Shown one piece after another: positions 1-64,000 of a stretch of 64,000 nucleotides of DNA. The translations under genes were made by a program, and so were the position numbers. Origin of the DNA: Exiguobacterium sp. s146 (GTDB lineage Bacteria; Bacillota; Bacilli; Exiguobacteriales; Exiguobacteriaceae); contig NZ_JACSMA010000002.1 of assembly GCF_018618415.1 (NCBI RefSeq), positions 62,001 through 126,000 of the forward strand. Reading direction: 5' to 3'. The notes beneath the pieces were generated by a model, which did no database searches, had not been told where the DNA came from, and saw nothing but the letters and a program-made list of their open reading frames with translations. The stretch's first letter is position 1. Every line of letters begins with the position of its first letter.

Positions 1-890
1 AGCATCGCGGATACCCCGCTCATCAAGTGCTTATAGATGCCCGTGCGTTGTTCTTTTGGCTGACCTGACTTGCCAGTCGCTTGATAAACCGGTCCGTCTT
101 GTTTTACGGCCCGATTGATCAATTCTTCCGGCTTCCGGATACCTTGGGCGACCGGGACTTCGATGACATGTTTGCCAGCGAACCGGTCCATCTCGACGGC
201 TTTATCGGCTGCGACGATAATGGCAGTCGCTTTCGCGATGTCGGCCGCTGTCAATTCGTTTTTGACGCCGGTCGAACCGTTCGTCTCGACTTTGATATCG
301 ACGCCCATCGCGTCCGCTTTTTGCTTCAAGCTATCGGCGGCCATGTACGTGTGCGCGATTCCCGTCGGACATGCCGTGACGGCAAGGATATAAGGTGCGT
401 CTGCTTGCACCGGTTTCGAAGCGACAGGAGCCGCCTCGGCTGCTTCTTTTTCTTCGATAGCGCGGATGACGTCATCTTCTGACGTGGCCGCATAGAGACG
501 TTCTTGGAACGCCGGGTCCATAAGGAAGACCGATAATTTCGAAAGTGTTTCCAAATGTTCGTTATTGGCGTGCTCGCCAGCAGCGATCATGAAGAACAAG
601 CGGCTGTCTTGACCGTCGAGCGCTTCGTAATCGATACCTTCCGAACGACCGAAAGCGATGGCCGGTTGTTTGACGGCTTTCGTCTTCGCGTGTGGGATGG
701 CAATCCCTTCACCGAGTCCGGTCGTGCTTTGTGCTTCACGGGCGAGGATAGCGTCGCGGTAACCGTTACGGTCCGAGAGTTTGCCGGCGCGGTCGAGCAC
801 GTCGACGAGTTCTTCGATGACTTCAGCTTTTGAACGGCTGCGGAGATTCAGTTGAATCGTATCCTTTTTAAGAAGGTCCGTGATGTTCAT
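1..890 (-). CDS. fruA: PTS fructose transporter EIIA-EIIB-(EIIC), 3' end outside window
   Basis: Membrane phosphotransferase that imports fructose and delivers fructose-1-phosphate to FruK. About 296 codons are visible. Residues 1-145 are an EIIA(fru) domain with the phospho-accepting His67 in GIAIPHAKT. A short Ala/Glu/Pro-rich linker follows, then an EIIB(fru) domain with phospho-Cys174 in AVTACPTGIAHTYMAA. The last residues, around KHLMSGVSAM, are where the EIIC membrane domain begins; the rest lies left of the window. The ATG (888-890) overlaps the fruK stop as ATGA, so translation is probably coupled. The domain order A-B-C matches the Bacillus FruA type. Confident in family and substrate because of the fruR-fruK context. 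Confidence 0.95.
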   Translation of the reverse strand, partial: MNITDLLKKDTIQLNLRSRSKAEVIEELVDVLDRAGKLSDRNGYRDAILAREAQSTTGLGEGIAIPHAKTKAVKQPAIAFGRSEGIDYEALDGQDSRLFFMIAAGEHANNEHLETLSKLSVFLMDPAFQERLYAATSEDDVIRAIEEKEAAEAAPVASKPVQADAPYILAVTACPTGIAHTYMAADSLKQKADAMGVDIKVETNGSTGVKNELTAADIAKATAIIVAADKAVEMDRFAGKHVIEVPVAQGIRKPEELINRAVKQDGPVYQATGKSGQPKEQRTGIYKHLMSGVSAM

Positions 891-1816
891 GTTGTTTCCT
901 CCAATCGAGATAGTGGGGTGACGCTGACTTCGCCGACCAAGCGGTCCACGTCTTCTTTTGTGCACAGCCCGAACGTATAAGCAGACGCGCTTCCGGTCGT
1001 GACCGCGTAGCGGAACGCCTCGGTTGCGTCGTGGTCTAGAATGTTGGCGACGAATCCGGCGACGAGTGAGTCGCCTGCGCCGACCGAGTTGACGAGTTTG
1101 CCGCTCGGTGTGTTCGCCGTATAGGCGCCTGTTGCATTGACGAGCATGGCTCCGTCACCGGCGAACGAGACGATGACGTTTTGGGCACCGCGTTCGACCA
1201 ACTGCTCCGCATAAGGTAGCGCCTGCTCGAACGTCTCGATGTCTGTGTCGAACAGTTCACCGAGTTCATGATGGTTCGGTTTGATCATGAGCGGTTTGAG
1301 CGCGAGCACTTCGAGCATCGCTTCTTTCGTCGTATCGACGACGAACTCGGCACCGTTCGCCCGGACCGTCTCGGCAAGCGTTCGATAGAGCGTATCCGGC
1401 AGATTGCCTGGGATACTGCCGGCGAGGACGACAACGTCGCCTGATTGGACATGATCGAATTGACGCGTCAACCGATCAAGTTCCGTGTCCGAGATGACCG
1501 GTCCGCTCGCGTTCAATTCCGTCTCTTCTTTCGCCCGAATCTTAACGTTGATGCGCGTTTCTCCATCGACTTCGACGAAATCGGTTTGGACGCCTTTGTC
1601 TGTCAGTGCCTTCTTGATGAAGTCTCCTGTCGTGCCGCCGACGAATCCGAGGGCGACCGTGTCGACGTCGTATTCACGTAGGACGAACGAGACATTGATG
1701 CCTTTGCCTCCGGCCCGCTGCGTCGTCTCTTGAATTCGATTGACTTCACCGAGGACGACTTCAGGGAGTGTCACGTAATAATCGATTGAGGGGTTCAGGG
1801 TTAACGTGTAAATCAT
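887..1816 (-). CDS. fruK: 1-phosphofructokinase
   Basis: PfkB/ribokinase-family sugar kinase that phosphorylates fructose-1-phosphate to fructose-1,6-bisphosphate in the cytoplasm. The 309-residue product shows the N-terminal sugar-binding signature with GGKGINVS (about residues 37-43) and the C-terminal nucleotide-binding/anion-hole motif NSVGAGDS with catalytic Asp249. I start at the ATG at 1816, not at an upstream in-frame codon, because it follows a good ribosome-binding site (AGGTGG), gives the family start MIYTLTLNPS, and overlaps the fruR stop by four bases (ATGA). The same 4-base overlap joins it to fruA. Middle gene of fruR-fruK-fruA. Confidence 0.97.
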   Translation of the reverse strand: MIYTLTLNPSIDYYVTLPEVVLGEVNRIQETTQRAGGKGINVSFVLREYDVDTVALGFVGGTTGDFIKKALTDKGVQTDFVEVDGETRINVKIRAKEETELNASGPVISDTELDRLTRQFDHVQSGDVVVLAGSIPGNLPDTLYRTLAETVRANGAEFVVDTTKEAMLEVLALKPLMIKPNHHELGELFDTDIETFEQALPYAEQLVERGAQNVIVSFAGDGAMLVNATGAYTANTPSGKLVNSVGAGDSLVAGFVANILDHDATEAFRYAVTTGSASAYTFGLCTKEDVDRLVGEVSVTPLSRLEETT

Positions 1817-2559
1817 TGGGCGTTCACCACCTTTGTGATTGATTGAATCGAACTGACGCTTGACGCGTCGCTCCATGTGACGAGCGTGGCCGCTTCGAGC
1901 GGGGCCACTCGGCTGAACGAACGTTTCCCGAATTTTGAATCGTCCGCCAAAATGTATGCCACGCGTGCCAATTCGATTGCTGTTTTTTTGACGAGTGCCT
2001 CTTCCGGGTCTGGGGTCGTGTACCCGGCTTCGAGATCGACACCGTTGATGCCGAGGAAGGCGAGGTCGACCCGATAGTTCATCATGCTCTCGCGAGCGTT
2101 ATAGCCGACGAGTGCCTGTGTCGACCGTTTCAACTCACCGCCAATCACGAACGTCTTGATATCGAGGTCGAACAAGTCGTTGGCGATCGGTAAACTGTTC
2201 GTCACGACGATGACGTCTTTTCCATCTAAGAAAGGAACCATCGCTTGCGTCGTCGTCCCGGCATCGAGATAGACGGACATCCCGTCCTCGATGAACGTCG
2301 CGGCCTTCCGTGCGATCGCGACTTTCTCATCGACGTGTTGATCTCGTTTCTCCTCGAACGTCGGCTCTTCTTCGTAGCGGGCCACGAGCGTTGCGCCGCC
2401 GTGTACCCGTTCGAGATAACCTTCGGCTTCAAGGTCGGTCAAATCCCGGCGAATCGTCGACTCCGACGATGCCGTCAACTCGACCAATTCTTTCAGTTTG
2501 ACAATCTTTTGCTCCGACAGACGTTGCAAAATCAGTTGATGTCGTTGCTTCGTTAACAT
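1813..2559 (-). CDS. fruR: DeoR-family fructose operon repressor
   Basis: Sugar-phosphate-responsive repressor of the fru operon. The 248-residue protein has an N-terminal DeoR helix-turn-helix (about residues 1-55; SSESTIRRDLTDLE is the recognition helix) followed by the family RVHGGA motif, and a C-terminal sugar-phosphate sensor domain with DAGTTTQAM and VTNSLPIAN. Two adjacent ATGs exist (2562 and 2559). The second is better spaced from GGAGGG and gives the usual start MLTKQRHQLI. It heads fruR-fruK-fruA, so it is autoregulated if the three 10-bp repeats upstream are its operator. Family is certain; fructose-1-phosphate as effector is inferred from context. Confidence 0.94.
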   Translation of the reverse strand: MLTKQRHQLILQRLSEQKIVKLKELVELTASSESTIRRDLTDLEAEGYLERVHGGATLVARYEEEPTFEEKRDQHVDEKVAIARKAATFIEDGMSVYLDAGTTTQAMVPFLDGKDVIVVTNSLPIANDLFDLDIKTFVIGGELKRSTQALVGYNARESMMNYRVDLAFLGINGVDLEAGYTTPDPEEALVKKTAIELARVAYILADDSKFGKRSFSRVAPLEAATLVTWSDASSVSSIQSITKVVNAQ

Positions 2560-2583
2560 CATATTCCCTCCGTAGCTCTAATA

Positions 2584-2597
2584 TAAAGCGTTTTCAT
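2584..2597 (-). promoter_or_regulatory. cre site (CcpA) in fru leader
   Basis: TGAAAACGCTTTA on the minus strand fits the CcpA consensus TGWAARCGYTWNCW at nearly every position. It lies downstream of the putative -10 box, between the repeat operator and the fruR start, where bound CcpA would block elongation. Carbon catabolite repression of fru operons is known in Bacilli. Confidence 0.7.
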
Positions 2598-2600
2598 TTA

Positions 2601-2630
2601 AAAAACAATCATAAACATTCAAAAACATTC
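2601..2630 (-). promoter_or_regulatory. three 10-bp tandem repeats, probable FruR operator
   Basis: On the minus strand the sequence is GAATGTTTTT, GAATGTTTAT, GATTGTTTTT, three near-identical decamers with no spacer, one per helical turn. DeoR-family repressors typically bind such short direct repeats. The position just downstream of the -10 box and upstream of fruR supports an autoregulatory operator. Confidence 0.65.
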
Positions 2631-2651
2631 ATCTTTTTTAACGTTGTCACA

Positions 2652-2657
2652 ATTATA
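2652..2657 (-). promoter_or_regulatory. putative -10 box of fruRKA
   Basis: TATAAT on the minus strand, inside TGTTATAATTG. No good -35 hexamer is seen at the matching distance; that stretch belongs to the terminator of the preceding gene. Confidence 0.5.
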
Positions 2658-2663
2658 ACATAA

Positions 2664-2690
2664 AAAACGGTCACTAAGTGACCGTTTTTG
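2664..2690 (-). terminator. hairpin between hydrolase gene and fru promoter
   Basis: Perfect arms AAAAACGGTCAC and GTGACCGTTTTT around a 3-nt loop (TAA), with T-runs in both directions. It ends the alpha/beta hydrolase transcript a few bases after its stop codon and separates it from the fru promoter. Confidence 0.85.
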
Positions 2691-2698
2691 ACAGTTCA

Positions 2699-3610
2699 TT
2701 ATCGTTTCAGCAACCAATCGTTCAAGCGGCGGATGAGTTCGGGGTGTAGCGGTGCTTCAATGGCGTCCCGATATTCCTTATGCAACGTGAGGAGCGCGTG
2801 CGGACTCGTCCGTTCGACGAGCAAGTGGTTCATGTCATGGATGATGTGGCTGTCGACGTCCCCTTTCGTCCGAATCGAATGGACGTGCTCCGGCGGGACT
2901 TGGACATCGCGGTCACCGGTCAGGGCGAGCACCGGGACCCGTACGTGTTCGAGCCGCTCACGCACATCGTACGACGCATGCTCACGGATCCATTTGGCGT
3001 TCACGACCTGCCCTCGGTATTTGAACGAAGCGACGTTCGTCCGCAGTGACCGTTCGAGCAAGTCGTCTTGACGCTGGCGAATCTTTTTCGGGACGCCGGT
3101 CACCCGATAAAACATGCCTTTCAGGCCTCCCACCGAACCGGCTTCATTTGCGAGTGCATCGGCTTGCAGCAAGAACATCTTCTTCGAGGAATCGTTGAAT
3201 CCGGCGAGCAGAATCAGTCCGGCCGCGTTCGTCTCAAGCTGTACCGCCGGGGCGATGACCGCCCCTTCGCTATGGCCGAGCACATAAATGTCCCCTGCGT
3301 CGGGTTCCTGTTTGATGGCATTGACGACAGTGATCGCGTCTGTCACCAGGTCGTGCAGCCCGACTTTATTGAAATCACCGTCTGATGCACCGATGCCTTG
3401 TTTGTCATACCGATAGACGTTGACGCCCATCTCAAAGAGCGCCTCGGCCAGCTTTTTATATGTGCTGAAGTGGGATGGTCCCATATTGCCGTCCCGGTCG
3501 CTCGGCCCGCTTCCGCTGAGCAGGACGACCGTCTTCCGTGGTTCTTCGTGGGTCAGCCATGTTCCGGCCAGTTGTCCATAATTCGTTGTCACGTTCAGTT
3601 GTCGTTCCAT
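2699..3610 (-). CDS. alpha/beta hydrolase (S9/dienelactone-hydrolase-like)
   Basis: Cytoplasmic serine hydrolase of unknown substrate, 303 residues from the chosen ATG. LLSGSGPSDRDGN (about 31-42) forms the oxyanion region, GHSEGA carries the nucleophile Ser114, LTGDRDVQVP the acid Asp235, and HDMNHLL the catalytic His262. The start at 3610 is chosen because GGGGAGG precedes it by a suitable spacing; the open frame continues 37 codons upstream without a better site. It is a single-gene unit with its own terminator. The fold is clear; whether it acts as esterase, lipase or acyl-peptidase cannot be told. Confidence 0.88.
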   Translation of the reverse strand: MERQLNVTTNYGQLAGTWLTHEEPRKTVVLLSGSGPSDRDGNMGPSHFSTYKKLAEALFEMGVNVYRYDKQGIGASDGDFNKVGLHDLVTDAITVVNAIKQEPDAGDIYVLGHSEGAVIAPAVQLETNAAGLILLAGFNDSSKKMFLLQADALANEAGSVGGLKGMFYRVTGVPKKIRQRQDDLLERSLRTNVASFKYRGQVVNAKWIREHASYDVRERLEHVRVPVLALTGDRDVQVPPEHVHSIRTKGDVDSHIIHDMNHLLVERTSPHALLTLHKEYRDAIEAPLHPELIRRLNDWLLKR

Positions 3611-3766
3611 CGTATCGCCTCCCCTTTCATCATACCGGACATCGAGGTACGGTTCGAGCAAAACTACGTGTTTAACACTTGTTGATGATTTCGAATTTTT
3701 TAGGAAGTAGAATGAAATCAATCTAGCGTTACCAAATTATATACCCCACATTATCGCTGGTTCTTT

Positions 3767-3910
3767 ATGTTGTGGTTCGCGTTATGGATTATTAGGTTCC
3801 TCTTGCAATTCAGACGACGAATGAAATGGATTGGTTTGTTGATCACACTCATACCGACGCTGTATTATTTGTATCTTGTTCTGCGAGCGATGGAATTTAT
3901 ATCATTTTAG
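3767..3910 (+). CDS. possible 47-residue membrane peptide (weak)
   Basis: An ATG-to-TAG frame whose product starts MLWFALWIIRFLLQF, continues with basic residues RRRMKW and a second hydrophobic stretch, and ends EFISF: two potential short membrane segments flanking a positively charged loop. Against it: no convincing ribosome-binding site, no clear promoter, and no recognised relatives. The surrounding 3611-3994 holds nothing else except the terminator at 3931-3964, which could also serve this frame. Confidence 0.25.
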   Translation: MLWFALWIIRFLLQFRRRMKWIGLLITLIPTLYYLYLVLRAMEFISF

Positions 3911-3930
3911 ATTTTTTTGAATCGACGAGT

Positions 3931-3964
3931 AAAAAAAGTACTTCCGCTGATCAGGAAGTACTTT
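3931..3964 (-). terminator. terminator of the M28-like gene
   Basis: Arms AAAGTACTTCC (3935-3945) and GGAAGTACTTT (3954-3964) with an 8-nt loop, and a run of seven T on the minus strand. Lies about 30 bases after the stop at 3995. Confidence 0.85.
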
Positions 3965-3994
3965 CATCTCTATAAAATATGTCTACTCACTCGC

Positions 3995-5185
3995 TCATTG
4001 GGTCTTCAACCAATCCACTAACCACTCCACGTGCTCACGCATCGCTTCTTCAGACAGCCGCTCGATCGTGTCTTCTTCGGTAAATACGTCCTGCTCTGCT
4101 GTAATCGAATCGTTTACCGAAATGACATCGATACCGGCTTCGCGGTACTCGTCTAAAAGCGACACCCCTAAACTTCTCACCTCGACGTCCTCGAACGAGG
4201 CACCATCCAAGAACGGGTACGACTTCATGCCGTGCGTTTTGACGAATCGGTCCGTCTCCCCTGTCCCGATCAAGTCGAGCAACAACACGCTTCTCGGCGT
4301 CACTCCCCGCTCCTTTAACATGTCCAGGTAATGCGTACTCGCCTCATAACCTTCGCCATATCCGTTCAAAAACACGTAACGGATTGTCGCTTCTGTCTCC
4401 ACGTCATCCATCGCTTGAATGATTTGATATAAAATCGAGGCGCCGCCGAGACCGATCAACGCGTGGTCACCGAATCCGCTACTGTCGAGCCGCGCCATGA
4501 CGATGACTTCCTTATCGTTCGTCCCTTGCTGAATGAATTCGGTGTATACCATCTCCGTTTTAAACGGCTCGATGACAACGGTTTGGCCATCTTCAAGCAA
4601 CGCCGCCAAATCCTCATAGATTCCTGTCCCGTCCATCTGAAGCGCCGCCGATACGTAGACGAATCCGGATTCGTCCGGGGCTTCTTTATGTGGGGTGATA
4701 AGATAGCCGGCCGCTCCCGCTTCATTCAGTTTTGATAAATAGCGGTTCGCCAACTCGTCATTTAACACCTCACCATAATGATCAACCTCGTAAGCACCAT
4801 CTCGTTTCTCAAATGACTCGTCGGTCATCGGCAAGACGACGATTTTATCGGTCACATCCGGAATCGGTGCATCCCATTCAAGATGAACGACCTCGCCTTA
4901 AATCGCATCCTGCACCATCATCGATGAATAACCTTCAAACGTCTCACCCTCAACTGTCACATCCGTCCAATACGTTTGGATCGGCGTATCATGCACGACG
5001 CGGTCCATGCTCAAATCAAGGTCGGTCCCGAGCGACTCGAATAGCTCCGTGTTCTCCCAACTATCAATTTGACGGTCGTATGACACAAAGTGTTCCGCTG
5101 TCTCATAAGGACTTGTTGATGAGAGCGGATTGAAATAAAGAAAAACAGCAAATAGTGCCGACAGTAGGCTGTACATGATTGTCAT
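3995..5185 (-). pseudogene. M28-like (aminopeptidase fold) membrane-anchored protein, interrupted by an in-frame TAA
   Basis: One reading frame runs from an ATG at 5185 (behind GGAGATACGCAG) to the stop at 3995, broken only by TAA at 4898-4900. The first piece (95 codons) has an N-terminal hydrophobic anchor (MTIMYSLLSALFAVFLYFNP). The second piece resembles the PA-like insert and C-terminal M28 peptidase domain (TVVIEP..., VIVMARLDSSGFGD, FLNGYGEGYEAS). The only start for the downstream piece is a GTG at 4855 with a poor ribosome-binding site, so it is probably not translated alone. The usual zinc ligands are also altered: the H of the HxDS motif is R (ARLDS), and the DNGSG-like motif reads GDHALIG. 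Read as a recently broken gene; a sequencing error or stop readthrough are alternatives. Confidence 0.7.
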
Positions 5186-5277
5186 CTGCGTATCTCCATC
5201 ATAAAAAACTCACCAATATTTGGTTGTATTTTTCCATTATAGAAGTTGTCTGACAATTGTATATGTCATTTTCAAAT

Positions 5278-5313
5278 AAAAACAGCCTCCCTCTATATGA
5301 GGGAAGCCGTTTG
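5278..5313 (-). terminator. adhE terminator
   Basis: AAACGGCTTCCCTC and GAGGGAGGCTGTTT on the minus strand pair almost completely around TATAT-type loop bases, followed by TTTTT. Located just after the adhE stop. Confidence 0.85.
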
Positions 5314-5326
5314 ATTGAGGCAAGAC

Positions 5327-7918
5327 TTATACACCTTCGTAAGCAGCGTACATAATCTCTTTCAACTCTTCGACGAGCGGCATTTTCGGGTTGGCCGTCG
5401 TACATTGGTCTTCGAACGCGTCGACTGCCATCTTGTCGACTTTCGCGTCGAGGTCCGCTTTCTTGATGCCTTGGGCTTTAAACGAGAGCTTGATGTTCAA
5501 GCGCTGACCGAGCTCGATGACCGCTTGGATGAGCGACTCGACGCCTTCTTCCGTCGTGCTGGCCGGGAGTCCGAGGTAACGCGCGATTTCAGCGTAACGC
5601 TCGTCGGCGATGAATGACTCATATTTAGGGAACGCCGCGAGTTTCGATGGGCGTGTCGCGTTATAGCGGATGACGTGCGGCATGAGGATCGCGTTCGTCC
5701 GTCCGTGTGGGACGTGGAACTCACCACCGATTTTGTGTGCGATCGAGTGGTTGATACCGAGGAACGCGTTCGCGAACGCCATACCTGCCATCGTTGAAGC
5801 GTTGTGGACTTTTTGACGGGCTTCGGCGTCACTACCGTTCTCATACGCTTTCGGGAGGTAGTCGAAGATCATCTTCATCGAACGAAGCGCGAGTCCGTCC
5901 GTATAGTCGTTAGCCATGACCGACACGTATGCTTCGATGGCGTGTGTCAACACGTCCATACCTGTGTCCGCCGTGATTGATGCTGGGACCGTCATGACGA
6001 ACTCAGGGTCGACGATGGCGACATCCGGTGTGATCGCGTAGTCAGCAATCGGGTATTTCACGTTGCGTTTCTTATCCGTGATGACCGTGAACGGCGTCAC
6101 TTCTGAACCTGTACCAGAAGTTGTCGGGATGGCGACGAACATCGACTTGTTGCCTAGGGTCGGGAACTTGTACGTCCGTTTACGGATATCCATGAATTTT
6201 TGGCGAAGGTTCGAGAACTTCTCTTCTGGGCGTTCGTAGAAGAGCCACATGCCTTTCGCGGCATCCATCGGTGAACCACCACCGAGTGCGATAATCATGT
6301 CTGGTTGGAAGTGACGCATCGCTTCGGCACCGCGCATGACCGTCTCGACCGATGGGTCTGGCTCGACTTGGTCGAAGATCCGGTACTCGACACCAGCCGG
6401 CAAGTTTTTCACGACTTTATCGGCAAAGCCGAGTTTGACCATCATTTCATCCGTGACGATCATCGCCCGTTTTTTCGATGTGAGCGATTGAAGGTATTGG
6501 ACCGAGTTTTTCTCAAAGTAAATCTTTTCAGGGACTTTAAACCATTGCATGTTCACGCGACGTCTCGCCACCTTTTTCACGTTGAGTAGATGTTTCGCCG
6601 TCACGTTTTCAGAGACGGAGTTTTTACCGTACGACCCACAACCGAGCGTGAGCGATGGTGTCATTTCGTTATAGAGGTCACCGATACCGCCGTGTGCCGT
6701 TGGCGAGTTGACGATGATGCGGCAAGCTTTCATCCGAAGTCCGAACGCGAGGATGGCGTCGTCGTCAGTCGAGTGGATGGCTGCCGTATGACCGAGACCA
6801 CCGATTTCAAGCATCTTCTCAGCGATAGCGAATCCTTCTTCACGCGATTGAACTTTGTACGCACCGAGCACCGGGCTGAGTTTCTCGTGTGAGAGCAACT
6901 CTGTCGCACCGACCGTCTCGAGTTCGGCAATCAAAATTTTCGTGTCGGCTGGGACTGTGAGTCCAGCCCGTTCGGCGATCCAGGCTGCCGGCTTCCCGAC
7001 GATTTCAGGGTTGACCGCACATGAGTCAGTTTTGATGACGAGTGTCTCGAGTTTCGCCTTCTCTTCTGGTGAGCAGAAGTAGCAACCGAGCGCCGTCATT
7101 TCTGCTTTCACTTCTTCATATACTTCTTGGTCGACGATAATCGCTTGTTCCGATGCACAGATCATGCCGTTATCGAATGTTTTCGACAAGATGACGTCCG
7201 AGATGGCACGTTTCACTTTTGCCGTTTTGTCGATGTAGGCCGGTACGTTACCAGGACCGACACCGAGGGCAGGTTTACCAGTCGAGTATGCTGATTTGAC
7301 CATCGCCGATCCACCAGTCGCGAGGACCATGGCAACGCCTGGGTGGTTCATGAGCGCTTTCGTCGCGTCGAGTGACGGTTTTTCAACCCATTGAATCAAA
7401 TGCTCCGGAGCGCCTGCTTCGATGGCTGCGTCACGAAGGATGCGGGCCGCTTCACTTGAACACTGTTGAGCCGACGGGTGGAAACCGAAGATGATCGGGT
7501 TACGTGTTTTGATGGCGATGATCGCTTTGAACATCGTCGTCGATGTCGGGTTCGTGACCGGTGTGACCCCGGCGACGACACCGACCGGTTCCGCGATGTA
7601 CGTGATGCCGTTTTGCTCGTCGTCTTCGATGACGCCGACCGTTTTCTCGCCACGGAGCGAGTTATAAATATATTCTGTCGCGAAGATGTTTTTGATCATC
7701 TTGTCTTCAAACACACCGCGACCAGTTTCTTCATATGCATGTTTGGCGAGGGCGACGTGCTGTTCGAGTCCTGCGAGCGCCATCGCCTGAACGATTGCAT
7801 CGATTTTCTCTTGGTCAAACGTCATCAACGTCTCGAGCGCCGTATGTGCTCGGGTGACGAGCGTGTCGACCATCTGTTCTGCCGATGTTTCTACTACTGC
7901 TTTCTCTTTAACTGCCAT
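5327..7918 (-). CDS. adhE: bifunctional acetaldehyde-CoA/alcohol dehydrogenase
   Basis: Fermentative enzyme reducing acetyl-CoA to acetaldehyde and then ethanol, oxidising two NADH. 863 residues, normal for AdhE. Residues 1-445 are the CoA-acylating aldehyde dehydrogenase with catalytic Cys254 in GMICASEQ. A linker follows, then the iron-dependent alcohol dehydrogenase from about 460, with GGGSPMDAAK (547-556) and the metal ligands Asp655, His659, His724 and His738 (HAIEAYVS, NHSIAHKIGGEFHVPHG). The ATG at 7918 is preceded by GGAGGAAAC. Monocistronic. The long upstream region holds two Rex-like operators and two cre sites, fitting induction at high NADH and catabolite control. Confidence 0.97.
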   Translation of the reverse strand: MAVKEKAVVETSAEQMVDTLVTRAHTALETLMTFDQEKIDAIVQAMALAGLEQHVALAKHAYEETGRGVFEDKMIKNIFATEYIYNSLRGEKTVGVIEDDEQNGITYIAEPVGVVAGVTPVTNPTSTTMFKAIIAIKTRNPIIFGFHPSAQQCSSEAARILRDAAIEAGAPEHLIQWVEKPSLDATKALMNHPGVAMVLATGGSAMVKSAYSTGKPALGVGPGNVPAYIDKTAKVKRAISDVILSKTFDNGMICASEQAIIVDQEVYEEVKAEMTALGCYFCSPEEKAKLETLVIKTDSCAVNPEIVGKPAAWIAERAGLTVPADTKILIAELETVGATELLSHEKLSPVLGAYKVQSREEGFAIAEKMLEIGGLGHTAAIHSTDDDAILAFGLRMKACRIIVNSPTAHGGIGDLYNEMTPSLTLGCGSYGKNSVSENVTAKHLLNVKKVARRRVNMQWFKVPEKIYFEKNSVQYLQSLTSKKRAMIVTDEMMVKLGFADKVVKNLPAGVEYRIFDQVEPDPSVETVMRGAEAMRHFQPDMIIALGGGSPMDAAKGMWLFYERPEEKFSNLRQKFMDIRKRTYKFPTLGNKSMFVAIPTTSGTGSEVTPFTVITDKKRNVKYPIADYAITPDVAIVDPEFVMTVPASITADTGMDVLTHAIEAYVSVMANDYTDGLALRSMKMIFDYLPKAYENGSDAEARQKVHNASTMAGMAFANAFLGINHSIAHKIGGEFHVPHGRTNAILMPHVIRYNATRPSKLAAFPKYESFIADERYAEIARYLGLPASTTEEGVESLIQAVIELGQRLNIKLSFKAQGIKKADLDAKVDKMAVDAFEDQCTTANPKMPLVEELKEIMYAAYEGV

Positions 7919-8000
7919 GTTGGTTTCCTCCTCATGATTGAGAGCTTATACTATTGACTTGATGGAGAGCACGGGGGTAATCAGTTAGTTCGAGAAAAGT

Positions 8001-8018
8001 TTGTGCTTTCCTTCACAT
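8001..8018 (-). promoter_or_regulatory. Rex-like operator 1 of adhE
   Basis: TTGTGCTTTCCTTCACAT (plus strand) matches TTGTGAA-N4-TTCACAA in the left TTGTG and the right TTCACA. It sits about 85-100 bases upstream of the adhE start, close to where the promoter should be. Rex is the redox repressor that senses the NADH/NAD ratio in Gram-positives. Confidence 0.55.
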
Positions 8019-8059
8019 TCATAGAATACAATGTTTCTCATAGTTTGTGCGTGACAAAA

Positions 8060-8077
8060 ATGTGAACTCTTTCACAA
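8060..8077 (-). promoter_or_regulatory. Rex-like operator 2 of adhE
   Basis: On the minus strand TTGTGAAAGAGTTCACAT, an almost perfect Rex palindrome (TTGTGAA-N4-TTCACAA with one end mismatch). It lies 59 bases further upstream of operator 1, allowing cooperative binding or looping. Confidence 0.75.
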
Positions 8078-8133
8078 TATTTTTTAAGAGAATGTGGATT
8101 GGTCTTGCTTTTTAGGGTGACGCTCAGTAAAAT

Positions 8134-8147
8134 CGAATGCGTTTTCA
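8134..8147 (-). promoter_or_regulatory. cre-like site (one to two mismatches)
   Basis: TGAAAACGCATTCG on the minus strand resembles the CcpA consensus. Shares the adhE-marR intergenic region with the perfect cre at 8170. The 7919-8299 region has no convincing gene; a 62-codon frame there has neither codon support nor a good start. Confidence 0.4.
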
Positions 8148-8169
8148 TGAAAACCAGGTCCGCTGTATA

Positions 8170-8183
8170 TGTAAACGCTTACA
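8170..8183 (+). promoter_or_regulatory. perfect palindromic cre site
   Basis: TGTAAACGCTTACA is fully symmetric and matches the CcpA consensus TGWAARCGYTWNCW at every position. It lies about 250 bases upstream of adhE and about 85 bases upstream of the MarR gene promoter, so it may act on either. Confidence 0.75.
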
Positions 8184-8266
8184 AAGATTGTGTCCGTGAC
8201 GAGGCGAATTCACTGTGCAAAATATCACGGGATGAGGATTCGTCGTCCACCCCGCGCTCGGTCGTG

Positions 8267-8272
8267 TATAAT
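8267..8272 (+). promoter_or_regulatory. putative -10 box of the marR-type gene
   Basis: TATAAT in GTGTATAATGAAG, 28 bases before the start codon. No consensus -35. Confidence 0.45.
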
Positions 8273-8299
8273 GAAGAAAGAACCTAATTAGGAAGTGAC

Positions 8300-8752
8300 A
8301 TGATTATGCCAAGACAAGACGCAGCCGATCAGTTCGTGAAACTGATTCCATTAATTCGCCGGAAGTTGTTACGTCGTTCCGACCTTCCGCAAATCCCAAA
8401 CTTAAACTTTTCCCACTTTCATCTCCTCATGTTGATTGAAGATGAAGGCGCAGTCACGAACGGGCATATCAGTGAGACGTTATCGATTGCCCCGCCGAAC
8501 GTGACGCCGCTCATCACGAAGCTCGTCGAGGAAGGCTATATCACCCGCGTGCCAGACGAACGCGATCGCCGGGTCATCTGGAACCAACTGACCGATAAGG
8601 GCGAACTTGTCCTCCGCGAGCGCCGCGATTCGTTTCGCCGGCTGTTCGAGGACCGTCTCGCGTTTCTGAACGATGAAGAGACGGACCGCCTGTTTGACAG
8701 TTTGAAGACGTTGACGGAGATCGTCGAGAAGATGGATAAGAGCGAGGGATGA
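8300..8752 (+). CDS. MarR-family transcriptional regulator
   Basis: Small DNA-binding repressor, 150 residues, probably a homodimer. The central winged helix-turn-helix is visible: HISETLSIAPPNVTPLITKLVEEGYITRVPDERDRR (shown here only as its landmarks: APPNVTPLI recognition helix, then the wing RVPDERDRRVIW). It has the family pattern of flanking dimerisation helices. Two ATGs lie close together (8300 and 8306); AGGAAG precedes both. The ligand and targets are unknown; the immediate neighbours are divergent adhE and the downstream YeeI-type gene, and the intergenic cre may contribute to its control. Confidence 0.85.
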   Translation: MIMPRQDAADQFVKLIPLIRRKLLRRSDLPQIPNLNFSHFHLLMLIEDEGAVTNGHISETLSIAPPNVTPLITKLVEEGYITRVPDERDRRVIWNQLTDKGELVLRERRDSFRRLFEDRLAFLNDEETDRLFDSLKTLTEIVEKMDKSEG

Positions 8753-8831
8753 TTTTTGCTCGTCAACATCCACGTCTTCTTATATAATCGAGGATGAATC
8801 AATCGAACAATGGAAAGAGAGATGACATGTA

Positions 8832-9542
8832 ATGGGTCGTAAATGGAACAACATTAAAGAGAAAAAGGCGTCAAAAGACGCCAATACGAGTCGCATCTAC
8901 GCGAAGTTCGGCCGTGAAATCTACGTAGCCGCCCGTCAAGGGGAACCAGATCCAGAATCAAACCAAGCGCTCAAGTTCGTCGTCGAACGGGCGAAGACGT
9001 ATAACGTCCCGCGCGCCATCATCGACCGCGCCATCGACAAAGCAAAAGGCGGCGACGAAGAGAACTTCGACGAGCTCCGCTATGAAGGGTTCGGGCCGAA
9101 CGGCTCGATGCTCATCGTCGACACGCTCACGAACAACGTCAACCGGACGGCATCTGAAGTCCGGGCCGCATTCGGTAAAAATGGCGGCAACATGGGTGTC
9201 AGCGGCTCGGTCGCTTACATGTTCGACGCGACGGCCGTCATCGGTGTCAACGGCATGTCTGCTGACGACGTACTTGAACTCATGATGGAACACGACCTCG
9301 ACGTCCGTGATGTCATCGAAGAAGATGAGACGGTAATCGTCTATGCGGAACCAGAAGCGTTCCATGCCGTCCAGACTGCCTTCAAAGCAGCGGGCATCGA
9401 GACGTTCGAAGTCGCCGAGTTGACGATGTTGCCACAAAACGAGATCGCCCTCGACGACGAGTCGAAAGAACAGTTCGAAAAACTGCTCGACGTCCTCGAA
9501 GACCTCGAAGACGTGCGCCAGGTGTACCATAACGTGGAATGA
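8832..9542 (+). CDS. YebC/PmpR family protein, YeeN/YeeI subgroup
   Basis: 236-residue member of the YebC/TACO1 family. The start [16 protein letters not shown], with [16 protein letters not shown] and [14 protein letters not shown], is typical of the YeeN (E. coli) / YeeI (B. subtilis) branch, as is [17 protein letters not shown]. Long annotated as transcription regulators, these proteins are now linked to relief of ribosome stalling at proline-rich sequences, so a translation role is more likely. A -10-like TATAAT at 8783-8788 suggests its own promoter. Start is ATG with AAGAGAGATG upstream. It ends in a strong terminator. Confidence 0.93.
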
Positions 9543-9551
9543 TCACGAACG

Positions 9552-9583
9552 AGCGATAACTTTTCGGAGTTATCGCTTTTTTT
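9552..9583 (+). terminator. terminator of the YebC-family gene
   Basis: AGCGATAAC and GTTATCGCT arms with an 8-nt loop, followed by seven T. Confidence 0.9.
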
Positions 9584-9594
9584 GAACAATCGAT

Positions 9595-9622
9595 TTGACA
9601 ACCCGAAACACGTATGTTAAAT
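9595..9622 (+). promoter_or_regulatory. putative promoter of the YuiF-like antiporter gene
   Basis: Perfect -35 TTGACA (9595-9600), 16-base spacer, -10 candidate TTAAAT (9617-9622). Confidence 0.45.
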
Positions 9623-9687
9623 TTCAAAAGTCTTTATCATATTAAAGCGATAATAAGAGAAAGAGTTTTGAATGAAAGGTGTTGGAA

Positions 9688-11010
9688 ATGATGAATGCTG
9701 TCTTATTAGCTGTTATCGTATTATTCGCGCTCGCGATCAGTCGCGTGCACATCGTCTTGTCGCTCATCTTGGCCGCCGTCGTCGGTGGTCTGGTCGGAGG
9801 TCTCGGATTCAATGAGACGTTGACCGCCTTCAGTGACGGGCTCGGCGGAGGCGCGACAATCGCCCTCAGTTACGCCTTGCTCGGTGCCTTCGCCGTCGGT
9901 CTATCGAAAACAGGGCTCCCGGACGTCTTGGCTGAAAAGTTGATCAGCATGTCAGGACGTGACGTCACCGGTAAAAGTGTGACACGGGTCAAGGCGTTGT
10001 TGCTATCGTTCCTCTTATTACTCGCGATCAGCTCGCAGAACGCGCTACCGATTCACATCGCGTTCATCCCGATTGTCATCCCGCCGCTCCTCGTACTGTT
10101 TAACGAGTTGAAGCTCGACCGCCGTCTTGTCGCGACGATTCTCACGTTCGGTCTCGTCACGCCGTACATGTTGCTCCCGGTCGGATTCGGTGGCATTTAC
10201 TTGAATGAGATTTTGCTGCCGAACGTGGAGACGAACGGCATGACCGTCGGCGATGTCAACATCGTCAGCATCATGGCCATCCCGGCCCTCGGGATGCTCG
10301 TCGGTCTCATCACCGCCTTCTTCCACTATCGGAAGCCGCGTTCATATGAGACGATTCAACTCGGGCCAAGCGACTATGAGGTCCGGACGCTGAGCCCGCT
10401 CAAGATTTGGCTCACGGCCGCCGTCATCCTCGTCGTGCTCGTCGTCCAGCTCCAGACCGAGTCGATGATCGCCTCGGCCGTCACAGGACTCGTCTTGTTG
10501 ACGTTGCTTCGCCTCATCCCTTGGTCAGAGGCTGATGACATCTTCACGAGCGGCATGCGCATGATGGCCTTTATCGGCTTCGTCATGATCGCAGCGAGCG
10601 GTTTTGCCGCCGTCATCCGTGCGACCGGTGCCATCGAACCGCTCGTCAGTGGCGCGAGCGGCATCATGGGCGACTCACAATTTGTGGCCGCACTCGTCAT
10701 GCTCCTCGTCGGACTCGTCATCACGCTCGGCATCGGTTCGAGTTTCTCGACGGTTCCGATTATCTCAGCCATCTTCGTCCCGCTTTGCATCCAGTACGGT
10801 TTCTCGGTCGAGGCGACGATCGCCATCATCGGGACGGCCGGTGCGCTCGGTGACGCCGGTAGCCCGGCGAGTGACTCGACACTCGGACCGACGAGCGGCT
10901 TGAACGCCGACGGTCAACACGACCACTTGCGTGAGACGGTGTGGCCGACGTTCCTCCACTACAATATCCCGCTCATCATCTTCGGCTTGATTGCCGCCAT
11001 GGTGTTGTAA
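9688..11010 (+). CDS. YuiF-like Na+/H+ antiporter family membrane protein
   Basis: Integral membrane transporter of the NhaC/ion-transporter superfamily, about 440 residues with roughly ten or more hydrophobic segments. Diagnostic stretches are GGGATIALSYALLGAF, a polar GIGSSFSTVPI loop, and the C-terminal GDAGSPASDSTLGPTSGL motif with NADGQHDH, which is characteristic of the YuiF branch. Annotated in databases as Na+/H+ antiporters, but amino-acid transport is also possible; the substrate is not shown by sequence. I start at ATG 9688 because AAAGGTG lies six bases upstream; a GTG three codons earlier is an alternative. Its stop abuts the stop of the small convergent gene at 11011. Confidence 0.85.
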   Translation: MMNAVLLAVIVLFALAISRVHIVLSLILAAVVGGLVGGLGFNETLTAFSDGLGGGATIALSYALLGAFAVGLSKTGLPDVLAEKLISMSGRDVTGKSVTRVKALLLSFLLLLAISSQNALPIHIAFIPIVIPPLLVLFNELKLDRRLVATILTFGLVTPYMLLPVGFGGIYLNEILLPNVETNGMTVGDVNIVSIMAIPALGMLVGLITAFFHYRKPRSYETIQLGPSDYEVRTLSPLKIWLTAAVILVVLVVQLQTESMIASAVTGLVLLTLLRLIPWSEADDIFTSGMRMMAFIGFVMIAASGFAAVIRATGAIEPLVSGASGIMGDSQFVAALVMLLVGLVITLGIGSSFSTVPIISAIFVPLCIQYGFSVEATIAIIGTAGALGDAGSPASDSTLGPTSGLNADGQHDHLRETVWPTFLHYNIPLIIFGLIAAMVL

Positions 11011-11103
11011 TCACTTCCGATTGCGCCTTGCGTAAATCGTGCCGAGCAAGACGAGCACGAGTAAGAACCAAATCCCGGTATACATGAGGATTTCGATAAT
11101 CAT
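11011..11103 (-). CDS. 30-residue single-span membrane peptide
   Basis: ATG at 11103 preceded by AGGAGGAATTAGC, an excellent ribosome-binding site. The product begins MIIEILMYTG, has one hydrophobic span (IWFLLVLVLLGTIY) and ends in a basic tail ARRNRK, consistent with an N-out or N-in single-pass protein with a positive anchor. It ends exactly next to the antiporter stop, tail to tail. I do not recognise it. The ribosome-binding site, hydrophobic pattern and charged tail argue for a real gene. Upstream is the glt terminator, so its promoter must lie in 11104-11130, a very short interval, or it is transcribed by readthrough from gltD. Confidence 0.65.
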   Translation of the reverse strand: MIIEILMYTGIWFLLVLVLLGTIYARRNRK

Positions 11104-11129
11104 TGCTAATTCCTCCTAAATGTCCATGT

Positions 11130-11162
11130 AAAAAGGAGCGACGATTTCGTCGCTCCTTTTTA
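11130..11162 (-). terminator. terminator of gltBD
   Basis: AAAAAGGAGCGACGA and TCGTCGCTCCTTTTT arms around a tiny loop. The last stem bases overlap the gltD stop codon. T-runs on both sides. Confidence 0.88.
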
Positions 11163-12611
11163 TGATGAAGTTTTTAGCTGTTGTTGACAAGTGTTCAAGT
11201 ATCCGTCGACGGTGTCCGCGACTTCGCGGCCCTCTCGGATTGCCCAAACAATCAAGCTTTGTCCCCGTCTCGCATCCCCTGCGACAAACACACCCTCGAC
11301 GTTCGACGTATAGTCATGGTTCGCCTCGATGCCGACTTTCCGAAGTTCACCCTCCGGTCGCTCGAATCCGATGGCGACGAGCACGAGATCGGCTGGATAC
11401 GTCTCGACCGAACCGTCGACGACGAAGAATGTCGCCTGTCCGTCCGGTTTGACGATTTTCTCCATCCGTTCCGTCTCAATCCCGACGACCCGGTCCCCTT
11501 GTTTGATGACCCGGTTCGAGCGGATCAAATACGTGCGCGGGTCACGGTCGAAGTGTTCGATTGCTTCCGCGTAGGCGTAATCGGTCGATAACGTGTCCGG
11601 TTGGAGCGGCCACGGCCGTTCCGGTGCCCGGAACATGCCTTTCTCCGGATGTTTCCCGAACTGCGTCACCGACTTGGCGCCTTGACGGATTGCCGTCGCC
11701 ACACAGTCCGCGCCCGTATCCCCGCCACCGATGACGATGACGTCTTTCCCGTTCGCATCGTATCGGGCGTCGAGCGCTTTGCCGCCGAGCGTACGCGTCG
11801 ACTCGGTCAAATAATCCATCGCCGGCTCGACGCCTGTGGCATCATCCCCATCGATGCCGAGCGTACGTTGTTTTTGAGCCCCCGTCGCGAGAATGACGGC
11901 ATCGTACGTATGACGGAGCGATTCGATCGTCACGTCGGTCCCGACATTGACGCCCGTCTTGAAGCGAACCCCCTCCACCTCGAGCAGACGTACACGACGC
12001 CGGACGACGTCCTTCTCGAGTTTCATGTTCGGGATGCCATAGAACAACAGGCCGCCCGCTTCGTCCGCTTTTTCATAAATCGTGACCGCATGTCCGAGTT
12101 GGTTCAACTGATCGGCCGCCGCGAGTCCGGCCGGCCCGCTGCCGATGATGGCGACACGGCGTCCGGTCCGCTTTTGGACGTGACGAGGTTTGACCCAGCC
12201 TTCCTCGAAGGCACGGTCGATAATCGTCCGCTCAATCGATTTGATGGCGACCGGGTCCTCGCTGATGCCGAGCGTACAGGATCCTTCACACGGAGCCGGA
12301 CAGACACGTCCCGTGAACTCCGGGAAGTTGTTCGTCTCTATCAAGCGCTCATAGGCGCGGTACCAGTCTTGATCCGTCACGAGCTTGTTCCACTCTGGGA
12401 TCAAGTTGTGAATCGGACAACCGATCGTCTCTTGTCCAATCATGTCCCCGACGTGACAGAACGGCGTGCCGCAATCCATGCAGCGCTCGGCTTGTTTGAC
12501 AATCGGTCCGTCTTCCATGCGGGAAGCGTATTCGTTATAATCATGAACCCGTTCGACGACAGAACGCTCCGGCAATGTCTGTCGCGGGATATCGATAAAT
12601 TTATGTCTCAT
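11160..12611 (-). CDS. gltD: glutamate synthase small subunit
   Basis: NADPH-oxidising, FAD-containing subunit of GOGAT that passes electrons to GltB through iron-sulfur clusters. 483 residues. N-terminal cysteine motifs ERCMDCGTPFCH and CPIHNLIPEWN plus CPAPCEGSC (first 110 residues) bind the 4Fe-4S clusters. An FAD GxGxxG (IIGSGPAGLAAA, about 151-162) and a second NADPH-binding dinucleotide fold (VIGGGDTGADC) follow. Its ATG overlaps the gltB stop by four bases, so the two are co-translated. The gene closes the gltBD operon. Confidence 0.97.
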   Translation of the reverse strand: MRHKFIDIPRQTLPERSVVERVHDYNEYASRMEDGPIVKQAERCMDCGTPFCHVGDMIGQETIGCPIHNLIPEWNKLVTDQDWYRAYERLIETNNFPEFTGRVCPAPCEGSCTLGISEDPVAIKSIERTIIDRAFEEGWVKPRHVQKRTGRRVAIIGSGPAGLAAADQLNQLGHAVTIYEKADEAGGLLFYGIPNMKLEKDVVRRRVRLLEVEGVRFKTGVNVGTDVTIESLRHTYDAVILATGAQKQRTLGIDGDDATGVEPAMDYLTESTRTLGGKALDARYDANGKDVIVIGGGDTGADCVATAIRQGAKSVTQFGKHPEKGMFRAPERPWPLQPDTLSTDYAYAEAIEHFDRDPRTYLIRSNRVIKQGDRVVGIETERMEKIVKPDGQATFFVVDGSVETYPADLVLVAIGFERPEGELRKVGIEANHDYTSNVEGVFVAGDARRGQSLIVWAIREGREVADTVDGYLNTCQQQLKTSS

Positions 12612-15600
12612 ACTCCCCCTCCTTCAGTCACGACACGGAATAGTTCGAGGGCGCGGTCGGCGTCACTCAATTCGGGACGCGTCGCCTCGATGTGACGCAT
12701 GACGTCAAGCACGTTCGCATAGTCACGCGGTACGATTTTGACGAAGCGTTTGCGTTCTTGCTCGAACGCCTCGAGCACGGCTCTCGCTTTGACACTGTCC
12801 GTGTGGAACTGGTGCATCTCGAGCAGTGCATAAATCTGTTCGGCATCCTCGTCGGTCAACTCACGGTCGACCGAGACGAGCTCTTGGTTGACGAGCTGTT
12901 CGTACGCTTGATCGCCGTATAGATAGGCGACCCCGCCCGACATCCCGGCACCGAAGTTACGTCCGACCGTCCCGAGGACGACGACCGTACCGCCGGTCAT
13001 ATATTCACAGCCATGGTCGCCGACGCCTTCCGTCACGGCGACGGCGCCCGAGTTACGGACGGCGAACCGCTCTCCGACATGACCGTTGAAGAATGCCATT
13101 CCCGACGTCGCGCCATACAGACAGACGTTACCGGCAATGACTTGTTCACTCTCTTCAAACGGGGCATGTTTCTCGGCGATGACGGCGAGCTTTCCACCGC
13201 TCAGGCCTTTGCCGACGTAGTCGTTGGCGTCACCGATGACCGAGATGGTGATCCCGTTCGGCAAGAAGGCACCGAGGCTTTGTCCGGCCGAACCGCTGAG
13301 ACGGAGTGAAATCGTGTCCTCGGCGAGTCCGACGTTGCCGTGCACTTTCGTCACTTCATGACCGAGCATCGTTCCGACGGCGCGGTCCGTATTGCGGACG
13401 CGTCCGACGAAGAACGTCGGTTGGAGCGATTTGATGGAACGCGAGACGGCCGGGATCAATTTGCGGTGATCATATGACTGATAGGCCGGATGGGCCAACT
13501 CCTCTTTCTCCGGCAAAGCCGTCGGAATCGACAGCATCGGTGTCAAATCGAGCGTTTTCGCTTTCGGATGTGCTTGCTTCCAGGCACTCTCCTCCAACAA
13601 ATCGGTCCGCCCGATGACGTCACGAAGCGAGGTCGCCCCGAGCGAGGCTAAAATCTCGCGAACCTCTTCGGCGAGGAACGTCATCAAGTTGACGACATGT
13701 TCGGGTTTCCCCATGAACTTCGCACGCAACGCCGGGTCTTGGGTGGCGACACCGACCGGGCACGTATCGAGGTGACACGCCCGCATCATGATGCAGCCGA
13801 GCACGACGAGCGGTGCCGTCGCGAACGCGTATTCCTCGGCACCGAAGATGGCGGCGAGGACGATGTCGCGTCCGGTCATGAGCTTACCGTCGGTCTCGAG
13901 TGTGACGCGGCCACGCAAGCCGTTCAAGGCGAGAGTCTGGTGCGTCTCTAGCAAGCCGAGCTCCCACGGGAGTCCTGTATGCTTGATTGACGTCCGTGGC
14001 GACGCCCCGGTCCCTCCGTCATAGCCGCTGATGACGATCGTATCGGCGTTCGCCTTGGCGACACCGGCGGCGATTGTCCCGACCCCTGACTTCGAAACGA
14101 GCTTGACGCTGATTTTCGCGTTCGGATTGACGTGCTTCAAGTCGAAGATGAGTTGCGCCAAGTCTTCAATCGAATAGATGTCGTGGTGCGGCGGCGGCGA
14201 GATGAGTCCGACGCCTGGGACAGAGCCGCGCACTTCGGCGACCCATGGGTACACTTTGTTCCCAGGCAATTGTCCGCCCTCACCCGGCTTCGCCCCTTGC
14301 GCCATCTTGATTTGAATCTCGTCGGCGTGATACAAGTATTCGGCCGTCACGCCGAAACGTCCACTCGCGACTTGTTTGATGCGACTGACCCGCTCGCTTC
14401 CGTCCTCATCCGGCGTAAAGCGATTGCGATCCTCCCCACCTTCCCCGGAGTTGCTCTTGCCGCCGATTCGGTTCATGGCGATGGCGAGCGTCTCATGGGC
14501 CTCTTTTGACAAGGATCCGAATGACATCGCTCCCGTTTTGAAGCGGCTGACAATCGATGCGACCGATTCGACTTCGTCAAGCGGAATCGCATCCTGTTGT
14601 TTAAACGCGAACAATTGGCGCAAGAATTGACCTGACGACTCATGAAGTTTGACGTAGGCGTCATAATACCGGCGCTCGTTCTCACGGCAGGCACGTTGCA
14701 AGAGATGAATCGTCTTCGGATTGAAGGCGTGTTCTTCCCCGTCGGCGCGCCACTGGAAGTCGGTCCCGGTCTCGAGTGGTCGCTCCCGCTTATAGGCAGC
14801 CTCATGCTGACGGCGCGACTCGTCTTCAAGTTCGGTGAAACCGACACCGGACAACTGGGACGTCGTCCCACGGAAGTGACGCTCAATCAAGGCTCGGTCG
14901 ATGCCGACCGCCTCGAAGATTTGGGCGCCGCGGTAACTTTGGACGGTCGAGATGCCCATCTTCGACATGATTTTGACGATACCGTCGACCGAGGCCGACT
15001 GATAGCGACGGACCGCCTCATCGAATGAATAATACAATTGGCCGGCCTCGACCGCCTCGGCGATCGTCGCATAGGCGAGATACGGATAGACGGCGTCGGC
15101 GCCGTACCCGATCAAAGCGGCCGCTTGATGGACTTCACGTACTTCGCCGCTCTCGGCGACGAGACTGCACGATGCCCGAAGGTTGACACGAATCAAGTGT
15201 TGATGGACGGCGCTCAGTACGAGGAGGGCCGGCATCGCCAGCATATCTTCATTCATGTTGCGGTCCGACAAGACGATGACGTCGGCGCCATCGCGGATCA
15301 GTCCATCGACTTGCTCAAACAGCGCCTCTAGCGAAGCTTCTAAATCGTGCGCATATGACGTATCGACCCGCTCGACGCGCAGCGTTTCGTTCACTTTCTC
15401 GAGCGCGGCGGCATCGAGGAACGGATGTTTGAGCCAGACGCGACGGGCGTGACCTCGTCCGGTATGGACCGGGTTCGCTTGAGGCCCGAGCCAAGTGAAT
15501 GTCGCCGTGACGATTTTTTCACGCAACGCATCGATTGGCGGGTTCGTGACTTGGGCGAAGTGCTGTTTAAAGTAATGGAACAAAGAGCGTGGCCGCTCGG

Positions 15601-17047
15601 ACAACACCGCGACTGGTTGGTCATGTCCCATCGAGCCGATCGGATCTTTTTTCTCGTGGATGAGCGGGACGAGATATTGTTCAATGTCCTCTTTCGTATA
15701 TCCGAACGCACGCTGCTTCCGATGCAGGTCGGCGACGAACGGCTCGTCGACCGGTCCATCGTTGAGAACGGTCATCTGCTTCAACCATTTACCGTACGGC
15801 TCGGCCCGTGCGATCGTCTGTTTGATTTCATCGTCCGGAATGAGGCGTTTCGACTCGAGATCGATTAACAACAATTGACCCGGTCGAAGGCGCTGCTTTG
15901 ATTTCACATTTTCGGCCTGAACTGGGATGACGCCGCTCTCTGACGACAAAATAAGCTCCCCATCCATCGTTTCGATATAACGCATCGGCCGTAGCCCGTT
16001 CCGATCTAAGATGGCACCGATTTGACGGCCGTCCGTGAAGACGACACCGGTCGGTCCATCCCACGGCTCCATGATGGACGAATGATATTGATAAAAGTCT
16101 TTCTTGAACGGGTCCATTTTCACTTCGGCGAACGGCTCAGGAATGAGCATCATCGCCGTATGGGCGATTGAACGTCCAGTGCGGGTGAAGAACTCGAAGG
16201 CGTTATCGAGCATCGACGAGTCGCTGCCCGTCTCTTGAAGGACCGGGAACAGCTGATTGACGTCTTCGAACAAGTCGGTCGAGGTCACACCTTCGCGGGC
16301 CCGCATCGCATCAATATTTCCGCGGAGCGTATTGATTTCCCCATTATGGACGATCATCCTGTTCGGATGTGCCCGCTCCCATGAGGGGAACGTATTCGTC
16401 GAGAAACGGGAATGGACGATCCCAAACGTGCTTTTATAAGCCGGTGCCTGCAAATCGAGATAGAAGCGCTCGATTTGTTCCGGCGTGAGCATCCCTTTAT
16501 AGACGATTGTCTTCGTCGACAAGCTCGGCATGTACAGGTTCAACGCTTCTGTCTTTTCAATCGTCCGACGAAGCTGATAGAGCGTCCGCTCGTTCGAGTC
16601 ATAGTCCGCGAACGGGCACGAGACGAACCATTGGTAGATGGTCGGCTGTGTCACTCGGGCATGCTCACCGATCGCATGCGGATTGACCGGGACCTCGCGC
16701 CAGGCGATGGTCGCGAAATCGAATTCGTCGGCAATCGCTTCCATCTGGAGTTGCTTGTCCTGCAGTCTCGATTCATCCGGTTGAAAAAACACCATTCCGA
16801 CCGCATAGCGACCTGGCGTCGGCAAGTTCATCGTCTCGAGGAACAGTTCGTGCGGTAGCTCGGTCATGATGCCCGCGCCGTCCCCGGCATCGATGACGCC
16901 TTGCCCGCCCCGGTGTTCTAGCTTACAGAGCATCGATAATGATTTACTGACGATGTCATGTTTTTTCTCTCCATTTAGGTTGACATATAGCCCAATGCCA
17001 CATGCGTCTTTTTCGAATCGTGAATCGTACAAGCCTGTTCGCTTCAT
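12608..17047 (-). CDS. gltB: glutamate synthase large subunit
   Basis: Makes two glutamates from glutamine and 2-oxoglutarate, the main ammonia-assimilation route with glutamine synthetase. 1479 residues, close to the usual 1500. The N-terminal class II amidotransferase domain has its nucleophile at Cys16 (KDACGIG), after a 15-residue propeptide that should be cleaved. The central domain, the FMN/iron-sulfur synthase domain (SGEGGEDRNRF, GAKPGEGGQLPG, cysteines in CIMMRACHLDTCPVG) and the C-terminal beta-helix GXGXG repeats (GNVGLAEDTI, GATSGMAFFNG, GGTVVVLGTVGRNFGAGMSGG) follow in order. RBS GAGAGGGG. First gene of gltBD; no gltC is seen in the window. Confidence 0.97.
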   Translation of the reverse strand: MKRTGLYDSRFEKDACGIGLYVNLNGEKKHDIVSKSLSMLCKLEHRGGQGVIDAGDGAGIMTELPHELFLETMNLPTPGRYAVGMVFFQPDESRLQDKQLQMEAIADEFDFATIAWREVPVNPHAIGEHARVTQPTIYQWFVSCPFADYDSNERTLYQLRRTIEKTEALNLYMPSLSTKTIVYKGMLTPEQIERFYLDLQAPAYKSTFGIVHSRFSTNTFPSWERAHPNRMIVHNGEINTLRGNIDAMRAREGVTSTDLFEDVNQLFPVLQETGSDSSMLDNAFEFFTRTGRSIAHTAMMLIPEPFAEVKMDPFKKDFYQYHSSIMEPWDGPTGVVFTDGRQIGAILDRNGLRPMRYIETMDGELILSSESGVIPVQAENVKSKQRLRPGQLLLIDLESKRLIPDDEIKQTIARAEPYGKWLKQMTVLNDGPVDEPFVADLHRKQRAFGYTKEDIEQYLVPLIHEKKDPIGSMGHDQPVAVLSERPRSLFHYFKQHFAQVTNPPIDALREKIVTATFTWLGPQANPVHTGRGHARRVWLKHPFLDAAALEKVNETLRVERVDTSYAHDLEASLEALFEQVDGLIRDGADVIVLSDRNMNEDMLAMPALLVLSAVHQHLIRVNLRASCSLVAESGEVREVHQAAALIGYGADAVYPYLAYATIAEAVEAGQLYYSFDEAVRRYQSASVDGIVKIMSKMGISTVQSYRGAQIFEAVGIDRALIERHFRGTTSQLSGVGFTELEDESRRQHEAAYKRERPLETGTDFQWRADGEEHAFNPKTIHLLQRACRENERRYYDAYVKLHESSGQFLRQLFAFKQQDAIPLDEVESVASIVSRFKTGAMSFGSLSKEAHETLAIAMNRIGGKSNSGEGGEDRNRFTPDEDGSERVSRIKQVASGRFGVTAEYLYHADEIQIKMAQGAKPGEGGQLPGNKVYPWVAEVRGSVPGVGLISPPPHHDIYSIEDLAQLIFDLKHVNPNAKISVKLVSKSGVGTIAAGVAKANADTIVISGYDGGTGASPRTSIKHTGLPWELGLLETHQTLALNGLRGRVTLETDGKLMTGRDIVLAAIFGAEEYAFATAPLVVLGCIMMRACHLDTCPVGVATQDPALRAKFMGKPEHVVNLMTFLAEEVREILASLGATSLRDVIGRTDLLEESAWKQAHPKAKTLDLTPMLSIPTALPEKEELAHPAYQSYDHRKLIPAVSRSIKSLQPTFFVGRVRNTDRAVGTMLGHEVTKVHGNVGLAEDTISLRLSGSAGQSLGAFLPNGITISVIGDANDYVGKGLSGGKLAVIAEKHAPFEESEQVIAGNVCLYGATSGMAFFNGHVGERFAVRNSGAVAVTEGVGDHGCEYMTGGTVVVLGTVGRNFGAGMSGGVAYLYGDQAYEQLVNQELVSVDRELTDEDAEQIYALLEMHQFHTDSVKARAVLEAFEQERKRFVKIVPRDYANVLDVMRHIEATRPELSDADRALELFRVVTEGGGV

Positions 17048-17131
17048 CGAATCAACCCCTCTCTCTCGATCTTGTTTCGTAAATTTTATTTTGTTCTAAA
17101 TATTCTGATAAATCAAGTGGGTTGTATACTA

Positions 17132-17146
17132 TTCTGCATAACAGAA
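17132..17146 (-). promoter_or_regulatory. LysR-type dyad upstream of gltB
   Basis: TTCTG-CATAA-CAGAA is a perfect 5-5 dyad with an N5 spacer and a T-N11-A core, the shape bound by LysR regulators. Bacillus gltAB is controlled by the LysR protein GltC, which binds dyads of this form but different sequence. The rest of 17048-17280 is AT-rich and gene-free. Confidence 0.35.
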
Positions 17147-17280
17147 ATCGTATTAACTAGATTTGAAAGCGTGTTCATTAGCTTTATCAAGCTATTTATG
17201 AAAATAACTTATAATCCATAAAGAATAATTATCCATGAAATATATTAGTATATAGGTTCACAAGACCTTAAATATTTGTA

Positions 17281-17316
17281 TAAAAAAAGCGATACCCTTA
17301 TCGGCTATCGCTTTGT
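17281..17316 (-). terminator. terminator of the TspO-like gene
   Basis: AAAGCGATA and TATCGCTTT arms with additional C/G pairs, loop around CTTATC, followed on the minus strand by seven T. Confidence 0.85.
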
Positions 17317-17326
17317 TTAAAACAAC

Positions 17327-18076
17327 TTATTCGACCGTCTTACGAGAATGGTGTAAAAATGCCCGCGGCTTCTTCCAAATGATCAAGCCGACGTACCCGA
17401 GCGTGAGCAAAATCAAGGCACTAACGAGGACGACATAGAGTGTCGCTTCCTCGATTCGAGCGAAGATAGCGATGTACGCCCAGACGAAGACGAGCGGATA
17501 GATGAAGTCACGATGCCACCACATGAAGACGAGCGCGAGGACGACCCCGACCATGAGCATGAGCGATGTCCAAGCGAGTTCGTCGAGCCCGAGCACGGTC
17601 GTGACCCGCTCCCGATTGATGACGACGAACACGTTGACAATCGTCGCGACGGACACCCAGCCGATATAGATTGAGAACGGGAATCGGTCGAGCCAACTCG
17701 TCGACGTCCGGAAAGCGATGTAATAGAGCCAGGCGAGCGTTGCCAGGAAAGCGACCATGACGACGAGCGAGGCGATGAACCACTCGTTCGTGAACGTGAG
17801 CAACCAAAGGCCGTTCAAGATACACGAGACGAGAAAGCCTGCTTTCATTCGATTCGCCTGCCGGTTCGCGACCGACCCTTTCTTCAATTGCAAGACGAGC
17901 CAAACGGCGAGCGCCACGTAAATCACGCCCCAAATCGAGAATGCGTACCCGGCCGGCTTGAAGTAGATGTCGATGCGGTCCGACACGGCCGCGTTTTCAC
18001 CGCTCGCGAAGTAGTTGATGACGACCGTCGCCAAAAACGCCAGCCAGTTGATTAAAGGCCATTTTGATAAGTCCAT
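17327..18076 (-). CDS. TspO/MBR-like tryptophan-rich membrane protein
   Basis: 249 residues with about seven to eight hydrophobic segments. The start MDLSKWPLINWLAFLATVVINY and the conserved PAGYAFSIWGVIY loop resemble the long tryptophan-rich sensory protein branch of Gram-positives. The C-terminal third is very hydrophobic and ends in a basic tail (HHSRKTVE). TspO proteins bind tetrapyrroles in several bacteria, but nothing here identifies the ligand. The ATG at 18076 is chosen over upstream in-frame codons because GGAGGA lies eight bases before it. It stands alone between two terminators. Confident in membrane location, less in the function. Confidence 0.75.
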   Translation of the reverse strand: MDLSKWPLINWLAFLATVVINYFASGENAAVSDRIDIYFKPAGYAFSIWGVIYVALAVWLVLQLKKGSVANRQANRMKAGFLVSCILNGLWLLTFTNEWFIASLVVMVAFLATLAWLYYIAFRTSTSWLDRFPFSIYIGWVSVATIVNVFVVINRERVTTVLGLDELAWTSLMLMVGVVLALVFMWWHRDFIYPLVFVWAYIAIFARIEEATLYVVLVSALILLTLGYVGLIIWKKPRAFLHHSRKTVE

Positions 18077-18195
18077 AAATAGGATCCTCCGAAGAAGACC
18101 TGACACCTCCTTTATCAGCATAGTTTTCTATACCCATGTGCCAACGCTCATACACTTCTCGACTCGCTCCCGAATAAATTGCTAGACACATAACA

Positions 18196-18224
18196 AAACG
18201 ACTCCGGCGTAAACCGGAGTCGTC
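18196..18224 (-). terminator. terminator of the aldo/keto reductase gene
   Basis: ACGACTCCGG and CCGGAGTCGT perfect arms, 6-nt loop, then TTTTG on the minus strand. It lies about 60 bases beyond the stop. Confidence 0.8.
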
Positions 18225-18284
18225 TCGTAAAAAGTGGCCGTGTCACCATATTCGGGTTCGCCCATTTAAGTTCATGGACAATGC

Positions 18285-19097
18285 TTAAAAGTCAATCTCG
18301 TCCGGGTCTGGACCGAGACGGTCATGTGTCGCCACGGCATCGATTTTCACCAAATCGTCCGCGTCGAGCGCGAAGTCGAACACGTCGAAGTTCTCTTGGA
18401 TTCGGTGCGGCGTGACCGATTTCGGAAGCGCCACGTTCCCCGTGTCCAAATGCCAGCGAAGCACGACTTGGGCCGGCGTCTTGCCGTGTTTCTCAGCAAT
18501 CTCTGCGAAGGCCGGGATATCGAGAAACTTCCCTTGCATGAGCGGGCTCCATGCCTCGACTTGGATGCCCTCGTCTTGGCAATATTCGACGAGATCCGGT
18601 TGCGGGAGTTGCGGGTGGAGCTCGATTTGGTTGATGAGCGGCGTCATAAGGCCCTCCTGTTTCAACGTCTCGAGATGATGCTCTTTGAAGTTCGATACAC
18701 CAATCGCCTTGATTTTACCGGCCTCATAGAGGTCAATCAAATCTTTCCATGCCTCGACGAACCCGTCGACTGGCCAGTGGAGAAGACAGAGATCCAAATA
18801 GTCCGTCTCGAGTCGAGCGAGTGATTCGTCAAACGCCTCTTTCGTCCGACGCTGGCGAATGTCCTCGTTCCAAATCTTCGACGTCAAAAAGATATCTTCA
18901 CGAGCGACGCCTGATGCTTGAATCCCTTTGGCGACGCCTTCTTCATTCTTATAGACGGCTGCCGTATCGATATGGCGATATCCGACTTTGAGTGCCTCGG
19001 CCACGGCCTGTGGCGCCTCCGTCTCATTGTCGACTTGCCATACCCCAAAGCCGATCATTGGAATTTTGACACCGTTGCGTAACGTTGCGAGTTGCAT
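18285..19097 (-). CDS. aldo/keto reductase (AKR5-like)
   Basis: NADPH-dependent carbonyl reductase with a TIM-barrel fold, 270 residues. The catalytic tetrad is visible: Asp in HIDTAAVY, Tyr in the same motif, Lys in FLTSKIW, His in LCLLHWPVD. The NADP-binding C-terminal part has LPKSVTPHRIQENF. Close in character to Bacillus YvgN/YtbE, which reduce methylglyoxal and other aldehydes; the substrate here is not determined. RBS AAGGGG before ATG 19097. Single gene. Confidence 0.93.
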   Translation of the reverse strand: MQLATLRNGVKIPMIGFGVWQVDNETEAPQAVAEALKVGYRHIDTAAVYKNEEGVAKGIQASGVAREDIFLTSKIWNEDIRQRRTKEAFDESLARLETDYLDLCLLHWPVDGFVEAWKDLIDLYEAGKIKAIGVSNFKEHHLETLKQEGLMTPLINQIELHPQLPQPDLVEYCQDEGIQVEAWSPLMQGKFLDIPAFAEIAEKHGKTPAQVVLRWHLDTGNVALPKSVTPHRIQENFDVFDFALDADDLVKIDAVATHDRLGPDPDEIDF

Positions 19098-19163
19098 ACA
19101 ATCATTCCCCTTTCCAATCTGTTCGAGCTGATTGTATCATACCCGTCATTCTATTTCGAAAAA

Positions 19164-19961
19164 CTAAATCGTCAAATCTTTTCGAGTGAACCGTCCGTAT
19201 GAAAGGAGCATGGCGACGACGAGAATCCCAGCCAACAAGAAAAAGGAACGAAGTGTCGAATCCCCTTGGATTTGTGCATTGGCATCGAACAGCGAGAAAA
19301 TCGACAGCGCATTCAACCAATCGAGTTGCTCGCTAAATCCCGAGAACACGTTCGCCATCAAGAAGAGGGCGAAGATTCCTCCGGTGACCATATACGACCG
19401 TGTGCTGTCATCGAACAAGCTCGCGAGCACGTACGCCATCGCGCCGAGCACGAGCAGGATGAGACCCGCATTGAGCTGAAGTGTCCATAGCAGTCCGTAA
19501 TCGATTTTCAAATCAAACAGCACGTTGGCCAACATGAGGCTTAACCCGTTCAACCCGACGAGCATGCCGCTCGCAATCACGAGCACCGTCATACTTGCCG
19601 TCACGTAGCCGGCTCGCGAAATCGGGGCGGCCAAATAGAGCATGACCTCACCCGAGTCGACAGGCTTTGCCATGAGCCGTGAGGCGAATGTGAGGGCGAA
19701 CAGAATGGCCAACACGTAAAAGATGAGCCCGTAATAGTTACCGGCGAGCAGGTTGATGACGTTATCCATCGTGAGGTTTGGATCGATTTTGAACACATCG
19801 AGCAGCTCCGGTGGCAACGAATCCAATTTGCCTTCAATCAGTCCCGTCTCTTGGATGGACGGGAACACGGCCGCCAAAAAGAACAAGTATAGGCTTGTCC
19901 CAAGCGAGTACCCGAGAATCCAGCTCCGGTTTTGTTTGAACAGTGCCGAGATGAGTACCAT
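19164..19961 (-). CDS. ABC-2 type transporter permease
   Basis: 265-residue membrane subunit with six hydrophobic spans, starting MVLISALFKQNRSWILGYS. A short extracytoplasmic region with LPPELLDVFKIDP lies after the first span. Forms an exporter with the ATPase encoded immediately upstream: the ATPase stop TAA touches this ATG, and the ribosome-binding site GGGGAGG lies inside the ATPase 3' end. The divergent TetR regulator suggests that the exporter responds to a toxic or signalling compound. The substrate is unknown. Confidence 0.85.
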   Translation of the reverse strand: MVLISALFKQNRSWILGYSLGTSLYLFFLAAVFPSIQETGLIEGKLDSLPPELLDVFKIDPNLTMDNVINLLAGNYYGLIFYVLAILFALTFASRLMAKPVDSGEVMLYLAAPISRAGYVTASMTVLVIASGMLVGLNGLSLMLANVLFDLKIDYGLLWTLQLNAGLILLVLGAMAYVLASLFDDSTRSYMVTGGIFALFLMANVFSGFSEQLDWLNALSIFSLFDANAQIQGDSTLRSFFLLAGILVVAMLLSYGRFTRKDLTI

Positions 19962-20834
19962 TTATTTCGCCTCCCCGTAATATTGCATGAACAGATGCTC
20001 GAGTTCGTCGGTACCGCTCGACAATGATTGGACGTCATACCGGGCCAGCCGATGAATCAAGTCATTCAACTCTTCGACCGTCGACAAGCTGACCGTGACG
20101 ACTAACCCGTCACGAGTACCGACTTCTTCACTCAACCGACTCGCGGCCGATTCGTCCTTCAGCTCGATGCGATACGTTTTCTGACTATGCCGTTTCAACT
20201 CGGTCATTTCGGCTTCGATAATCATTCGCCCATCCCGGATGAGCGCGGCCCGATCGCACGTCTTTTCCATCTCAGGAAAGTGGTGCGAACTCATCAACAC
20301 TGCCTTGCCCGCCTTCTTCTCGGCAATCACCCAATCGACGAGCCGTTCCTGCATGAGCGGATCGAGTCCGCTCGTCGGTTCATCAAGGATATATACAGGC
20401 ACGTCTTTCATGAAGCAAGTGATGATGGCGAGCTTTTGTTTCATCCCTTTCGACATCTTCCGTACTTTAAGCGACGAATCGAAAGCGAACACCTCCCGCA
20501 ACTTCCGCTCACGTTCCGTACTCGTCACATGTAATTTCCGAGTGAGACGAATGACTTCTTCTCCGGTCATGTCTTGCGGGTAATTAATCTCACCTGGCAA
20601 ATAACCGACGAGCGCCTTCACCGCCTCGCTCTCGTTCCAACAGTCGTGCCCCATGACGGTGGCCGTGCCAGCGTCGGCATGGAGCAACCCCATCAAGTGA
20701 CGAATCGTCGTTGATTTCCCGGCCCCGTTCGGTCCGATGAAACCGAACACGGTCCCCGGTTCGACCGTGAAAGACACATCAAAGATGCCATGGGACGGAT
20801 CGAAACGCTTCGTCAATCCTTTCAATTGAATCAC
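19962..20834 (-). CDS. ABC transporter ATP-binding protein
   Basis: Cytoplasmic ATPase of the two-component exporter, 290 residues. Walker A GPNGAGKST, Q-loop region, signature SKGMKQKL, Walker B VYILDEPTSGLD and the switch His (SSHHFPEME) are all present, followed by a C-terminal extension typical of DrrA/CcmA-type exporters. Two GTG starts are possible; I use 20834 because AAGGAG is eight bases upstream and the product then begins with IQLKGLTKRF. Co-transcribed with the permease. Divergent from the TetR gene across a 120-bp region with a duplicated motif. Confidence 0.9.
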   Translation of the reverse strand: MIQLKGLTKRFDPSHGIFDVSFTVEPGTVFGFIGPNGAGKSTTIRHLMGLLHADAGTATVMGHDCWNESEAVKALVGYLPGEINYPQDMTGEEVIRLTRKLHVTSTERERKLREVFAFDSSLKVRKMSKGMKQKLAIITCFMKDVPVYILDEPTSGLDPLMQERLVDWVIAEKKAGKAVLMSSHHFPEMEKTCDRAALIRDGRMIIEAEMTELKRHSQKTYRIELKDESAASRLSEEVGTRDGLVVTVSLSTVEELNDLIHRLARYDVQSLSSGTDELEHLFMQYYGEAK

Positions 20835-20850
20835 TGTCCTCACTCCTTAG

Positions 20851-20946
20851 TTTTGAAATATAAAATGAATATGATTACAAAACAAGTATATCACGTTATT
20901 TTTTGAAATGGAAATGGTATATTGATTACAAAACAATGAGAGAAGT
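20851..20946. promoter_or_regulatory. duplicated operator between ABC exporter and tetR
   Basis: An imperfect direct repeat of about 35 bp occurs twice, at 20851-20885 and 20911-20946. Each copy starts TTTTGAAAT and ends with the identical 14-mer TGATTACAAAACAA (20872-20885 and 20933-20946). The copies cover the likely promoters of both divergent units (TATATT near 20928 for tetR). Best read as two binding sites for the adjacent TetR protein. Confidence 0.55.
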
Positions 20947-20956
20947 GAGGATTGCT

Positions 20957-21526
20957 ATGGATGGATTCACAAAACGAACGGAGGCGAAGCGACGGGCCAT
21001 TTTAGATGCGGCCGTTCGACTGATGGCCACGAAACAGTCCCGTTTCACAGTGAGCGAGCTTGCTCGCGCCGCCTCGGTCTCACCGGTATCGATTTATAAC
21101 TACTTCGGGTCGAAGGAACAAGTCATCATCGCCGTCTTGACCGAGATGACGGAGGAGCAGATGGGATGGATCGAGTCACAGATCGTTGATCATGTGCCGT
21201 TCGATCGATTGTTAATCGAGATTTTGTCCCGTAAAATCGAGACGGCTGGGCTGTTCGACGAGGCGATTACGACGATGATCCAAGCGGATGCATCGTGGCA
21301 ACAGTTGGCCGGACGAGGCTACGCCGCGTTCCGTCAACTGATTGAATATGGGAAAACGAGCGGGGCCATCGACCCGGAGCTGTCGACCGATACGTATTTA
21401 CGGTACGTCCAACTCGTGCAACAGGCGATTTTGTCCGACCCGAACCTGGCGACGTCACCGATGACCGAATCGATGCAAGACTATTTCCGATTTTTCCTTC
21501 ACGGCATCATTCAGAAAAACAGCTAA
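20957..21526 (+). CDS. TetR-family regulator of the adjacent ABC exporter
   Basis: 189 residues from the ATG at 20957. The N-terminal helix-turn-helix is clear (residues about 8-55: RRAILDAAVRLM, then FTVSELARAASVSPVSIYNYFGSKE). The C-terminal ligand domain is variable and not matched to a known effector. An upstream in-frame ATG gives 18 extra residues but has no ribosome-binding site, whereas 20957 follows AGAAGTGAGG. It is divergent from the ABC exporter and probably represses it and itself through the duplicated sites. Confidence 0.88.
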   Translation: MDGFTKRTEAKRRAILDAAVRLMATKQSRFTVSELARAASVSPVSIYNYFGSKEQVIIAVLTEMTEEQMGWIESQIVDHVPFDRLLIEILSRKIETAGLFDEAITTMIQADASWQQLAGRGYAAFRQLIEYGKTSGAIDPELSTDTYLRYVQLVQQAILSDPNLATSPMTESMQDYFRFFLHGIIQKNS

Positions 21527-21576
21527 AAAGTCGTCTATCACTTCTTTTGCGTGTAAGAAGTGATAGGCGACTTTTT
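21525..21576. terminator. bidirectional terminator, tetR / FAD oxidase
   Basis: Very long hairpin: AAAAAGTCG-CTATCACTTCTT and AAGAAGTGATAG-CGACTTTTT arms with 8-nt loop and one internal mismatch. The tetR stop codon falls at its left edge. Confidence 0.9.
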
Positions 21577-21584
21577 ATATTTCG

Positions 21585-22706
21585 TTATTCTTTATCGTTC
21601 GTTCTGAACACGAATTCCTCGATCGGATAAAGTGACATGTCAAGCTCACAGTCACCGGTCAGAACGAGGTCGGCGAGCACTTTTCCGATGAACGGACCGA
21701 CCGTCAAACCGGATGACCCGAGACCGTTCGCGACGAGCAACTGCTCCGCTCCCGGCACACGGCCGAGAATCGGAATCGAGTTCGGGGTGACCGGACGGAA
21801 TCCGACCCGCGTCTCAATCAATTCTGCCTCAGCGAGTCCCGGCGCCGATTCGAGCCCTTTTGAGAGCACTTCATGAATCCCGATCGCCGTCGGCCGCGCG
21901 TCGAACGCCTTTTCACGCTCATGCGTCGAGCCGATGACGATGCGCCCTTCTTCAAACCCGAGCAAATAACGACGCCGTGGCGGCATGACGACCGGCCAGT
22001 CAGACGCATCCTTGTCCGGTAGCTGCACGTGCACGATTTGTGCTTTCTCGCCGGCGACACGGGCCGTATAGCCGATTGGCGCCATCAACTCGGGCAACCA
22101 CGCCCCGCAGGCGAGCACGATCTCATCCGCGTCATAGCGGACGCCGTCGCACTCGACATGATAGCCATCCGCTTCGACGAGGATGGCCGAGCCGTCAACG
22201 AAGGTCACACCGCGCTTCACGGCGACCCGTTCGAGGGCCGCGCGCAATTTCTCTCCATCGACTCGCGCTCCCCCTTCGACGAGGAGGGCGTCATATTCGT
22301 CCGAGAGCGGCGGGAATAGTGCTCTCGCTTCTTCTGCTGTCATCCGGGTCAAGTCGCCGATTTCCGGCGCTTCTTCTCGGCGCAGTGCCGTCCGTTCTTG
22401 CATCTCGTTCAATTTCTTGTCTTCATGCAAGGCGAGCGTCCCGACCCGCTTATAGCCGGTCTCGGTCTCGCCTTCTCGTTTCAAGTCCTCGACGACCGTC
22501 GCATAGTAGTGAGCGCCGCCTTTGGCGAGCGCGTACCATGCCTTATTGCGACGTTGGGCGATCCACGGGCAGACGATACCCGCCGCGGCGTCGGTCGCAC
22601 GGCCCTTCTCTTTCCGGTCGATGACGGTGACGTCGGCTTTCCCGGCTAAATGGTACGCGGTCGAGATGCCGACGATTCCTGATCCAATCACAATCACTTT
22701 TTTCAT
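21585..22706 (-). CDS. FAD-dependent oxidoreductase (D-amino-acid dehydrogenase / glycine oxidase type)
   Basis: DAO-family flavoprotein of 373 residues. N-terminal FAD-binding fold VIVIGSGIVGISTAYHLAG, with acidic end VTVIDRKE, then ATDAAAGIVCPW. The C-terminal part carries RVGFRPVTPNSIPILG and NGLGSSGLTVGPFIGK, typical of DadA/ThiO-like enzymes. It would oxidise a D-amino or N-methyl amino acid to an imino acid; the substrate cannot be fixed from sequence. The ribosome-binding site is modest (AAGGCG). Single gene between two terminators. Confidence 0.85.
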   Translation of the reverse strand: MKKVIVIGSGIVGISTAYHLAGKADVTVIDRKEKGRATDAAAGIVCPWIAQRRNKAWYALAKGGAHYYATVVEDLKREGETETGYKRVGTLALHEDKKLNEMQERTALRREEAPEIGDLTRMTAEEARALFPPLSDEYDALLVEGGARVDGEKLRAALERVAVKRGVTFVDGSAILVEADGYHVECDGVRYDADEIVLACGAWLPELMAPIGYTARVAGEKAQIVHVQLPDKDASDWPVVMPPRRRYLLGFEEGRIVIGSTHEREKAFDARPTAIGIHEVLSKGLESAPGLAEAELIETRVGFRPVTPNSIPILGRVPGAEQLLVANGLGSSGLTVGPFIGKVLADLVLTGDCELDMSLYPIEEFVFRTNDKE

Positions 22707-22753
22707 AGCAGTTGCGCCTTCATCGGTTCGATGACGGCTTCACATCCTTTCTT

Positions 22754-22784
22754 AAAAAAATCACCGGCCCGAAGGCCGATGATC
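22754..22784 (-). terminator. terminator of the BI-1-like gene
   Basis: ATCATCGGCC and GGCCGGTGAT pair around TTCG/CGAA on the minus strand, followed by seven T. The stop codon of the gene lies in the first stem bases. Confidence 0.85.
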
Positions 22785-23517
22785 AGTCGCGCATGGCGAG
22801 GCGATAGAGTAAATCAAGAATTTCAATATAGAGCCAGATGAGCGTCACAATCAAACCGAACGCCGCGACCCATTCGAGCTCTTTCGGAGCCCGGCTCTCG
22901 ACTTGACGCGCGATATAGTCGAAATCGAGCACGAGCGCGAGCGAGGCGATGATGACGATCACGAACTGCACGCCGATGGCGAGCGGTGACGAGCCCGTCA
23001 TGAACGGGAGTCCTGAACCGAAGAAACTCATCCCGATTTGGACGAGATAGAGCAACATGACCGTAAAGATCGCGGCCGTGACGCCGGCACGGAATTTTTG
23101 CGTCACTTTTACGAGTCCTGTCGAGTAGACGAACCACATCGCGAACGCGACGATGAACGTCGTCAATACGGCCCGTCCGACGATGCCCGGAAGCATCGCT
23201 TCGAAGAAATAAGAAATTAATCCGACGAACACACCTTCGACGATGCCGTACAATGGCGCGACGACCGGTGCCGTTCTCGGTTTGAACGTGATGACGAGTG
23301 CCAACACCAAGCCGAGGATGAGCGAGCCGATCATGAGCGGGAACAAGAGCGCTTCCCCGATTGTCGGGACGAGCATCCATGTCGTTCCGGCTGCTGCCGT
23401 AACGAGCAAGAGCAGAGTGAACACTTTCGACCACGTACCGGCTTTCGTCATCGGCGTGGCGCTATAGCCTGTTGTCTCCATCGATTTACGGAGAACTGGA
23501 TTCGATTTAAGTCTCAA
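22783..23517 (-). CDS. Bax inhibitor-1/YccA family membrane protein
   Basis: 244 residues with seven hydrophobic segments. The start MRLKSNPVLRK and the charged C-terminal helix with LALVLDFDYI... and EWVAAFGLIVTLIWLYIEIL fit the YccA branch of the TMBIM superfamily, whose bacterial members include a pH-sensitive calcium leak channel and an FtsH modulator. The conserved Asp residues in LDFDYI match the family pore/pH-sensing pair. The start is TTG at 23517; GGGG lies ten bases upstream. No ATG gives the conserved N-terminus. Confidence 0.85.
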   Translation of the reverse strand: MRLKSNPVLRKSMETTGYSATPMTKAGTWSKVFTLLLLVTAAAGTTWMLVPTIGEALLFPLMIGSLILGLVLALVITFKPRTAPVVAPLYGIVEGVFVGLISYFFEAMLPGIVGRAVLTTFIVAFAMWFVYSTGLVKVTQKFRAGVTAAIFTVMLLYLVQIGMSFFGSGLPFMTGSSPLAIGVQFVIVIIASLALVLDFDYIARQVESRAPKELEWVAAFGLIVTLIWLYIEILDLLYRLAMRD

Positions 23518-23543
23518 CTGTCGTTAACCCCTTTATTCTATTT

Positions 23544-24068
23544 TCAGTGTTTGGCCATGACTTTGATAAATTCCCGCATATAGTCAGGCAGGTCAGGCGG
23601 ACGGCGGCTCGAGACGATATGACCGTCGACGACGACCGGCTCATCATGCCAAATCGCGCCCGCGTTTTCCATATCATCTTTAATGCCCGGTGTACTCGTG
23701 ACGTTGATGCCATCGAGGATTTTCGCCGAGATCAATACCCAGCCCGCGTGACAGATTTGACCGATCGGTCGCTTCTCGTCATGCATATAGCGGACGAACC
23801 CTTTCACCGAATCGAATCGGCGCAACAAGTCGGGTGACCAGCCACCCGGGACGAGTATGGCGTCGTACGATGAGATGTCGACATCATCGAATGCGATGTC
23901 CGATTTAGCCGGAACACCGTATTTGCCGATATAGGCGTGATCTGCCTTCTCACCAGCGAGGATGACGTTCGCGCCTTCTTCGCGTAACCGATGGACCGGA
24001 TACCATAGTTCTAAGTCTTCAAAGTCGTCGCTGACGATTTGTAGCACGTTTTTACCTTGTAATTGCAT
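23544..24068 (-). CDS. DJ-1/PfpI family protein
   Basis: 174-residue glutamine-amidotransferase-like protein. Nucleophile Cys106 followed by His107 in GQICHAGW, and Glu17 near the N-terminus (DDFEDLE) which typically interacts with the cysteine. PGGWSPDLLR is the family loop. Members act as deglycase/glyoxalase or protease-like stress proteins; the precise activity here is not determinable. ATG 24068 follows GGGAGGG. Encoded just upstream of the BI-1 gene in the same direction with a 26-base gap, so possibly co-transcribed. Confidence 0.9.
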   Translation of the reverse strand: MQLQGKNVLQIVSDDFEDLELWYPVHRLREEGANVILAGEKADHAYIGKYGVPAKSDIAFDDVDISSYDAILVPGGWSPDLLRRFDSVKGFVRYMHDEKRPIGQICHAGWVLISAKILDGINVTSTPGIKDDMENAGAIWHDEPVVVDGHIVSSRRPPDLPDYMREFIKVMAKH

Positions 24069-24165
24069 CGAATCCCTCCCTTAATTTGTCTTTCACAAGT
24101 ATACCCTATAAGCCACGTGGCGAAAACAGGCACTGTCTTCCAAGTGCATGTCTCGCTTGAATGAA

Positions 24166-25086
24166 TCAATTCGTTTGAGCGACGGTCACGATCACATTTC
24201 CGGCCTTGCCTCCGGCATCCACGTATCGGTGTGCCGCGACGATGTCCTCGAGTGAGTAAACCGAATCGATGACGGCTTTTAGTCGCCCCGCTTCAAACAG
24301 CTCGTTCAGGAAAGTCAGATCCTCCTTCCGTTCACGTGCAGGTCCTTGCCCGGCGACGGAACTGAATTTCCCGTGTTCGGCGACATGCGTTCGGGCCATC
24401 CGTTTATCGATTTTCCCGGGCGCATCGAATACGGCGTCATAGGTGGTCAGTTCCGCGTCGTAGTTCGGTTTGGTGTAGTCGACCACGACGTCCGCGCCGA
24501 GACTTCTGACGAGTTCGAAGTTCCGCTCCCGACAGACGGCCGTCACATGTGCCCCGTTATATTTCGCGAGTTGAACGGCCATCGACCCGACTGCCCCGGA
24601 AGCCCCGTAAATCAAGATGGTCTTCGCTTGTTCGATGTTAACCTTGCGCAGAAAATGTAGAGACGTCGTACCGCCGAACGGTAGACTGGCGGCCTCAATA
24701 AAACTGGCGTTATGGGGCATGCGCTCAATGCATGTTGTCTCTTTTAGACATGCATACTCGGCATAGCCGCCGAACCGCATCCCGGTCAGCGCATAGACGC
24801 GGTCCCCAACCTTGAACCGCTCGACCCGACTTCCCGTCTCGATGACTTCCCCCGCCAAGACGACACCAAGAATCGGTTGGCGGGGGGCTTTAAAACCGAC
24901 GATGAGCCGCATCGGGAGTTTGCCGGCGGCCGGCACGTCGAGCGACCGTAGGCGACGGTCCCCCGAATGGACGGCCGTGGCGTAGATTTGAATCAATAGC
25001 TCATCCGACTTTGGCACAGGCTTGTCGACTTCTTGAAGCTGCAATACGTCTGGTGGTCCATATGCGGTACAAATCACGGCTTTCAT
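24166..25086 (-). CDS. zinc-binding-type alcohol dehydrogenase / quinone oxidoreductase
   Basis: Medium-chain dehydrogenase/reductase, 306 residues from ATG 25086 (GAGGAGGG precedes). N-terminal GroES-like domain with HSGDRRLRSLD and GVVLAGEVIETGSRVERFKVGDRVY; NADPH-binding fold YGASGAVGSMAVQLAK around residue 150. The structural and catalytic zinc cysteines of true alcohol dehydrogenases are absent, so it is of the zinc-free QOR/enoyl-reductase type. The longer upstream frame is rejected because it lacks a ribosome-binding site. Substrate unknown. Confidence 0.88.
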   Translation of the reverse strand: MKAVICTAYGPPDVLQLQEVDKPVPKSDELLIQIYATAVHSGDRRLRSLDVPAAGKLPMRLIVGFKAPRQPILGVVLAGEVIETGSRVERFKVGDRVYALTGMRFGGYAEYACLKETTCIERMPHNASFIEAASLPFGGTTSLHFLRKVNIEQAKTILIYGASGAVGSMAVQLAKYNGAHVTAVCRERNFELVRSLGADVVVDYTKPNYDAELTTYDAVFDAPGKIDKRMARTHVAEHGKFSSVAGQGPARERKEDLTFLNELFEAGRLKAVIDSVYSLEDIVAAHRYVDAGGKAGNVIVTVAQTN

Positions 25087-25140
25087 CGTATCCCTCCTCG
25101 CAAGACGTGAAGTCGTTACTAATGAATTCACCGTTTCAAA

Positions 25141-25171
25141 AAAATAAAACCAGATGGAACTGTCATCTGGC
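25141..25171 (-). terminator. terminator of the small membrane protein gene
   Basis: CCAGATG and CATCTGG arms with a 7-nt loop; TTTTATTTTTTT follows on the minus strand. Confidence 0.8.
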
Positions 25172-25191
25172 TCACGAAATGAGTTTTTCAA

Positions 25192-25473
25192 TCAAACTAG
25201 CTGAGGAATCAAAATGACCGCCAAAAGAAAAATAGTTGTAGTCTTTACTTTGTTTCGAGTTAACGCAAAAGGAATCAGGCATAACCCAAGAATGGTGATC
25301 GCAAGTGATATTAATCCCGGTATAAAGTAGCCTTCAGCCGATGCGATTGGGACACTGATCACATGAACGGTTGGATTCGAGAAAAACCCCATCGCTTCCA
25401 AAACAAGATTTCCGATTACGCCGAGACTCACTAAACATAAAGATAATGAAAACAGGAATGAGTTCTTTTTCAC
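25192..25473 (-). CDS. hypothetical 93-residue membrane protein
   Basis: Starts at a GTG (25473) with GGGG nine bases upstream; product begins MKKNSFLFSLSLCLVSLGVIG. Three hydrophobic stretches (about residues 6-28, 50-69 and 76-92), a short loop with NPTVHVISVPIASAEG between the first two, and a lysine-rich stretch before the last. I do not recognise the family. The gene and the next one to the right are visibly more AT-rich than the rest of the window. It has its own terminator. Confidence 0.6.
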   Translation of the reverse strand: MKKNSFLFSLSLCLVSLGVIGNLVLEAMGFFSNPTVHVISVPIASAEGYFIPGLISLAITILGLCLIPFALTRNKVKTTTIFLLAVILIPQLV

Positions 25474-25647
25474 GACAATTGCCCCTTTTTATATACAAGT
25501 CTAAATAAGTAGAAATAGCTTCCATTGTTTTCTTCTATTATAAATAATTTCGTATGATTCATGGAAAAAATTTCAACCCGTTCGGTTACAATAAAATTGA
25601 TTCTAATTTAACTTATTATAAGAACGCTCACCTGAAGGAGGCTCACG

Positions 25648-26334
25648 ATGAAGACGTGCTACTATCTCGGATGGTTCAATGATTTTTTTTCGACTCATTT
25701 GGCGGATGCCTTGTCACGAGACGTGACCAATCGGCAGTCTCTCGTAATCATTAGCTCGGATCCTGCTTCAACTGCAGTACATGGTGTTACTGAGCGCTCG
25801 TGGTTACAGGAAGCTGGCATCTTTTTTCATGACTATCACGTCATCAATTATGAGACGGACCGAACGAATGCGAAACATCTTCTAAATGAAGCTTCGATGA
25901 TCTTCTTATTAGGTGGGGACACCGTCAAACAAAATCAGTTCATCCATGAATATGATTTAATCCAATCGATTCAACAAAGCGACGCCATCGTCTTAGGTGC
26001 TAGTGCAGGGGCCATCAATATGTCTTCGTCTTGGCTATGCTCGCCAAACATGGGATATGATGTAGCAGCTCCAACGATTTTTCAAGGTGTGGCTCCCCAT
26101 GATTTCTCGGTTCTCTCCCACTTCAATCTCGAACATTCCATGGATGTCATCAAGCAAGAGCTAGCCTCTTTATCTAAAGAAGTACCCATCTATTTGTCGA
26201 ACAAAGATTGTGCCCTTCGTGTTCAAGGCGATCAAATCGATATTTTTGGTGACGTCTATTTGTACTCGAATCGAAACATGACGAAGTTACCTGAGACCAA
26301 GTCTTTTATCCCCAATTTCCCAACCACGCTTTAG
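25648..26334 (+). CDS. peptidase E / S51-family protein
   Basis: 228-residue glutamine-amidotransferase-like protein related to dipeptidase E (alpha-aspartyl dipeptidase). The nucleophile elbow is GASAGAINMS with Ser119, preceded by MIFLLGGDTVKQNQF, which in the family forms the oxyanion region. An acid residue and His would complete the triad; HFNLEHS near residue 170 is a candidate for the His. Start is ATG with GAAGGAGG upstream. Base composition is lower in GC than neighbours, so it may have been acquired. Family assignment is good; substrate preference is inferred only. Confidence 0.8.
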   Translation: MKTCYYLGWFNDFFSTHLADALSRDVTNRQSLVIISSDPASTAVHGVTERSWLQEAGIFFHDYHVINYETDRTNAKHLLNEASMIFLLGGDTVKQNQFIHEYDLIQSIQQSDAIVLGASAGAINMSSSWLCSPNMGYDVAAPTIFQGVAPHDFSVLSHFNLEHSMDVIKQELASLSKEVPIYLSNKDCALRVQGDQIDIFGDVYLYSNRNMTKLPETKSFIPNFPTTL

Positions 26335-26421
26335 AATCGAGTGGTTGTGCAGCATCAAGAGGTGGACAAGTGCAAAATCTGTATATGGAAATCGAAACGT
26401 TCTGTCGTCCATATATTGTGT

Positions 26422-26427
26422 TATAAT
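26422..26427 (+). promoter_or_regulatory. -10 box of thyA-folA
   Basis: TATAAT in GTGTTATAATTAG, 46 bases before the thyA start. The -35 region is not close to consensus. Confidence 0.5.
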
Positions 26428-26472
26428 TAGTGCGACTTTTTGTAAATTTTGAACGAGAAAGGGGATTTCCCA

Positions 26473-27267
26473 ATGAAACAATATCATGATTTATGTGCCC
26501 ATATCCTCGAGCACGGTGTCGTCAAAGAGGACCGGACCGGAACCGGGACGACGAGCGTATTCGGTTATCAGATGCGTTTCAATCTTCAGGATGGCTTCCC
26601 CATGGTCACGACGAAAAAACTACATACCCGCTCGATCATCCATGAACTGCTCTGGTTCATCACCGGTGACACGAACGTCAAGTACCTTCAGGACAACGGG
26701 GTCCGCATTTGGAATGAATGGGCTGACGAGGACGGCAATCTCGGCCCGGTCTACGGAGCCCAGTGGCGCTCGTTCCCAAAACCGGACGGCACGAGTGTCG
26801 ACCAGCTCGCCCAAGTGATTGAACAAATCAAAACGAACCCTGACTCGCGTCGCCTGATCGTCTCCGCATGGAACCCGGGACAACTTGAAGACATGGCACT
26901 GCCACCGTGTCACCTATTGTTCCAATTTTATGTCGCGGACGGCAAACTCTCATGCCAGCTCTATCAACGCAGCGCTGACACGTTCCTCGGCGTACCGTTC
27001 AATATCGCCTCATACGCTTTGCTCACGCACATGGTCGCCCATGTGACCGGCCTTGAGGTCGGGGACTTCGTCCATACGCTCGGCGACGCTCACATTTACC
27101 ATAACCATCTCGAACAGGTGAACCTTCAATTGACGCGTGAGCCCCGCCCGCTCCCGTCGTTGAACATCTTGCGAGACGTGACGTCGATCGAGGATTTCCG
27201 CTTTGAGGACTTCGAAATCGTCGGCTATGACCCGCATCCACATATCAAGGGGGCGGTCAGCGTATGA
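26473..27267 (+). CDS. thyA: thymidylate synthase
   Basis: Converts dUMP to dTMP using methylene-tetrahydrofolate. 264 residues, exactly the E. coli-type length. Catalytic Cys146 in [21 protein letters not shown] and the nucleotide-binding [14 protein letters not shown] are conserved. ATG 26473 follows GAGAAAGGGG; an upstream in-frame codon is rejected as it lies inside this ribosome-binding region. It overlaps folA by four bases, coupling dTMP synthesis with regeneration of tetrahydrofolate. Confidence 0.98.
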
Positions 27268-27743
27268 TCGTCCACGTTGTCGCCATCGGAAGCAATCGGG
27301 AGATCGGGAAAGACAACGAGTTGCTCTGGCGTCTGCCAGACGACTTGAAACAGTTCAAAGCCATCACGACGGGCCAAACGGTCGTCATGGGCCGTAAGAC
27401 GTTCGAATCAATCGGTCGTCCGTTACCGAACCGCCGCAACATTGTCGTCACGTCCGACCGCTCGTTTTCGGCTGAAGGTGTCGACGTCTGGCACGACCTC
27501 GAGTCGCTCAACTCCGAGACGACAGACGTTTACATCATCGGCGGCGCGACGCTCTATGAGCAGACGCTTCCGATGACGGACCGGTTTTATGTCACCGCGG
27601 TCGATGGCACGTTCGAGGCGGACACGTATTATCCGGCGTTGCCGGACGGGCTCACTTTGACCGACGAACAGTTCCATCCAATCGACGAACGGCATGCCTA
27701 TAGCTTCACTTTCCGTCAGTATGACAAAAGGGACATCGACTAA
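27264..27743 (+). CDS. folA: dihydrofolate reductase
   Basis: NADPH-dependent reduction of dihydrofolate, the by-product of the ThyA reaction. 159 residues. Typical start [31 protein letters not shown] with the folate-binding Asp, [18 protein letters not shown], and [12 protein letters not shown] for NADPH binding. Translationally coupled to thyA (ATGA overlap). The stop codon is the loop of the terminator hairpin that follows. Confidence 0.97.
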
Positions 27744-27760
27744 GTCGACGTCCCTTTTTT
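27730..27760. terminator. bidirectional terminator folA / GGDEF gene
   Basis: GGGACATCGAC and GTCGACGTCCC with the folA TAA in the loop, then TTTTTT. The convergent GGDEF gene ends at its right edge. Confidence 0.88.
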
Positions 27761-29246
27761 AATCTGGCAATTTTTCGAGCCACTGCTCTATTTTTTCGGT
27801 GATAGCGTCCTGATGGTCCTGTTCGGCAAAGTCGTCGTACAGCATCCCGAGCTCGAGTGCCGTCCGTTTTGACAAGGCCAACACATGACTGTACTTGCCA
27901 CGCTGCTCCTTGACGGCCGAGAGCGTCCCTCTCGTCTCCGTCGTGCTCGATTCGTCTAAGATGAACATCTCCATATGATCGTTACAGGCGTAACGGTCAT
28001 ATGGACGGTAGATGACCTCGTAGCGTCGATGCTGTTTTGGCAACTGTTCGGCGAGCATGGCATACTTCTCAGGGCTCATCGTCACGTAGGCGAGCCGTTT
28101 CTCTTCACGGACCGCCGTCGAATAACGGATGATGCGATTGCGCCCATCACGTTTCGCCTTATAGAGCGCCTCGTCGGCGTACGCGCACCATTCCCCGAGC
28201 GTCATGCCAGTCTGACAGACGCGGGTATAGCCGATGGACACCGTCACGTGATGCTCATACGTAAACGTCATCTCCTCGATGCGGCTGCGGACCCGTTCGA
28301 GCACTGCATCGACGACGTGGCGTTCGGACACGTTCAAGATGATGAGGAACTCTTCCCCGCCGTAACGAATCAACTCGTCACTCGAGCGAATCGCCAAGCG
28401 AATCTCTTCCGCGACGCGATGCAGCACCTCGTCCCCATAAGCATGCCCGAACGTATCGTTCAACTGCTTGAAATGATCGATGTCGAGCAACGCGAGCGTG
28501 AAACTCTCACCGGACCGCTCTAAACGGGACATGAAGCGACTGAACGTCGCTTTCAAATATTTACGGTTGAAGGCGCCCGTCAACTCGTCGACGAGAAGGG
28601 CGTTCGAGACGAGACGCGCTTTCTCGATATGATGTCCGAGACGAACGAGCCGCTCCTCCATCGGGACCCACTCTTCCCAATAGTCATCGAACCCATACGA
28701 GTAGGCGGCGAGCCGGTAATGTTCATTCGTTCCAATCACGATGAGCGGGACATACAGCTTCTTCATCTTGCTGACGAACGATTGAATCGCCCGTTCCGGG
28801 AATCGGGCCCACAGTTCGACGTCCATGATAATCGCCTTCGGCACGTCTTCATAATCGTATTCGACGGCTTCTTCTAACGTCTGTAAAAAGACAGGGCGCG
28901 CCCCGAGTTTTTCCACCCGCGGCTTATAGCGGCTGAACGTCGCGAAGTTGTTCGATAAAATCAAGACGAGGTCCTCGTCCTCTTGCTCGATGCCGAGAAT
29001 GGTATGGATATATCGTTTCACCGGGGCAATCAAAGCCATCGCTTCTGCTTGCGTCAAGACAGCCGGCAACTCACGCACGTCGGATTCGACACGACTGAAA
29101 ATTTCAAGCAAGTGCATGAACCGTCGCTGTTTCACTTCTTGTTTCATCCAATCCAATAAAAACTCGATGTCAGTTGTTTGAATCTGTCTCGCGCTCGTGA
29201 TTTGCGCCAAAATCTTATGTATACGATCTGTGAGTTGTTGCTCCAT
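27759..29246 (-). CDS. diguanylate cyclase with receiver-like domains
   Basis: 495 residues, no membrane segment or signal peptide visible. Residues about 92-205 look like a degenerate response-regulator receiver fold (LVLILSNN..., AIIMDVELW, PLIVIGTN). The GGDEF domain (about 215-375) has the active-site GGEEF at 296-300, metal-binding Asp255 in LLDIDHFK, and a RxxD inhibition site (RSSD 287-290) five residues before it, so it should be an active, product-inhibited c-di-GMP synthase. The C-terminal 110 residues (from LAYVTMSPEKYAM) may be a second divergent receiver. Single gene, convergent with folA. What it senses is unknown. Confidence 0.9.
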   Translation of the reverse strand: MEQQLTDRIHKILAQITSARQIQTTDIEFLLDWMKQEVKQRRFMHLLEIFSRVESDVRELPAVLTQAEAMALIAPVKRYIHTILGIEQEDEDLVLILSNNFATFSRYKPRVEKLGARPVFLQTLEEAVEYDYEDVPKAIIMDVELWARFPERAIQSFVSKMKKLYVPLIVIGTNEHYRLAAYSYGFDDYWEEWVPMEERLVRLGHHIEKARLVSNALLVDELTGAFNRKYLKATFSRFMSRLERSGESFTLALLDIDHFKQLNDTFGHAYGDEVLHRVAEEIRLAIRSSDELIRYGGEEFLIILNVSERHVVDAVLERVRSRIEEMTFTYEHHVTVSIGYTRVCQTGMTLGEWCAYADEALYKAKRDGRNRIIRYSTAVREEKRLAYVTMSPEKYAMLAEQLPKQHRRYEVIYRPYDRYACNDHMEMFILDESSTTETRGTLSAVKEQRGKYSHVLALSKRTALELGMLYDDFAEQDHQDAITEKIEQWLEKLPD

Positions 29247-29388
29247 TCCCGACCCCCCAGTTTCGTTCTCCCGTTATTCGCTTCTGACTATGATTATGCG
29301 ACTTCATCCACGAAAATACAACTATTTACTTATTTTTTCCCTATTGTTTGACAGAAAGATAGTACTTATGACCCAATAGGCAATAATA

Positions 29389-29415
29389 AAAGAGCGGTCA
29401 TGGACCGCCCTTTCC
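29389..29415 (-). terminator. fumC terminator
   Basis: GGGCGGTC-CAT-GACCGCTC arms followed by TTTTATTATT on the minus strand. Confidence 0.8.
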
Positions 29416-30816
29416 TTATTTACCAACTTTTAGGTTAGGAGATGTCATCTCTTCCGGGCGAATCCATTGATCAAACTGCTCTTCCGTCAAAAGTCCGGTC
29501 TCGAGCGCCGCTTCTTTTAACGACGTCCCTTGTTTATGGGCGAGCTTCGCAATTTTGGCTGCGTTCTCGTAACCGATATGCGGGTTGAGTGCCGTCACGA
29601 GCATGAGCGAACGGTCCACGTTGTGCGCGATGACGTCCAAATCTGGTTCGATCCCGACGGCGCAATGCACGTCGAACGAATGCAGACTGTCTGTCAACAA
29701 GCGACACGTCTGAAGGAAGTTATACATGATGACAGGCTTGAACACGTTCAACTCGAAGTTCCCTTGGCTCGCCCCGAATCCAATGGTCGCGTCATTACCG
29801 AGCACTTGGGCCGCGACCATCGTCAACGCCTCGCTCTGCGTCGGGTTGACTTTCCCTGGCATGATCGAGCTGCCCGGTTCGTTCTCCGGAATCAAGATTT
29901 CACCGATGCCGGCCCGTGGACCTGACGCCAACCAGCGGACATCGTTGGCGATCTTCATCGCGTCCATGGCGAGTGCTTTCAAGGCACCGTGCGTGAACAC
30001 GAGCTGATCGTGACTCGTGAGCGCATGAAACTTGTTGACGGCCGTGATGAACGATTTGCCAGTCTCTTGCGAGATTTTCTCGGCGACGACTTCGCCGAAC
30101 TGAGGATGGGCGTTGATGCCCGTCCCGACCGCTGTGCCGCCAAGGGCGAGCTCTGTCAACGGTTCAAGCGTACGTTCAATCATCTGTTTCGACAACTCGA
30201 GCATGCGGACCCAGCCGCTGATCTCTTGACCGAGCGTGACCGGTGTCGCGTCTTGCAAGTGTGTCCGACCAATCTTGACGATGTCCATGAATGACTCGGC
30301 TTTCTTGGCAAGCGTGGCGTGAAGCGCCTCGATTGATGGCAACACATGGTCCTCGACCGCCAGGATGGCCGCGATGTGCATCGCCGTCGGATACGTGTCG
30401 TTCGAGCTCTGCGATTTGTTGACGTCGTCGTTCGGGTGAATCGTGAACGATTGTCCACGCTCTTTCAGCTTATCGTTCGCCAAGTGAGCGATGACTTCGT
30501 TGACGTTCATGTTCGACTGGGTCCCTGAACCCGTCTGCCAGACGACGAGCGGAAACTCGGCGTCATGTTTTCCGGCGACGATTTCATCGGCGACTTCGGC
30601 GATGACGTCAGCTTTCGCTTGCTCCAAAACACCGAGTTCGGCGTTGGCGAGTGCGGCACCTTTCTTCAAGATTGCGAAGGCATGCACGACCTCAAGCGGC
30701 ATCTTCTCCGTCCCGATTTTAAAGTTCTCTAGACTGCGCTGTGTTTGGGCTCCCCATTTGGCTGAAGCCGGGACGTTGATTTCCCCCATCGTGTCCCGTT
30801 CGATCCGATATTCCAT
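29416..30816 (-). CDS. fumC: class II fumarate hydratase
   Basis: TCA-cycle enzyme, fumarate to L-malate, iron-free tetramer. 466 residues. The superfamily signature [15 protein letters not shown] carries the flexible catalytic loop; [15 protein letters not shown] and the catalytic-His motif [14 protein letters not shown] are intact. Start ATG 30816 follows GAGGGGG. A sequence on the minus strand just upstream (TGAAAGCGTAGTCA, about 30835-30848) resembles a cre site with two mismatches. Monocistronic. Confidence 0.97.
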
Positions 30817-30896
30817 GAAAATTCCCCCTCTTTTTTTGACTACGCTTTCATTTTAGCGAAACTTTTGCAAAAAAGAAATCATTCCCCCGCAATTGA

Positions 30897-30924
30897 TAAA
30901 AAGTCGGGCCCACGCCCGACTTTT
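30897..30924 (-). terminator. terminator after the RNase H gene
   Basis: AAAAAGTCGGGC and GCCCGACTTTT with a 4-nt loop. Its right arm overlaps the stop codon region of the RNase H gene. Confidence 0.88.
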
Positions 30925-31312
30925 ATCCTGTCATCAATGCCCGTTTCGCCACCTCATGGGCCCGGTTCTCCGCCCGGGGAATCCATTTGATGAACTTATT
31001 CGGCAACTCGTCATACAGCGTCAGCGCCTTGACGAACAACGGCCGCATCGATTGGTCTTTGAGGAACCGTTGCTCGAGCGCCCGTACGACCGTCTCGGCG
31101 TCTGAATAAAACATGAACGTCGATTCGTCCGGAAGCGTGTGCGCTTGTTCGAGGGCGAACGCGAGCGCGGCGAGCTCCGCCTGAACGCTCGTCAACCCGA
31201 CACGTTTGGCGATGTACGTGGACACCGTGCCGTCGGTCGTCTTGATCCAAACACCAAGCCCGTTCTCACCTATTTCTTGGTTCGTCGCCGCATCAAAATA
31301 AATGTGAACCAA
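30923..31312 (-). CDS. RNase H-like protein
   Basis: 129-residue ribonuclease HI-fold protein. Acidic active-site residues Asp7 (IYFDAAT), Glu46 (VQAELAAL) and Asp71 (FYSDAETV) are in the right order; the fourth acidic position is likely the Glu in RAHEVAKRA. It lacks the basic handle of E. coli RNase HI, like the short RnhA/YpeP-type proteins of Gram-positives. The start is a TTG at 31312: GGAGG lies nine bases before it and there is no ATG nearby. The reading frame begins inside the 3' end of the exonuclease gene (20-base overlap). Whether it is catalytically active is not certain. Confidence 0.8.
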   Translation of the reverse strand: MVHIYFDAATNQEIGENGLGVWIKTTDGTVSTYIAKRVGLTSVQAELAALAFALEQAHTLPDESTFMFYSDAETVVRALEQRFLKDQSMRPLFVKALTLYDELPNKFIKWIPRAENRAHEVAKRALMTG

Positions 31313-32078
31313 AGCGATACGCCTCCCAATCGGTCTCAATCGGTGCATGAATATCGATGAGCGAGAGACGTTTCGATAAGAGCGCCACTTCTTCTTGCCC
31401 ATCGAGTTTCTTCGCAAACTTTTGATGCGCTTCTTGGAGCGCTTCTTGTCTGACGATTTCATAAAGCGTTTCGATCGTGTCATACGACTGGACGAGAATC
31501 GTCGCCGTCTTCGGTCCGATGCCGCGGACACCCGGGATATTGTCAGAGGCGTCGCCTTGGAGCGCTTTCACATCGACGAACTGTTCTGGCCGGACGCCGT
31601 ACGACGCAACGAACACTTCTTGATTCATGATCATCTCTTCGCCTTTTTTTGGAACGATTTGAAACACGTTCGGGGAAAGCAATTGATGCAAATCGCGGTC
31701 CGACGAATACATATAGGATTCGCCCGGGAAGGCGGTCGCGACGGCCCCCATCAAGTCATCGGCCTCGTAACCGGCGAGCTCGGACTGAAAAATCCCGCGC
31801 TCGGTCAACGCTGCCCGCAACTTGACGTAATCGTGGAACAATGGTTCCGGTAAGCCAGTGCGGGTCGCTTTATAGTCCGGAAATAAGGCGTAACGATGCG
31901 TCGTCTCGCGTGGTCCGTCCCAAAAGAAGGCGATATGTGTGAAATCGTTCGTCCATCCGTCCACTTTTCGGAGCAGACCTTTCAACGTCACATCAGGGTC
32001 GAGCGCCCGACGACGCTCGGTGGCAAAATAATAACGTGACAGGAGGTTAAACCCGTCGACTAACATCAGCTTCATCAT
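31293..32078 (-). CDS. 5'-3' exonuclease (Pol I N-domain / YpcP-like)
   Basis: Flap-endonuclease-type nuclease of 261 residues, without a polymerase domain. Metal-binding acidic residues lie in MLVDGFNLL, FFWDGPRE, GYEADDLMG, YSSDRDLHQLL and GDASDNIPGVRGIGPKTA; the last also contains the helix-hairpin-helix DNA-binding motif. Likely removes RNA primers or flaps together with the RNase H-like protein encoded next to it, an inference from the overlap. ATG 32078 overlaps the stop of the upstream GTPase. Slightly shorter than the typical 290 residues. Confidence 0.9.
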   Translation of the reverse strand: MMKLMLVDGFNLLSRYYFATERRRALDPDVTLKGLLRKVDGWTNDFTHIAFFWDGPRETTHRYALFPDYKATRTGLPEPLFHDYVKLRAALTERGIFQSELAGYEADDLMGAVATAFPGESYMYSSDRDLHQLLSPNVFQIVPKKGEEMIMNQEVFVASYGVRPEQFVDVKALQGDASDNIPGVRGIGPKTATILVQSYDTIETLYEIVRQEALQEAHQKFAKKLDGQEEVALLSKRLSLIDIHAPIETDWEAYRFGSHLF

Positions 32079-33004
32079 GCATTCACCTCACAAGCTTGTA
32101 ATCCGCGCGCGAGCGCGTCCCGGTCAAGGTTCTTTCCAATCCAGACGAAGACCGAACGCGAGTCGTCGCTCGGTTCGTTGGCGAACGTCGCCCCCATCAG
32201 TTGATTCGTCGCCTGGACGACAAATTTGGACGATTCTCCGTCCAAACGAACGATCGCCTTCAAGCGATACACATCATCTTCATAGTGCATGAGCACTTCT
32301 CTGACGTATTGCGTGACACGTTCCCTTGTGAGCGGCACGTCCGTCGTGAGTGTGATCGCCCGAAGCGATGAGACCGAAGAGTGTCCGGCCGTCAGTTGAC
32401 CGAGGAGCTGTTCGTCGACTCGAGAGAGCTGGAACGTATTTTCAGTCAACTCATAGTCACCGACCGTCTGAACCGTCTCGATGACCCGGACGGTCGGATT
32501 CAGCGCGCTAATCCGCTCATGCGCCTGTTCGAGCGCATCCGCATCGACGAGGTCGACTTTGTTCAGTAAGATCACATCCGCATAGGCGATTTGATGGATT
32601 CCTTCAATAAACAGCTCGCGGTCCAGTTGGCTGGCATCGACGACCGTCAAAATCGCCGTCAGCTTGAAGCGCGTGCGCAAGTAGTCGTCATAATAAATCG
32701 TCTGAATGATCGGGGCCGGGTCGGCCACACCTGTCGTCTCGATGACGATGCGGTCGAACGTATCCTTCGATGCGAGCTGATAGAACGTCTTGCTCAAATC
32801 GCTTTGAATCGAGCAACAGATGCACCCGTTCGATAGCTCGATTTGCTCTTGGTCCATCTTGACGATCAACTGTTCGTCGATATTCACCGACCCGAGCTCG
32901 TTGACGATGACGAGCAGCCGCTCGTCCGTCGCTTCTAGCAAGCGATTCATATAGGTCGTTTTTCCGGCGCCTAAAAAACCGGTCACCAATTGCACGGGAA
33001 TCAT
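32075..33004 (-). CDS. COG0523/CobW-family GTPase
   Basis: G3E-class metallochaperone of 309 residues. Walker A GFLGAGKTT (about 9-17), metal-binding GCICC (about 60-64), switch motif ETTGVADP, NKVD guanine-specificity motif (LLNKVDLVD) and a C-terminal CobW_C domain from about 215. Family members insert zinc, cobalt or iron. No Zur box or cobalamin gene is visible nearby, so the metal is undetermined. ATG 33004 fits the upstream AAGGTGAGG better than a GTG three codons earlier. Stop overlaps the exonuclease start. Confidence 0.9.
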   Translation of the reverse strand: MIPVQLVTGFLGAGKTTYMNRLLEATDERLLVIVNELGSVNIDEQLIVKMDQEQIELSNGCICCSIQSDLSKTFYQLASKDTFDRIVIETTGVADPAPIIQTIYYDDYLRTRFKLTAILTVVDASQLDRELFIEGIHQIAYADVILLNKVDLVDADALEQAHERISALNPTVRVIETVQTVGDYELTENTFQLSRVDEQLLGQLTAGHSSVSSLRAITLTTDVPLTRERVTQYVREVLMHYEDDVYRLKAIVRLDGESSKFVVQATNQLMGATFANEPSDDSRSVFVWIGKNLDRDALARGLQACEVNA

Positions 33005-33019
33005 GTCCTGCACCTCACC

Positions 33020-34198
33020 TTATAAATTTTCGTGAACCCGCGCCCATTTCTCATAGCGCGCATCCAGCAAGTCAATCAAATGAAGCATCCACGCTTCTGT
33101 CGTGGCCGGTAACACGCTCGAACCCCACTCGCGCTTGCCGTGATGGGATAAAATCATATGCCAAATCCGGTGATGGGCATCGAGTGGCAACGTGACGCCT
33201 GCGGCTTGTTGACTCTTCTCGAATAACAGTCCGCCGTATGGCATATGCCCGATCAAGCTTCCCATCGGATTGATGGAGATTCCGGTCGTCTCACTCGTGC
33301 CGTTGACCGAGAACAGTTGCTCGAACCGTTTCGGCGACGACAGCAAGTGGCTATATTCAAACAGCTTGCCGATATCATGGAATAAAATTCCGAGCGCGAG
33401 CTCGTCCCAACGGAGCGGCTCCTTTAGCTCGGCGATGGCCTCACAGGCCGCATAGAGCGACTCGAACGTGCCTCGGAACGCCTGTTCAACTTTTACACCG
33501 TTCATCGTATTCCATACGTCTACTTTGTGCAACTGCTCGGCTTCTTTGATGACCCGGAACGCCATCGCCAAATGATCGTCCTGCTCTTGGAAGCGATAAC
33601 CGAGACGAAGCATGCAGACCGTATGCTTCAACAGACCGCCGACATAATTATGATGATGATACAACGCAGCCGGTGCCAGGACGAAATCGTCCCAATAGCG
33701 GTCGAGGAGTGCCATCGCGATCGCTTGATAGTCAGGTGAGAGCGTCGACAAAATCGCGAACAGCTCGTCCGCGTATTGTTCCATCGTCTCGTCTCCCGGA
33801 AGACCGGGCAAGAGCGACACGGCCTCGTCCCGGGCGATCGGTTTGGCCCGGTCGATGGTGATTGACTTGGCGCCGTCCGGTTTCGGATAGACGTCGATTT
33901 TCCCTTCCAGCTCGATGACACCAGACTCGTAGATCGGTAACAGCTGCTCCTCGTTGCCGCGCAACCATTGCTTCGCACGGATGAGTCCGCTCGATGTCGT
34001 CAAATTCAGTTGCAACCATTTGGCTCCCGATTTTCCTTCCCGCACTTCGACCGTACTGACGAGCGCTTTCGTCTGGACCGGTGTCCCGTCCGTAAGGTCA
34101 GTCAATCGGGTCGACGCTTTTTCGACGGTCGGGAGTTGGAAGCGCGTCCGGTCGAAGCCGCTCCCCATAATCGCATCAATCTGTTGGTAATAGTTCAT
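33020..34198 (-). CDS. yhaM: YhaM-type 3'-5' exoribonuclease with HD domain
   Basis: 392 residues from the ATG at 34198 (GGAGGG eight bases upstream). N-terminal OB-fold nucleic-acid-binding part (about 35-125), then an HD hydrolase domain with YHHHNYVGGLLKHTV, the metal motif FHDIGK and the distal LSHHGK. B. subtilis YhaM has the same order but is about 314 residues, so this protein is roughly 75 longer, mainly through extra sequence between HTVCMLRLG and LGILFHDIGK. The family degrades RNA and single-stranded DNA from the 3' end. It heads the run toward the GTPase, exonuclease and RNase H genes. Confidence 0.85.
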   Translation of the reverse strand: MNYYQQIDAIMGSGFDRTRFQLPTVEKASTRLTDLTDGTPVQTKALVSTVEVREGKSGAKWLQLNLTTSSGLIRAKQWLRGNEEQLLPIYESGVIELEGKIDVYPKPDGAKSITIDRAKPIARDEAVSLLPGLPGDETMEQYADELFAILSTLSPDYQAIAMALLDRYWDDFVLAPAALYHHHNYVGGLLKHTVCMLRLGYRFQEQDDHLAMAFRVIKEAEQLHKVDVWNTMNGVKVEQAFRGTFESLYAACEAIAELKEPLRWDELALGILFHDIGKLFEYSHLLSSPKRFEQLFSVNGTSETTGISINPMGSLIGHMPYGGLLFEKSQQAAGVTLPLDAHHRIWHMILSHHGKREWGSSVLPATTEAWMLHLIDLLDARYEKWARVHENL

Positions 34199-34297
34199 GT
34201 ACAATACCCTCCTTCTTCTCTTTGCCCATTGTATCGTGTTTTCCACTTCGAGGCGAACATACTTTCGTTATAGGTGTGGAAGTTTCCTAAATTATGT

Positions 34298-34311
34298 TGA
34301 AAGCGCTTACT
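34298..34311 (+). promoter_or_regulatory. cre site upstream of an unknown gene
   Basis: TGAAAGCGCTTACT fits TGWAARCGYTWNCW at all positions. It is 44 bases before the start at 34355, where it would overlap the promoter. Confidence 0.65.
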
Positions 34312-34354
34312 AATATTGATACGATAAAGGCAGCCAAACAAAGGGGGAACTCAT

Positions 34355-34867
34355 ATGATTTCATTGGTAGATACGTACGAACGGTTGATCGCAACAGGGG
34401 AAGCGACACGTTACGCCACTACACACTCAACCATATCCAGCATTCTACAGGCATCGGCTTGCCCGGTCTCACATAACGAACTCGTCGCGGCGGTTTCAGG
34501 ACATGCCGGAAATCCGTATACGCCGGATCAACTCGTCGACTCGGTCATCGAACATGAGATGAAAGGCGCGATGGCGGTCCTCGTCATCGCCGGCTATCCG
34601 ATTCAAACGCCACTCACCAAGGCCGTCGTCTTATCGGCGTTCGCCCGGACGAACCGGATGAATATCGAGAAGCTGAAAGAACTCGGTCATGCCGACCTGC
34701 TCGTACGCATCCAGTCGGCCGAACGGTCATGGAAACGAACGTATACCCACTTATATCGTTCGGCACCGAGCCAGCTCTGTGATCAACTCGACTCCCTGCT
34801 CGGCGGTTGTGCCGTCCATCGTGTGCTCGAAGCCATCGATTTCGATCCGAACGTAAAAACGGCATAA
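34355..34867 (+). CDS. hypothetical 170-residue protein
   Basis: Starts at ATG with AAAGGGGGAACTC upstream, an excellent ribosome-binding site. Predicted soluble and mostly helical; no transmembrane segment, signal peptide or recognised motif. The N-terminal ~60 residues (with THSTISSILQASACPVSHNELVAAVSG) have the look of a small helical DNA- or protein-binding unit. Middle part AMAVLVIAGYPIQTPLTKAVVLSAFART is moderately hydrophobic. Two Cys residues (HNELV upstream CPV; LLGGCAVH) are not in a metal motif. A consensus cre sits in its promoter, so catabolite control is likely. Function unknown. Confidence 0.75.
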   Translation: MISLVDTYERLIATGEATRYATTHSTISSILQASACPVSHNELVAAVSGHAGNPYTPDQLVDSVIEHEMKGAMAVLVIAGYPIQTPLTKAVVLSAFARTNRMNIEKLKELGHADLLVRIQSAERSWKRTYTHLYRSAPSQLCDQLDSLLGGCAVHRVLEAIDFDPNVKTA

Positions 34868-34904
34868 AAAAGAAGCGGTCCCCGGGCCGCTTCTTTTTTA
34901 TGCC
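34861..34904. terminator. symmetric bidirectional terminator, unknown gene / hfq
   Basis: GGCATAAAAAAGAAGCGG and CCGCTTCTTTTTTATGCC are perfect 18-nt arms around TCCCCGGG. The left arm contains the stop codon of the plus-strand gene. hfq ends six bases to the right. Confidence 0.92.
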
Positions 34905-34909
34905 GTTCT

Positions 34910-35158
34910 TTAACCTTCTGTCACTTCGACCGCTTCCGGTTCGAACAACGTGACGTTCCGTGCTGGTGAGAACGTTGAAATCGCATGTTTATAAATCAAC
35001 TGTTGGCGCCCTTCCGATTCGACGATGACCGTGAAGTTGTCAAACGATTTGATGACTCCCCGAATTTGAAATCCGCTGACTAAAAACACGGTCGTCGGCA
35101 CCATTTCTTTACGTAATTGATTCAAAAAATGGTCTTGGATGTTATAGCTAGCCTTCAT
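34910..35158 (-). CDS. hfq: RNA chaperone Hfq
   Basis: 82-residue Sm-like protein that forms a hexameric ring. Sm1 region with [22 protein letters not shown], Sm2 motif LIYKHAIST (YKHAIS is the diagnostic core). Conserved Gln at QDHFLNQL and Phe in IKSFDNF build the proximal and distal RNA faces. Encoded 12 bases after miaA, the classical Gram-positive and enterobacterial neighbour, so it is probably co-transcribed with it. Ends at the symmetric terminator. Confidence 0.97.
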
Positions 35159-35170
35159 GTTGCATTCCCC

Positions 35171-36121
35171 CTAGTCTATGTCTCTTTGAAATAATCGGAA
35201 TTTTCGAAAAAACTCCTCAACTTCATCATAAATATTTTGATACGATAGTTCAAATGATTTTCGTCCCATCTCGACCCAAATTCCATTAAATTGATGACGG
35301 AACCATGTCAATTGCCGTTTGGCGAACTTACGCGTGTGCTGTTTGAGCGTCTCGGTCATCTGTTCCCGTGTCATCAATCCATCAAGATACGGAACGACCT
35401 CTTTGTAACCGATGGCCCGCATCGCTTGCGTGTCCCGATACCCGGCCGCGAGCAAGCGCTCGACTTCCTCGATGAGACCCGCTTTGAGCATCAGGTCGAC
35501 TCGATCGTTGATGCGCGCATAGAGCACGTCCCGGTCCGCATGCAAGACGAACAATTGATAGGCGTAATGCTCGGACGGGAGGCTATCCATCGCCTGGGCA
35601 TCCCCCTGGAGCGCGACTTCAAGGGCCCGGATGACACGGCGGACGTTATTTGGATGAATGCTCTCGGCCCGTTTTGGGTCGAGTGCCTGCAAGCGCGCAT
35701 GTAACGCTTCCGGTCCATCCGTCTCCGCCTCTAATTCCAGCGCCTCCCGTAATTCGTGATTGACCGGCCGCTCCGTGAACTCGTAATCATATAGAATCGC
35801 ACGGATGTAGAGACCCGTCCCGCCGACCAGAATCGGCAATTTGCCGCGCGCATAAATGTCATCGATCGCCGCTCGGGCCAACGTCTGGAATGTGGCGACG
35901 CTCATCGCCTCATCCGGATCACATATATCAATCAAATGGTGTGGAATCCCTTCCGCCTCTTCGACCGTCACTTTCGCCGACCCGATATCCATGCCGCGAT
36001 ACACTTGGACCGAATCGCCCGATACGATTTCGCCGTTGAACGCTTTGGCGAGCTCAATCCCTGTCTTCGTCTTCCCGACTGCCGTCGGTCCGACGAGGAC
36101 AATGACTGGTGTCTTTTCCAT
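35171..36121 (-). CDS. miaA: tRNA dimethylallyltransferase
   Basis: Isopentenylates A37 of tRNAs reading U-starting codons. 316 residues. P-loop GPTAVGKTKTG, then EIVSGDSVQVYRGMDIGSAK, HHLIDICDP and GGTGLYIRA; AKRQLTWFRHQ near the C-terminus is the tRNA-binding signature. ATG at 36121 is favoured over one three codons earlier because GAGGAG is eight bases upstream. Followed by hfq. Confidence 0.97.
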   Translation of the reverse strand: MEKTPVIVLVGPTAVGKTKTGIELAKAFNGEIVSGDSVQVYRGMDIGSAKVTVEEAEGIPHHLIDICDPDEAMSVATFQTLARAAIDDIYARGKLPILVGGTGLYIRAILYDYEFTERPVNHELREALELEAETDGPEALHARLQALDPKRAESIHPNNVRRVIRALEVALQGDAQAMDSLPSEHYAYQLFVLHADRDVLYARINDRVDLMLKAGLIEEVERLLAAGYRDTQAMRAIGYKEVVPYLDGLMTREQMTETLKQHTRKFAKRQLTWFRHQFNGIWVEMGRKSFELSYQNIYDEVEEFFRKFRLFQRDID

Positions 36122-36169
36122 CCTTGTCACTCCTCAAACGAAAGACCGTCCCTGAAAGGAAACGGTCCG

Positions 36170-36265
36170 TCAAATTCTTCTTTTAATTGTATCATCAAAC
36201 ACGACCGCAAACAGCATCCATCCGCATAATAATAGTCCCATCAGCAAAATTAAGCCGTCACTCAT
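36170..36265 (-). CDS. 31-residue membrane peptide upstream of miaA
   Basis: ATG at 36265 with AAGGAGGCGACC upstream, one of the better ribosome-binding sites in the window. Product starts MSDGLILLMGLLLCGWMLF, one hydrophobic span with a central Cys, and ends in an acidic-then-basic tail FDDTIKRRI. A moderate hairpin (GACCGTTTCC...GGGACGGTC) separates it from miaA. No known relative recognised. The strong ribosome-binding site and clean span support a real small gene. Confidence 0.6.
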   Translation of the reverse strand: MSDGLILLMGLLLCGWMLFAVVFDDTIKRRI

Positions 36266-36330
36266 CCGAGGTCGCCTCCTTTTATGTACTTCATTCCCAC
36301 TTTTCACATTTTAGACACAAATGAATGCGT

Positions 36331-36361
36331 AAAAAAACGACGCTCCCTGAGGAGCATCGTT
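36331..36361 (-). terminator. terminator of the AmiS/UreI gene
   Basis: AACGATGCTCC and GGAGCGTCGTT pair (one mismatch) with CTGA/TCAG loop, then seven T on the minus strand. Confidence 0.85.
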
Positions 36362-36960
36362 CATTGTGTCACTTCTACTAAATGGCGCTGGTGCCACATT
36401 GTCAATCCAAAATAAAGAATCGCGGTTCCGCTCGCGGCCCACCACATGACGTTATAGAGCGGCGTCATCAAGTTGGCAAGACCGAACAGTGCCGGAATGA
36501 TCAACGTCAACCAGGCGAGCACGAAGGCGACCCGGGCTGTCAACCCGTCAATCTGGCGTCCTAGACCCATTCCCATAAAGAACAGTCCCCATAAGAACGA
36601 CCAGAACAACCAGGTGACCGCGCCCATCATATCGCCCGTCGTGAATGCGATCACCGCATAAAAGACGGCTGAAATCGATACGAAGAGCGAGAACCATCCG
36701 ACGCCACGGCCGTCCAAATTGAATAAAAACGTCACGCCGACGTACAAATAGGTGAACGCGAACAAGTAGATGCTGGCATAGCCGAACATCTCCGCCGAAC
36801 TCGCCTCGACGACGAGCCACGTCGCGATGAACGTCTGCAACAGTCCAGTCAAGAGACTAAACACACCCGCACTCTTGACGTCTACTTTTCCAAACAAAAC
36901 GAGGCTGTTGATGAACAGTGCCACGCCTCCAAATAATAAACTGATATTTCCCACACTCAT
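36361..36960 (-). CDS. AmiS/UreI family transporter
   Basis: 199 residues, six hydrophobic spans, N-terminus MSVGNISLLFGGVALFINSL. Conserved family features include LDGRGVGWFSLF, WLFWSFLWGLFF and the C-terminal WWAASGTAILYFGLTMW. Members are proton-gated urea or aliphatic-amide channels. No urease or amidase gene lies in the window, so the amide transported is open. RBS GGAGCAATG-type (AAGGAGC before ATG 36960). Own terminator; upstream region to PPK2 is short. Confidence 0.9.
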   Translation of the reverse strand: MSVGNISLLFGGVALFINSLVLFGKVDVKSAGVFSLLTGLLQTFIATWLVVEASSAEMFGYASIYLFAFTYLYVGVTFLFNLDGRGVGWFSLFVSISAVFYAVIAFTTGDMMGAVTWLFWSFLWGLFFMGMGLGRQIDGLTARVAFVLAWLTLIIPALFGLANLMTPLYNVMWWAASGTAILYFGLTMWHQRHLVEVTQ

Positions 36961-37067
36961 TGCTCCTTCGTACAGATGTCTGACGTCTAATTTTATCTAC
37001 GTCCACTGTAACGTGAATTCGCTTTCAGTGCAAGTGGAGAAATGGGTGTTCACGGACTCGACAAACG

Positions 37068-37928
37068 TCACTCGTTTTCGAGCGTCGCAATCGCCTCATC
37101 GATGCGTTCCTGTTCGTCTTCGGTGAACGTCGGAAACTGCGGATCGATGTCTTCTAACACATCAATCATGACCGTCGAGACGATATAACGGGCGTACCAG
37201 TCATCATCTGCCGGAAGCACATACCACGGGGAGCGTTCGGTCGCCGTGTTCGATAACATCTCCTCAAAGATGGCTTGATAATCGTCCCAATGCTTACGTT
37301 CCTCGACGTCGCTGAACGAGAACTCCCAATTCTTGCTCGGATCCTTCAGTCGCTCGAGCAAGCGGTCCCGCTGCACTTCCTTCGATACATTAAAGAAGAA
37401 CTTGATGACCGCGAACCCGTTCTCATGCAAATATTGCTCATAATCGTTAATTTGACGATACCGCACGTTCCAAACCGATTCTTTGTCTTCGTCGTCTGGG
37501 ATGACCTCTTCTCCGAGCAGGTCATGGACACGAGGGGCAATCACTTCCTCGTAATGGGAACGGTTCAAAATCCCGACCTGTCCGCGTTCCGGCATCAGGT
37601 CATGCATCCGCCAGAGATAATCATGCTTCTTCTCCGTATCCGACGGTTTTTGGAACGCGTTCGTCTTCAATCCTTGCGCGTTCAGATTTGAAAAGATATA
37701 ACTGATCGCCTCATCCTTGCCACCCGCATCGAGCGCCTGTAAGACGACGACGACACCTTTTTTGGCCTCGGCATATAGTTTCCAATGCAATTCCTTCAAT
37801 CTTTCGACGCTCTCTGGAATCAGTTCGTTTTGTAACGTATCATCTGATGGCCGGTCCTTGATCGTGGTCGGGTAATCGCTTAAGCGAATCCCATTTTTAT
37901 GGTCAATGCGAAACGATTGAATGTTCAT
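37068..37928 (-). CDS. ppk2: polyphosphate kinase 2 family
   Basis: 286-residue P-loop kinase using inorganic polyphosphate to phosphorylate nucleoside (di)phosphates, or the reverse. Walker A LDAGGKDEAI, lid-module region GLKTNAFQKPSD, Walker B-like GILNRSHYEEV with catalytic acidic residues. One PPK2 domain, so probably class I or III; the class cannot be settled by eye. The ATG at 37928 has AGGAGGAC upstream. The gene stands alone. Confidence 0.93.
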   Translation of the reverse strand: MNIQSFRIDHKNGIRLSDYPTTIKDRPSDDTLQNELIPESVERLKELHWKLYAEAKKGVVVVLQALDAGGKDEAISYIFSNLNAQGLKTNAFQKPSDTEKKHDYLWRMHDLMPERGQVGILNRSHYEEVIAPRVHDLLGEEVIPDDEDKESVWNVRYRQINDYEQYLHENGFAVIKFFFNVSKEVQRDRLLERLKDPSKNWEFSFSDVEERKHWDDYQAIFEEMLSNTATERSPWYVLPADDDWYARYIVSTVMIDVLEDIDPQFPTFTEDEQERIDEAIATLENE

Positions 37929-38000
37929 ATGTCCTCCTTGATTACGACAAATTTATACGTACTATCCGTATTTACCCTATTCCTACAAAAAGTAGCGACA

Positions 38001-38034
38001 AAAAATCCTTTCCGCCGAAACGGAAAGGATCTTT
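38001..38034 (-). terminator. terminator of the M4 protease gene
   Basis: ATCCTTTCCG (38005-38014) and CGGAAAGGAT (38021-38030) perfect arms with a 6-nt loop; TTTTTTG follows on the minus strand. Confidence 0.9.
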
Positions 38035-38047
38035 GAATGGGCTCGGC

Positions 38048-39577
38048 TTAGTAGATTCCGACCGCGTCGAACGATTTCGCCGCCGCGACCGCTTGTGTAC
38101 TCGTTGAACCGTACAAGTCTTTAGCTGACTGTACGACTGCTTGACGTAGGCTCGAGAAGTTCGATGTCGGTGTCAAGTAGACGGTGAGTGCACGGTAGTA
38201 TACATCGCCCATTTGCTTGACGCCGATGCCTTGAACCGATACACCGTAGTGTGAGCCACCGCTCGCGAACAAGTAGGCCGCCTTGTTGACGATACCTGAG
38301 TTGATATGGACGCCACCGTTGTCTTGCGTCCCTGTGTAGCGGACCGAGTAGTGGTCCGGGTCACCGTTGGCCGCTGGGTTCGACATCGAACGGAGACCGT
38401 CCCCGGCGATCCCCGGCGTATAGATGTCTTCCCCGACCAACCAGTCGAAGTTCGAGCCAACGCTGTACTCCGCGACCGTACCGAAGATATCAGAGATCGC
38501 CTCGTTGATGGCTCCTGATTCGTTCTGATAGATCAAACCGGCCGTATACTCTGTGACCGCGTGTGACAATTCGTGAGCTACGACGTCAAGTGCGCCCGAG
38601 AGGTATGTGAACGTTCGGCCGTCACCGTCACCGTACACCATCTTGCTGCCATCCCAGAACGCGTTGTTGTAACTGCGGCTATAGTGGACCGTTGAGTTAA
38701 GGGCCGCGCCGTTGTTATCGTAACTGTTGCGTCCATAAGTATTCTTGAAGAAGTCATATGTCTTCGTCGCGTTGACATGGGCGCTGACCGCTGCCCGGTC
38801 ATACGTCGTGTTCAAGACGTTATCGACATCGGCCCAAAGTGATCCTGGAAGCGTCGTCCGGTTTTTCGCATCATACGTATAGATGCCTTTACCGCGTGTC
38901 AAGTCCTGGAGATAGTAATATGAACCGCTCTTCGTCGTCTTGAACGTTTGGCTCTGACCAAGGACGTCGATTCCCGTACCCGTATACGTCGTTCCCGTCA
39001 CGCCATTCGCCGGTTTGGCGTGCGACAATTGGTTGTATTTGTTCAATACTTTTCCACTTGCCGCATCGATGAAGTACGTCCAGCGTGACGGCTCATCCGC
39101 ATCAAGGATTGTCCCGGTCACTTCATACGCGTAGACTGCTTCTTCCCCGTTCGGATAGACGACGAGTTCAGCTGCTGGCTCAAGCTCATATGCGCCTTTA
39201 TGGCCGACAAGCTCTTTATAACGAGCGACCGCTTTTGGTTCATTCAGTTTGATCGACTTATGTAATCCTTTGAGTTGTTTCGTGTCATCGACGACCGTCT
39301 TCAATTGACCGTCGTTATCGACGACACCGACGACGATTCCGCCGAAGACCGGTACACCGTCAACCGTCTGTTGCAATTTGACGACTTGTCCGACTTTGTC
39401 ACGTTTCGATTCGAGTGTTTTGAATTCACCTTTCGCTTTCGCATACTCTTTGACGATTGTCGTCGGAGCCTCGTTCGATGGTTTCGTCAACGTGCCCGAT
39501 TTGAGCTCCGCCGCGCCGACCAGTTGCGGCACGAGCAAGACGCCGGCGATGAGTGATGTAGATAAAACTTTTTTCAT
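38048..39577 (-). CDS. M4 family secreted metalloprotease (thermolysin/bacillolysin-like)
   Basis: 509-residue preproenzyme. Signal peptide [23 protein letters not shown] (cleaved near AEL), then FTP and PepSY propeptide regions to about residue 187, then a mature enzyme of about 320 residues starting near [10 protein letters not shown]. Zinc motif HELSH (His335, Glu336, His339) with third ligand Glu359 in [10 protein letters not shown]. The active-site His in the C-terminal region [14 protein letters not shown] is also present. Start has AAGGAGGG. Extracellular protein degradation; nearly all M4 landmarks intact, so expected to be active. Confidence 0.95.
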
Positions 39578-39720
39578 ATGTGTTTCCCTCCTTATGTGGT
39601 GTCTCCTACTTTACATAGTTTCCCACAGTTAATGAATCCAACTATCTAATTATTTTGACAATTCAAATTATTAAGACATTTGTCCTACTGACGTGACTCC
39701 GTTAGTCATTTCAACCATGA

Positions 39721-39749
39721 AAAAAAAGCGTCACCGTGGAAGGTGACGC
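39721..39749 (-). terminator. terminator of ABC permease gene
   Basis: GCGTCACC and GGTGACGC perfect arms with 6-nt loop and eight T on the minus strand. Confidence 0.88.
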
Positions 39750-39755
39750 CAGTCC

Positions 39756-40754
39756 TCAATACACATCTTTTTGTGTGAAATGGTAAAACGCATAGGCGAG
39801 AGCCGCCATCGACCAGACGAATATGACGATGAGCGAGAACGGTAACGTCATCCCTTCAATCGGTGGGGCTTGCCCCTCGAGATAGGTATGAAGACCGAAG
39901 TTGACGTTCACCAAATATTTCGAGCTGTCCCAGTTCGACCCGAGCGACGTGAGGAGCGGTCCTGAAATCAGGACGGCCATCATAATCCCGATTCCGGTCG
40001 CGGTATTTTTGACGATGACGGAAATCATGAGGGCGATCGTCCCAACGGCCGCGACGACGAACCAAGATAAGCCGACCGACATGAGCAAATATTGCCACAT
40101 CGGTAACGTATGGACAAAGTCGGTCGAGAACGTCCCTGTCGCCGAGGCTTGGAATCCTGTCAAAATCGGGGCGGTCCAACCGTCCCAACCGAGCACGATG
40201 CCGGAGATGGCATAGCTGACGAGTGCCGTGATGAAGATAAGAATCGACGTATATAGGAGCGTCGTCATCCATTTGGCCAACAAAATCTTGAAGCGTCGGA
40301 CCGGACGGGACAACAACGTCTTAATGGTGCCGTCATTATGCTCACCGCTGACGATGTCCGCCATCAGCACGATGATAAAGAGCGGCAGCACGAGCGTCGT
40401 CCCTTGCGAGAAGAAGACACGCATGAACGTCGGGGCCCCAGGGTAGTTCGGGTTAATATCATTATCTAAGTAGTATTGATTTTGTTGCACCTGGAACTCC
40501 AGGATTTGACGGAACTCGTCCTGAACGTTCGCCGAGGCGAGCCGGTTTTGCGTATCGACGATTTCTTGCTGCAAGTCGACACGCCAGTCGATCGTCCCTT
40601 GTTCTTCTCGTTGCTTCTCGATTTGCCGGTAGTTGGCATACGTGAACATCGAAACGAGCACGATCAGAATAATCGACACGACGAGCAGACGACGCTTTTT
40701 ATGAATCTTTAAGACTTCGTTCCGAATCAGGCCAAGGATTGACGGATTAGACAA
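39756..40754 (-). CDS. ABC-2 type exporter permease
   Basis: About 332 residues, six membrane spans. The first span (LLVVSIILIVLVSMFTYA) is followed by a long (~90-residue) charged extracytoplasmic helical region with IEKQREEQ and EFRQILEFQVQQNQYY, as in NatB/BcrB-like exporters. The start is ambiguous: the GTG at 40763 lies within GGGGGTG, so I prefer the TTG at 40754, which has that G-run six bases upstream. The frame overlaps the ATPase stop (40747), indicating coupled translation. Exports an unidentified substrate. Confidence 0.83.
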   Translation of the reverse strand: MSNPSILGLIRNEVLKIHKKRRLLVVSIILIVLVSMFTYANYRQIEKQREEQGTIDWRVDLQQEIVDTQNRLASANVQDEFRQILEFQVQQNQYYLDNDINPNYPGAPTFMRVFFSQGTTLVLPLFIIVLMADIVSGEHNDGTIKTLLSRPVRRFKILLAKWMTTLLYTSILIFITALVSYAISGIVLGWDGWTAPILTGFQASATGTFSTDFVHTLPMWQYLLMSVGLSWFVVAAVGTIALMISVIVKNTATGIGIMMAVLISGPLLTSLGSNWDSSKYLVNVNFGLHTYLEGQAPPIEGMTLPFSLIVIFVWSMAALAYAFYHFTQKDVY

Positions 40755-41670
40755 TATGGTCACCCCCGGTCAATGAGATAAACAATTCTTCGAGCGTCTG
40801 GACACGTCGTTCGATTCCGTAGACATCGACGCCGCGATCGAGTAAGTAGCGATTCAATCGGGCCGTATCGTCTAAGTTCATCGACACCCGAATCGTCCGT
40901 TCGTCGACGACGTCAGCATGATCGATCGATTCGAAGCCACGGATAATCGGCAACACTTCAAAACTGTCGGCCACATGGACATCGACCGTCGACGCCAATT
41001 CATGAATCAACTCCTCGACCGTCCCGACTTTGACGATTTTCCCGCGCGACATGATGGCGACGCGGTCCGCAAGTAGCTCAATCTCGGCCAAGATGTGGCT
41101 CGAGACGAGGACGCTCAGACCTGTCTCTTCGACGAGACGGCGGATGAAGAGACGCAGGTCACGAATCCCCATCGGGTCGAGCCCGTTCGTCGGTTCATCG
41201 AGAATCAAGACACGCGGATTGTTGAGCATGGCTTGGGCGATGCCGAGCCGTTGCCGCATCCCGAGCGAGTACGTCTTCACTTTGTCATCGATTCGCGCCG
41301 TCAAATCGACGAGATCGATGACTTCTTGAATGCGGGCCTCGTCGACACCGGGCAACATCCGGGCGAACGCGTTCAAGTTCTCACGCCCGCTCATGAACTT
41401 GTACAGTTCAGGATTCTCAACGATGGCACCGATTTGATTCATCGCCTGAACGAATTGTCGTTCGACGCTGAACCCACAAATCGAGACGGTCCCGTTCGTC
41501 GGCTTAATCAACCCGACGATCATCCGGATCGTAGTCGTCTTTCCGGCTCCGTTCGGACCTAAAAAGCCGAACACTTCCCCAGGGAACACATCGAACGAGA
41601 TGTCATCGATGATCGTTTTCTTACCGATTACTTTTGTCAAATGGTCTATTTTCAATGTTGGTTGCATCAT
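40747..41670 (-). CDS. ABC exporter ATP-binding protein
   Basis: 307 residues. Walker A GPNGAGKTTT, signature YSLGMRQRLG, Walker B VLILDEPTNGLDP, switch SSHILAEIE, plus a C-terminal ~80-residue extension common in peptide and antibiotic exporters. The N-terminal KIDHLTKVIGKKTIIDD is typical. The ATG at 41670 follows GGAGAGG; the longer frame upstream has no start signal. Works with the overlapping permease gene. Substrate unknown; bacitracin-type resistance exporters look similar but are not the only option. Confidence 0.9.
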   Translation of the reverse strand: MMQPTLKIDHLTKVIGKKTIIDDISFDVFPGEVFGFLGPNGAGKTTTIRMIVGLIKPTNGTVSICGFSVERQFVQAMNQIGAIVENPELYKFMSGRENLNAFARMLPGVDEARIQEVIDLVDLTARIDDKVKTYSLGMRQRLGIAQAMLNNPRVLILDEPTNGLDPMGIRDLRLFIRRLVEETGLSVLVSSHILAEIELLADRVAIMSRGKIVKVGTVEELIHELASTVDVHVADSFEVLPIIRGFESIDHADVVDERTIRVSMNLDDTARLNRYLLDRGVDVYGIERRVQTLEELFISLTGGDHIV

Positions 41671-41784
41671 CTCACCTCTCCTACATTCTATCGGACTCGT
41701 CCGCATCTGTCCTATTCGAACATTCACATAGGGCAGGTTCAAACTTATTTGATATGATAGTTCTATAGAAAGTGAGGTCATCAC

Positions 41785-42534
41785 ATGAAAAATGGGAAAT
41801 GGTATACGTTTTTAATCGGGTCTGTCTTATTGACGGGCATCGCTTTATACGGGTTATGGATCGGTTATCAAGATATCGTTAATCCACCGGAACGGACACT
41901 CTCGGTCAGCGAAGACGCGAGACCCGAACCCGTCGGTGACGTATACGTCGCACTCGGAGATTCATTGACACGCGGCGTCGGTTCAACTTCTGGGGCCGGA
42001 TACGTCCAACCGGTCGGCGCAGCGCTCGAGGAAGATGACATCCGCACGCAGAACCTGGCCGTCTCCGGTGCCCGGACGGAAGACTTATTGGCACAGCTCG
42101 AACAACCCGAAGTGAGACGCACGATTGAGAACGCCCGCTATATCACGCTCACGATTGGCGGCAACGACTTGTTCAACCGCGGCGAGAACGTCGACAACTT
42201 CGAATCGGTCGATATCGAACAAGTCGTGACCGATGCGAAGACGAACTTGAATGACATTTTCGAACAAGTTCGCGGATTGAACGATACGGCGCAAATCGTC
42301 TATATCGCGCTCTATAACCCGTTCCAAGAGAACGAGAACGGCGAGGCGTTCAATCAATTGATTCTCGATTGGAACGCTTCGGCAGCCACGTTCGGTAACG
42401 CGCAACGCATCGATGTGATCGACCCGTTCGCTTACGTCTCGGACGTCAGACGCGACCTGGCGACCGACCAGTTCCATCCGAGCGACCGCACGTATGAGAA
42501 GTTAGCCGAGGACGTTTTGTTCATCCTCGAATAA
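41785..42534 (+). CDS. SGNH/GDSL-family esterase, membrane-anchored
   Basis: 249 residues with an N-terminal hydrophobic segment (about 8-28) that may be a signal anchor, then the hydrolase domain. Block I GDSLTRG (nucleophile Ser60), block III GGNDLF, block V DQFHPSDRTY with the catalytic Asp and His. Likely acts outside the membrane on a lipid or cell-wall ester; resembles Bacillus YpmR-like proteins. RBS AAAGTGAGG. Divergent from the ABC exporter; a -10-like TATGAT lies in the 115-bp intergenic region. Confidence 0.88.
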   Translation: MKNGKWYTFLIGSVLLTGIALYGLWIGYQDIVNPPERTLSVSEDARPEPVGDVYVALGDSLTRGVGSTSGAGYVQPVGAALEEDDIRTQNLAVSGARTEDLLAQLEQPEVRRTIENARYITLTIGGNDLFNRGENVDNFESVDIEQVVTDAKTNLNDIFEQVRGLNDTAQIVYIALYNPFQENENGEAFNQLILDWNASAATFGNAQRIDVIDPFAYVSDVRRDLATDQFHPSDRTYEKLAEDVLFILE

Positions 42535-42539
42535 GCAAC

Positions 42540-42570
42540 ATGGCCTGATCATCGCGATCAGGCCATTTTT
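42540..42570. terminator. terminator GDSL gene / GNAT gene (convergent)
   Basis: ATGGCCTGATC and GATCAGGCCAT arms, 5-nt loop, then five T. The minus-strand GNAT stop lies at its right edge. Confidence 0.88.
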
Positions 42571-43241
42571 CATCGTTCATATTTGACGAGCCAGCTCTCT
42601 CCATTACGCTCCATCGTCGTCCCGAACCAACCTGCCTTCAATAAGGCGACTTGTTGCTCGGTCTCGCCCATATCAAGCCACTTCGTTTCACCGTGCGGTC
42701 GCCAGTCGCTGTGCAGTTCCTTCATAAAAATGTAGCGCAACTTGCCGCCATATTTCGGTTTAAGGGCACCGATGCGAAGGCCGAGGGCGAACTTGTCCTT
42801 CAGACTCGGGATATTGAAAGGTGCCACGGTCGCACAGACGAGATCGAACCGACTCCCATGTTCAAGCTCTTTCATGAGGAGCTTGCCGAGATGCTGTTGC
42901 AGGCCGTAACCGCGATAGTCCGGATGGACGTTCGTCACTTCTTGATACAAGATGCGGTCGAGCGCATCAGACGGATAACCGATATCGTATCCTAGATGCT
43001 CCTCGTCGAGCGGCGGGATGAGCAGTGCACGGAACGCGATTAACGTCCCTTCATGAAACGCTCCAATCAAGGTGCGGTCGGTCAACAGCTTCACGAACTC
43101 CTCGGTCGTGAGCGATTGATACTGACTCCCTTCCGTCAACGTGTCCATGACGGCCTGTTGCACCGCCTCGATCTGTTCGAGCTCTGTCATCGTCAAATAG
43201 TTGACCTCGATGTCGAGGCCGTTACACTCACCGTGCCACAT
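42570..43241 (-). CDS. GNAT family N-acetyltransferase linked to the epimerase gene
   Basis: 223 residues from the ATG at 43241, chosen since GGAGGG precedes it by seven bases; a further upstream ATG (43262) has no site. The N-terminal ~90 residues include the first GNAT strand and a long helix (LEQIEAVQQAVMD); the acetyl-CoA-binding region is DYRGYGLQQHLGKLLM (Q/RxxGxG/A variant). The C-terminal part from about 190 (WLDMGETEQQVALLKAGWFG) is outside the core GNAT fold. It overlaps the epimerase 3' end by 14 bases, so the two enzymes probably act on related compounds. Substrate unknown. Confidence 0.82.
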   Translation of the reverse strand: MWHGECNGLDIEVNYLTMTELEQIEAVQQAVMDTLTEGSQYQSLTTEEFVKLLTDRTLIGAFHEGTLIAFRALLIPPLDEEHLGYDIGYPSDALDRILYQEVTNVHPDYRGYGLQQHLGKLLMKELEHGSRFDLVCATVAPFNIPSLKDKFALGLRIGALKPKYGGKLRYIFMKELHSDWRPHGETKWLDMGETEQQVALLKAGWFGTTMERNGESWLVKYER

Positions 43242-44358
43242 GGTCGGACCCTCCGACGACATACGTCGCCGTCGTCAGACGTGACAGAACGGCCTCATCG
43301 ACGTCGACACCGAGACCGGCTCCATCGGACAGGCGGATGAACGGCAAGTCATACACCAAGTTGCCGATGTCTTCAGCGAACCGAAGCGGCCCTGTCAATT
43401 CGACCGATTGGACGATTTTACTCGAGAAGGCGACATGGAAGCCTGCGCTCGAGGCGACCGACGATTCGACCATCGACCCGATTTGACACTCGATGCCCGA
43501 CATTTCGGCCATGTGGACGAGCTTTTTCGCCGGGTAGATGCCGCCGCACTTCATCAATTTGATATTCACTTTGTGGGCGGCCTGCATCATCGTCAACCGA
43601 CGCATCTCAGGGATGCCGCGTACGCCCTCGTCTATCATGAGCGGCACCGAAATCTTCCCTTTCACTTCGACCATGCCTTCAAAGTCGTCGGCCTTGACCG
43701 GCTGTTCGACCCAATCGATTTGGAACGGTTCAAGTTGCTTCATCGCTTGCAGTGTCTTAGCGGCATTGACCCAGCCCTGATTGACGTCGACCCGAATCGG
43801 CACATCCGGACCAACGGCACGCCGAACCGCCTCGACACGGCGTACGTCCGAGGCGACATCGACTCCGACTTTCATCTTGACGGCCGTGTACCCTTGCTCG
43901 ATCTGTTCGCGGGCCTCGGCCGCCATCGCCTCCGGCTCCCCGATACTGAGGACGTGTGTGACCGGGAAGGCGTCGTGATACCGGCCGCCGAGCAAATCAT
44001 ACACCGGAAGCCCGAGCTTTTTCCCGACGACGTCATGACAGGCGATATCGAGCGCCGCTTTCGCCGCCGGCACGTCACGGATTGCCCGGTCCATCACGTC
44101 GTGAATCCGTTCCATCTGCATCGGGTTTTCGCCGATCAAGAGCGGGCCGAGCACATGTCGAATCACACTGATTGTACTATCAAGCGATTCGCCCGTGACG
44201 TGTTCATCGGCGACGGCCTCGCCATAGCCGACATGACCACATTCGGTCGTCAATTTCACGATCACTGACGGCATGTCGTCATAACGATGGTAACTGACGA
44301 TAAATGGGACCTTTAACGGCAGTCGAATCGCAAACAGTTCAATCTTCTCTATTCTCAT
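43228..44358 (-). CDS. enolase-superfamily epimerase/racemase (MLE subgroup)
   Basis: 376 residues from the ATG with AAGGAG seven bases upstream (two codons into the longest frame). An N-terminal capping domain, then a TIM barrel. General-base motif KMK (Lys161, Lys163), metal ligands Asp191 (RVDVNQGW), Glu218 (WVEQP) and Asp243 (MIDEG), second lysine region VNIKLMKCGG (Lys267/270). This is the dipeptide-epimerase/o-succinylbenzoate/muconate-cycloisomerase layout. The DxD that binds the dipeptide amino group in Ala-Glu epimerases is replaced by ELTGPLRF, so the substrate is uncertain. Followed by an overlapping GNAT; divergent from a regulator. Confidence 0.85.
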   Translation of the reverse strand: MRIEKIELFAIRLPLKVPFIVSYHRYDDMPSVIVKLTTECGHVGYGEAVADEHVTGESLDSTISVIRHVLGPLLIGENPMQMERIHDVMDRAIRDVPAAKAALDIACHDVVGKKLGLPVYDLLGGRYHDAFPVTHVLSIGEPEAMAAEAREQIEQGYTAVKMKVGVDVASDVRRVEAVRRAVGPDVPIRVDVNQGWVNAAKTLQAMKQLEPFQIDWVEQPVKADDFEGMVEVKGKISVPLMIDEGVRGIPEMRRLTMMQAAHKVNIKLMKCGGIYPAKKLVHMAEMSGIECQIGSMVESSVASSAGFHVAFSSKIVQSVELTGPLRFAEDIGNLVYDLPFIRLSDGAGLGVDVDEAVLSRLTTATYVVGGSDHVAR

Positions 44359-44395
44359 ATCCATTCTCCTTTACTTTTTCTAAGTCATTAGTTAT

Positions 44396-44420
44396 ATTGT
44401 CGTTAAATAGTCGTTAAATT
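44396..44420. promoter_or_regulatory. paired GTCGTTA repeat, probable operator (copy A)
   Basis: ATTGTCGTTAAATAGTCGTTAA contains GTCGTTAAAT twice, 11 bp apart, i.e. on one face of the helix. It lies between the divergent epimerase and regulator genes and recurs in front of the NhaC gene at 47105. Confidence 0.6.
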
Positions 44421-44436
44421 GCAAGGAGGAGTTCTC

Positions 44437-45630
44437 ATGTCCATCCATATCGCCATCGTCGGTTCGCACGAGTTCGTAGCGATGATTCGCTCGCTCGGTT
44501 CACCTGAGGATGTCCGATTCGCCTATCATCCGTATGAGCATCCGCACGAGGCCGCGACCATCGCCCAAACGCTCGGCTCGTTCGATGGTGTCTTTTTTTC
44601 CGGTTCGTTCCCGTTCACCTATGCGACCCCTCATCTCAACCACGTGGCGGCGCATCACGTCGTCCAAGACGAAACTGTCCTCTTGACGACGCTGCTCTAT
44701 GCGACGCTCACCCACTCCGTGTCGCTCGATCAAGTATCCATCGATTTGGTCGACCCGGAACGGCTGACGTCGATTCTCGACTCGTTCCCGAACGAACAGG
44801 GCCCCCCCGCCGTGATGCGAATCCATCCCGAGCTCGCCTTCGAGGACGTCACTGCTTTTCATACCAGCCATCAAGCCGGACATGCGAAATTGGCCATCAC
44901 GAGCATCGAGCGCGTGCATCATGAGCTCGTTCGTGCCGGGTTCAACAGTCAACTGATGATTGAGCCGACAACGACCGTCAAGCGACATCTCGACCAGTTG
45001 ATTCAACAAGTGCGGCAACAGTTGGCCGATGCCGCCCAATTCGCCATCATCCGCTATGAAACGGACGATCCGACGCTGCTTGACCATCTTGCCTCGGTCC
45101 GGTATTTGGGTGGACATCTCGCATCGACGCAGGAGCGACACATCACGATCTTGACGACCAAAGGTGAAGTGAGGAACGCGTTCGATGAAGATACGCTCGC
45201 ACCGAACGGGTCATACCGCATCGGAATCGGCTACGGGCCGGACTATCAACTAGCGGACGAACATGCCGACATCGCCTTGTCTGCCGCGAGTGACGAACGC
45301 ATCCGCATCGTCGATGATTCGAAACGATTATCGTTCCCGACCCGTGACGCGCAGATCCCGTACCGGGTGACGGAACAACTCGCCTTCGACTTCATCAAAC
45401 AAGCCGGGGTCAGCCCGGTCAATATCGGGAAGATTTTAAAGTTCGCCAAACGCAAGCACGAATTCACGGCAAAAGAGTTGACCGACTATCTCGACGTGAC
45501 GCGACGGACGACGGAACGGCTCATCAAAAAACTTCATGACGCCGGCATCGTCGATGTGATCGGCGAAGAGATGAGTTATGGTCAAGGCCGGCCCCGTGCC
45601 GTCTATAAATTCAATTTCCCGACCTCATGA
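44437..45630 (+). CDS. transcriptional regulator with C-terminal winged helix and unusual sensor region
   Basis: 397 residues from ATG 44437 (AAGGAGGAG upstream). The C-terminal 325-395 is a winged helix-turn-helix (EFTAKELTDYLDVTRRTTERLIKKL, summarised by TAKELTDYL and RRTTERLIKKL). Residues 1-120 look like a Rossmann-like sensing domain (IHIAIVGS, GVFFSGSFPFTY). The middle (about 195-315) resembles a degenerate GGDEF/cyclase fold (RIGIGYGPDYQLADEHADIALSAA in outline; no GGDEF active site), inferred only. I do not recognise a named family. Divergent from the epimerase, next to the NhaC gene, and its likely operator occurs at both promoters. Confidence 0.72.
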   Translation: MSIHIAIVGSHEFVAMIRSLGSPEDVRFAYHPYEHPHEAATIAQTLGSFDGVFFSGSFPFTYATPHLNHVAAHHVVQDETVLLTTLLYATLTHSVSLDQVSIDLVDPERLTSILDSFPNEQGPPAVMRIHPELAFEDVTAFHTSHQAGHAKLAITSIERVHHELVRAGFNSQLMIEPTTTVKRHLDQLIQQVRQQLADAAQFAIIRYETDDPTLLDHLASVRYLGGHLASTQERHITILTTKGEVRNAFDEDTLAPNGSYRIGIGYGPDYQLADEHADIALSAASDERIRIVDDSKRLSFPTRDAQIPYRVTEQLAFDFIKQAGVSPVNIGKILKFAKRKHEFTAKELTDYLDVTRRTTERLIKKLHDAGIVDVIGEEMSYGQGRPRAVYKFNFPTS

Positions 45631-45646
45631 GGCCGGGAAATTTTTT
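45613..45646. terminator. bidirectional terminator regulator / nhaC
   Basis: AATTTCCCG-CCTC and GAGG-CGGGAAATT arms with one bulged base. The regulator TGA stop lies in the loop; T-run follows on the plus strand. Confidence 0.85.
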
Positions 45647-47072
45647 ATTGCGCAGCTTGCTGTTCAATCGGTGGTTCTGCACTCAACACAGCAATCCGCT
45701 CAATCGTGAACCCTGTGAACGCATAGATGATTGAAATGACAGGCACGATAAAGTTGAGAATGGCGTATGGCGCGTACTCGAACGCCCCGACGCCGAGCGT
45801 CCCGAGAATGAACACACCGCACGTATTCCATGGGATGAAGACCGACGTGAGCGTGCCGCCGTCTTCGAGTGCCCGTGACAAGTTCTTCGAATGCAGCCCC
45901 ATCTTCTCATAGGCACTGGCGAACATGCGCGACGGCACGACGATCGAGATGTATTGCTCGGAACATGATGCGTTCGTCGCGAACGCCGCTAAAATCGTCG
46001 AAGCGACCATCGATCCGGCCGTTTTCGCCAGCTTGACGATTTGATTCATGATGGACTGGAGCATGCCCGAGTATTCTAAAATCCCCCCGAACGTCATCGC
46101 GACAATCGTCATCGATACGGTATACATCATCGCATCGAGACCGCCCCGGCTGAACAAGTTATCGACCAGTTCATTGCCGGTATCGATCACATATCCACTT
46201 TGAAGCGCCCCGACACTGTCCGAAAGCGATCCACTTTGCACGACGACTTGCGCCAAAAAGCCAAGAGCGATGCCGACGACGAGCGCTGGTATGGCCGGTA
46301 CTTTTTTCGCGACGAGCGCGATGACGGCGAGTGGGATCATGAGCAACCACGGTGAGATGACAAAGCTATCTTTTAAAATAGCGAGCGTCTGCACGATTTC
46401 CGACGAATCCGTCGTCGTCTCACTGAACCGGCGACCGAGCCACCAATACGCGCCAAGGGCGATCATCAGGCCCGGAATGGTCGTATACAGCATGTGACGG
46501 ATATGTACGAATAAATCGGTATATGTCAAACCGGCCGCCAAGTTCGTCGTATCCGACAACGGCGACATCTTGTCCCCAAAATAGGCGCCTGAAATGACGG
46601 CTCCGGCGACCATCGGTGCTGGTATCCCCATACTGAGCCCGATGCCCATCCCGGCGACGCCGATTGTTCCCATCGTCGACCACGAGCTGCCGATTGATAA
46701 AGCGACGACCGCACAGATGATACAAATCGTGACGAGGAAATAGGCCGGTGAGATAATCGTCAGCCCATAATAAATCATCGTCGCGACGACGCCTCCCCCA
46801 ATCCACGCCCCAATCGTCAAACCGACCAAGATGATGATGACGACCGCCGGCAAGGCAAGTCGGATCCCTTTATACATCATCTCTTCAATCTCTTTCCACT
46901 TATACCCGTGTCGCCAAGCGACGAGTGCCGCCACCGCCGTCCCGATGATGAGCGGGATGTGTGGCCCTTGTTTTAATTGGACGATGGCCACGAGCATGAC
47001 CCCGATCATGACAAGTAACGGCAGTATCGCCCAACGAAGCTTCATGTCTACCTTGTTCCCCTGTTGTTCCAT
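45645..47072 (-). CDS. NhaC-family Na+/H+ antiporter
   Basis: 475 residues, about twelve hydrophobic spans. N-terminal cytoplasmic MEQQGNKVDMKLRW then IPLIIGTAVAALVAW. Family motif region GAVISGAYFGDKMSPLSDTTNLAAG, GSSWSTMGTIGVAG and the C-terminal RALEDGGTLTSVFIPWNTCGVF are typical of NhaC. Bacillus relatives can couple sodium to malate/lactate or amino-acid-like anions (MleN), so a metabolite exchanger is possible. RBS GGGGAGG before ATG 47072. The shared GTCG repeat and a cre-like site precede it. Confidence 0.9.
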   Translation of the reverse strand: MEQQGNKVDMKLRWAILPLLVMIGVMLVAIVQLKQGPHIPLIIGTAVAALVAWRHGYKWKEIEEMMYKGIRLALPAVVIIILVGLTIGAWIGGGVVATMIYYGLTIISPAYFLVTICIICAVVALSIGSSWSTMGTIGVAGMGIGLSMGIPAPMVAGAVISGAYFGDKMSPLSDTTNLAAGLTYTDLFVHIRHMLYTTIPGLMIALGAYWWLGRRFSETTTDSSEIVQTLAILKDSFVISPWLLMIPLAVIALVAKKVPAIPALVVGIALGFLAQVVVQSGSLSDSVGALQSGYVIDTGNELVDNLFSRGGLDAMMYTVSMTIVAMTFGGILEYSGMLQSIMNQIVKLAKTAGSMVASTILAAFATNASCSEQYISIVVPSRMFASAYEKMGLHSKNLSRALEDGGTLTSVFIPWNTCGVFILGTLGVGAFEYAPYAILNFIVPVISIIYAFTGFTIERIAVLSAEPPIEQQAAQ

Positions 47073-47104
47073 GTGTCTTCCTCCCCGATAGCGAAAGATT
47101 CTGA

Positions 47105-47127
47105 ATTGTCGTTATATTGTCGCTAAT
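47105..47127 (-). promoter_or_regulatory. paired GTCGYTA repeat, probable operator (copy B)
   Basis: ATTGTCGTTATATTGTCGCTAAT: GTCGTTA and GTCGCTA 11 bp apart, the same layout as the copy at 44396. Located 33-55 bases upstream of the nhaC start, overlapping the probable promoter. Confidence 0.6.
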
Positions 47128-47134
47128 AAGATGA

Positions 47135-47148
47135 TGATAACGCTTACA
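47135..47148 (-). promoter_or_regulatory. cre-like site upstream of nhaC
   Basis: TGATAACGCTTACA has one mismatch to the CcpA consensus. Immediately upstream of the GTCG repeats. Confidence 0.5.
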
Positions 47149-47161
47149 TGAAAAGATGGCA

Positions 47162-47200
47162 ATAAAAAAATGAACGGAAGCGAATTCGCCTCGTTCATTT
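47162..47200 (-). terminator. terminator of the M20 amidohydrolase gene
   Basis: AAATGAACG and CGTTCATTT arms plus an inner GCGAATTCGC stem; TTTTTTTATT follows on the minus strand. Confidence 0.85.
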
Positions 47201-47206
47201 CGTCGT

Positions 47207-48304
47207 TCATGTCGTATGGACGGCCCGTCGCAACGTATCGGCGAGCAGACCGGCCGCTTCCGGCAGAACGCCGCGATCGAATGTCATCTGTGGATGATGG
47301 AGCCCGGGTGTCAGGTTGGCGCCGATGCCAATCATCGTCGCATCGAGTCCCGGCTGTTCGACGGTGTAGAAATGAAAATCGTCGCTACCTGACGTGATAA
47401 TGCGGTCGACGAGCGCATCGGCCCCGAACCGCTCGCTAATTGCTTCGGCCGCATGACGGCTCGAACGTTCTCCAATCAGAGCGCCCGGTGTGAAATCTTG
47501 CCATTCCCAGTCGATCGTCACCCCATGCAAAATTGCAATCTGGTGCAACATCGTCTCGACCCGGTCGCGCAACTCGAGCAGTTCCTTGTTCTGTTGGGCC
47601 CGGACATCGATCGAGAATGTCGCGTTGCCGGGAATGATATTCAAATTGTCACTTCCCGCCTGCACGCCCGTCAATTTAATCGAATGCGGTTCGAACGGCG
47701 ACAAATAGATGCTTTTAAGCATCTGTTGAATCGTGAAGATGACGTCTAACGCGTTCTGGCCTTGGTGCGGCCGCGCGCCGTGGGCGTCGGCCCCGCTGAT
47801 GTTGCCTTTCAAGAAGAACGCGGCCCCATGTTGAATCGCAGCCGCATATTGACCGCGTTTCAGTTCTTCGAGCGGACGCAAATGGATGCCGTACAGCTGA
47901 CTGACATCTTTTAACGCCCCGTGTCGAATCATTGCGAGCGACCCGTTGCCTTGTTCTTCCGCCGGTTGGAAAATAAACCGGACCCGTTTCGGCAGGTGTT
48001 TGTGCCGCAACGCATCGAGTGCGCCGAGCACCATGCTCATATTGGCATCGTGGCCGCACGAATGGTTGGCTTGGAACGTCCCGTCGACTTGTTGCCATAA
48101 GGCGTCGATATCGGCCCGGACCGCGATGACGTCGTCTCCTTCCCCAATTTCGGCGATGACACCGGTGACGTCGGTAAACGTCTCGTGACGGACTTGCCAT
48201 GACGTCAAGATGTCGGCGATCGTCTTCGTCGTCTCAATTTCTTTCCAACTCACTTCCGGATGGGCATGAAAATGCTCAAACCAGTTCAATACGTTCGTCA
48301 TCAT
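47207..48304 (-). CDS. M20D-family amidohydrolase
   Basis: 365-residue metal-dependent hydrolase like hippurate hydrolases, N-acyl-amino-acid amidohydrolases and diaminopimelate deacylases. Metal-binding motifs: ADIDALW, NHSCGHDANM, FQPAEEQGNGS (catalytic Glu pair), GIHLRP, and the distal LHHPQM. The dimerisation domain holds ISGADAHGARPHQGQNALD. ATG 48304 or the next codon; GGGGG is upstream. The C-terminal region is intact. It is encoded directly upstream of nhaC and near the epimerase, which fits a pathway that deacylates an imported amino-acid conjugate. Confidence 0.9.
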   Translation of the reverse strand: MMTNVLNWFEHFHAHPEVSWKEIETTKTIADILTSWQVRHETFTDVTGVIAEIGEGDDVIAVRADIDALWQQVDGTFQANHSCGHDANMSMVLGALDALRHKHLPKRVRFIFQPAEEQGNGSLAMIRHGALKDVSQLYGIHLRPLEELKRGQYAAAIQHGAAFFLKGNISGADAHGARPHQGQNALDVIFTIQQMLKSIYLSPFEPHSIKLTGVQAGSDNLNIIPGNATFSIDVRAQQNKELLELRDRVETMLHQIAILHGVTIDWEWQDFTPGALIGERSSRHAAEAISERFGADALVDRIITSGSDDFHFYTVEQPGLDATMIGIGANLTPGLHHPQMTFDRGVLPEAAGLLADTLRRAVHTT

Positions 48305-48321
48305 CGATCCCCCATATGTAC

Positions 48322-48666
48322 TTATATTTTTTTGACCCCTTTAATCAATACCCATTGCAACGGCAACCGGGCCCACGTCACCCATTTCGGGAGCGGCATC
48401 TTGCCGAGTTTTGATGGCTTGAGCGCCATATTGATGTTGGCCGGAAAGACGGCAATCAAAAATGCCGGTAACGTGCGCTTCACGAACCCCGTCCCTTTAT
48501 TCGTGAGCAGCAGCGCGCCATAGATGACTTCGATGACACCGCTCGCTTGAACTATGAACCGTTTGAACGGCCATGATTTTGGAATGATCGACATGAACGC
48601 CCGTTCTTGAACGAAGTGCATGATGCCGGCCCCTAAAAATAAAACCCCATACAGTGTGCGAATCAA
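48322..48666 (-). CDS. DoxX-like small membrane protein
   Basis: 114 residues, four hydrophobic stretches: RTLYGVLFLGAGIMHFV, SGVIEVIYGALLL, RTLPAFLIAVFPANINMAL and a basic C-terminal end with WARLPLQWVLIKGVKK. Resembles DoxX/DoxD family proteins of Gram-positives. The TTG at 48666 has GGAGGGG six bases upstream; an ATG nine codons earlier has no such signal. Encoded 17 bases downstream of the M20 start and transcribed with the same strand, but its own start site suggests a separate unit. Function unknown. Confidence 0.72.
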   Translation of the reverse strand: MIRTLYGVLFLGAGIMHFVQERAFMSIIPKSWPFKRFIVQASGVIEVIYGALLLTNKGTGFVKRTLPAFLIAVFPANINMALKPSKLGKMPLPKWVTWARLPLQWVLIKGVKKI

Positions 48667-48695
48667 TGGAATCCCCTCCTTTTTTCTAAGCATAA

Positions 48696-48726
48696 CAAAA
48701 AAAGATGGGCTGTGTGCCCATCTTTA
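48696..48726 (-). terminator. htrA terminator
   Basis: AAAGATGGGC and GCCCATCTTT perfect arms, 5-nt loop, then seven T. The htrA stop is in the arm. Confidence 0.92.
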
Positions 48727-49992
48727 CAATGCATCCCCATTCGCATTTTGAATCTCGACATCGACCGTCTCGGTCTTGCCGTCACGAACGTATTCGATTG
48801 TGACCGTTCCGTCCGTATCGCGAATCAGTTCACTCCGAAGGTCGATGAACGACGAGACGGCTTGATCGTTAATTTTCACGATGACGTCGCGCGCTTCAAG
48901 TCCGGCCCGTGCGGCCGAGCTGTTCGCCTGCACTTCGACGATAATCGTGCCGGCCGTCACCGACTCCGGCAGATTGATTTGCTCGGTCAAGTACCCGGGT
49001 GGGAACTCAGACACGTCTCGGAGCGACACGCCGAGCGACGGATGGTTCACTTCACCCGTCTGTTCGATTTGATTGATGAGCGGCAAGGCGATATCGACTG
49101 GAATCGAGAAGCCGACCCCTTCCACCGAATCGGTCGCGATTTTCATCGAGTTGATCCCAACCAATTGGCCCGATTCGTTAATCAAGGCGCCACCGGAATT
49201 ACCCGGGTTGATGGCAGCATCTGTCTGGATGACCTCAGCGTTGAAATCGGCTTGGCCGTTCTCATCCGTATCGACCGGCACGAAACGTGACGTCGACGAG
49301 ACGACCCCGCGTGTGACCGAGTTCTCGAACTGGCCGAGCGGGTTACCGATGGCGATCACGGTCTGTCCAGGTTTTAATTCGCTCGACTTCCCAATCGTAA
49401 TGACCGACGGGACTTTGTCCGCATCGACTTCGAGCACAGCCAAGTCGTACGTGGCGTCGCTGCCCATCAACTTGGCGTCCGCTGTCGACCCGTCATTGAA
49501 CGTCACGGTCAGTCGGTCAGCACCGTTGACGACGTGATGGTTCGTGACGATATACGCCGAGTCCCCGTCTTTTTTGTAGATGACCCCTGAGCCGACACCG
49601 GCTTCGACCGATTCATTCGATAATCCGTTCGAAGCAAAATTGTTCACCGTCACGACGGCAGGTTGTGCGGTCGCGACAGCATCGGTGACCAAGCTGTCGG
49701 TTGTTGTCGACGTCGTCTGGACCGGTGACCCTTCCGACGTCACGTTCGTGTCTGACACGTTCGTCGGAGCTTGATCGATGAACGGGAAGGCGATGGCCCC
49801 AGTCAAGACGGCCCCGATCACCCCGCCGACGAAACCAGGGAACATCCGGCCGACGAACGAAGGTCGGGTCGGCTGTGGCTGTGTTGCGCGTGACGGTTCT
49901 TGTCGATGTTCTGACGAGCCGAGTTCGGTATCGAGCCAATCCTCGTGGCGATTCGATTCATTTGATTCTGTTGGACGATCATTGCGTTCCAT
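48724..49992 (-). CDS. htrA: HtrA/DegP-type membrane serine protease with PDZ domain
   Basis: 422 residues. Cytoplasmic N-terminus (about 1-46, polar and proline-rich), one membrane span (about 50-72), a linker rich in Thr/Ser, then the trypsin-like domain with catalytic His153 (TNHHVV), Asp183 (TYDLAVL) and Ser266 (GNSGGALI). One PDZ domain at about 325-415. Quality-control protease facing outside, like Bacillus HtrA/HtrB/YyxA; which paralogue it represents is not decidable here. No CssR box recognised upstream. Ends at its own terminator. Confidence 0.93.
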   Translation of the reverse strand: MERNDRPTESNESNRHEDWLDTELGSSEHRQEPSRATQPQPTRPSFVGRMFPGFVGGVIGAVLTGAIAFPFIDQAPTNVSDTNVTSEGSPVQTTSTTTDSLVTDAVATAQPAVVTVNNFASNGLSNESVEAGVGSGVIYKKDGDSAYIVTNHHVVNGADRLTVTFNDGSTADAKLMGSDATYDLAVLEVDADKVPSVITIGKSSELKPGQTVIAIGNPLGQFENSVTRGVVSSTSRFVPVDTDENGQADFNAEVIQTDAAINPGNSGGALINESGQLVGINSMKIATDSVEGVGFSIPVDIALPLINQIEQTGEVNHPSLGVSLRDVSEFPPGYLTEQINLPESVTAGTIIVEVQANSSAARAGLEARDVIVKINDQAVSSFIDLRSELIRDTDGTVTIEYVRDGKTETVDVEIQNANGDAL

Positions 49993-50113
49993 GTGTAATC
50001 ATCTCCTATATGATGTTTCCTCTTTGTTGTACCCTTAGTATAAGAGACGTAGTCATCGTTGTGCGAAAATAAGACATCGATTACAAGATTCTTCACAATT
50101 TGCGTCAATTGGG

Positions 50114-50926
50114 TCAGGCGATGACGTTTTTGAGCGTCCCAAGCCCCGTGATGCTCACTTCGACCGTGTCCCCCGATTGGAGGTAGACAGGCGGTGTCAT
50201 TCCGTGGCCGACCCCGGCCGGTGTGCCGGTCGCGATGATATCACCGGCTTCCAACGTCATCCCTTTCGACAACGTCCGAATCAATTCTTCAATCGGACGA
50301 ATCATGTCCGCCGTCGTGCCGTTTTGGCGTGTCTCCCCGTTCACGACGGTTTGAATCGTGAGCGGGAACGAGAGTTCATCCGGTGTGACGATATACGGTC
50401 CAAGCGGACAGAACGTGTCGAACGATTTGCCGCGGAAAAATTGGACGTGCTGTTTTTGGACGTCCCGGGCCGTAATGTCGTTTAAAATCGTATAACCGAA
50501 AATATGGGCGTCGTCGATGTCCCGACCCGATTTTCCGATGATGACGGCGAGCTCGCCTTCGTAATCGAGCTGGTCGGTCAGTTCAGGGTGACGTTCGACG
50601 ACCGCCCCTGGTCCGACGACCGAGGTCGGTGCTTTTGTGAAGATGACGAGCTTACCGGCTCCCGCCGTATCCATCTCTTTCACGTGCTCCTCATAGTTCT
50701 TGCCAATACAGATGACGTTTTTGAGCGGCCGGTACGGTGCGACGAGCGTGACGTCGTGCAATGCCGTCCGTGGTGCGACGTCCAAATCGACATCCGGTTC
50801 AAATTCTCGTGCGATGACCTCTAACAGTGAAGTCGTATGTAATTGGCCACTGACGTCATAAACGAATTCCCCTTCCACGACACCGACCCTTTGCTCTCCT
50901 TCGACTTGAAAACTACACCATTTCAT
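50114..50926 (-). CDS. fumarylacetoacetate hydrolase family protein
   Basis: 270-residue FAH-fold metal enzyme. Start MKWCSFQVEGEQRVGVVEGEFVYD is the usual short N-terminal domain; IGKNYEEHVKEMD, the metal-binding VVERHPELTDQLDYEGELAVIIG and GTPAGVGHGMTPPVYLQSGD follow. Family members include acylpyruvases, oxaloacetate decarboxylases and 4-hydroxy-2-oxopentanoate-type hydratases; the substrate is not known. The ATG at 50926 has GGGGG seven bases upstream; a start ten codons earlier is rejected. Single gene. Confidence 0.9.
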   Translation of the reverse strand: MKWCSFQVEGEQRVGVVEGEFVYDVSGQLHTTSLLEVIAREFEPDVDLDVAPRTALHDVTLVAPYRPLKNVICIGKNYEEHVKEMDTAGAGKLVIFTKAPTSVVGPGAVVERHPELTDQLDYEGELAVIIGKSGRDIDDAHIFGYTILNDITARDVQKQHVQFFRGKSFDTFCPLGPYIVTPDELSFPLTIQTVVNGETRQNGTTADMIRPIEELIRTLSKGMTLEAGDIIATGTPAGVGHGMTPPVYLQSGDTVEVSITGLGTLKNVIA

Positions 50927-50955
50927 CAAAATTCCCCCTTTTTTGCTAGTATACA

Positions 50956-50983
50956 AAAAATCGGGACGCGACGGTCCCGATTA
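50956..50983 (-). terminator. nrdDG terminator
   Basis: ATCGGGAC and GTCCCGAT arms with 6-nt loop, then six T; the nrdG stop overlaps the stem. Confidence 0.85.
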
Positions 50984-51436
50984 CGCTTTGTTCAAAAAAA
51001 TAATTCGCTGATTGCTCGAGCCCCGAAAGCGGAGCGATCGGTCCATGAGCGGTTGTTCGAAGCGTCCGTCGACGAGCACATCGGCACGATTGAGCACGCG
51101 GGTAACATGTTCATCGTCCATCGCTTGTAACTGTTCGAACGTATAGCCTGTATACACCCATACGTTTTTCTGAAGCGTCTTGCACCCGTCGACGAGCCGG
51201 GCCAGTGCTTCCGGTTGAAGGAACGGCTCTCCGCCCGAGACGGTGACGCCGTCCCAGCCGGATCGTTCGATTCTGTCGAGCAAGTCCCCGATGGCCACGT
51301 CCTCCCCCCCGCGCGGATTCCATGATTCCGGATTGTGACATCCGGGGCAACGATGAGGACATCCCGCCGTAAAGATGACCGTGCGAATGCCCGGACCATC
51401 GACGACCGATTCGTCAAGTACGGATAGGACGCGCAT
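50981..51436 (-). CDS. nrdG: anaerobic ribonucleotide reductase activating protein
   Basis: Radical-SAM enzyme that generates the glycyl radical on NrdD. 151 residues. Cluster motif CPHRCPGC (CxxxCxxC, about 26-33) and downstream VSGGEP for S-adenosylmethionine binding. It begins inside the 3' end of nrdD (23-base overlap), so the two are translated as a pair. Ends at the terminator. Confidence 0.95.
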   Translation of the reverse strand: MRVLSVLDESVVDGPGIRTVIFTAGCPHRCPGCHNPESWNPRGGEDVAIGDLLDRIERSGWDGVTVSGGEPFLQPEALARLVDGCKTLQKNVWVYTGYTFEQLQAMDDEHVTRVLNRADVLVDGRFEQPLMDRSLRFRGSSNQRIIFLNKA

Positions 51437-53264
51437 GATGTTTCACCCTCGCTCGTTCTTCTTCTCGTTTTGCCGAATTCCATCGGTCCATCGTACCGAC
51501 CAAATAGCCGGTGATGCGTCGAATCCGTTCAATCCGTTCTTCCTCGCCACACGTCGGGCATGCCGCATCGATCGTTCCCTCGAGACCGCACGAGCCGCAA
51601 CGGTCGACGGGATGATTGATCGATCCGTAGCCGATGTTTTCGGTACGCATGAGCCGGACAAGCGCTTCGACCGCTTCCGGATTATGGGCGAGCGACCCGT
51701 CGACTTCGACATAGGTAATATGCCCCGCGTCACAGAGTGCATGGTACGGCGCCTCCAGTCGAATCTTGTCACGAATCGACACCGACTGGTACACCGGCAC
51801 GTGAAACGAGTTCGTGTAAAAGGCTCGGTCGGTGACACCCTCGATGATTCCGAACGCCTGCTGATCTTTCAGGACGAACTTCCCGGACAACCCTTCGGCC
51901 GGAGTGGCCAACAGCGAGAAGTTCAGATCATATCGCTCTGCCGCCTGCCTCATCCGGTCACGTAAATGCGTCACGATATCGAGCCCGAGTCGTTCCGCCT
52001 CACGTGAATCGGCATGCGTACCGCCTGTGAGCACACGCAACGCTTCGGCGAGACCGATGAACCCGACGGACAACGTCCCCTGCTTCAGTACGTCCCGCAA
52101 CTCTGCTTCCGGCTGGAGCGTCTCGCTGCCCCGCCAGACGTGCTGGGCGTAAAGGAAGCGGAACTCGTCGCCATGACGCTTCGCTTGATAGTCGAATCGT
52201 TCGAGCAGTTGTTCGATGGCGACATCGACGTAGGCGTCGAGCGTCTCATAAAACGAACGGATGTCTGAAACGACAAGTGCCATCTTGACCAAGTTCAACG
52301 TTGAGAACGATAAATTGCCTCGTCCGATTGACGTCTCGGCGCCATGCCGATTCCCCATGACCCGGGTCCGACATCCCATATAGGCCACTTCCGAGGCGTG
52401 TGTCCCGTCATAATACTGCAAGTTGAACGGAGCGTCGACGAACGAAAAGTTCGGGAATAAGCGCTTGCCCGTCACGCGGCAGGCGAGACGGAACAAGTCG
52501 ACGTTCGGGTCGGTCTCATGGAAATTGACGCCTTCTTTGACTTTAAAGATTTGAATCGGAAAAATCGGAGTCTCCCCGTTGCCAAGCCCCCGCTCGGTCG
52601 CGTGCAACAATTCACGGATGAAAATTCGGCCCCAGCGGCTCGTGTCGGTCCCGTAATTGATCGAGACGAACGGCACTTGGCCGCCTCCCCGTGAATGCAT
52701 CGAATTGGCGTTGTGGATGAACGCCTCGCATGCTTGATACGTCGCCGTGACCGTCTCGCTCTCAGCGACTTCGTGAAGTTGCTCGGTCGACCATTCGACC
52801 GGCAGCTTTTGGAGCCGCTCGAGTTGACGTTCGTACGTCTTTTCGACGTATGGTGCTAAATCGACATCAAACATCGGAAAGGCTTGGCCCCCGTGTTGCA
52901 TGTTCTGGTTCGCTTGAAGAATGATGGAAGCGAGTGCCATCGCCGAACGAATGTCTTGGGGAGGTCGAATCGTCCCATGTCCGGTATGAAATCCGTTTGT
53001 CAACAACTCGCCGAGCGGGATTTGACAACACGTCGTCGATCCCGTCACGTAATAATCGGCGTCATGGATATACAAAAAGTTGTCCGCGACGGCCTGACGT
53101 GTCCGCTCTGACAACAAGTACGAAGTTGATAGCTGTTTCGAGACTTCCGACGATAATCGTGCCAGTTTGCCGAGTGGTGATTTCCCGTCGACGTTGGCGT
53201 TCTCTTGTACGAGATCCTGGTCTGGGAGAACACAGACATCTTCATAAAGCTGGAGCATGTTCAC
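51414..53264 (-). CDS. nrdD: anaerobic ribonucleoside-triphosphate reductase
   Basis: Oxygen-independent class III ribonucleotide reductase, 616 residues. C-terminal zinc site (DRCGSCG and CPTCG) and the glycyl-radical motif RITGYLVG with the radical Gly near 586. Catalytic-domain stretches such as DADYYVTGSTTCCQIPL, QHGGQAFP, GGGQVPFVS and FPNFSFVDAP are intact. The N-terminus starts directly in the catalytic domain; the roughly 90-residue ATP-cone found in many NrdD proteins is absent. RBS AGGTGATATGG-type. Two NrdR boxes precede it. Confidence 0.95.
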   Translation of the reverse strand: MNMLQLYEDVCVLPDQDLVQENANVDGKSPLGKLARLSSEVSKQLSTSYLLSERTRQAVADNFLYIHDADYYVTGSTTCCQIPLGELLTNGFHTGHGTIRPPQDIRSAMALASIILQANQNMQHGGQAFPMFDVDLAPYVEKTYERQLERLQKLPVEWSTEQLHEVAESETVTATYQACEAFIHNANSMHSRGGGQVPFVSINYGTDTSRWGRIFIRELLHATERGLGNGETPIFPIQIFKVKEGVNFHETDPNVDLFRLACRVTGKRLFPNFSFVDAPFNLQYYDGTHASEVAYMGCRTRVMGNRHGAETSIGRGNLSFSTLNLVKMALVVSDIRSFYETLDAYVDVAIEQLLERFDYQAKRHGDEFRFLYAQHVWRGSETLQPEAELRDVLKQGTLSVGFIGLAEALRVLTGGTHADSREAERLGLDIVTHLRDRMRQAAERYDLNFSLLATPAEGLSGKFVLKDQQAFGIIEGVTDRAFYTNSFHVPVYQSVSIRDKIRLEAPYHALCDAGHITYVEVDGSLAHNPEAVEALVRLMRTENIGYGSINHPVDRCGSCGLEGTIDAACPTCGEEERIERIRRITGYLVGTMDRWNSAKREEERARVKHHARPIRT

Positions 53265-53278
53265 TCCATATCACCTCA

Positions 53279-53329
53279 CTATATATTGATACTCATCAAG
53301 TTTAAAACTCGATAATGTTCCATATATAG
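53279..53329 (-). promoter_or_regulatory. paired NrdR boxes upstream of nrdDG
   Basis: CTATATATTG (53279-53288) fits the NrdR core CWATATATWG exactly; CCATATATAG (53320-53329) has one mismatch. Their centres are 41 bp apart, about four helical turns, as expected for tandem NrdR binding. The site lies just upstream of nrdD. Confidence 0.65.
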
Positions 53330-53394
53330 ATTATGTCACGTTTATGCGAGGAGTTGTGAAGTCTAAATTGTGAGCGTTGGTTGTGATATAAACG

Positions 53395-53430
53395 CAAAAA
53401 CAGCCGAGCCCTCGTCTGGACTCGACCGTT
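53395..53430 (-). terminator. focA-type gene terminator
   Basis: AACGGTCGAGTCC and GGGCTCGGCTGTT form a 13-bp stem (several G-U pairs) around AGACGA, followed by TTTG on the minus strand. Confidence 0.7.
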
Positions 53431-53447
53431 TCTACACGCGAACCGGC

Positions 53448-54299
53448 TTACAATTCTTTGGCCGGCTTTACGATTTTTAGTTCAACTTCTTCTGTTGCTT
53501 CTGATTCTTGAGCTTCACGCAAGCCTTTCGCGTTCAACCATGTATAAATCGCACCCATGAACAAGGCACCACCGATGATGTTACCGAACGTGGCTGGAAT
53601 CAAGTTGTGGATGGCGCCGGCAAAGCTGATCGCCTCAGGGTGTGGGACGACGAGCGTGAGCGCGAACAAGACGAAGTTGGCGATGACGTGATCAAATCCT
53701 GACGCGAAGAAGACGGCGACGAGGAAAATCATCGAGAAGATTTGAGCGAACTCATTTTTCATCTGTTTTGGTAAGAAGATGGCGAGACAGACCATCCAGT
53801 TACAAAAGATGGCGCGGAAGAAAATCTCGACCGTCGTGTGATGCATCTTGCTCTCGACGACCGCGAATAGCCAGTTGTCCATACCGAGTTCTTGGATGAC
53901 GCCAGTCGGCGCGAGCAACAAGGCGAACAAGATGCCACCGAGTGCGTTCCCGACGAAACAGAGCAACCAGACGAGCATCGTGTCGCTGAGCGTTGTATAG
54001 CCGCGTAACGTCGACGTCGTGAAATACATCGTGTTCCCTGTGAACAGTTCGGCTCCACCGTAGATAATCATGACGAGCGCAATCCCGAATGAAAACCCGC
54101 CGATGAGCGTCGTGAACGGTGAATCAATCAAATACATCCCATTGACGACTTTCAGTGTGAAGATTGAAGCGAATCCGATAAAGATCCCCGCAAGCATTGC
54201 CCGTAAAAAGTATTCCATTGGCCGATAATGAATCATGTGCGAAGACGCCTGAGCTTTTTTCCGTAATGATTCGAGTGCATGGATTTCCATTGATGCCAT
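53448..54299 (-). CDS. formate/nitrite transporter family channel
   Basis: FNT-family pentameric anion channel, 283 residues, six spans. Landmarks: AELFTGNTMYFTT, FVGNALGGILFALL, ICNWMVCLAIF-type segment (FCNWMVCLAIFL), GFDHVIANFVLF and IGGALFMGAIYTW; the pore His is in the GFDHVIANF context. C-terminal tail acidic, then basic. Both formate (FocA-like) and nitrite (NirC-like) are possible. The ATG at 54299 with AAGGG upstream is chosen; the longer frame has no site. A Rex-like operator lies upstream, pointing to anaerobic expression and so to formate export. Confidence 0.9.
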   Translation of the reverse strand: MASMEIHALESLRKKAQASSHMIHYRPMEYFLRAMLAGIFIGFASIFTLKVVNGMYLIDSPFTTLIGGFSFGIALVMIIYGGAELFTGNTMYFTTSTLRGYTTLSDTMLVWLLCFVGNALGGILFALLLAPTGVIQELGMDNWLFAVVESKMHHTTVEIFFRAIFCNWMVCLAIFLPKQMKNEFAQIFSMIFLVAVFFASGFDHVIANFVLFALTLVVPHPEAISFAGAIHNLIPATFGNIIGGALFMGAIYTWLNAKGLREAQESEATEEVELKIVKPAKEL

Positions 54300-54349
54300 G
54301 TCACAAACCCTTCTTTCTGTTTGAATGAACCCATATAATAAGAACGAAC

Positions 54350-54367
54350 ATGTGAAATCATTAACAA
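54350..54367 (-). promoter_or_regulatory. Rex-like operator upstream of focA
   Basis: ATGTGAAATCATTAACAA agrees with TTGTGAA-N4-TTCACAA at 12 of 14 fixed positions. It sits 50-68 bases before the start, in the expected promoter area. A cre-like TGTAAACGATTACG (minus strand, 54430-54443) is further upstream with one to two mismatches. Confidence 0.55.
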
Positions 54368-54457
54368 TATAAGCCCGAATCCAGTTAATTGCAATCGCCT
54401 TTGGCCTATGTTGACACATTTTTCACATCGTAATCGTTTACATATGTCGGATTTGTG

Positions 54458-54490
54458 ACCAAAAAAACGACCCTTCGCAAAGGGTCGTTT
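54458..54490 (-). terminator. rplY/ctc terminator
   Basis: AAACGACCCTT and AAGGGTCGTTT perfect arms with 4-nt loop, then seven T. Confidence 0.9.
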
Positions 54491-54498
54491 GAACGCAC

Positions 54499-55164
54499 TT
54501 ATTCTTTGTCTTCGGACTTCTCTTCAGACGCTTCAGATGTTTCGTCAGCTGACTCTTCAGTCGCTTCAGTTTCACCTTCTGTCGTAGTATCTGTGTCTGC
54601 TTCGAGTTCTTCAAGCGAGACCGGCTCATTGACCGATGCGATTTGAAGCTCGCCATCCGAGACGATTTCATAATCTTTGTTCTCAGGAATGTCAGCTACC
54701 GTGATCGAGTCACCGATTCCGAGTTCAGAGACATCGAGTTCGATACGTTCCGGAATGTTAGCCGGTGTCGCCGATACCGTTACTTTATAGAGCGATTGCG
54801 CCAAGAAGCCGCCTTCTTTGACACCTTTCGCGTCGCCGACGAGTGTGACATCCGCTTCGACTTCCGTCGCTTCGTCCATCTTCACGGCCATGAACTCGAC
54901 GTGCTTGTATTCGTTCGTGAACGGGTCAACTTCAGTCCCGTGAACGAGCGTGTTCACTTTCTTGCCGTCGATGTTCAACTCGATGAGCGCGTTGTCACCG
55001 TGTTCGCGAAGAATTTTGCGAAGTGCCATCTCTTCGAATGCGACCGGTGTGCTTTCGACTTTATAGCCGTAGACGACACCTAGTACTTTTCCTTCTTTAC
55101 GCAAGTTTGCACGGACCGAACGTGGTCGTAATTCTCGTTTCGTTACATTAAGCTTGTCTGCCAT
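54499..55164 (-). CDS. rplY: ribosomal protein L25 / general stress protein Ctc
   Basis: 221 residues. Residues 1-90 are the L25 domain that binds 5S rRNA ([25 protein letters not shown]), followed by a TL5/Ctc C-terminal beta domain (about 95-185) and a ~35-residue acidic tail ([15 protein letters not shown]...). Ctc is a stress protein in Bacillus, induced through SigB; a sigmaB-like promoter lies 100 bases upstream here. AGGGGG before the ATG. Monocistronic with a foldable leader. Confidence 0.95.
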
Positions 55165-55192
55165 AATCTTTTCCCCCTACTGGTTTATCGAT

Positions 55193-55262
55193 CATGTCTA
55201 CATCTTGAGGGTGAGGCAGTGAAAGAGCCACCTCTCAACCTCGATGCGTTGAGTGACATGTG
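55193..55262 (-). ncRNA. structured mRNA leader of rplY/ctc (candidate regulatory RNA)
   Basis: Read on the minus strand, the leader starts with CATGTC and ends with GACATG, which can form a closing stem. Within it, GTTGAG can pair either with the preceding CTCAAC (hairpin A, loop GCATCGAG) or, as GTTGAGAGGTGGC, with the following GCCTCACCCTCAA (longer hairpin B with small bulges). The two pairings exclude each other. The ribosome-binding site lies about 25 bases after the last stem. Not a known class as far as I recognise. Confidence 0.4.
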
Positions 55263-55268
55263 TATATT

Positions 55269-55294
55269 GTTCCCACAGGCACCCGGACATAAAC
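55269..55294 (-). promoter_or_regulatory. sigmaB-like promoter of rplY/ctc
   Basis: GTTTAT (55289-55294), 14-base spacer, GGGAAC (55269-55274) on the minus strand; consensus GTTTAA-N13-15-GGGWAW. The predicted transcript starts near 55262, exactly at the first stem of the leader. Confidence 0.6.
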
Positions 55295-55327
55295 GTTACA
55301 GCCGGTTAAAAAAAGATTACAAGCGTA

Positions 55328-57130
55328 TCACATTACCCGTTTGAACAATTTCTCCAACTCGTACGTGCTCCATTTCACCAGAATCGGACGCCCGTGCGGA
55401 CATGTGTACGGGGACGTCGTCTGATTGAGGTCATGCAGCAATTGCCGCATCATCTCGTGGTTCAATGGATGATTCGCTTTAATCGAACGTTTGCATGCCA
55501 TCAAAATCGAGGCGTCTTCCCGATATTTGGCGAGATTGACGGAACGGTCCCGAATCGCCATCTCAATCAAATCGCGGACGGTCCCTTCTAAATCATGCTG
55601 TGGATACCATGTCGGAATCTCCCGGACGAGAAACGAATTGCCTCCGAACGGTTCCAATTCAAGACCCGCTTCTTTTAAGAGCGGAGCGACTTCCTCGATG
55701 GCGAGCGTCTCTTCTTGCGTGAACTCGAGCGTGAGCGGGAGCAATAACAACTGATAGTCTTTGTCGGGATTCCCGAGCTGCTCATAAAACAACTCGTATT
55801 TAATCCGTTCCTGGGCCGCGTGTTGGTCGATGACATACATGCCATCGTCGGCACCACAGACGATATAGCTCGCATGCAGTTGACCGATGACATCTAGCGG
55901 CGGCAAGCGGTCGCCTTTCGTCTCGACCGTTTCCGATTCGTCAATCGAATCAATCGGGTCAGGCGCTTCATTGATGAGCGGCGTCGGCGACCACCGAGTC
56001 GGTGACGTGACGGGCTCACGTGGAATCGGATAGTTCCACGTCGGCGGTTCTTCCGGGACCGGTGTCCGTTCGACCGTGAAATCAAGCCGCTCTTGTTCGG
56101 TACGGTGCTCAGGTCGTTCCTTCGGTTTGACCGTCGGAATCAACCGTTGTTCCCGGAGCGTCAGCTGGACCGTCTCGCGAATCAACTGGCACAGCTCTTT
56201 CTCTTTCGAAAGCCGGACTTCCCGTTTCGTCGGATGGACGTTGACGTCAATCAGCATCGGGTCCATGTTCACTTCGAGGACGGCGATCGGATAACGGCCA
56301 ATCGGGAGCAGCGTATGGTAGCCCTCGAGCACACTTTGGGTCAAGGCAAAATTTTTGATGCTCCGTCCGTTCAAGATGAGCGTCACGTACTGCTTGTTCG
56401 ACCGCGTCACTTCCGGTCGGACGAGATGGGCGCTCAAGCTATAGTCGTTCGTCTTGCTCGATGCCGTGACGATTTGTGCCGCGACTTGACGCCCATAAAT
56501 GGCGAGCATGACTTGCTTGATGTCGCCGTTCCCGCTCGTCCGCAACAGTTCCTTGTCTTCATGGAACGCCGTGAGACGAACTTCTGGGTGGGATAAGGCG
56601 ATTCGGTTCAGCGTATCAGTGATGCTCGCGAGCTCGGTCGCCGACGTCTTCAAATATTTGAGCCGGGCCGGCGTATTGTAAAACAATTGGCTGACCGCAA
56701 TCTCGGTCCCGACGTTCGCGGCGGCCGGTGTCTGTGCCGTGACGACACCACCTTGCAGCGTCATCTCAAAGCCGTCTTCCTCGGTTCGGCGCGACTTCAG
56801 CGTCACATGGCTGACCGAGGCGATGGAGGCAAGGGCCTCCCCACGGAAACCGAGCGTGCGAATCCGAAACAAATCATGCTCGTCCCGGATTTTGCTCGTC
56901 GCGTGGCGCAAAAAAGCGCGCGGGGCGTCCTCTTCATAAAATCCGTGCCCGTTATCACGAACTTTGATGAGGCGAATGCCCGCCTCCTCCAAATCGACCT
57001 CGATTTTCGTGGCACCGGCATCAATCGCGTTCTCGACAAGCTCTTTCACGACCGAGGCCGGGCGTTCGACGACTTCACCGGCCGCAATTCGGTTGGCCAG
57101 CTGTTCCGGTAACTCTTGAATGATTCCCAT
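55328..57130 (-). CDS. mutL: DNA mismatch repair endonuclease MutL
   Basis: 600 residues from the ATG 57130 (GAAGGGG upstream). N-terminal GHKL ATPase: ELVENAIDAGATKIEVDL, DNGHGF, HATSKI, TLGFRGEALASI. C-terminal endonuclease with DQHAAQERIKYE (DQHAx2Ex4E metal motif), typical of organisms without MutH, and a terminal CPHGRP motif. It nicks the error-containing strand after MutS binding. Four bases downstream of mutS, so a mutS-mutL operon. No clear terminator follows; transcription may read into the rplY region. Confidence 0.96.
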   Translation of the reverse strand: MGIIQELPEQLANRIAAGEVVERPASVVKELVENAIDAGATKIEVDLEEAGIRLIKVRDNGHGFYEEDAPRAFLRHATSKIRDEHDLFRIRTLGFRGEALASIASVSHVTLKSRRTEEDGFEMTLQGGVVTAQTPAAANVGTEIAVSQLFYNTPARLKYLKTSATELASITDTLNRIALSHPEVRLTAFHEDKELLRTSGNGDIKQVMLAIYGRQVAAQIVTASSKTNDYSLSAHLVRPEVTRSNKQYVTLILNGRSIKNFALTQSVLEGYHTLLPIGRYPIAVLEVNMDPMLIDVNVHPTKREVRLSKEKELCQLIRETVQLTLREQRLIPTVKPKERPEHRTEQERLDFTVERTPVPEEPPTWNYPIPREPVTSPTRWSPTPLINEAPDPIDSIDESETVETKGDRLPPLDVIGQLHASYIVCGADDGMYVIDQHAAQERIKYELFYEQLGNPDKDYQLLLLPLTLEFTQEETLAIEEVAPLLKEAGLELEPFGGNSFLVREIPTWYPQHDLEGTVRDLIEMAIRDRSVNLAKYREDASILMACKRSIKANHPLNHEMMRQLLHDLNQTTSPYTCPHGRPILVKWSTYELEKLFKRVM

Positions 57131-57134
57131 CGAC

Positions 57135-59660
57135 TCACCCCTTCTTCGCGGATTGTTGGAGCGCATAGAGCGCCTGCATCGCCTCGATTGGGTTCATCGC
57201 CAACAGATCAAGGTCGAGCAGTTGTCGTTTGAGGTCGTCCTCGGCCTCAAAGAGTGACAGTTGGGCGACAGGTTCAACCGGAACCGGCTGTTCCACCGCT
57301 GTCCGTGCCGGTTTCGGTTCCGTCTCGAGCTCGGACAAAATTGTCCGTGCCCGTTCAATCAAATCTGGCGGCAAATCAGCGAGTTCGGCGACGTGAATCC
57401 CGTACGATTTATCGGCCCGTCCCGGATGGACTTCATGGAGGAAGACGACACGGCCATCCCGTTCGATGGCACGGACGTGTACGTTCTCAAGGGCAGGAAT
57501 CGTATCTTCGAGCACGGTCAACTCGTGATAATGGGTCGAGAACAACGTCTTCGCGCCAATCGTGGCCGCGATATATTCGACGATCGCCTGCGCGAGCGCC
57601 ATCCCGTCATACGTCGAGGTTCCCCGTCCAATCTCATCGAGGAGGATGAGGCTATCGGCTGTCGCTTCCGTCACCGCCTGACGTGTCTCTGTCATCTCGA
57701 CCATGAACGTCGACTGGCCGCTCACCAAATCGTCGGCCGCCCCAATGCGGGTAAAGATGCGATTGAACAAAGGGAGCTCGGCCGCTTCGGCCGGTACGAA
57801 CGAGCCGATTTGATGCAAGATGGCAATCAGGGCGAACTGACGCATATACGTCGATTTACCGGACATGTTCGGTCCAGTGATCAACAGCATGCGCCGTGTG
57901 TCATCGAGCGTCAAGTCGTTGGCGACGTATTCCCCACGGGGCAATACCGTCTCAATGACCGGATGGCGACCACGATCGATTTGAACGTTGGTCGACGTCG
58001 TCGGGCGGACATAATCCCTTTTCTCGGCGACAATGGCGAGCGCGAGCAGGACGTCGAGCTCGCTCAACGAACGGGCCAACTGTTGGAGCGGTTTCGTTGA
58101 GCGTTTGACTTCGTCGCGTAAGGTGACGAACAAGTCATATTCAAGCGTACAACTCTTCTCTTCGGCTCCGAGGATGAGTGCCTCTTTCTCTTTCAACTCA
58201 GGCGTGACATAGCGTTCGGCGTTCGTGAGCGTCTGTTTCCGTTCATACCGTCCCTCTTCAAGCAGGCGCGCGTTCGCTTTCGTCACTTCTAAGTAATAGC
58301 CGAAGACACGGTTATAGCCGATTTTCAGCGACTTGATGCCGGTCGCGAGCCGTTCCTGTTGTTCGAGATTGGCAATCCACGTCTTCCCGTTCGCTTTCGC
58401 CTCGAGCAGTTCATCAAGTTCGGCCGAGTAGCCTGAACGAATCATGCCGCCTTCTTTAATCGAAATGGGCGGTGTCTCGACGAGTGCCGCTTGAAGCCGT
58501 TCCGATAGCGCATCGAATGGATCGAGCGTGGCATCGATGTGATGCAGCCGCGCTGCCGTTACATTCGCGAGCAACTCCCGTACCGCCGGAATGCGCTCGA
58601 GCGTGTTCCGTAACTGGACGAGGTCACGGGCGTTGGCCGTCCCGTACCCGACCTTGGCGACGAGCCGTTCGATATCGTAGACGTGACGTAACTGCTCCCG
58701 CAATTGATCGCGCAGCATGAAATCATCGACCAAGTTCTCGACGGCATCTTGCCGGTCGCGAATTGCCTGTTCCGTGTACAAAGGCTGTTCGAGCCAACGC
58801 TTTAACAGTCGGCCTCCCATCGCCGTCGTCGTCTCATCGAGCAAGGCGAGCAGCGACCCTTTCCGTTCCCCGGACCGGGCCGAACGGAACAGCTCTAAAT
58901 TGCGCGCCGTGTTGGCATCGAGTTGCATATGCGCTTCGACCTCGTAGGCGACAGCGGGCTGCAGGTGATCGAGGGCGCGTTTTTGCGTCCTCGTCAAGTA
59001 GGCGAAAAGGAGTTCGAACGCGCCCACTTGCGCTTCGTCGCGGGCACCGTTTGATAACGAGCTCGCCAATCGCTCTGTCTGCACCGACAGCGGGATGCCG
59101 AGTGATGAGAGATGGTCTGCCAATTCGGCGTCATCCACGATGATTTCGCTCGGGACCAATCCTTCGACTTCGCGTAGGACGGCCTCGCGTGACGGTAACG
59201 TCGTCAGCCATGATTCACCAGTCGTCACATCGCCGCGGGCAATCCCAAAACGGTCTGCTACGCTCACGACCGATAGTAAATAGCGGTTCTCTTTCTCACC
59301 GAGCGCGGCCATATATGTACCCGGCGTAATGACTTGAATGACTTCACGTTTGACGAGTCCTTTCGTCGCTTTCGGATCTTCCATCTGCTCACAGATGGCC
59401 ACATTGAACCCTTTTTCAATAAGTTGCTCGATATAGATGGCGGCGGAGTGATGCGGGACCCCGCACATCGGAATCGGATGCTCGGCGTTTTTTCCGTTTT
59501 TCGCGGTCAATGTCAACTCGAGCTCTTTAGCGACGACTTGAGCATCTTCAAAAAACAGCTCGTAAAAGTCGCCGAGCCGGTAGAAGAGAAAGGCGTCTGG
59601 ATAATCGGCCTTGATAGAAAAGTATTGTTTCATCATCGGGGTTTGATGTATCGTTTCCAT
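57135..59660 (-). CDS. mutS: DNA mismatch recognition protein MutS
   Basis: 841 residues. N-terminal mismatch-reading motif [11 protein letters not shown] (the FYE wedge), a connector, lever/clamp domains, and a C-terminal ABC ATPase: Walker [10 protein letters not shown], Walker [18 protein letters not shown], plus STHYHEL. Start ATG 59660 with GAGGTG upstream. C-terminal helix-turn-helix and a clamp-binding stretch ([22 protein letters not shown] is a beta-clamp-type motif). Middle gene of ricA-mutS-mutL. Confidence 0.97.
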
Positions 59661-59684
59661 TCGTGTTCACCTCTAGAAATTAGA

Positions 59685-59707
59685 ACAGCTGACCAAAGGC
59701 CAGCTGT
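59685..59707 (-). other. hairpin between ricA and mutS
   Basis: ACAGCTGGCC and GGTCAGCTGT can pair around TTT, but only a weak T-run follows (TTCTAATTTC). It may attenuate transcription into mutS or mark RNA processing. Confidence 0.4.
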
Positions 59708-59714
59708 CTGTTTG

Positions 59715-60146
59715 TTAGTATCCGCAGCCGCCGCGAGATTTTTCCGCTGCCATGCCGCTACCTGTTTTACCGGCGAGAACGTCACCGTCCGTCGACTCGA
59801 TAATGCGATCTGTCACCGAGTTGGCGAGTGTGACCGTCACGTATTGAAGCAAGTCGTTCACTTCGACTTGTGTCTCTTGGAACGCCTGGACGACCGGAAT
59901 CGAGTCAAGTTCGTCCATCGCCTTGTCGATTTTCAGCTCGACTTTAGCGAGTGCTTCCGTCTTTCCGTAATGCTTACAGTTGACGGCTTCTTTTTGTAAG
60001 TATTTGATGCGTTTAATCAACGTTTGAACGCGTTCACTTTCGTTCACTTTTGTTTCCGCTTCTTTGAAGCGGGCCACTTCCGGCGTGCTCGCCAATAAGT
60101 CGGCTAATTCTCTCGCTTTTTGAATCACAGTTTGATCAGTCACCAT
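59715..60146 (-). CDS. ricA: RicA (YmcA) regulator of RNase Y
   Basis: 143 residues, YlbF/YmcA family, mostly helical: RFKEAETKVNESERVQTLIKRIKYLQKEAVNCKHY in outline (landmarks KEAVNCKHYGK and EVNDLLQYVT). The C-terminus has SRGGCGY, where Bacillus RicA has a Cys near the end; Ric proteins (A, F, T) coordinate iron-sulfur clusters and modulate RNase Y mRNA maturation, competence and sporulation. ATG with AAAGGGG. Same position relative to mutSL as in B. subtilis, but cotE is absent. Confidence 0.88.
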   Translation of the reverse strand: MVTDQTVIQKARELADLLASTPEVARFKEAETKVNESERVQTLIKRIKYLQKEAVNCKHYGKTEALAKVELKIDKAMDELDSIPVVQAFQETQVEVNDLLQYVTVTLANSVTDRIIESTDGDVLAGKTGSGMAAEKSRGGCGY

Positions 60147-60247
60147 CGTAAACCCCTTTGCTCTCTATGATTGAACGCACGATTTGACGCACGCAAGTAT
60201 TCTTCATCATTCTACCACGAACTTATGGCAAACGGTACCGCATCGAT

Positions 60248-60676
60248 TCACGTCGAGACGGTCGCCGCCCGGACCATATCGACGTGTGGAATCCCGTCCT
60301 CTAAGTACTCCTCGCTCGTACGTTTGAAACCGAAGCTCGCATAGAACGGTTCTACGTATGTTTGCGCTTGGACATACAAATCGCGATCCCCGAAATCAGT
60401 CACGGCTGCTCGCATCAAACGCCGAGAATGGCCTTGCCCCCGATGCGTCAACTTCGTGACGACACGACCGATGGCGATTGGTGATTCATCTTCGAGGACA
60501 CGTAACGCCGCAATCGGGCGACCGTCTGCCTCAATCCAGTAATGGACCGCCGTCACATCTTTCCCATCGACTTCTTGATACGGGCAATCTTGTTCCACGA
60601 CAAAGATTTCGGTGCGGAGCACCAATAACTCATAGAGTTCCCTCGTCGTCAATTCGTCAAATCTTTTTTTTTGCAT
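60248..60676 (-). CDS. ElaA-like GNAT acetyltransferase
   Basis: 142-residue single-domain acetyltransferase. FDELTTRELYELLVLRTEIFVVEQDC at the start is typical of the ElaA branch, with the acetyl-CoA pocket GRVVTKLTHRGQGHSRRLM (RxGxG-like) and the C-terminal GFKRTSEEYLEDGIPHVDM. ATG 60676 with GAGGGGG. The acceptor substrate is unknown. Lies directly downstream of the CrtI-type gene, possibly co-transcribed. Confidence 0.88.
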   Translation of the reverse strand: MQKKRFDELTTRELYELLVLRTEIFVVEQDCPYQEVDGKDVTAVHYWIEADGRPIAALRVLEDESPIAIGRVVTKLTHRGQGHSRRLMRAAVTDFGDRDLYVQAQTYVEPFYASFGFKRTSEEYLEDGIPHVDMVRAATVST

Positions 60677-60691
60677 CTCAATCTGTCCCCC

Positions 60692-62155
60692 TCATAACGT
60701 CGAACCGAGCGCCCGGGCGACATGTAGCCCGCTCGTCATCGCCCCGATCGTCCCGGCGCCTGGAAATACCGTGTCGCCGCAGACGTAAAAATTCGGAAGG
60801 TTCGTCCGATAGCTCGCCGCATGGAATAACGCCTGTCGCGGTGTTTGGGCATATCCACCGACCGCACCGTGCGGACGTTTCGTATATTTCACCCACGCTC
60901 CAGGTCCGCCCGGAAGCAGCACCGACGATGTACCAGTCCAACTCGGGAACGCTCGTCTCACTGCCGTGACGAGGCGTTCGGTCCATTCTGCTTCTAGTTT
61001 CTCATACGTCGCCTTATCTTTCCAAGCCTGCCATTCCGACAACTCGATATGGGTCGAGATGGTCAACGTACGTTCCGGTCGTTCAGTCCGGCGCGAATCG
61101 TCCGTAGCCGACATCGAGATAAAGGCATGACCTGATGGCAAGTCGTCACTATACACTTGTTGAAAGAGCGGACGTCCCGTGCACACCGCTTCCGGTAACG
61201 TGATATACAGACTGAACGTCCCCCATTGTGTACGTTCCAGTTGACGGCCGTACTGTCGTTGGAACTGGCGCGCCGCTTGTCCCGTGACCAACTGCGCGGT
61301 CGCCTCGAGCGGAATGGCTGAGACGACGACATCGACGAGGTCGAGCCGCCCCCGGCGATCGGTCAACAACCAGCCGTCCGCGACTTGTTCAATTTTCACG
61401 ATTTGCCGACCGAGGAGCGTCGTCCCGTCTGCTTGGCGAATCGACCGCTCCAAGGCGTGTGCGAGCGTATACAAGCCCCCATCGACGTAGAACGCCCCTT
61501 CATGATAGATCGATAACGCGACGGCCGCGAGCAAGTGGCTCGCTTCACGGGCACCGGTCTGCAAGCTATCAAGCAATATGCCGTCGATGACCTGTTCGAA
61601 GGTGGTCCCGTTCAATCGATGATGTGACAACGTCGTACCAAGCGGTCGATATAGCTTCCGGAACGCCTGAAGCTGGGCCGGTCGAAACGCACGAATCGCA
61701 TCCGTCGCGTCACGAACCGTCCGAAATGGCAATGCCGGTAGTGTCTCAAACAACGGACGAATCGTCTCGAAATCGGCCCACACTTCATTCAAGAAGGCAC
61801 GAATCTGCGGAGCGAGCTCCGGAAACGTCGCCTCGAGTTCTGCTAAAAACCGATTCCGGTCTTGATGATAGCGGATCGTCTTTCCATCGAGATGAATCTG
61901 CATCACCTCAGGTAATGGACGAACGTCAATCGTTTCACCTAAATAAGATAAGACCCGCTCATGCAGGCCGCCTGGTTCAAATCCCATCCCAAGCGTCGCG
62001 CCGGCCGGGAACCGATAGTCCCCACGTTCAAATTTGCCGGCGCAACCGCCCCATTCTCGTGACGACTCGTATACGGTCACGTCATGGCCGATCCGGCTCG
62101 CGAGCGCCCCCGTCGTCAATCCGGCAATTCCCCCACCGATAATCCCGATTCGCAT
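60692..62155 (-). CDS. CrtI/phytoene-desaturase-type FAD oxidoreductase
   Basis: 487 residues. N-terminal FAD motif GIIGGGIAGLTTGALASRIG and the following VYESSREWGGCAGKF; the C-terminal FAD region FYVCGDTVFPGAGTIGAM is family-typical. Resembles carotenoid desaturases/isomerases (CrtN/CrtP, CrtI, CrtISO), but there is no crtM, crtB or other carotenoid gene in the window, so a retinoid- or other lipid-modifying role is equally possible. ATG 62155 has GGAGGGG upstream. Overlaps nothing; ElaA-like gene follows. Confidence 0.8.
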   Translation of the reverse strand: MRIGIIGGGIAGLTTGALASRIGHDVTVYESSREWGGCAGKFERGDYRFPAGATLGMGFEPGGLHERVLSYLGETIDVRPLPEVMQIHLDGKTIRYHQDRNRFLAELEATFPELAPQIRAFLNEVWADFETIRPLFETLPALPFRTVRDATDAIRAFRPAQLQAFRKLYRPLGTTLSHHRLNGTTFEQVIDGILLDSLQTGAREASHLLAAVALSIYHEGAFYVDGGLYTLAHALERSIRQADGTTLLGRQIVKIEQVADGWLLTDRRGRLDLVDVVVSAIPLEATAQLVTGQAARQFQRQYGRQLERTQWGTFSLYITLPEAVCTGRPLFQQVYSDDLPSGHAFISMSATDDSRRTERPERTLTISTHIELSEWQAWKDKATYEKLEAEWTERLVTAVRRAFPSWTGTSSVLLPGGPGAWVKYTKRPHGAVGGYAQTPRQALFHAASYRTNLPNFYVCGDTVFPGAGTIGAMTSGLHVARALGSTL

Positions 62156-62296
62156 CCTGATCCCCTCCTGCCTTCATCATACATGCCTTCCCGAAATTCG
62201 AGACATTTCAATCTGTCGCATGAACATATTTCATCCGCCAGGCAGGGTTCTGCCGGAAGATGGCGAAAAAAATCGATAAAGGACAGGTGAAACCAT

Positions 62297-62797
62297 ATGC
62301 GAAGTCGGGTCATCATTTATCTGCTCATTCCCATCTTGATTTTTATCGGCATTTTGATCACACCCCCATCCGAAGAATCACAAAAAGTCGCCACCATGAC
62401 GGCTGTCAACATTCAAGAGATGATTCCGTATGAACGAGAGTATACAGCCCAAAAAGTGTTACTCGAGGAAGTGAACGATGGCCGCGAGGCAATTATCGAG
62501 GAGTGGCGGCTCGAACGTGGGGCGCGAACGACATATAGTTATATGCTCCGACTCCAAGGGTTCGAGACGGTGATTCAAGTCGATGCCGGGGCGGCTAACA
62601 CACGCTCGGACGGCTATTATGCCATGCAGGCGCATAGCCCTGTCTTCGAAGCGGACGAGCCGTTATCGACCGGTTATCCAATCGTGCTGTTCGCCACCGA
62701 GCAACGACTCGTCCTGAACCAGATGGAAGTACGCATCCTGTACGAAGAGGACGGTGTCATTGAGAAATGGCGAATCCTTGAATCTAAAGAGTCCTAA
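62297..62797 (+). CDS. hypothetical membrane-anchored 166-residue protein
   Basis: N-terminal hydrophobic span (IIYLLIPILIFIGILI) and an extracytoplasmic-looking domain of about 130 residues with IQEMIPYEREYTAQKV, EEWRLERGARTTYSYMLRL and a C-terminal EDGVIEKWRILESKES. No recognised motif. ATG preceded by AGGTGAAACC. First of four genes in the same direction, with short gaps, so probably an operon. Function unknown; a signal-anchor protein with a soluble domain is the safest description. Confidence 0.7.
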   Translation: MRSRVIIYLLIPILIFIGILITPPSEESQKVATMTAVNIQEMIPYEREYTAQKVLLEEVNDGREAIIEEWRLERGARTTYSYMLRLQGFETVIQVDAGAANTRSDGYYAMQAHSPVFEADEPLSTGYPIVLFATEQRLVLNQMEVRILYEEDGVIEKWRILESKES

Positions 62798-62813
62798 CAA
62801 AGGCGGAACTGAC

Positions 62814-63260
62814 ATGAATCTTACGTTTCAACGAGCAACCGAATCACAACAAGCCGAAATATATGCACTTGCGGGCGTCAATCGCGAAGAAGCGACCAAT
62901 CACGTGTCGGCTGATAGCCGGGAAAAGATGATTGAGGCATATGAACACTCCGCGAAGTTTGGCGCTTATTTTCTCTGTCTGGTTGATGGCGAGACACTCA
63001 TCGGCTGGACGCAAATCGACAAAGCATTTGATTATTTGACAGGCGCAGAGGTCGGCTGGATCAACGACTTATATGTGAAACCGGCATATCGGGGCCGAGG
63101 TTATTCGAAACAGTTGATGCGAGAAGCGCTTGATACATTCAAACAAATGGGCCATACCGACGTGCGCTTGAACGTGTATGCACACAATCAGACTGCGATG
63201 CATCTATATGAACAACTTGGCTTCTCCGACGTCAGCAAGTTCATGAAAATCGACATATGA
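62814..63260 (+). CDS. GNAT family N-acetyltransferase
   Basis: 148 residues from ATG 62814 (AAAGGCGG upstream; a longer frame overlapping the previous gene is rejected). Core GNAT features: INDLYVKPAYRGRGYSKQLM (acetyl-CoA loop RxxGRG in outline) and the terminal NVYAHNQTAMHLYEQLGF, which is RimI-like. Substrate unknown. Starts 16 bases after the preceding stop. Confidence 0.88.
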   Translation: MNLTFQRATESQQAEIYALAGVNREEATNHVSADSREKMIEAYEHSAKFGAYFLCLVDGETLIGWTQIDKAFDYLTGAEVGWINDLYVKPAYRGRGYSKQLMREALDTFKQMGHTDVRLNVYAHNQTAMHLYEQLGFSDVSKFMKIDI

Positions 63261-63272
63261 GAGGCTAGCCTT

Positions 63273-63794
63273 ATGCAAAAAATACTATTAATCGGCTCAG
63301 GCGGTTCGGGCAAGTCGACGCTCGCACGTGAACTAGGAATGCGACTCGGCATCGACGTCTACCACTTGGATGCTCTCCTCTGGAAACCAAATTGGACACC
63401 CGCCACGCGACAAGAACAAATTTCTATTCAGTCCGAGTTGATGGAACGTGATTCGTGGATCATCGACGGGAATTATGGGGGGACGCTCGATTTGCGAGTC
63501 GATGCTGCCGACACGATTGTATTTCTCGACTTGCCGCGTACCGTCTGCACGTATCGTGTCTTGAAGCGTATGCTCAAGTACCGCGGCAAGACACGCCCTG
63601 ATATGGGTCCAGATTGTGAGGAACGGTTCGACCCGAAGTTCTTGAAGTGGGTGTGGGGGTATCCGAAGTCGCAGCGACCGGATGTACTCAATCGACTGCA
63701 ATCCGTTCCTGCCGAAAAACAAGTCATCATGTTGGATTCTCAGAAACAGGTCCGCGACTTCTTGACGCGCGTCGGTAAGGAGCGACGCTTATGA
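63273..63794 (+). CDS. FlaR/topology-modulation-type P-loop kinase-like ATPase
   Basis: 173 residues. Walker A GSGGSGKST at the N-terminus, adenylate-kinase-like fold with DVYHLDALLWKPNW, the second acidic motif IVFLDLPRT and a basic RVLKRMLKYRGKTRPD segment; resembles proteins annotated as DNA topology modulation protein. The function of this group is poorly established; it may be a small-molecule kinase. RBS AGAGGC-type. Stop overlaps the next start as ATGA. Confidence 0.82.
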   Translation: MQKILLIGSGGSGKSTLARELGMRLGIDVYHLDALLWKPNWTPATRQEQISIQSELMERDSWIIDGNYGGTLDLRVDAADTIVFLDLPRTVCTYRVLKRMLKYRGKTRPDMGPDCEERFDPKFLKWVWGYPKSQRPDVLNRLQSVPAEKQVIMLDSQKQVRDFLTRVGKERRL

Positions 63795-64000
63795 CTCCTA
63801 AACTTAACCCGCTCGAAGCGGCACAGCGTTTCATCTCCACACATTTCCCCCGCTGTCAGGCGGCGCTACTCGCCGGGAGTGTCGTCCGTGGGGAGGCGAC
63901 CGAGACGTCGGATTTAGACATCATTGTCTTCGACGACACGCTCGTCTCGTCTTATCGGGAATCGTTCATCGAGGACGGATGGCACATCGAGCTGTTCGCC
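63791..64000 (+). CDS. nucleotidyltransferase-fold protein (3' end outside window)
   Basis: Only 70 codons are visible. LAGSVVRGEATETSDLDIIVF is the minimal nucleotidyltransferase signature: GS, then an arginine-glycine and the metal pair DLD. Such proteins add nucleotides to small molecules, RNA or proteins (for example aminoglycoside nucleotidyltransferases). The ATG overlaps the stop of the kinase-like gene by four bases, so the two are co-translated. Confidence 0.85.
   Translation, partial: MTPKLNPLEAAQRFISTHFPRCQAALLAGSVVRGEATETSDLDIIVFDDTLVSSYRESFIEDGWHIELFA

Follow-up and report, generated by a model that had tools for sequence, protein, structure and literature searches.

A tandem GTCGYTA operator and a divergently encoded regulator appear to govern N-acylamino-acid racemase and carrier genes in Exiguobacterium

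What joins an enolase-superfamily racemase, an acyltransferase-like protein, an NhaC-family carrier and an M20 amidohydrolase in one bacterial locus, and does the regulator encoded among them control the others? The locus lies in a 64,000-nucleotide stretch of Exiguobacterium sp. s146 DNA (hereafter the window), and its gene order is that given in the initial annotation (Table 1). From sequence analysis, the regulator appears to act on a double motif, switching off genes for the import and remodelling of modified, probably succinylated, mirror-image amino acids.

Table 1. Features of the locus, in window coordinates.
Feature	Position	Strand	Basis or remark
GNAT-like acyltransferase, 230 aa	42570..43262	-	start overlaps racemase gene end by 35 bp
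Enolase-superfamily N-acylamino-acid racemase/epimerase	43228..44364	-	62% identity to PDB 2p88
Regulator promoter TTTACT-17-TATATT	44370..44398	+	9/12 consensus positions; conserved
Operator 1, GTCGTTA-AATA-GTCGTTA	44399..44416	+	repeat scans; also overlaps divergent racemase promoter region
Regulator, 397 aa; alternative start 44419	44437..45630	+	PrpR_N-like, GTP-cyclohydrolase-III/GGDEF-like, winged helix
NhaC-family carrier	45645..47072	-	TIGR00931 443 bits, cut-off 370
Operator 2, GTCGTTA-TATT-GTCGCTA	47108..47125	+	repeat scans; directly after nhaC -10 box
nhaC promoter TTGCCA-17-TATCAT	47134..47162	-	10/12; region's best promoter-like site
CcpA (cre)-type box overlapping nhaC promoter	47135..47149	-	consensus match
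Terminator-like hairpin 3' of M20, between M20 and nhaC	47177..47192	-	sequence
M20D amidohydrolase	47207..48304	-	TIGR01891 265.6 bits, cut-off 153.75

The paired GTCGYTA repeat previously noticed at two near-identical sites was recovered by a scan of the window, with one amendment: the reported "11-bp spacing" is the period, the spacer being 4 bp (GTCGYTA-N4-GTCGYTA). The heptamers are GTCGTTA at 44399 and 44410 in operator 1, and GTCGTTA at 47108 and GTCGCTA at 47119 in operator 2, and heptamer pairs with a spacer of 9-13 bp gave no match in the 64-kb window. The special feature is the pair; the lone heptamer, found 15 times in the window with 15.7 expected, was rejected as a signal, its count being at chance level. 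Without mismatch, the GTCGYTANANNGTCGYTAA pair occurs in the 2.85-Mb genome at operators 1 and 2 only, and allowing two mismatches adds three sites, as many as in the reversed control. A possible third half-site, lying 11 bp ahead of operator 1 and matching with two mismatches, was judged non-essential because its conservation does not extend to the second Exiguobacterium group. Across the genus, the 19-bp operator form has 33 matches in 19 of 19 genomes, all within the cassette by their coordinates (reversed control, 0), and 18 of 19 loci carry operator 1 either exactly or with a single mismatch.

The DxD motif is a mark of the L-Ala-D/L-Glu (dipeptide) epimerases; the racemase carries ELTGPL in its place, and falls below the models for these epimerases (163 bits against 500 for NF041118 and 88 against 343 for NF011708). 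Its full-length likeness, catalytic lysines and metal ligands place it, at the sequence level, with the N-succinyl-Arg/Lys racemases of the Bacillus cereus type, which we take to be represented by PDB entries 2p88, 2p8b and 2p8c. In the alignment with 2p88, 227 of 364 residues are identical and KMKV, DVNQ, EQP, KLMKCGG and ELTGPL occupy equal positions; since ELTGPL is shared, the earlier suggestion of a substrate other than Ala-Glu is supported. A passage of PMC4372640, citing Song et al. 2007, describes the enzyme of B. cereus ATCC 14579 as a predicted N-succinyl-arginine racemase. The acyltransferase is named GNAT-like only, because it does not reach the gathering score of Pfam Acetyltransf_1 (12.8 bits against 20.7, E 0.15), and its matches in the PDB appear only at E 0.33 or worse. 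For the M20 protein, the nearest solved relative is YxeP (1ysj).

A broader or different substrate range is the likeliest of the alternatives, if clearly the less probable choice: the racemase would act on dipeptides or other N-acyl amino acids, and the regulon would serve the use of peptides or N-acetyl amino acids rather than N-succinyl D-amino acids. The enolase family is indeed broad, peptide-ABC permease or solute-binding genes lie behind the operator in related regulons, and many loci outside a second bacterial family, introduced below, have no GNAT gene; the 62% identity and the ELTGPL motif common to the racemase and 2p88 nevertheless speak for succinylated substrates, as does the GNAT gene adjoining the racemase gene in 24 of 25 loci (L093-L117).

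The place of the carrier in such a pathway is suggested by its context. By TIGR00931 it belongs to the NhaC antiporter family, and it reaches 369 against a cut-off of 650 with the ArcD model. It could simply exchange Na+ and H+ for pH control and share the operator by chance, a view that agrees with the TIGR00931 score and with passages of PMC6331483, where the E. chiriqhucha RW2 copies of nhaC are read as pH antiporters. We nonetheless consider this unlikely, given that operator 2 is invariant in the nhaC promoters of all 18 Exiguobacterium loci having the gene, that DcuC-family or peptide-ABC carriers replace NhaC in related regulons, and that a CcpA-type box suggests carbon-source control of nhaC. 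The carrier beside the operator thus varies (NhaC, DcuC-family, peptide ABC), racemase and operator remaining constant.

All five genes had been placed under one operator by the initial annotation. This stands for the regulator/racemase-GNAT region and for nhaC, which share it, and fails for M20. The M20 gene lies upstream of nhaC and operator 2, with a DoxX-like gene 17 bp further upstream, and in the window locus neither gene is preceded by a site with up to one mismatch; with the terminator-like hairpin between M20 and nhaC and no site of its own, control of M20 by operator 2 was rejected for this organism. In the window, M20 is a predicted pathway neighbour with no operator in front. In other genomes, an M20 gene, a DcuC-family carrier or a peptide-ABC permease lies 3' of the same operator, and one genome (G181), whose cassette lacks M20, carries a remote exact site directly before an M20 gene, which is what the putative shared operator predicts.

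The position of the sites relative to the promoters bears on the sign of control. In both the regulator and the nhaC promoter, the operator begins at the -10 box or no more than 8 bp downstream of it, which fits a repressor; the regulator promoter is conserved, and a comparable layout was recognised by eye in two loci of another family (L054 and L055). At the weak racemase promoter, the operator lies over the -35/spacer region, a position that would also suit an activator, and Pfam derives PrpR_N, a domain resembled by part of the regulator, from a propionate catabolism activator. An activator, or a protein doing both by aiding polymerase at the racemase promoter and blocking the other two, is however improbable in view of the repressor-like arrangement at the two clearer promoters and its equal in the other family. 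The cre-type box, ATGTAAGCGTTATCA, was matched to the CcpA (cre) consensus; of the 18 Exiguobacterium nhaC promoters, 16 carry it without mismatch and the other 2 with a single one, 0-2 of 100 shuffles being equally good, and no such box was found at L054 or L055.

The initial annotation had named the regulator as the likely binder of both sites, and had proposed looking for the repeat at orthologous promoters and for co-inheritance of the genes. Both bear out the proposal: the genes remain together in relatives rather than scattered, and the repeat is conserved in Exiguobacterium and in the second family, where the site follows the regulator, its predicted binder. The 151 genomes scanned in that family contain 79 exact sites, of which 68 are no further than 6 kb from the regulator, against an expectation of 0.13. 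An exact site is found near the regulator in 62 of the 73 genomes bearing an orthologue, and 9 of the remaining 11 have a nearby site with one or two mismatches; L227, with a broken regulator, and L228 have no site with up to two mismatches. The scan of 398 class genomes gave 86 exact sites; 77 have a regulator-family gene no more than 10 kb away, a limit chosen after the data were seen, and 9 lie away from any listed family member; outside Exiguobacterium, only 27 of 51 sites are within 2 kb of one. Hand-counted reversed-pattern controls gave about 60 matches in the second-family scan and about 55 in the 398-genome scan, and the evidence from these larger scans is therefore the clustering at the regulator, not the totals. 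The operator is kept near regulators only 23-28% identical to that of the window; an upstream-only search found no operator at the loci of distant regulators because their sites sit downstream of the regulator gene. With at most one mismatch, a site is present in 45 of 51 regulator-bearing locus records (one locus being entered twice), the six without it being L057, L059-L062 and L121; such a site appears in just one of the 17 racemase loci that have no regulator and is missing from the other 16.

A chance origin of the operator pair was rejected on the genome scan, the Exiguobacterium specificity and this clustering. That another DNA-binding protein owns the operator, the regulator gene being a mere neighbour, is very improbable: L110 keeps a one-mismatch site before nhaC with only a regulator paralogue elsewhere in the genome, six regulator loci have no site and the predicted binding comes from sequence, yet the site tracks the regulator family class-wide as well as in the second family, is absent from nearly all regulator-less racemase loci, and stays with the regulator when the carrier changes.

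The regulator belongs to a family with matches in 117 of the 398 class genomes at E 1e-8; a plasmid collection contained one distant relative, from Bacillus badius (22% identity). Pfam and NCBIfam detect only a helix-turn-helix in the window regulator, and among 31 family members HTH_11 is found in 23, GGDEF_GdpP in 8, GCH_III in 7 and PrpR_N in 7 (E ≤ 0.1). Its modest fold model (mean pLDDT 64.5, below 50 for residues 76-176, too weak for residue-level reading) matches PrpR with Z 11.3-11.5 and GTP cyclohydrolase III (2qv6) with Z 10.2; Foldseek with this model gave no match below E 0.001, which says little. Neither the family list of the window regulator nor the 25 families shown for the 31 members include an AAA+ domain, so that the PrpR_N-like part does not make this regulator a PrpR-type sigma-54 activator; likewise, the GGDEF/GGEEF motif is absent and the resemblance to diguanylate cyclases exists at fold level only. 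Titles and abstract openings in the open-access literature yielded no published account of this regulator.

Taking the sites, promoters, conservation, co-loss and protein relationships as results at the sequence level, we infer binding, repression, ligand, substrate, the transport role of NhaC and the direction of the pathway as follows, with a probability of about 0.7: the 397-residue protein would be an autoregulated repressor of the racemase, GNAT and NhaC-family carrier genes, serving a route of import, acylation, racemisation and hydrolysis. Its winged helix would bind the tandem direct repeat GTCGTTAWATAGTCGYTAAT, masking the start of two promoters, its own at operator 1 and that of nhaC at operator 2, and at operator 1 also the promoter region of the divergent racemase-GNAT pair. 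Release would come from a small ligand, probably a D-amino acid or an acylated one, that binds to the PrpR_N-like part, and a nucleotide on the cyclase-like part would perhaps tune this release. The amino-acid derivative would enter via the NhaC-family carrier, the D-form would be acylated by the GNAT, probably with succinyl, the acylated D-form would be inverted by the racemase, and the resulting L-form would be hydrolysed by the M20 enzyme. More tentatively, and with the odds rather against it, an unnamed regulator family throughout the class would keep GTCGYTA-N4-GTCGYTA and command interchangeable racemase, carrier and M20 modules, its cyclase-like domain sensing GTP or a related nucleotide, so that both substrate and nucleotide state would decide whether D- or N-acylated amino acids are used.

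Beyond the initial annotation, the analysis points to an operator common to much of the wider regulator family, a geometry toward repression, a CcpA-type box at nhaC and a varying carrier type. The regulator family now has a proposed operator, proposed target genes and a probable class of substrate, and a gene set so far known by loose family names would gain a role. One Exiguobacterium nhaC copy, read as a pH antiporter in the passages of PMC6331483 mentioned above, is predicted to be a catabolic carrier, and the operator motif may serve to find further pathway genes, such as the M20 gene of G181.

Among known systems, the B. cereus N-succinyl-Arg/Lys racemase resembles the window racemase over 364 residues, catalytic motifs and ELTGPL included; the open-access texts searched made no mention of a regulator or operator for it. 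PrpR (PF06506; 2pju, 2q5c) provides, with its N-terminal ligand-binding fold, the best second-look match of the window regulator, which differs by its winged helix, sigma-70-type promoters and the lack of any AAA+ domain seen. The regulator's middle domain resembles GTP cyclohydrolase III (GCH_III in 7/31) and GdpP-type GGDEF domains (8/31), differing from the latter in the absent GGDEF motif; nucleotide binding or catalysis is only putative. Work on Geobacillus has reportedly described a route in which succinyltransferase, racemase and desuccinylase convert D- into L-amino acids. The window likewise has GNAT, racemase and M20 hydrolase genes side by side, with corresponding predicted activities, but differs by its NhaC-family carrier, divergent regulator and tandem operator.

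Sequence comparison indicates that the conserved regulon is real and broader than first noticed, with one of the five genes of the cassette (GNAT-like gene, enolase-superfamily racemase, regulator, nhaC and M20 amidohydrolase) outside it in Exiguobacterium sp. s146. The initial annotation had placed paired GTCGYTA repeats at two places, and both are present, as operator 1 between the divergent racemase and regulator genes and operator 2 before nhaC. The 11 bp claimed as their spacing is correct as the period but not as the spacer, which is 4 bp, and a version of the pair with a 9-13 bp spacer gave zero matches in the window. The heptamer alone occurs at chance frequency (15 found vs 15.7 expected); across the 2.85-Mb genome the only two exact pairs are those of the cassette.

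Cassette genes and operators in the window
Feature	Position	Strand	Remark
GNAT-like protein	42570-43262	minus	overlaps racemase gene
Racemase	43228-44364	minus	
Operator 1	44399-44416		GTCGTTA-AATA-GTCGTTA
Regulator	44437-45630	plus	
NhaC	45645-47072	minus	
Operator 2	47108-47125		GTCGTTA-TATT-GTCGCTA
M20	47207-48304	minus	

Repeat and neighbourhood also recur together in related genomes: of the 18 further Exiguobacterium loci, 17 keep the five-gene order of this genome (nhaC is missing from locus L053), and the pattern GTCGNTANANNGTCGNTAA gave 33 matches covering 19/19 Exiguobacterium genomes, all at the cassette by coordinates, with none for its reversed control in the same genomes. Operator 1 is found with at most one mismatch in 18/19 loci, and operator 2 is unvaried within a longer conserved block at 18/18 nhaC promoters. 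In the racemase-regulator gap of L045 (genome G002), a clean 11-bp deletion took out one repeat unit, leaving a natural half-operator next to an intact regulator. At L039 (G015, 7983-9188), a stop interrupts the regulator, and both operators and the remaining cassette genes are still present. The nhaC leader (window 47087-47106) carries, ahead of the ribosome-binding site, a conserved TAGCGAA (reverse strand TTCGCTA) that resembles an inverted additional half-site.

The M20 gene precedes nhaC on the minus strand and has at its end a hairpin bearing a T run, and no site with up to one mismatch was found in the window ahead of M20 or the adjoining DoxX-like gene. In this organism M20 is a pathway neighbour rather than a demonstrated operator target. 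A strong, two-way terminator-like hairpin (42540-42566) separates the GDSL esterase gene from the GNAT-like gene.

In a second bacterial family, GTCGYTANNNNGTCGYTA gave 79 exact matches in 72 of 151 genomes, 68 of them within 6 kb of the regulator vs 0.13 expected (56 before the regulator start, 12 after). A hand count gave about 60 matches of the reversed pattern in these genomes, and it is therefore the clustering at the regulator, not the totals, that constitutes the evidence. Taking the top 76 rows of the regulator search as orthologues, 73 genomes carry one, and in 62 an exact site lies nearby; the site occurs in 8 of the 78 genomes without an orthologue, in none of which it adjoins a listed racemase gene (Fisher's p = 2e-31, relatedness ignored). 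Nine of the 11 remaining orthologue genomes carry a nearby site with 1-2 mismatches; none was found at that tolerance at L227, where the regulator is broken, or L228. Repeats matching GTCGCTAATACGTCGTTA occur in five genomes of genus g149 (G434, G457, G469, G497 and G503), all without an orthologous regulator, and may sit within a conserved gene.

Across the class (398 genomes), GTCGYTANNNNGTCGYTAW gave 86 exact matches in 61 genomes, 77 of them within 10 kb of a member of the regulator's family, a limit chosen after the data were seen: 35/35 in Exiguobacterium (by coordinates) and 42/51 elsewhere, 27 of these 51 being within 2 kb. Its reversed control gave about 55 matches (counted by hand). 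Among the nine matches away from family members, one lies ahead of M20 (G181), and a racemase gene is 1.5 kb away from another (G186). Allowing up to one mismatch, a site is found in 45 of 51 locus records having a family member (L058 and L128 being one locus counted twice), the exceptions being L057, L059, L060, L061, L062 and L121, and in 1/17 racemase loci without one (L110). Among the 51 are regulators 23-28% identical to that of the window, whose sites lie on their downstream side. In a tree of 64 family members, a branch supported at 100/99 separates the 51 cassette-type regulators from the others, the label being assigned by locus and taking in the siteless L228.

The genes behind these sites vary. 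In G181 the cassette lacks M20 (L105), and a remote exact site stands 18 bp ahead of a called M20 frame (L230). In genus g46 the site is behind the regulator, followed by a DcuC-family carrier and then M20 (L111), directly by M20 (L233), or by an intervening stretch and then M20 (L232). With distant regulators, the downstream site precedes a racemase (L118, L130), a DcuC-family carrier (L056) or a solute-binding protein (L265), and related genomes carry a further, remote site with a racemase (L241, L243) or a peptide-ABC permease (L264, L266) behind it.

A scan of promoters (10 promoter-like sites vs 4.5 in shuffles) placed that of the regulator, TTTACT-17-TATATT, with its last base at 44398, immediately before operator 1, and that of nhaC, TTGCCA-17-TATCAT (47162-47134), ending 8 bp ahead of operator 2. 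The same layout was judged by eye in L054 and L055, from another bacterial family. The racemase promoter is less clear (-10 of TATAAC or GACAAT), operator 1 covering its -35/spacer region. Because of these positions, repression is favoured. A CcpA-type box at 47135-47149 overlaps the nhaC promoter in 18/18 Exiguobacterium loci but has no counterpart in L054 or L055; carbon catabolite repression may thus act on the carrier as well.

Divergence is much faster in the regulator than in its racemase, NhaC and HtrA-like neighbours, though the operator is frozen; in the most distant Exiguobacterium species its identity is 50-51% vs 76-79% for the racemase. HTH_11 was the sole Pfam family above cut-off in the window regulator, and 31 family members searched with E up to 0.1 gave HTH_Crp_2 (24), HTH_11 (23), GGDEF_GdpP (8), GCH_III (7) and PrpR_N (7). 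A modest AlphaFold model built from seven sequences (pLDDT 64.5) gave no Foldseek match below E 0.001. A second structural aligner put PrpR/NtrC-type N-terminal domains on top (2q5c: Z 11.5, 95 residues, rmsd 2.3; 2pju: Z 11.3, 98 residues, rmsd 2.3), then winged helix 6xjf (Z 10.6, 81 residues, rmsd 2.1) and GTP cyclohydrolase III 2qv6 (Z 10.2, 94 residues, rmsd 2.7). Since LacI-type, adenylyl-cyclase and other entries come next, at Z 9-10, these resemblances are fold-level hints. The family has no name in the libraries searched, and no account of the operator was found in the literature searched.

The racemase shares 62% identity with PDB 2p88, presumably the B. cereus ATCC 14579 racemase. 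The latter enzyme was predicted to be an N-succinyl-arginine racemase (PMC4372640). In related regulons, DcuC-family carriers stand in place of NhaC, which supports but does not prove a role of this NhaC in carrying substrate rather than in pH control. A succinyltransferase-racemase-desuccinylase route is known, and the enzymes of the regulon are of known kinds.
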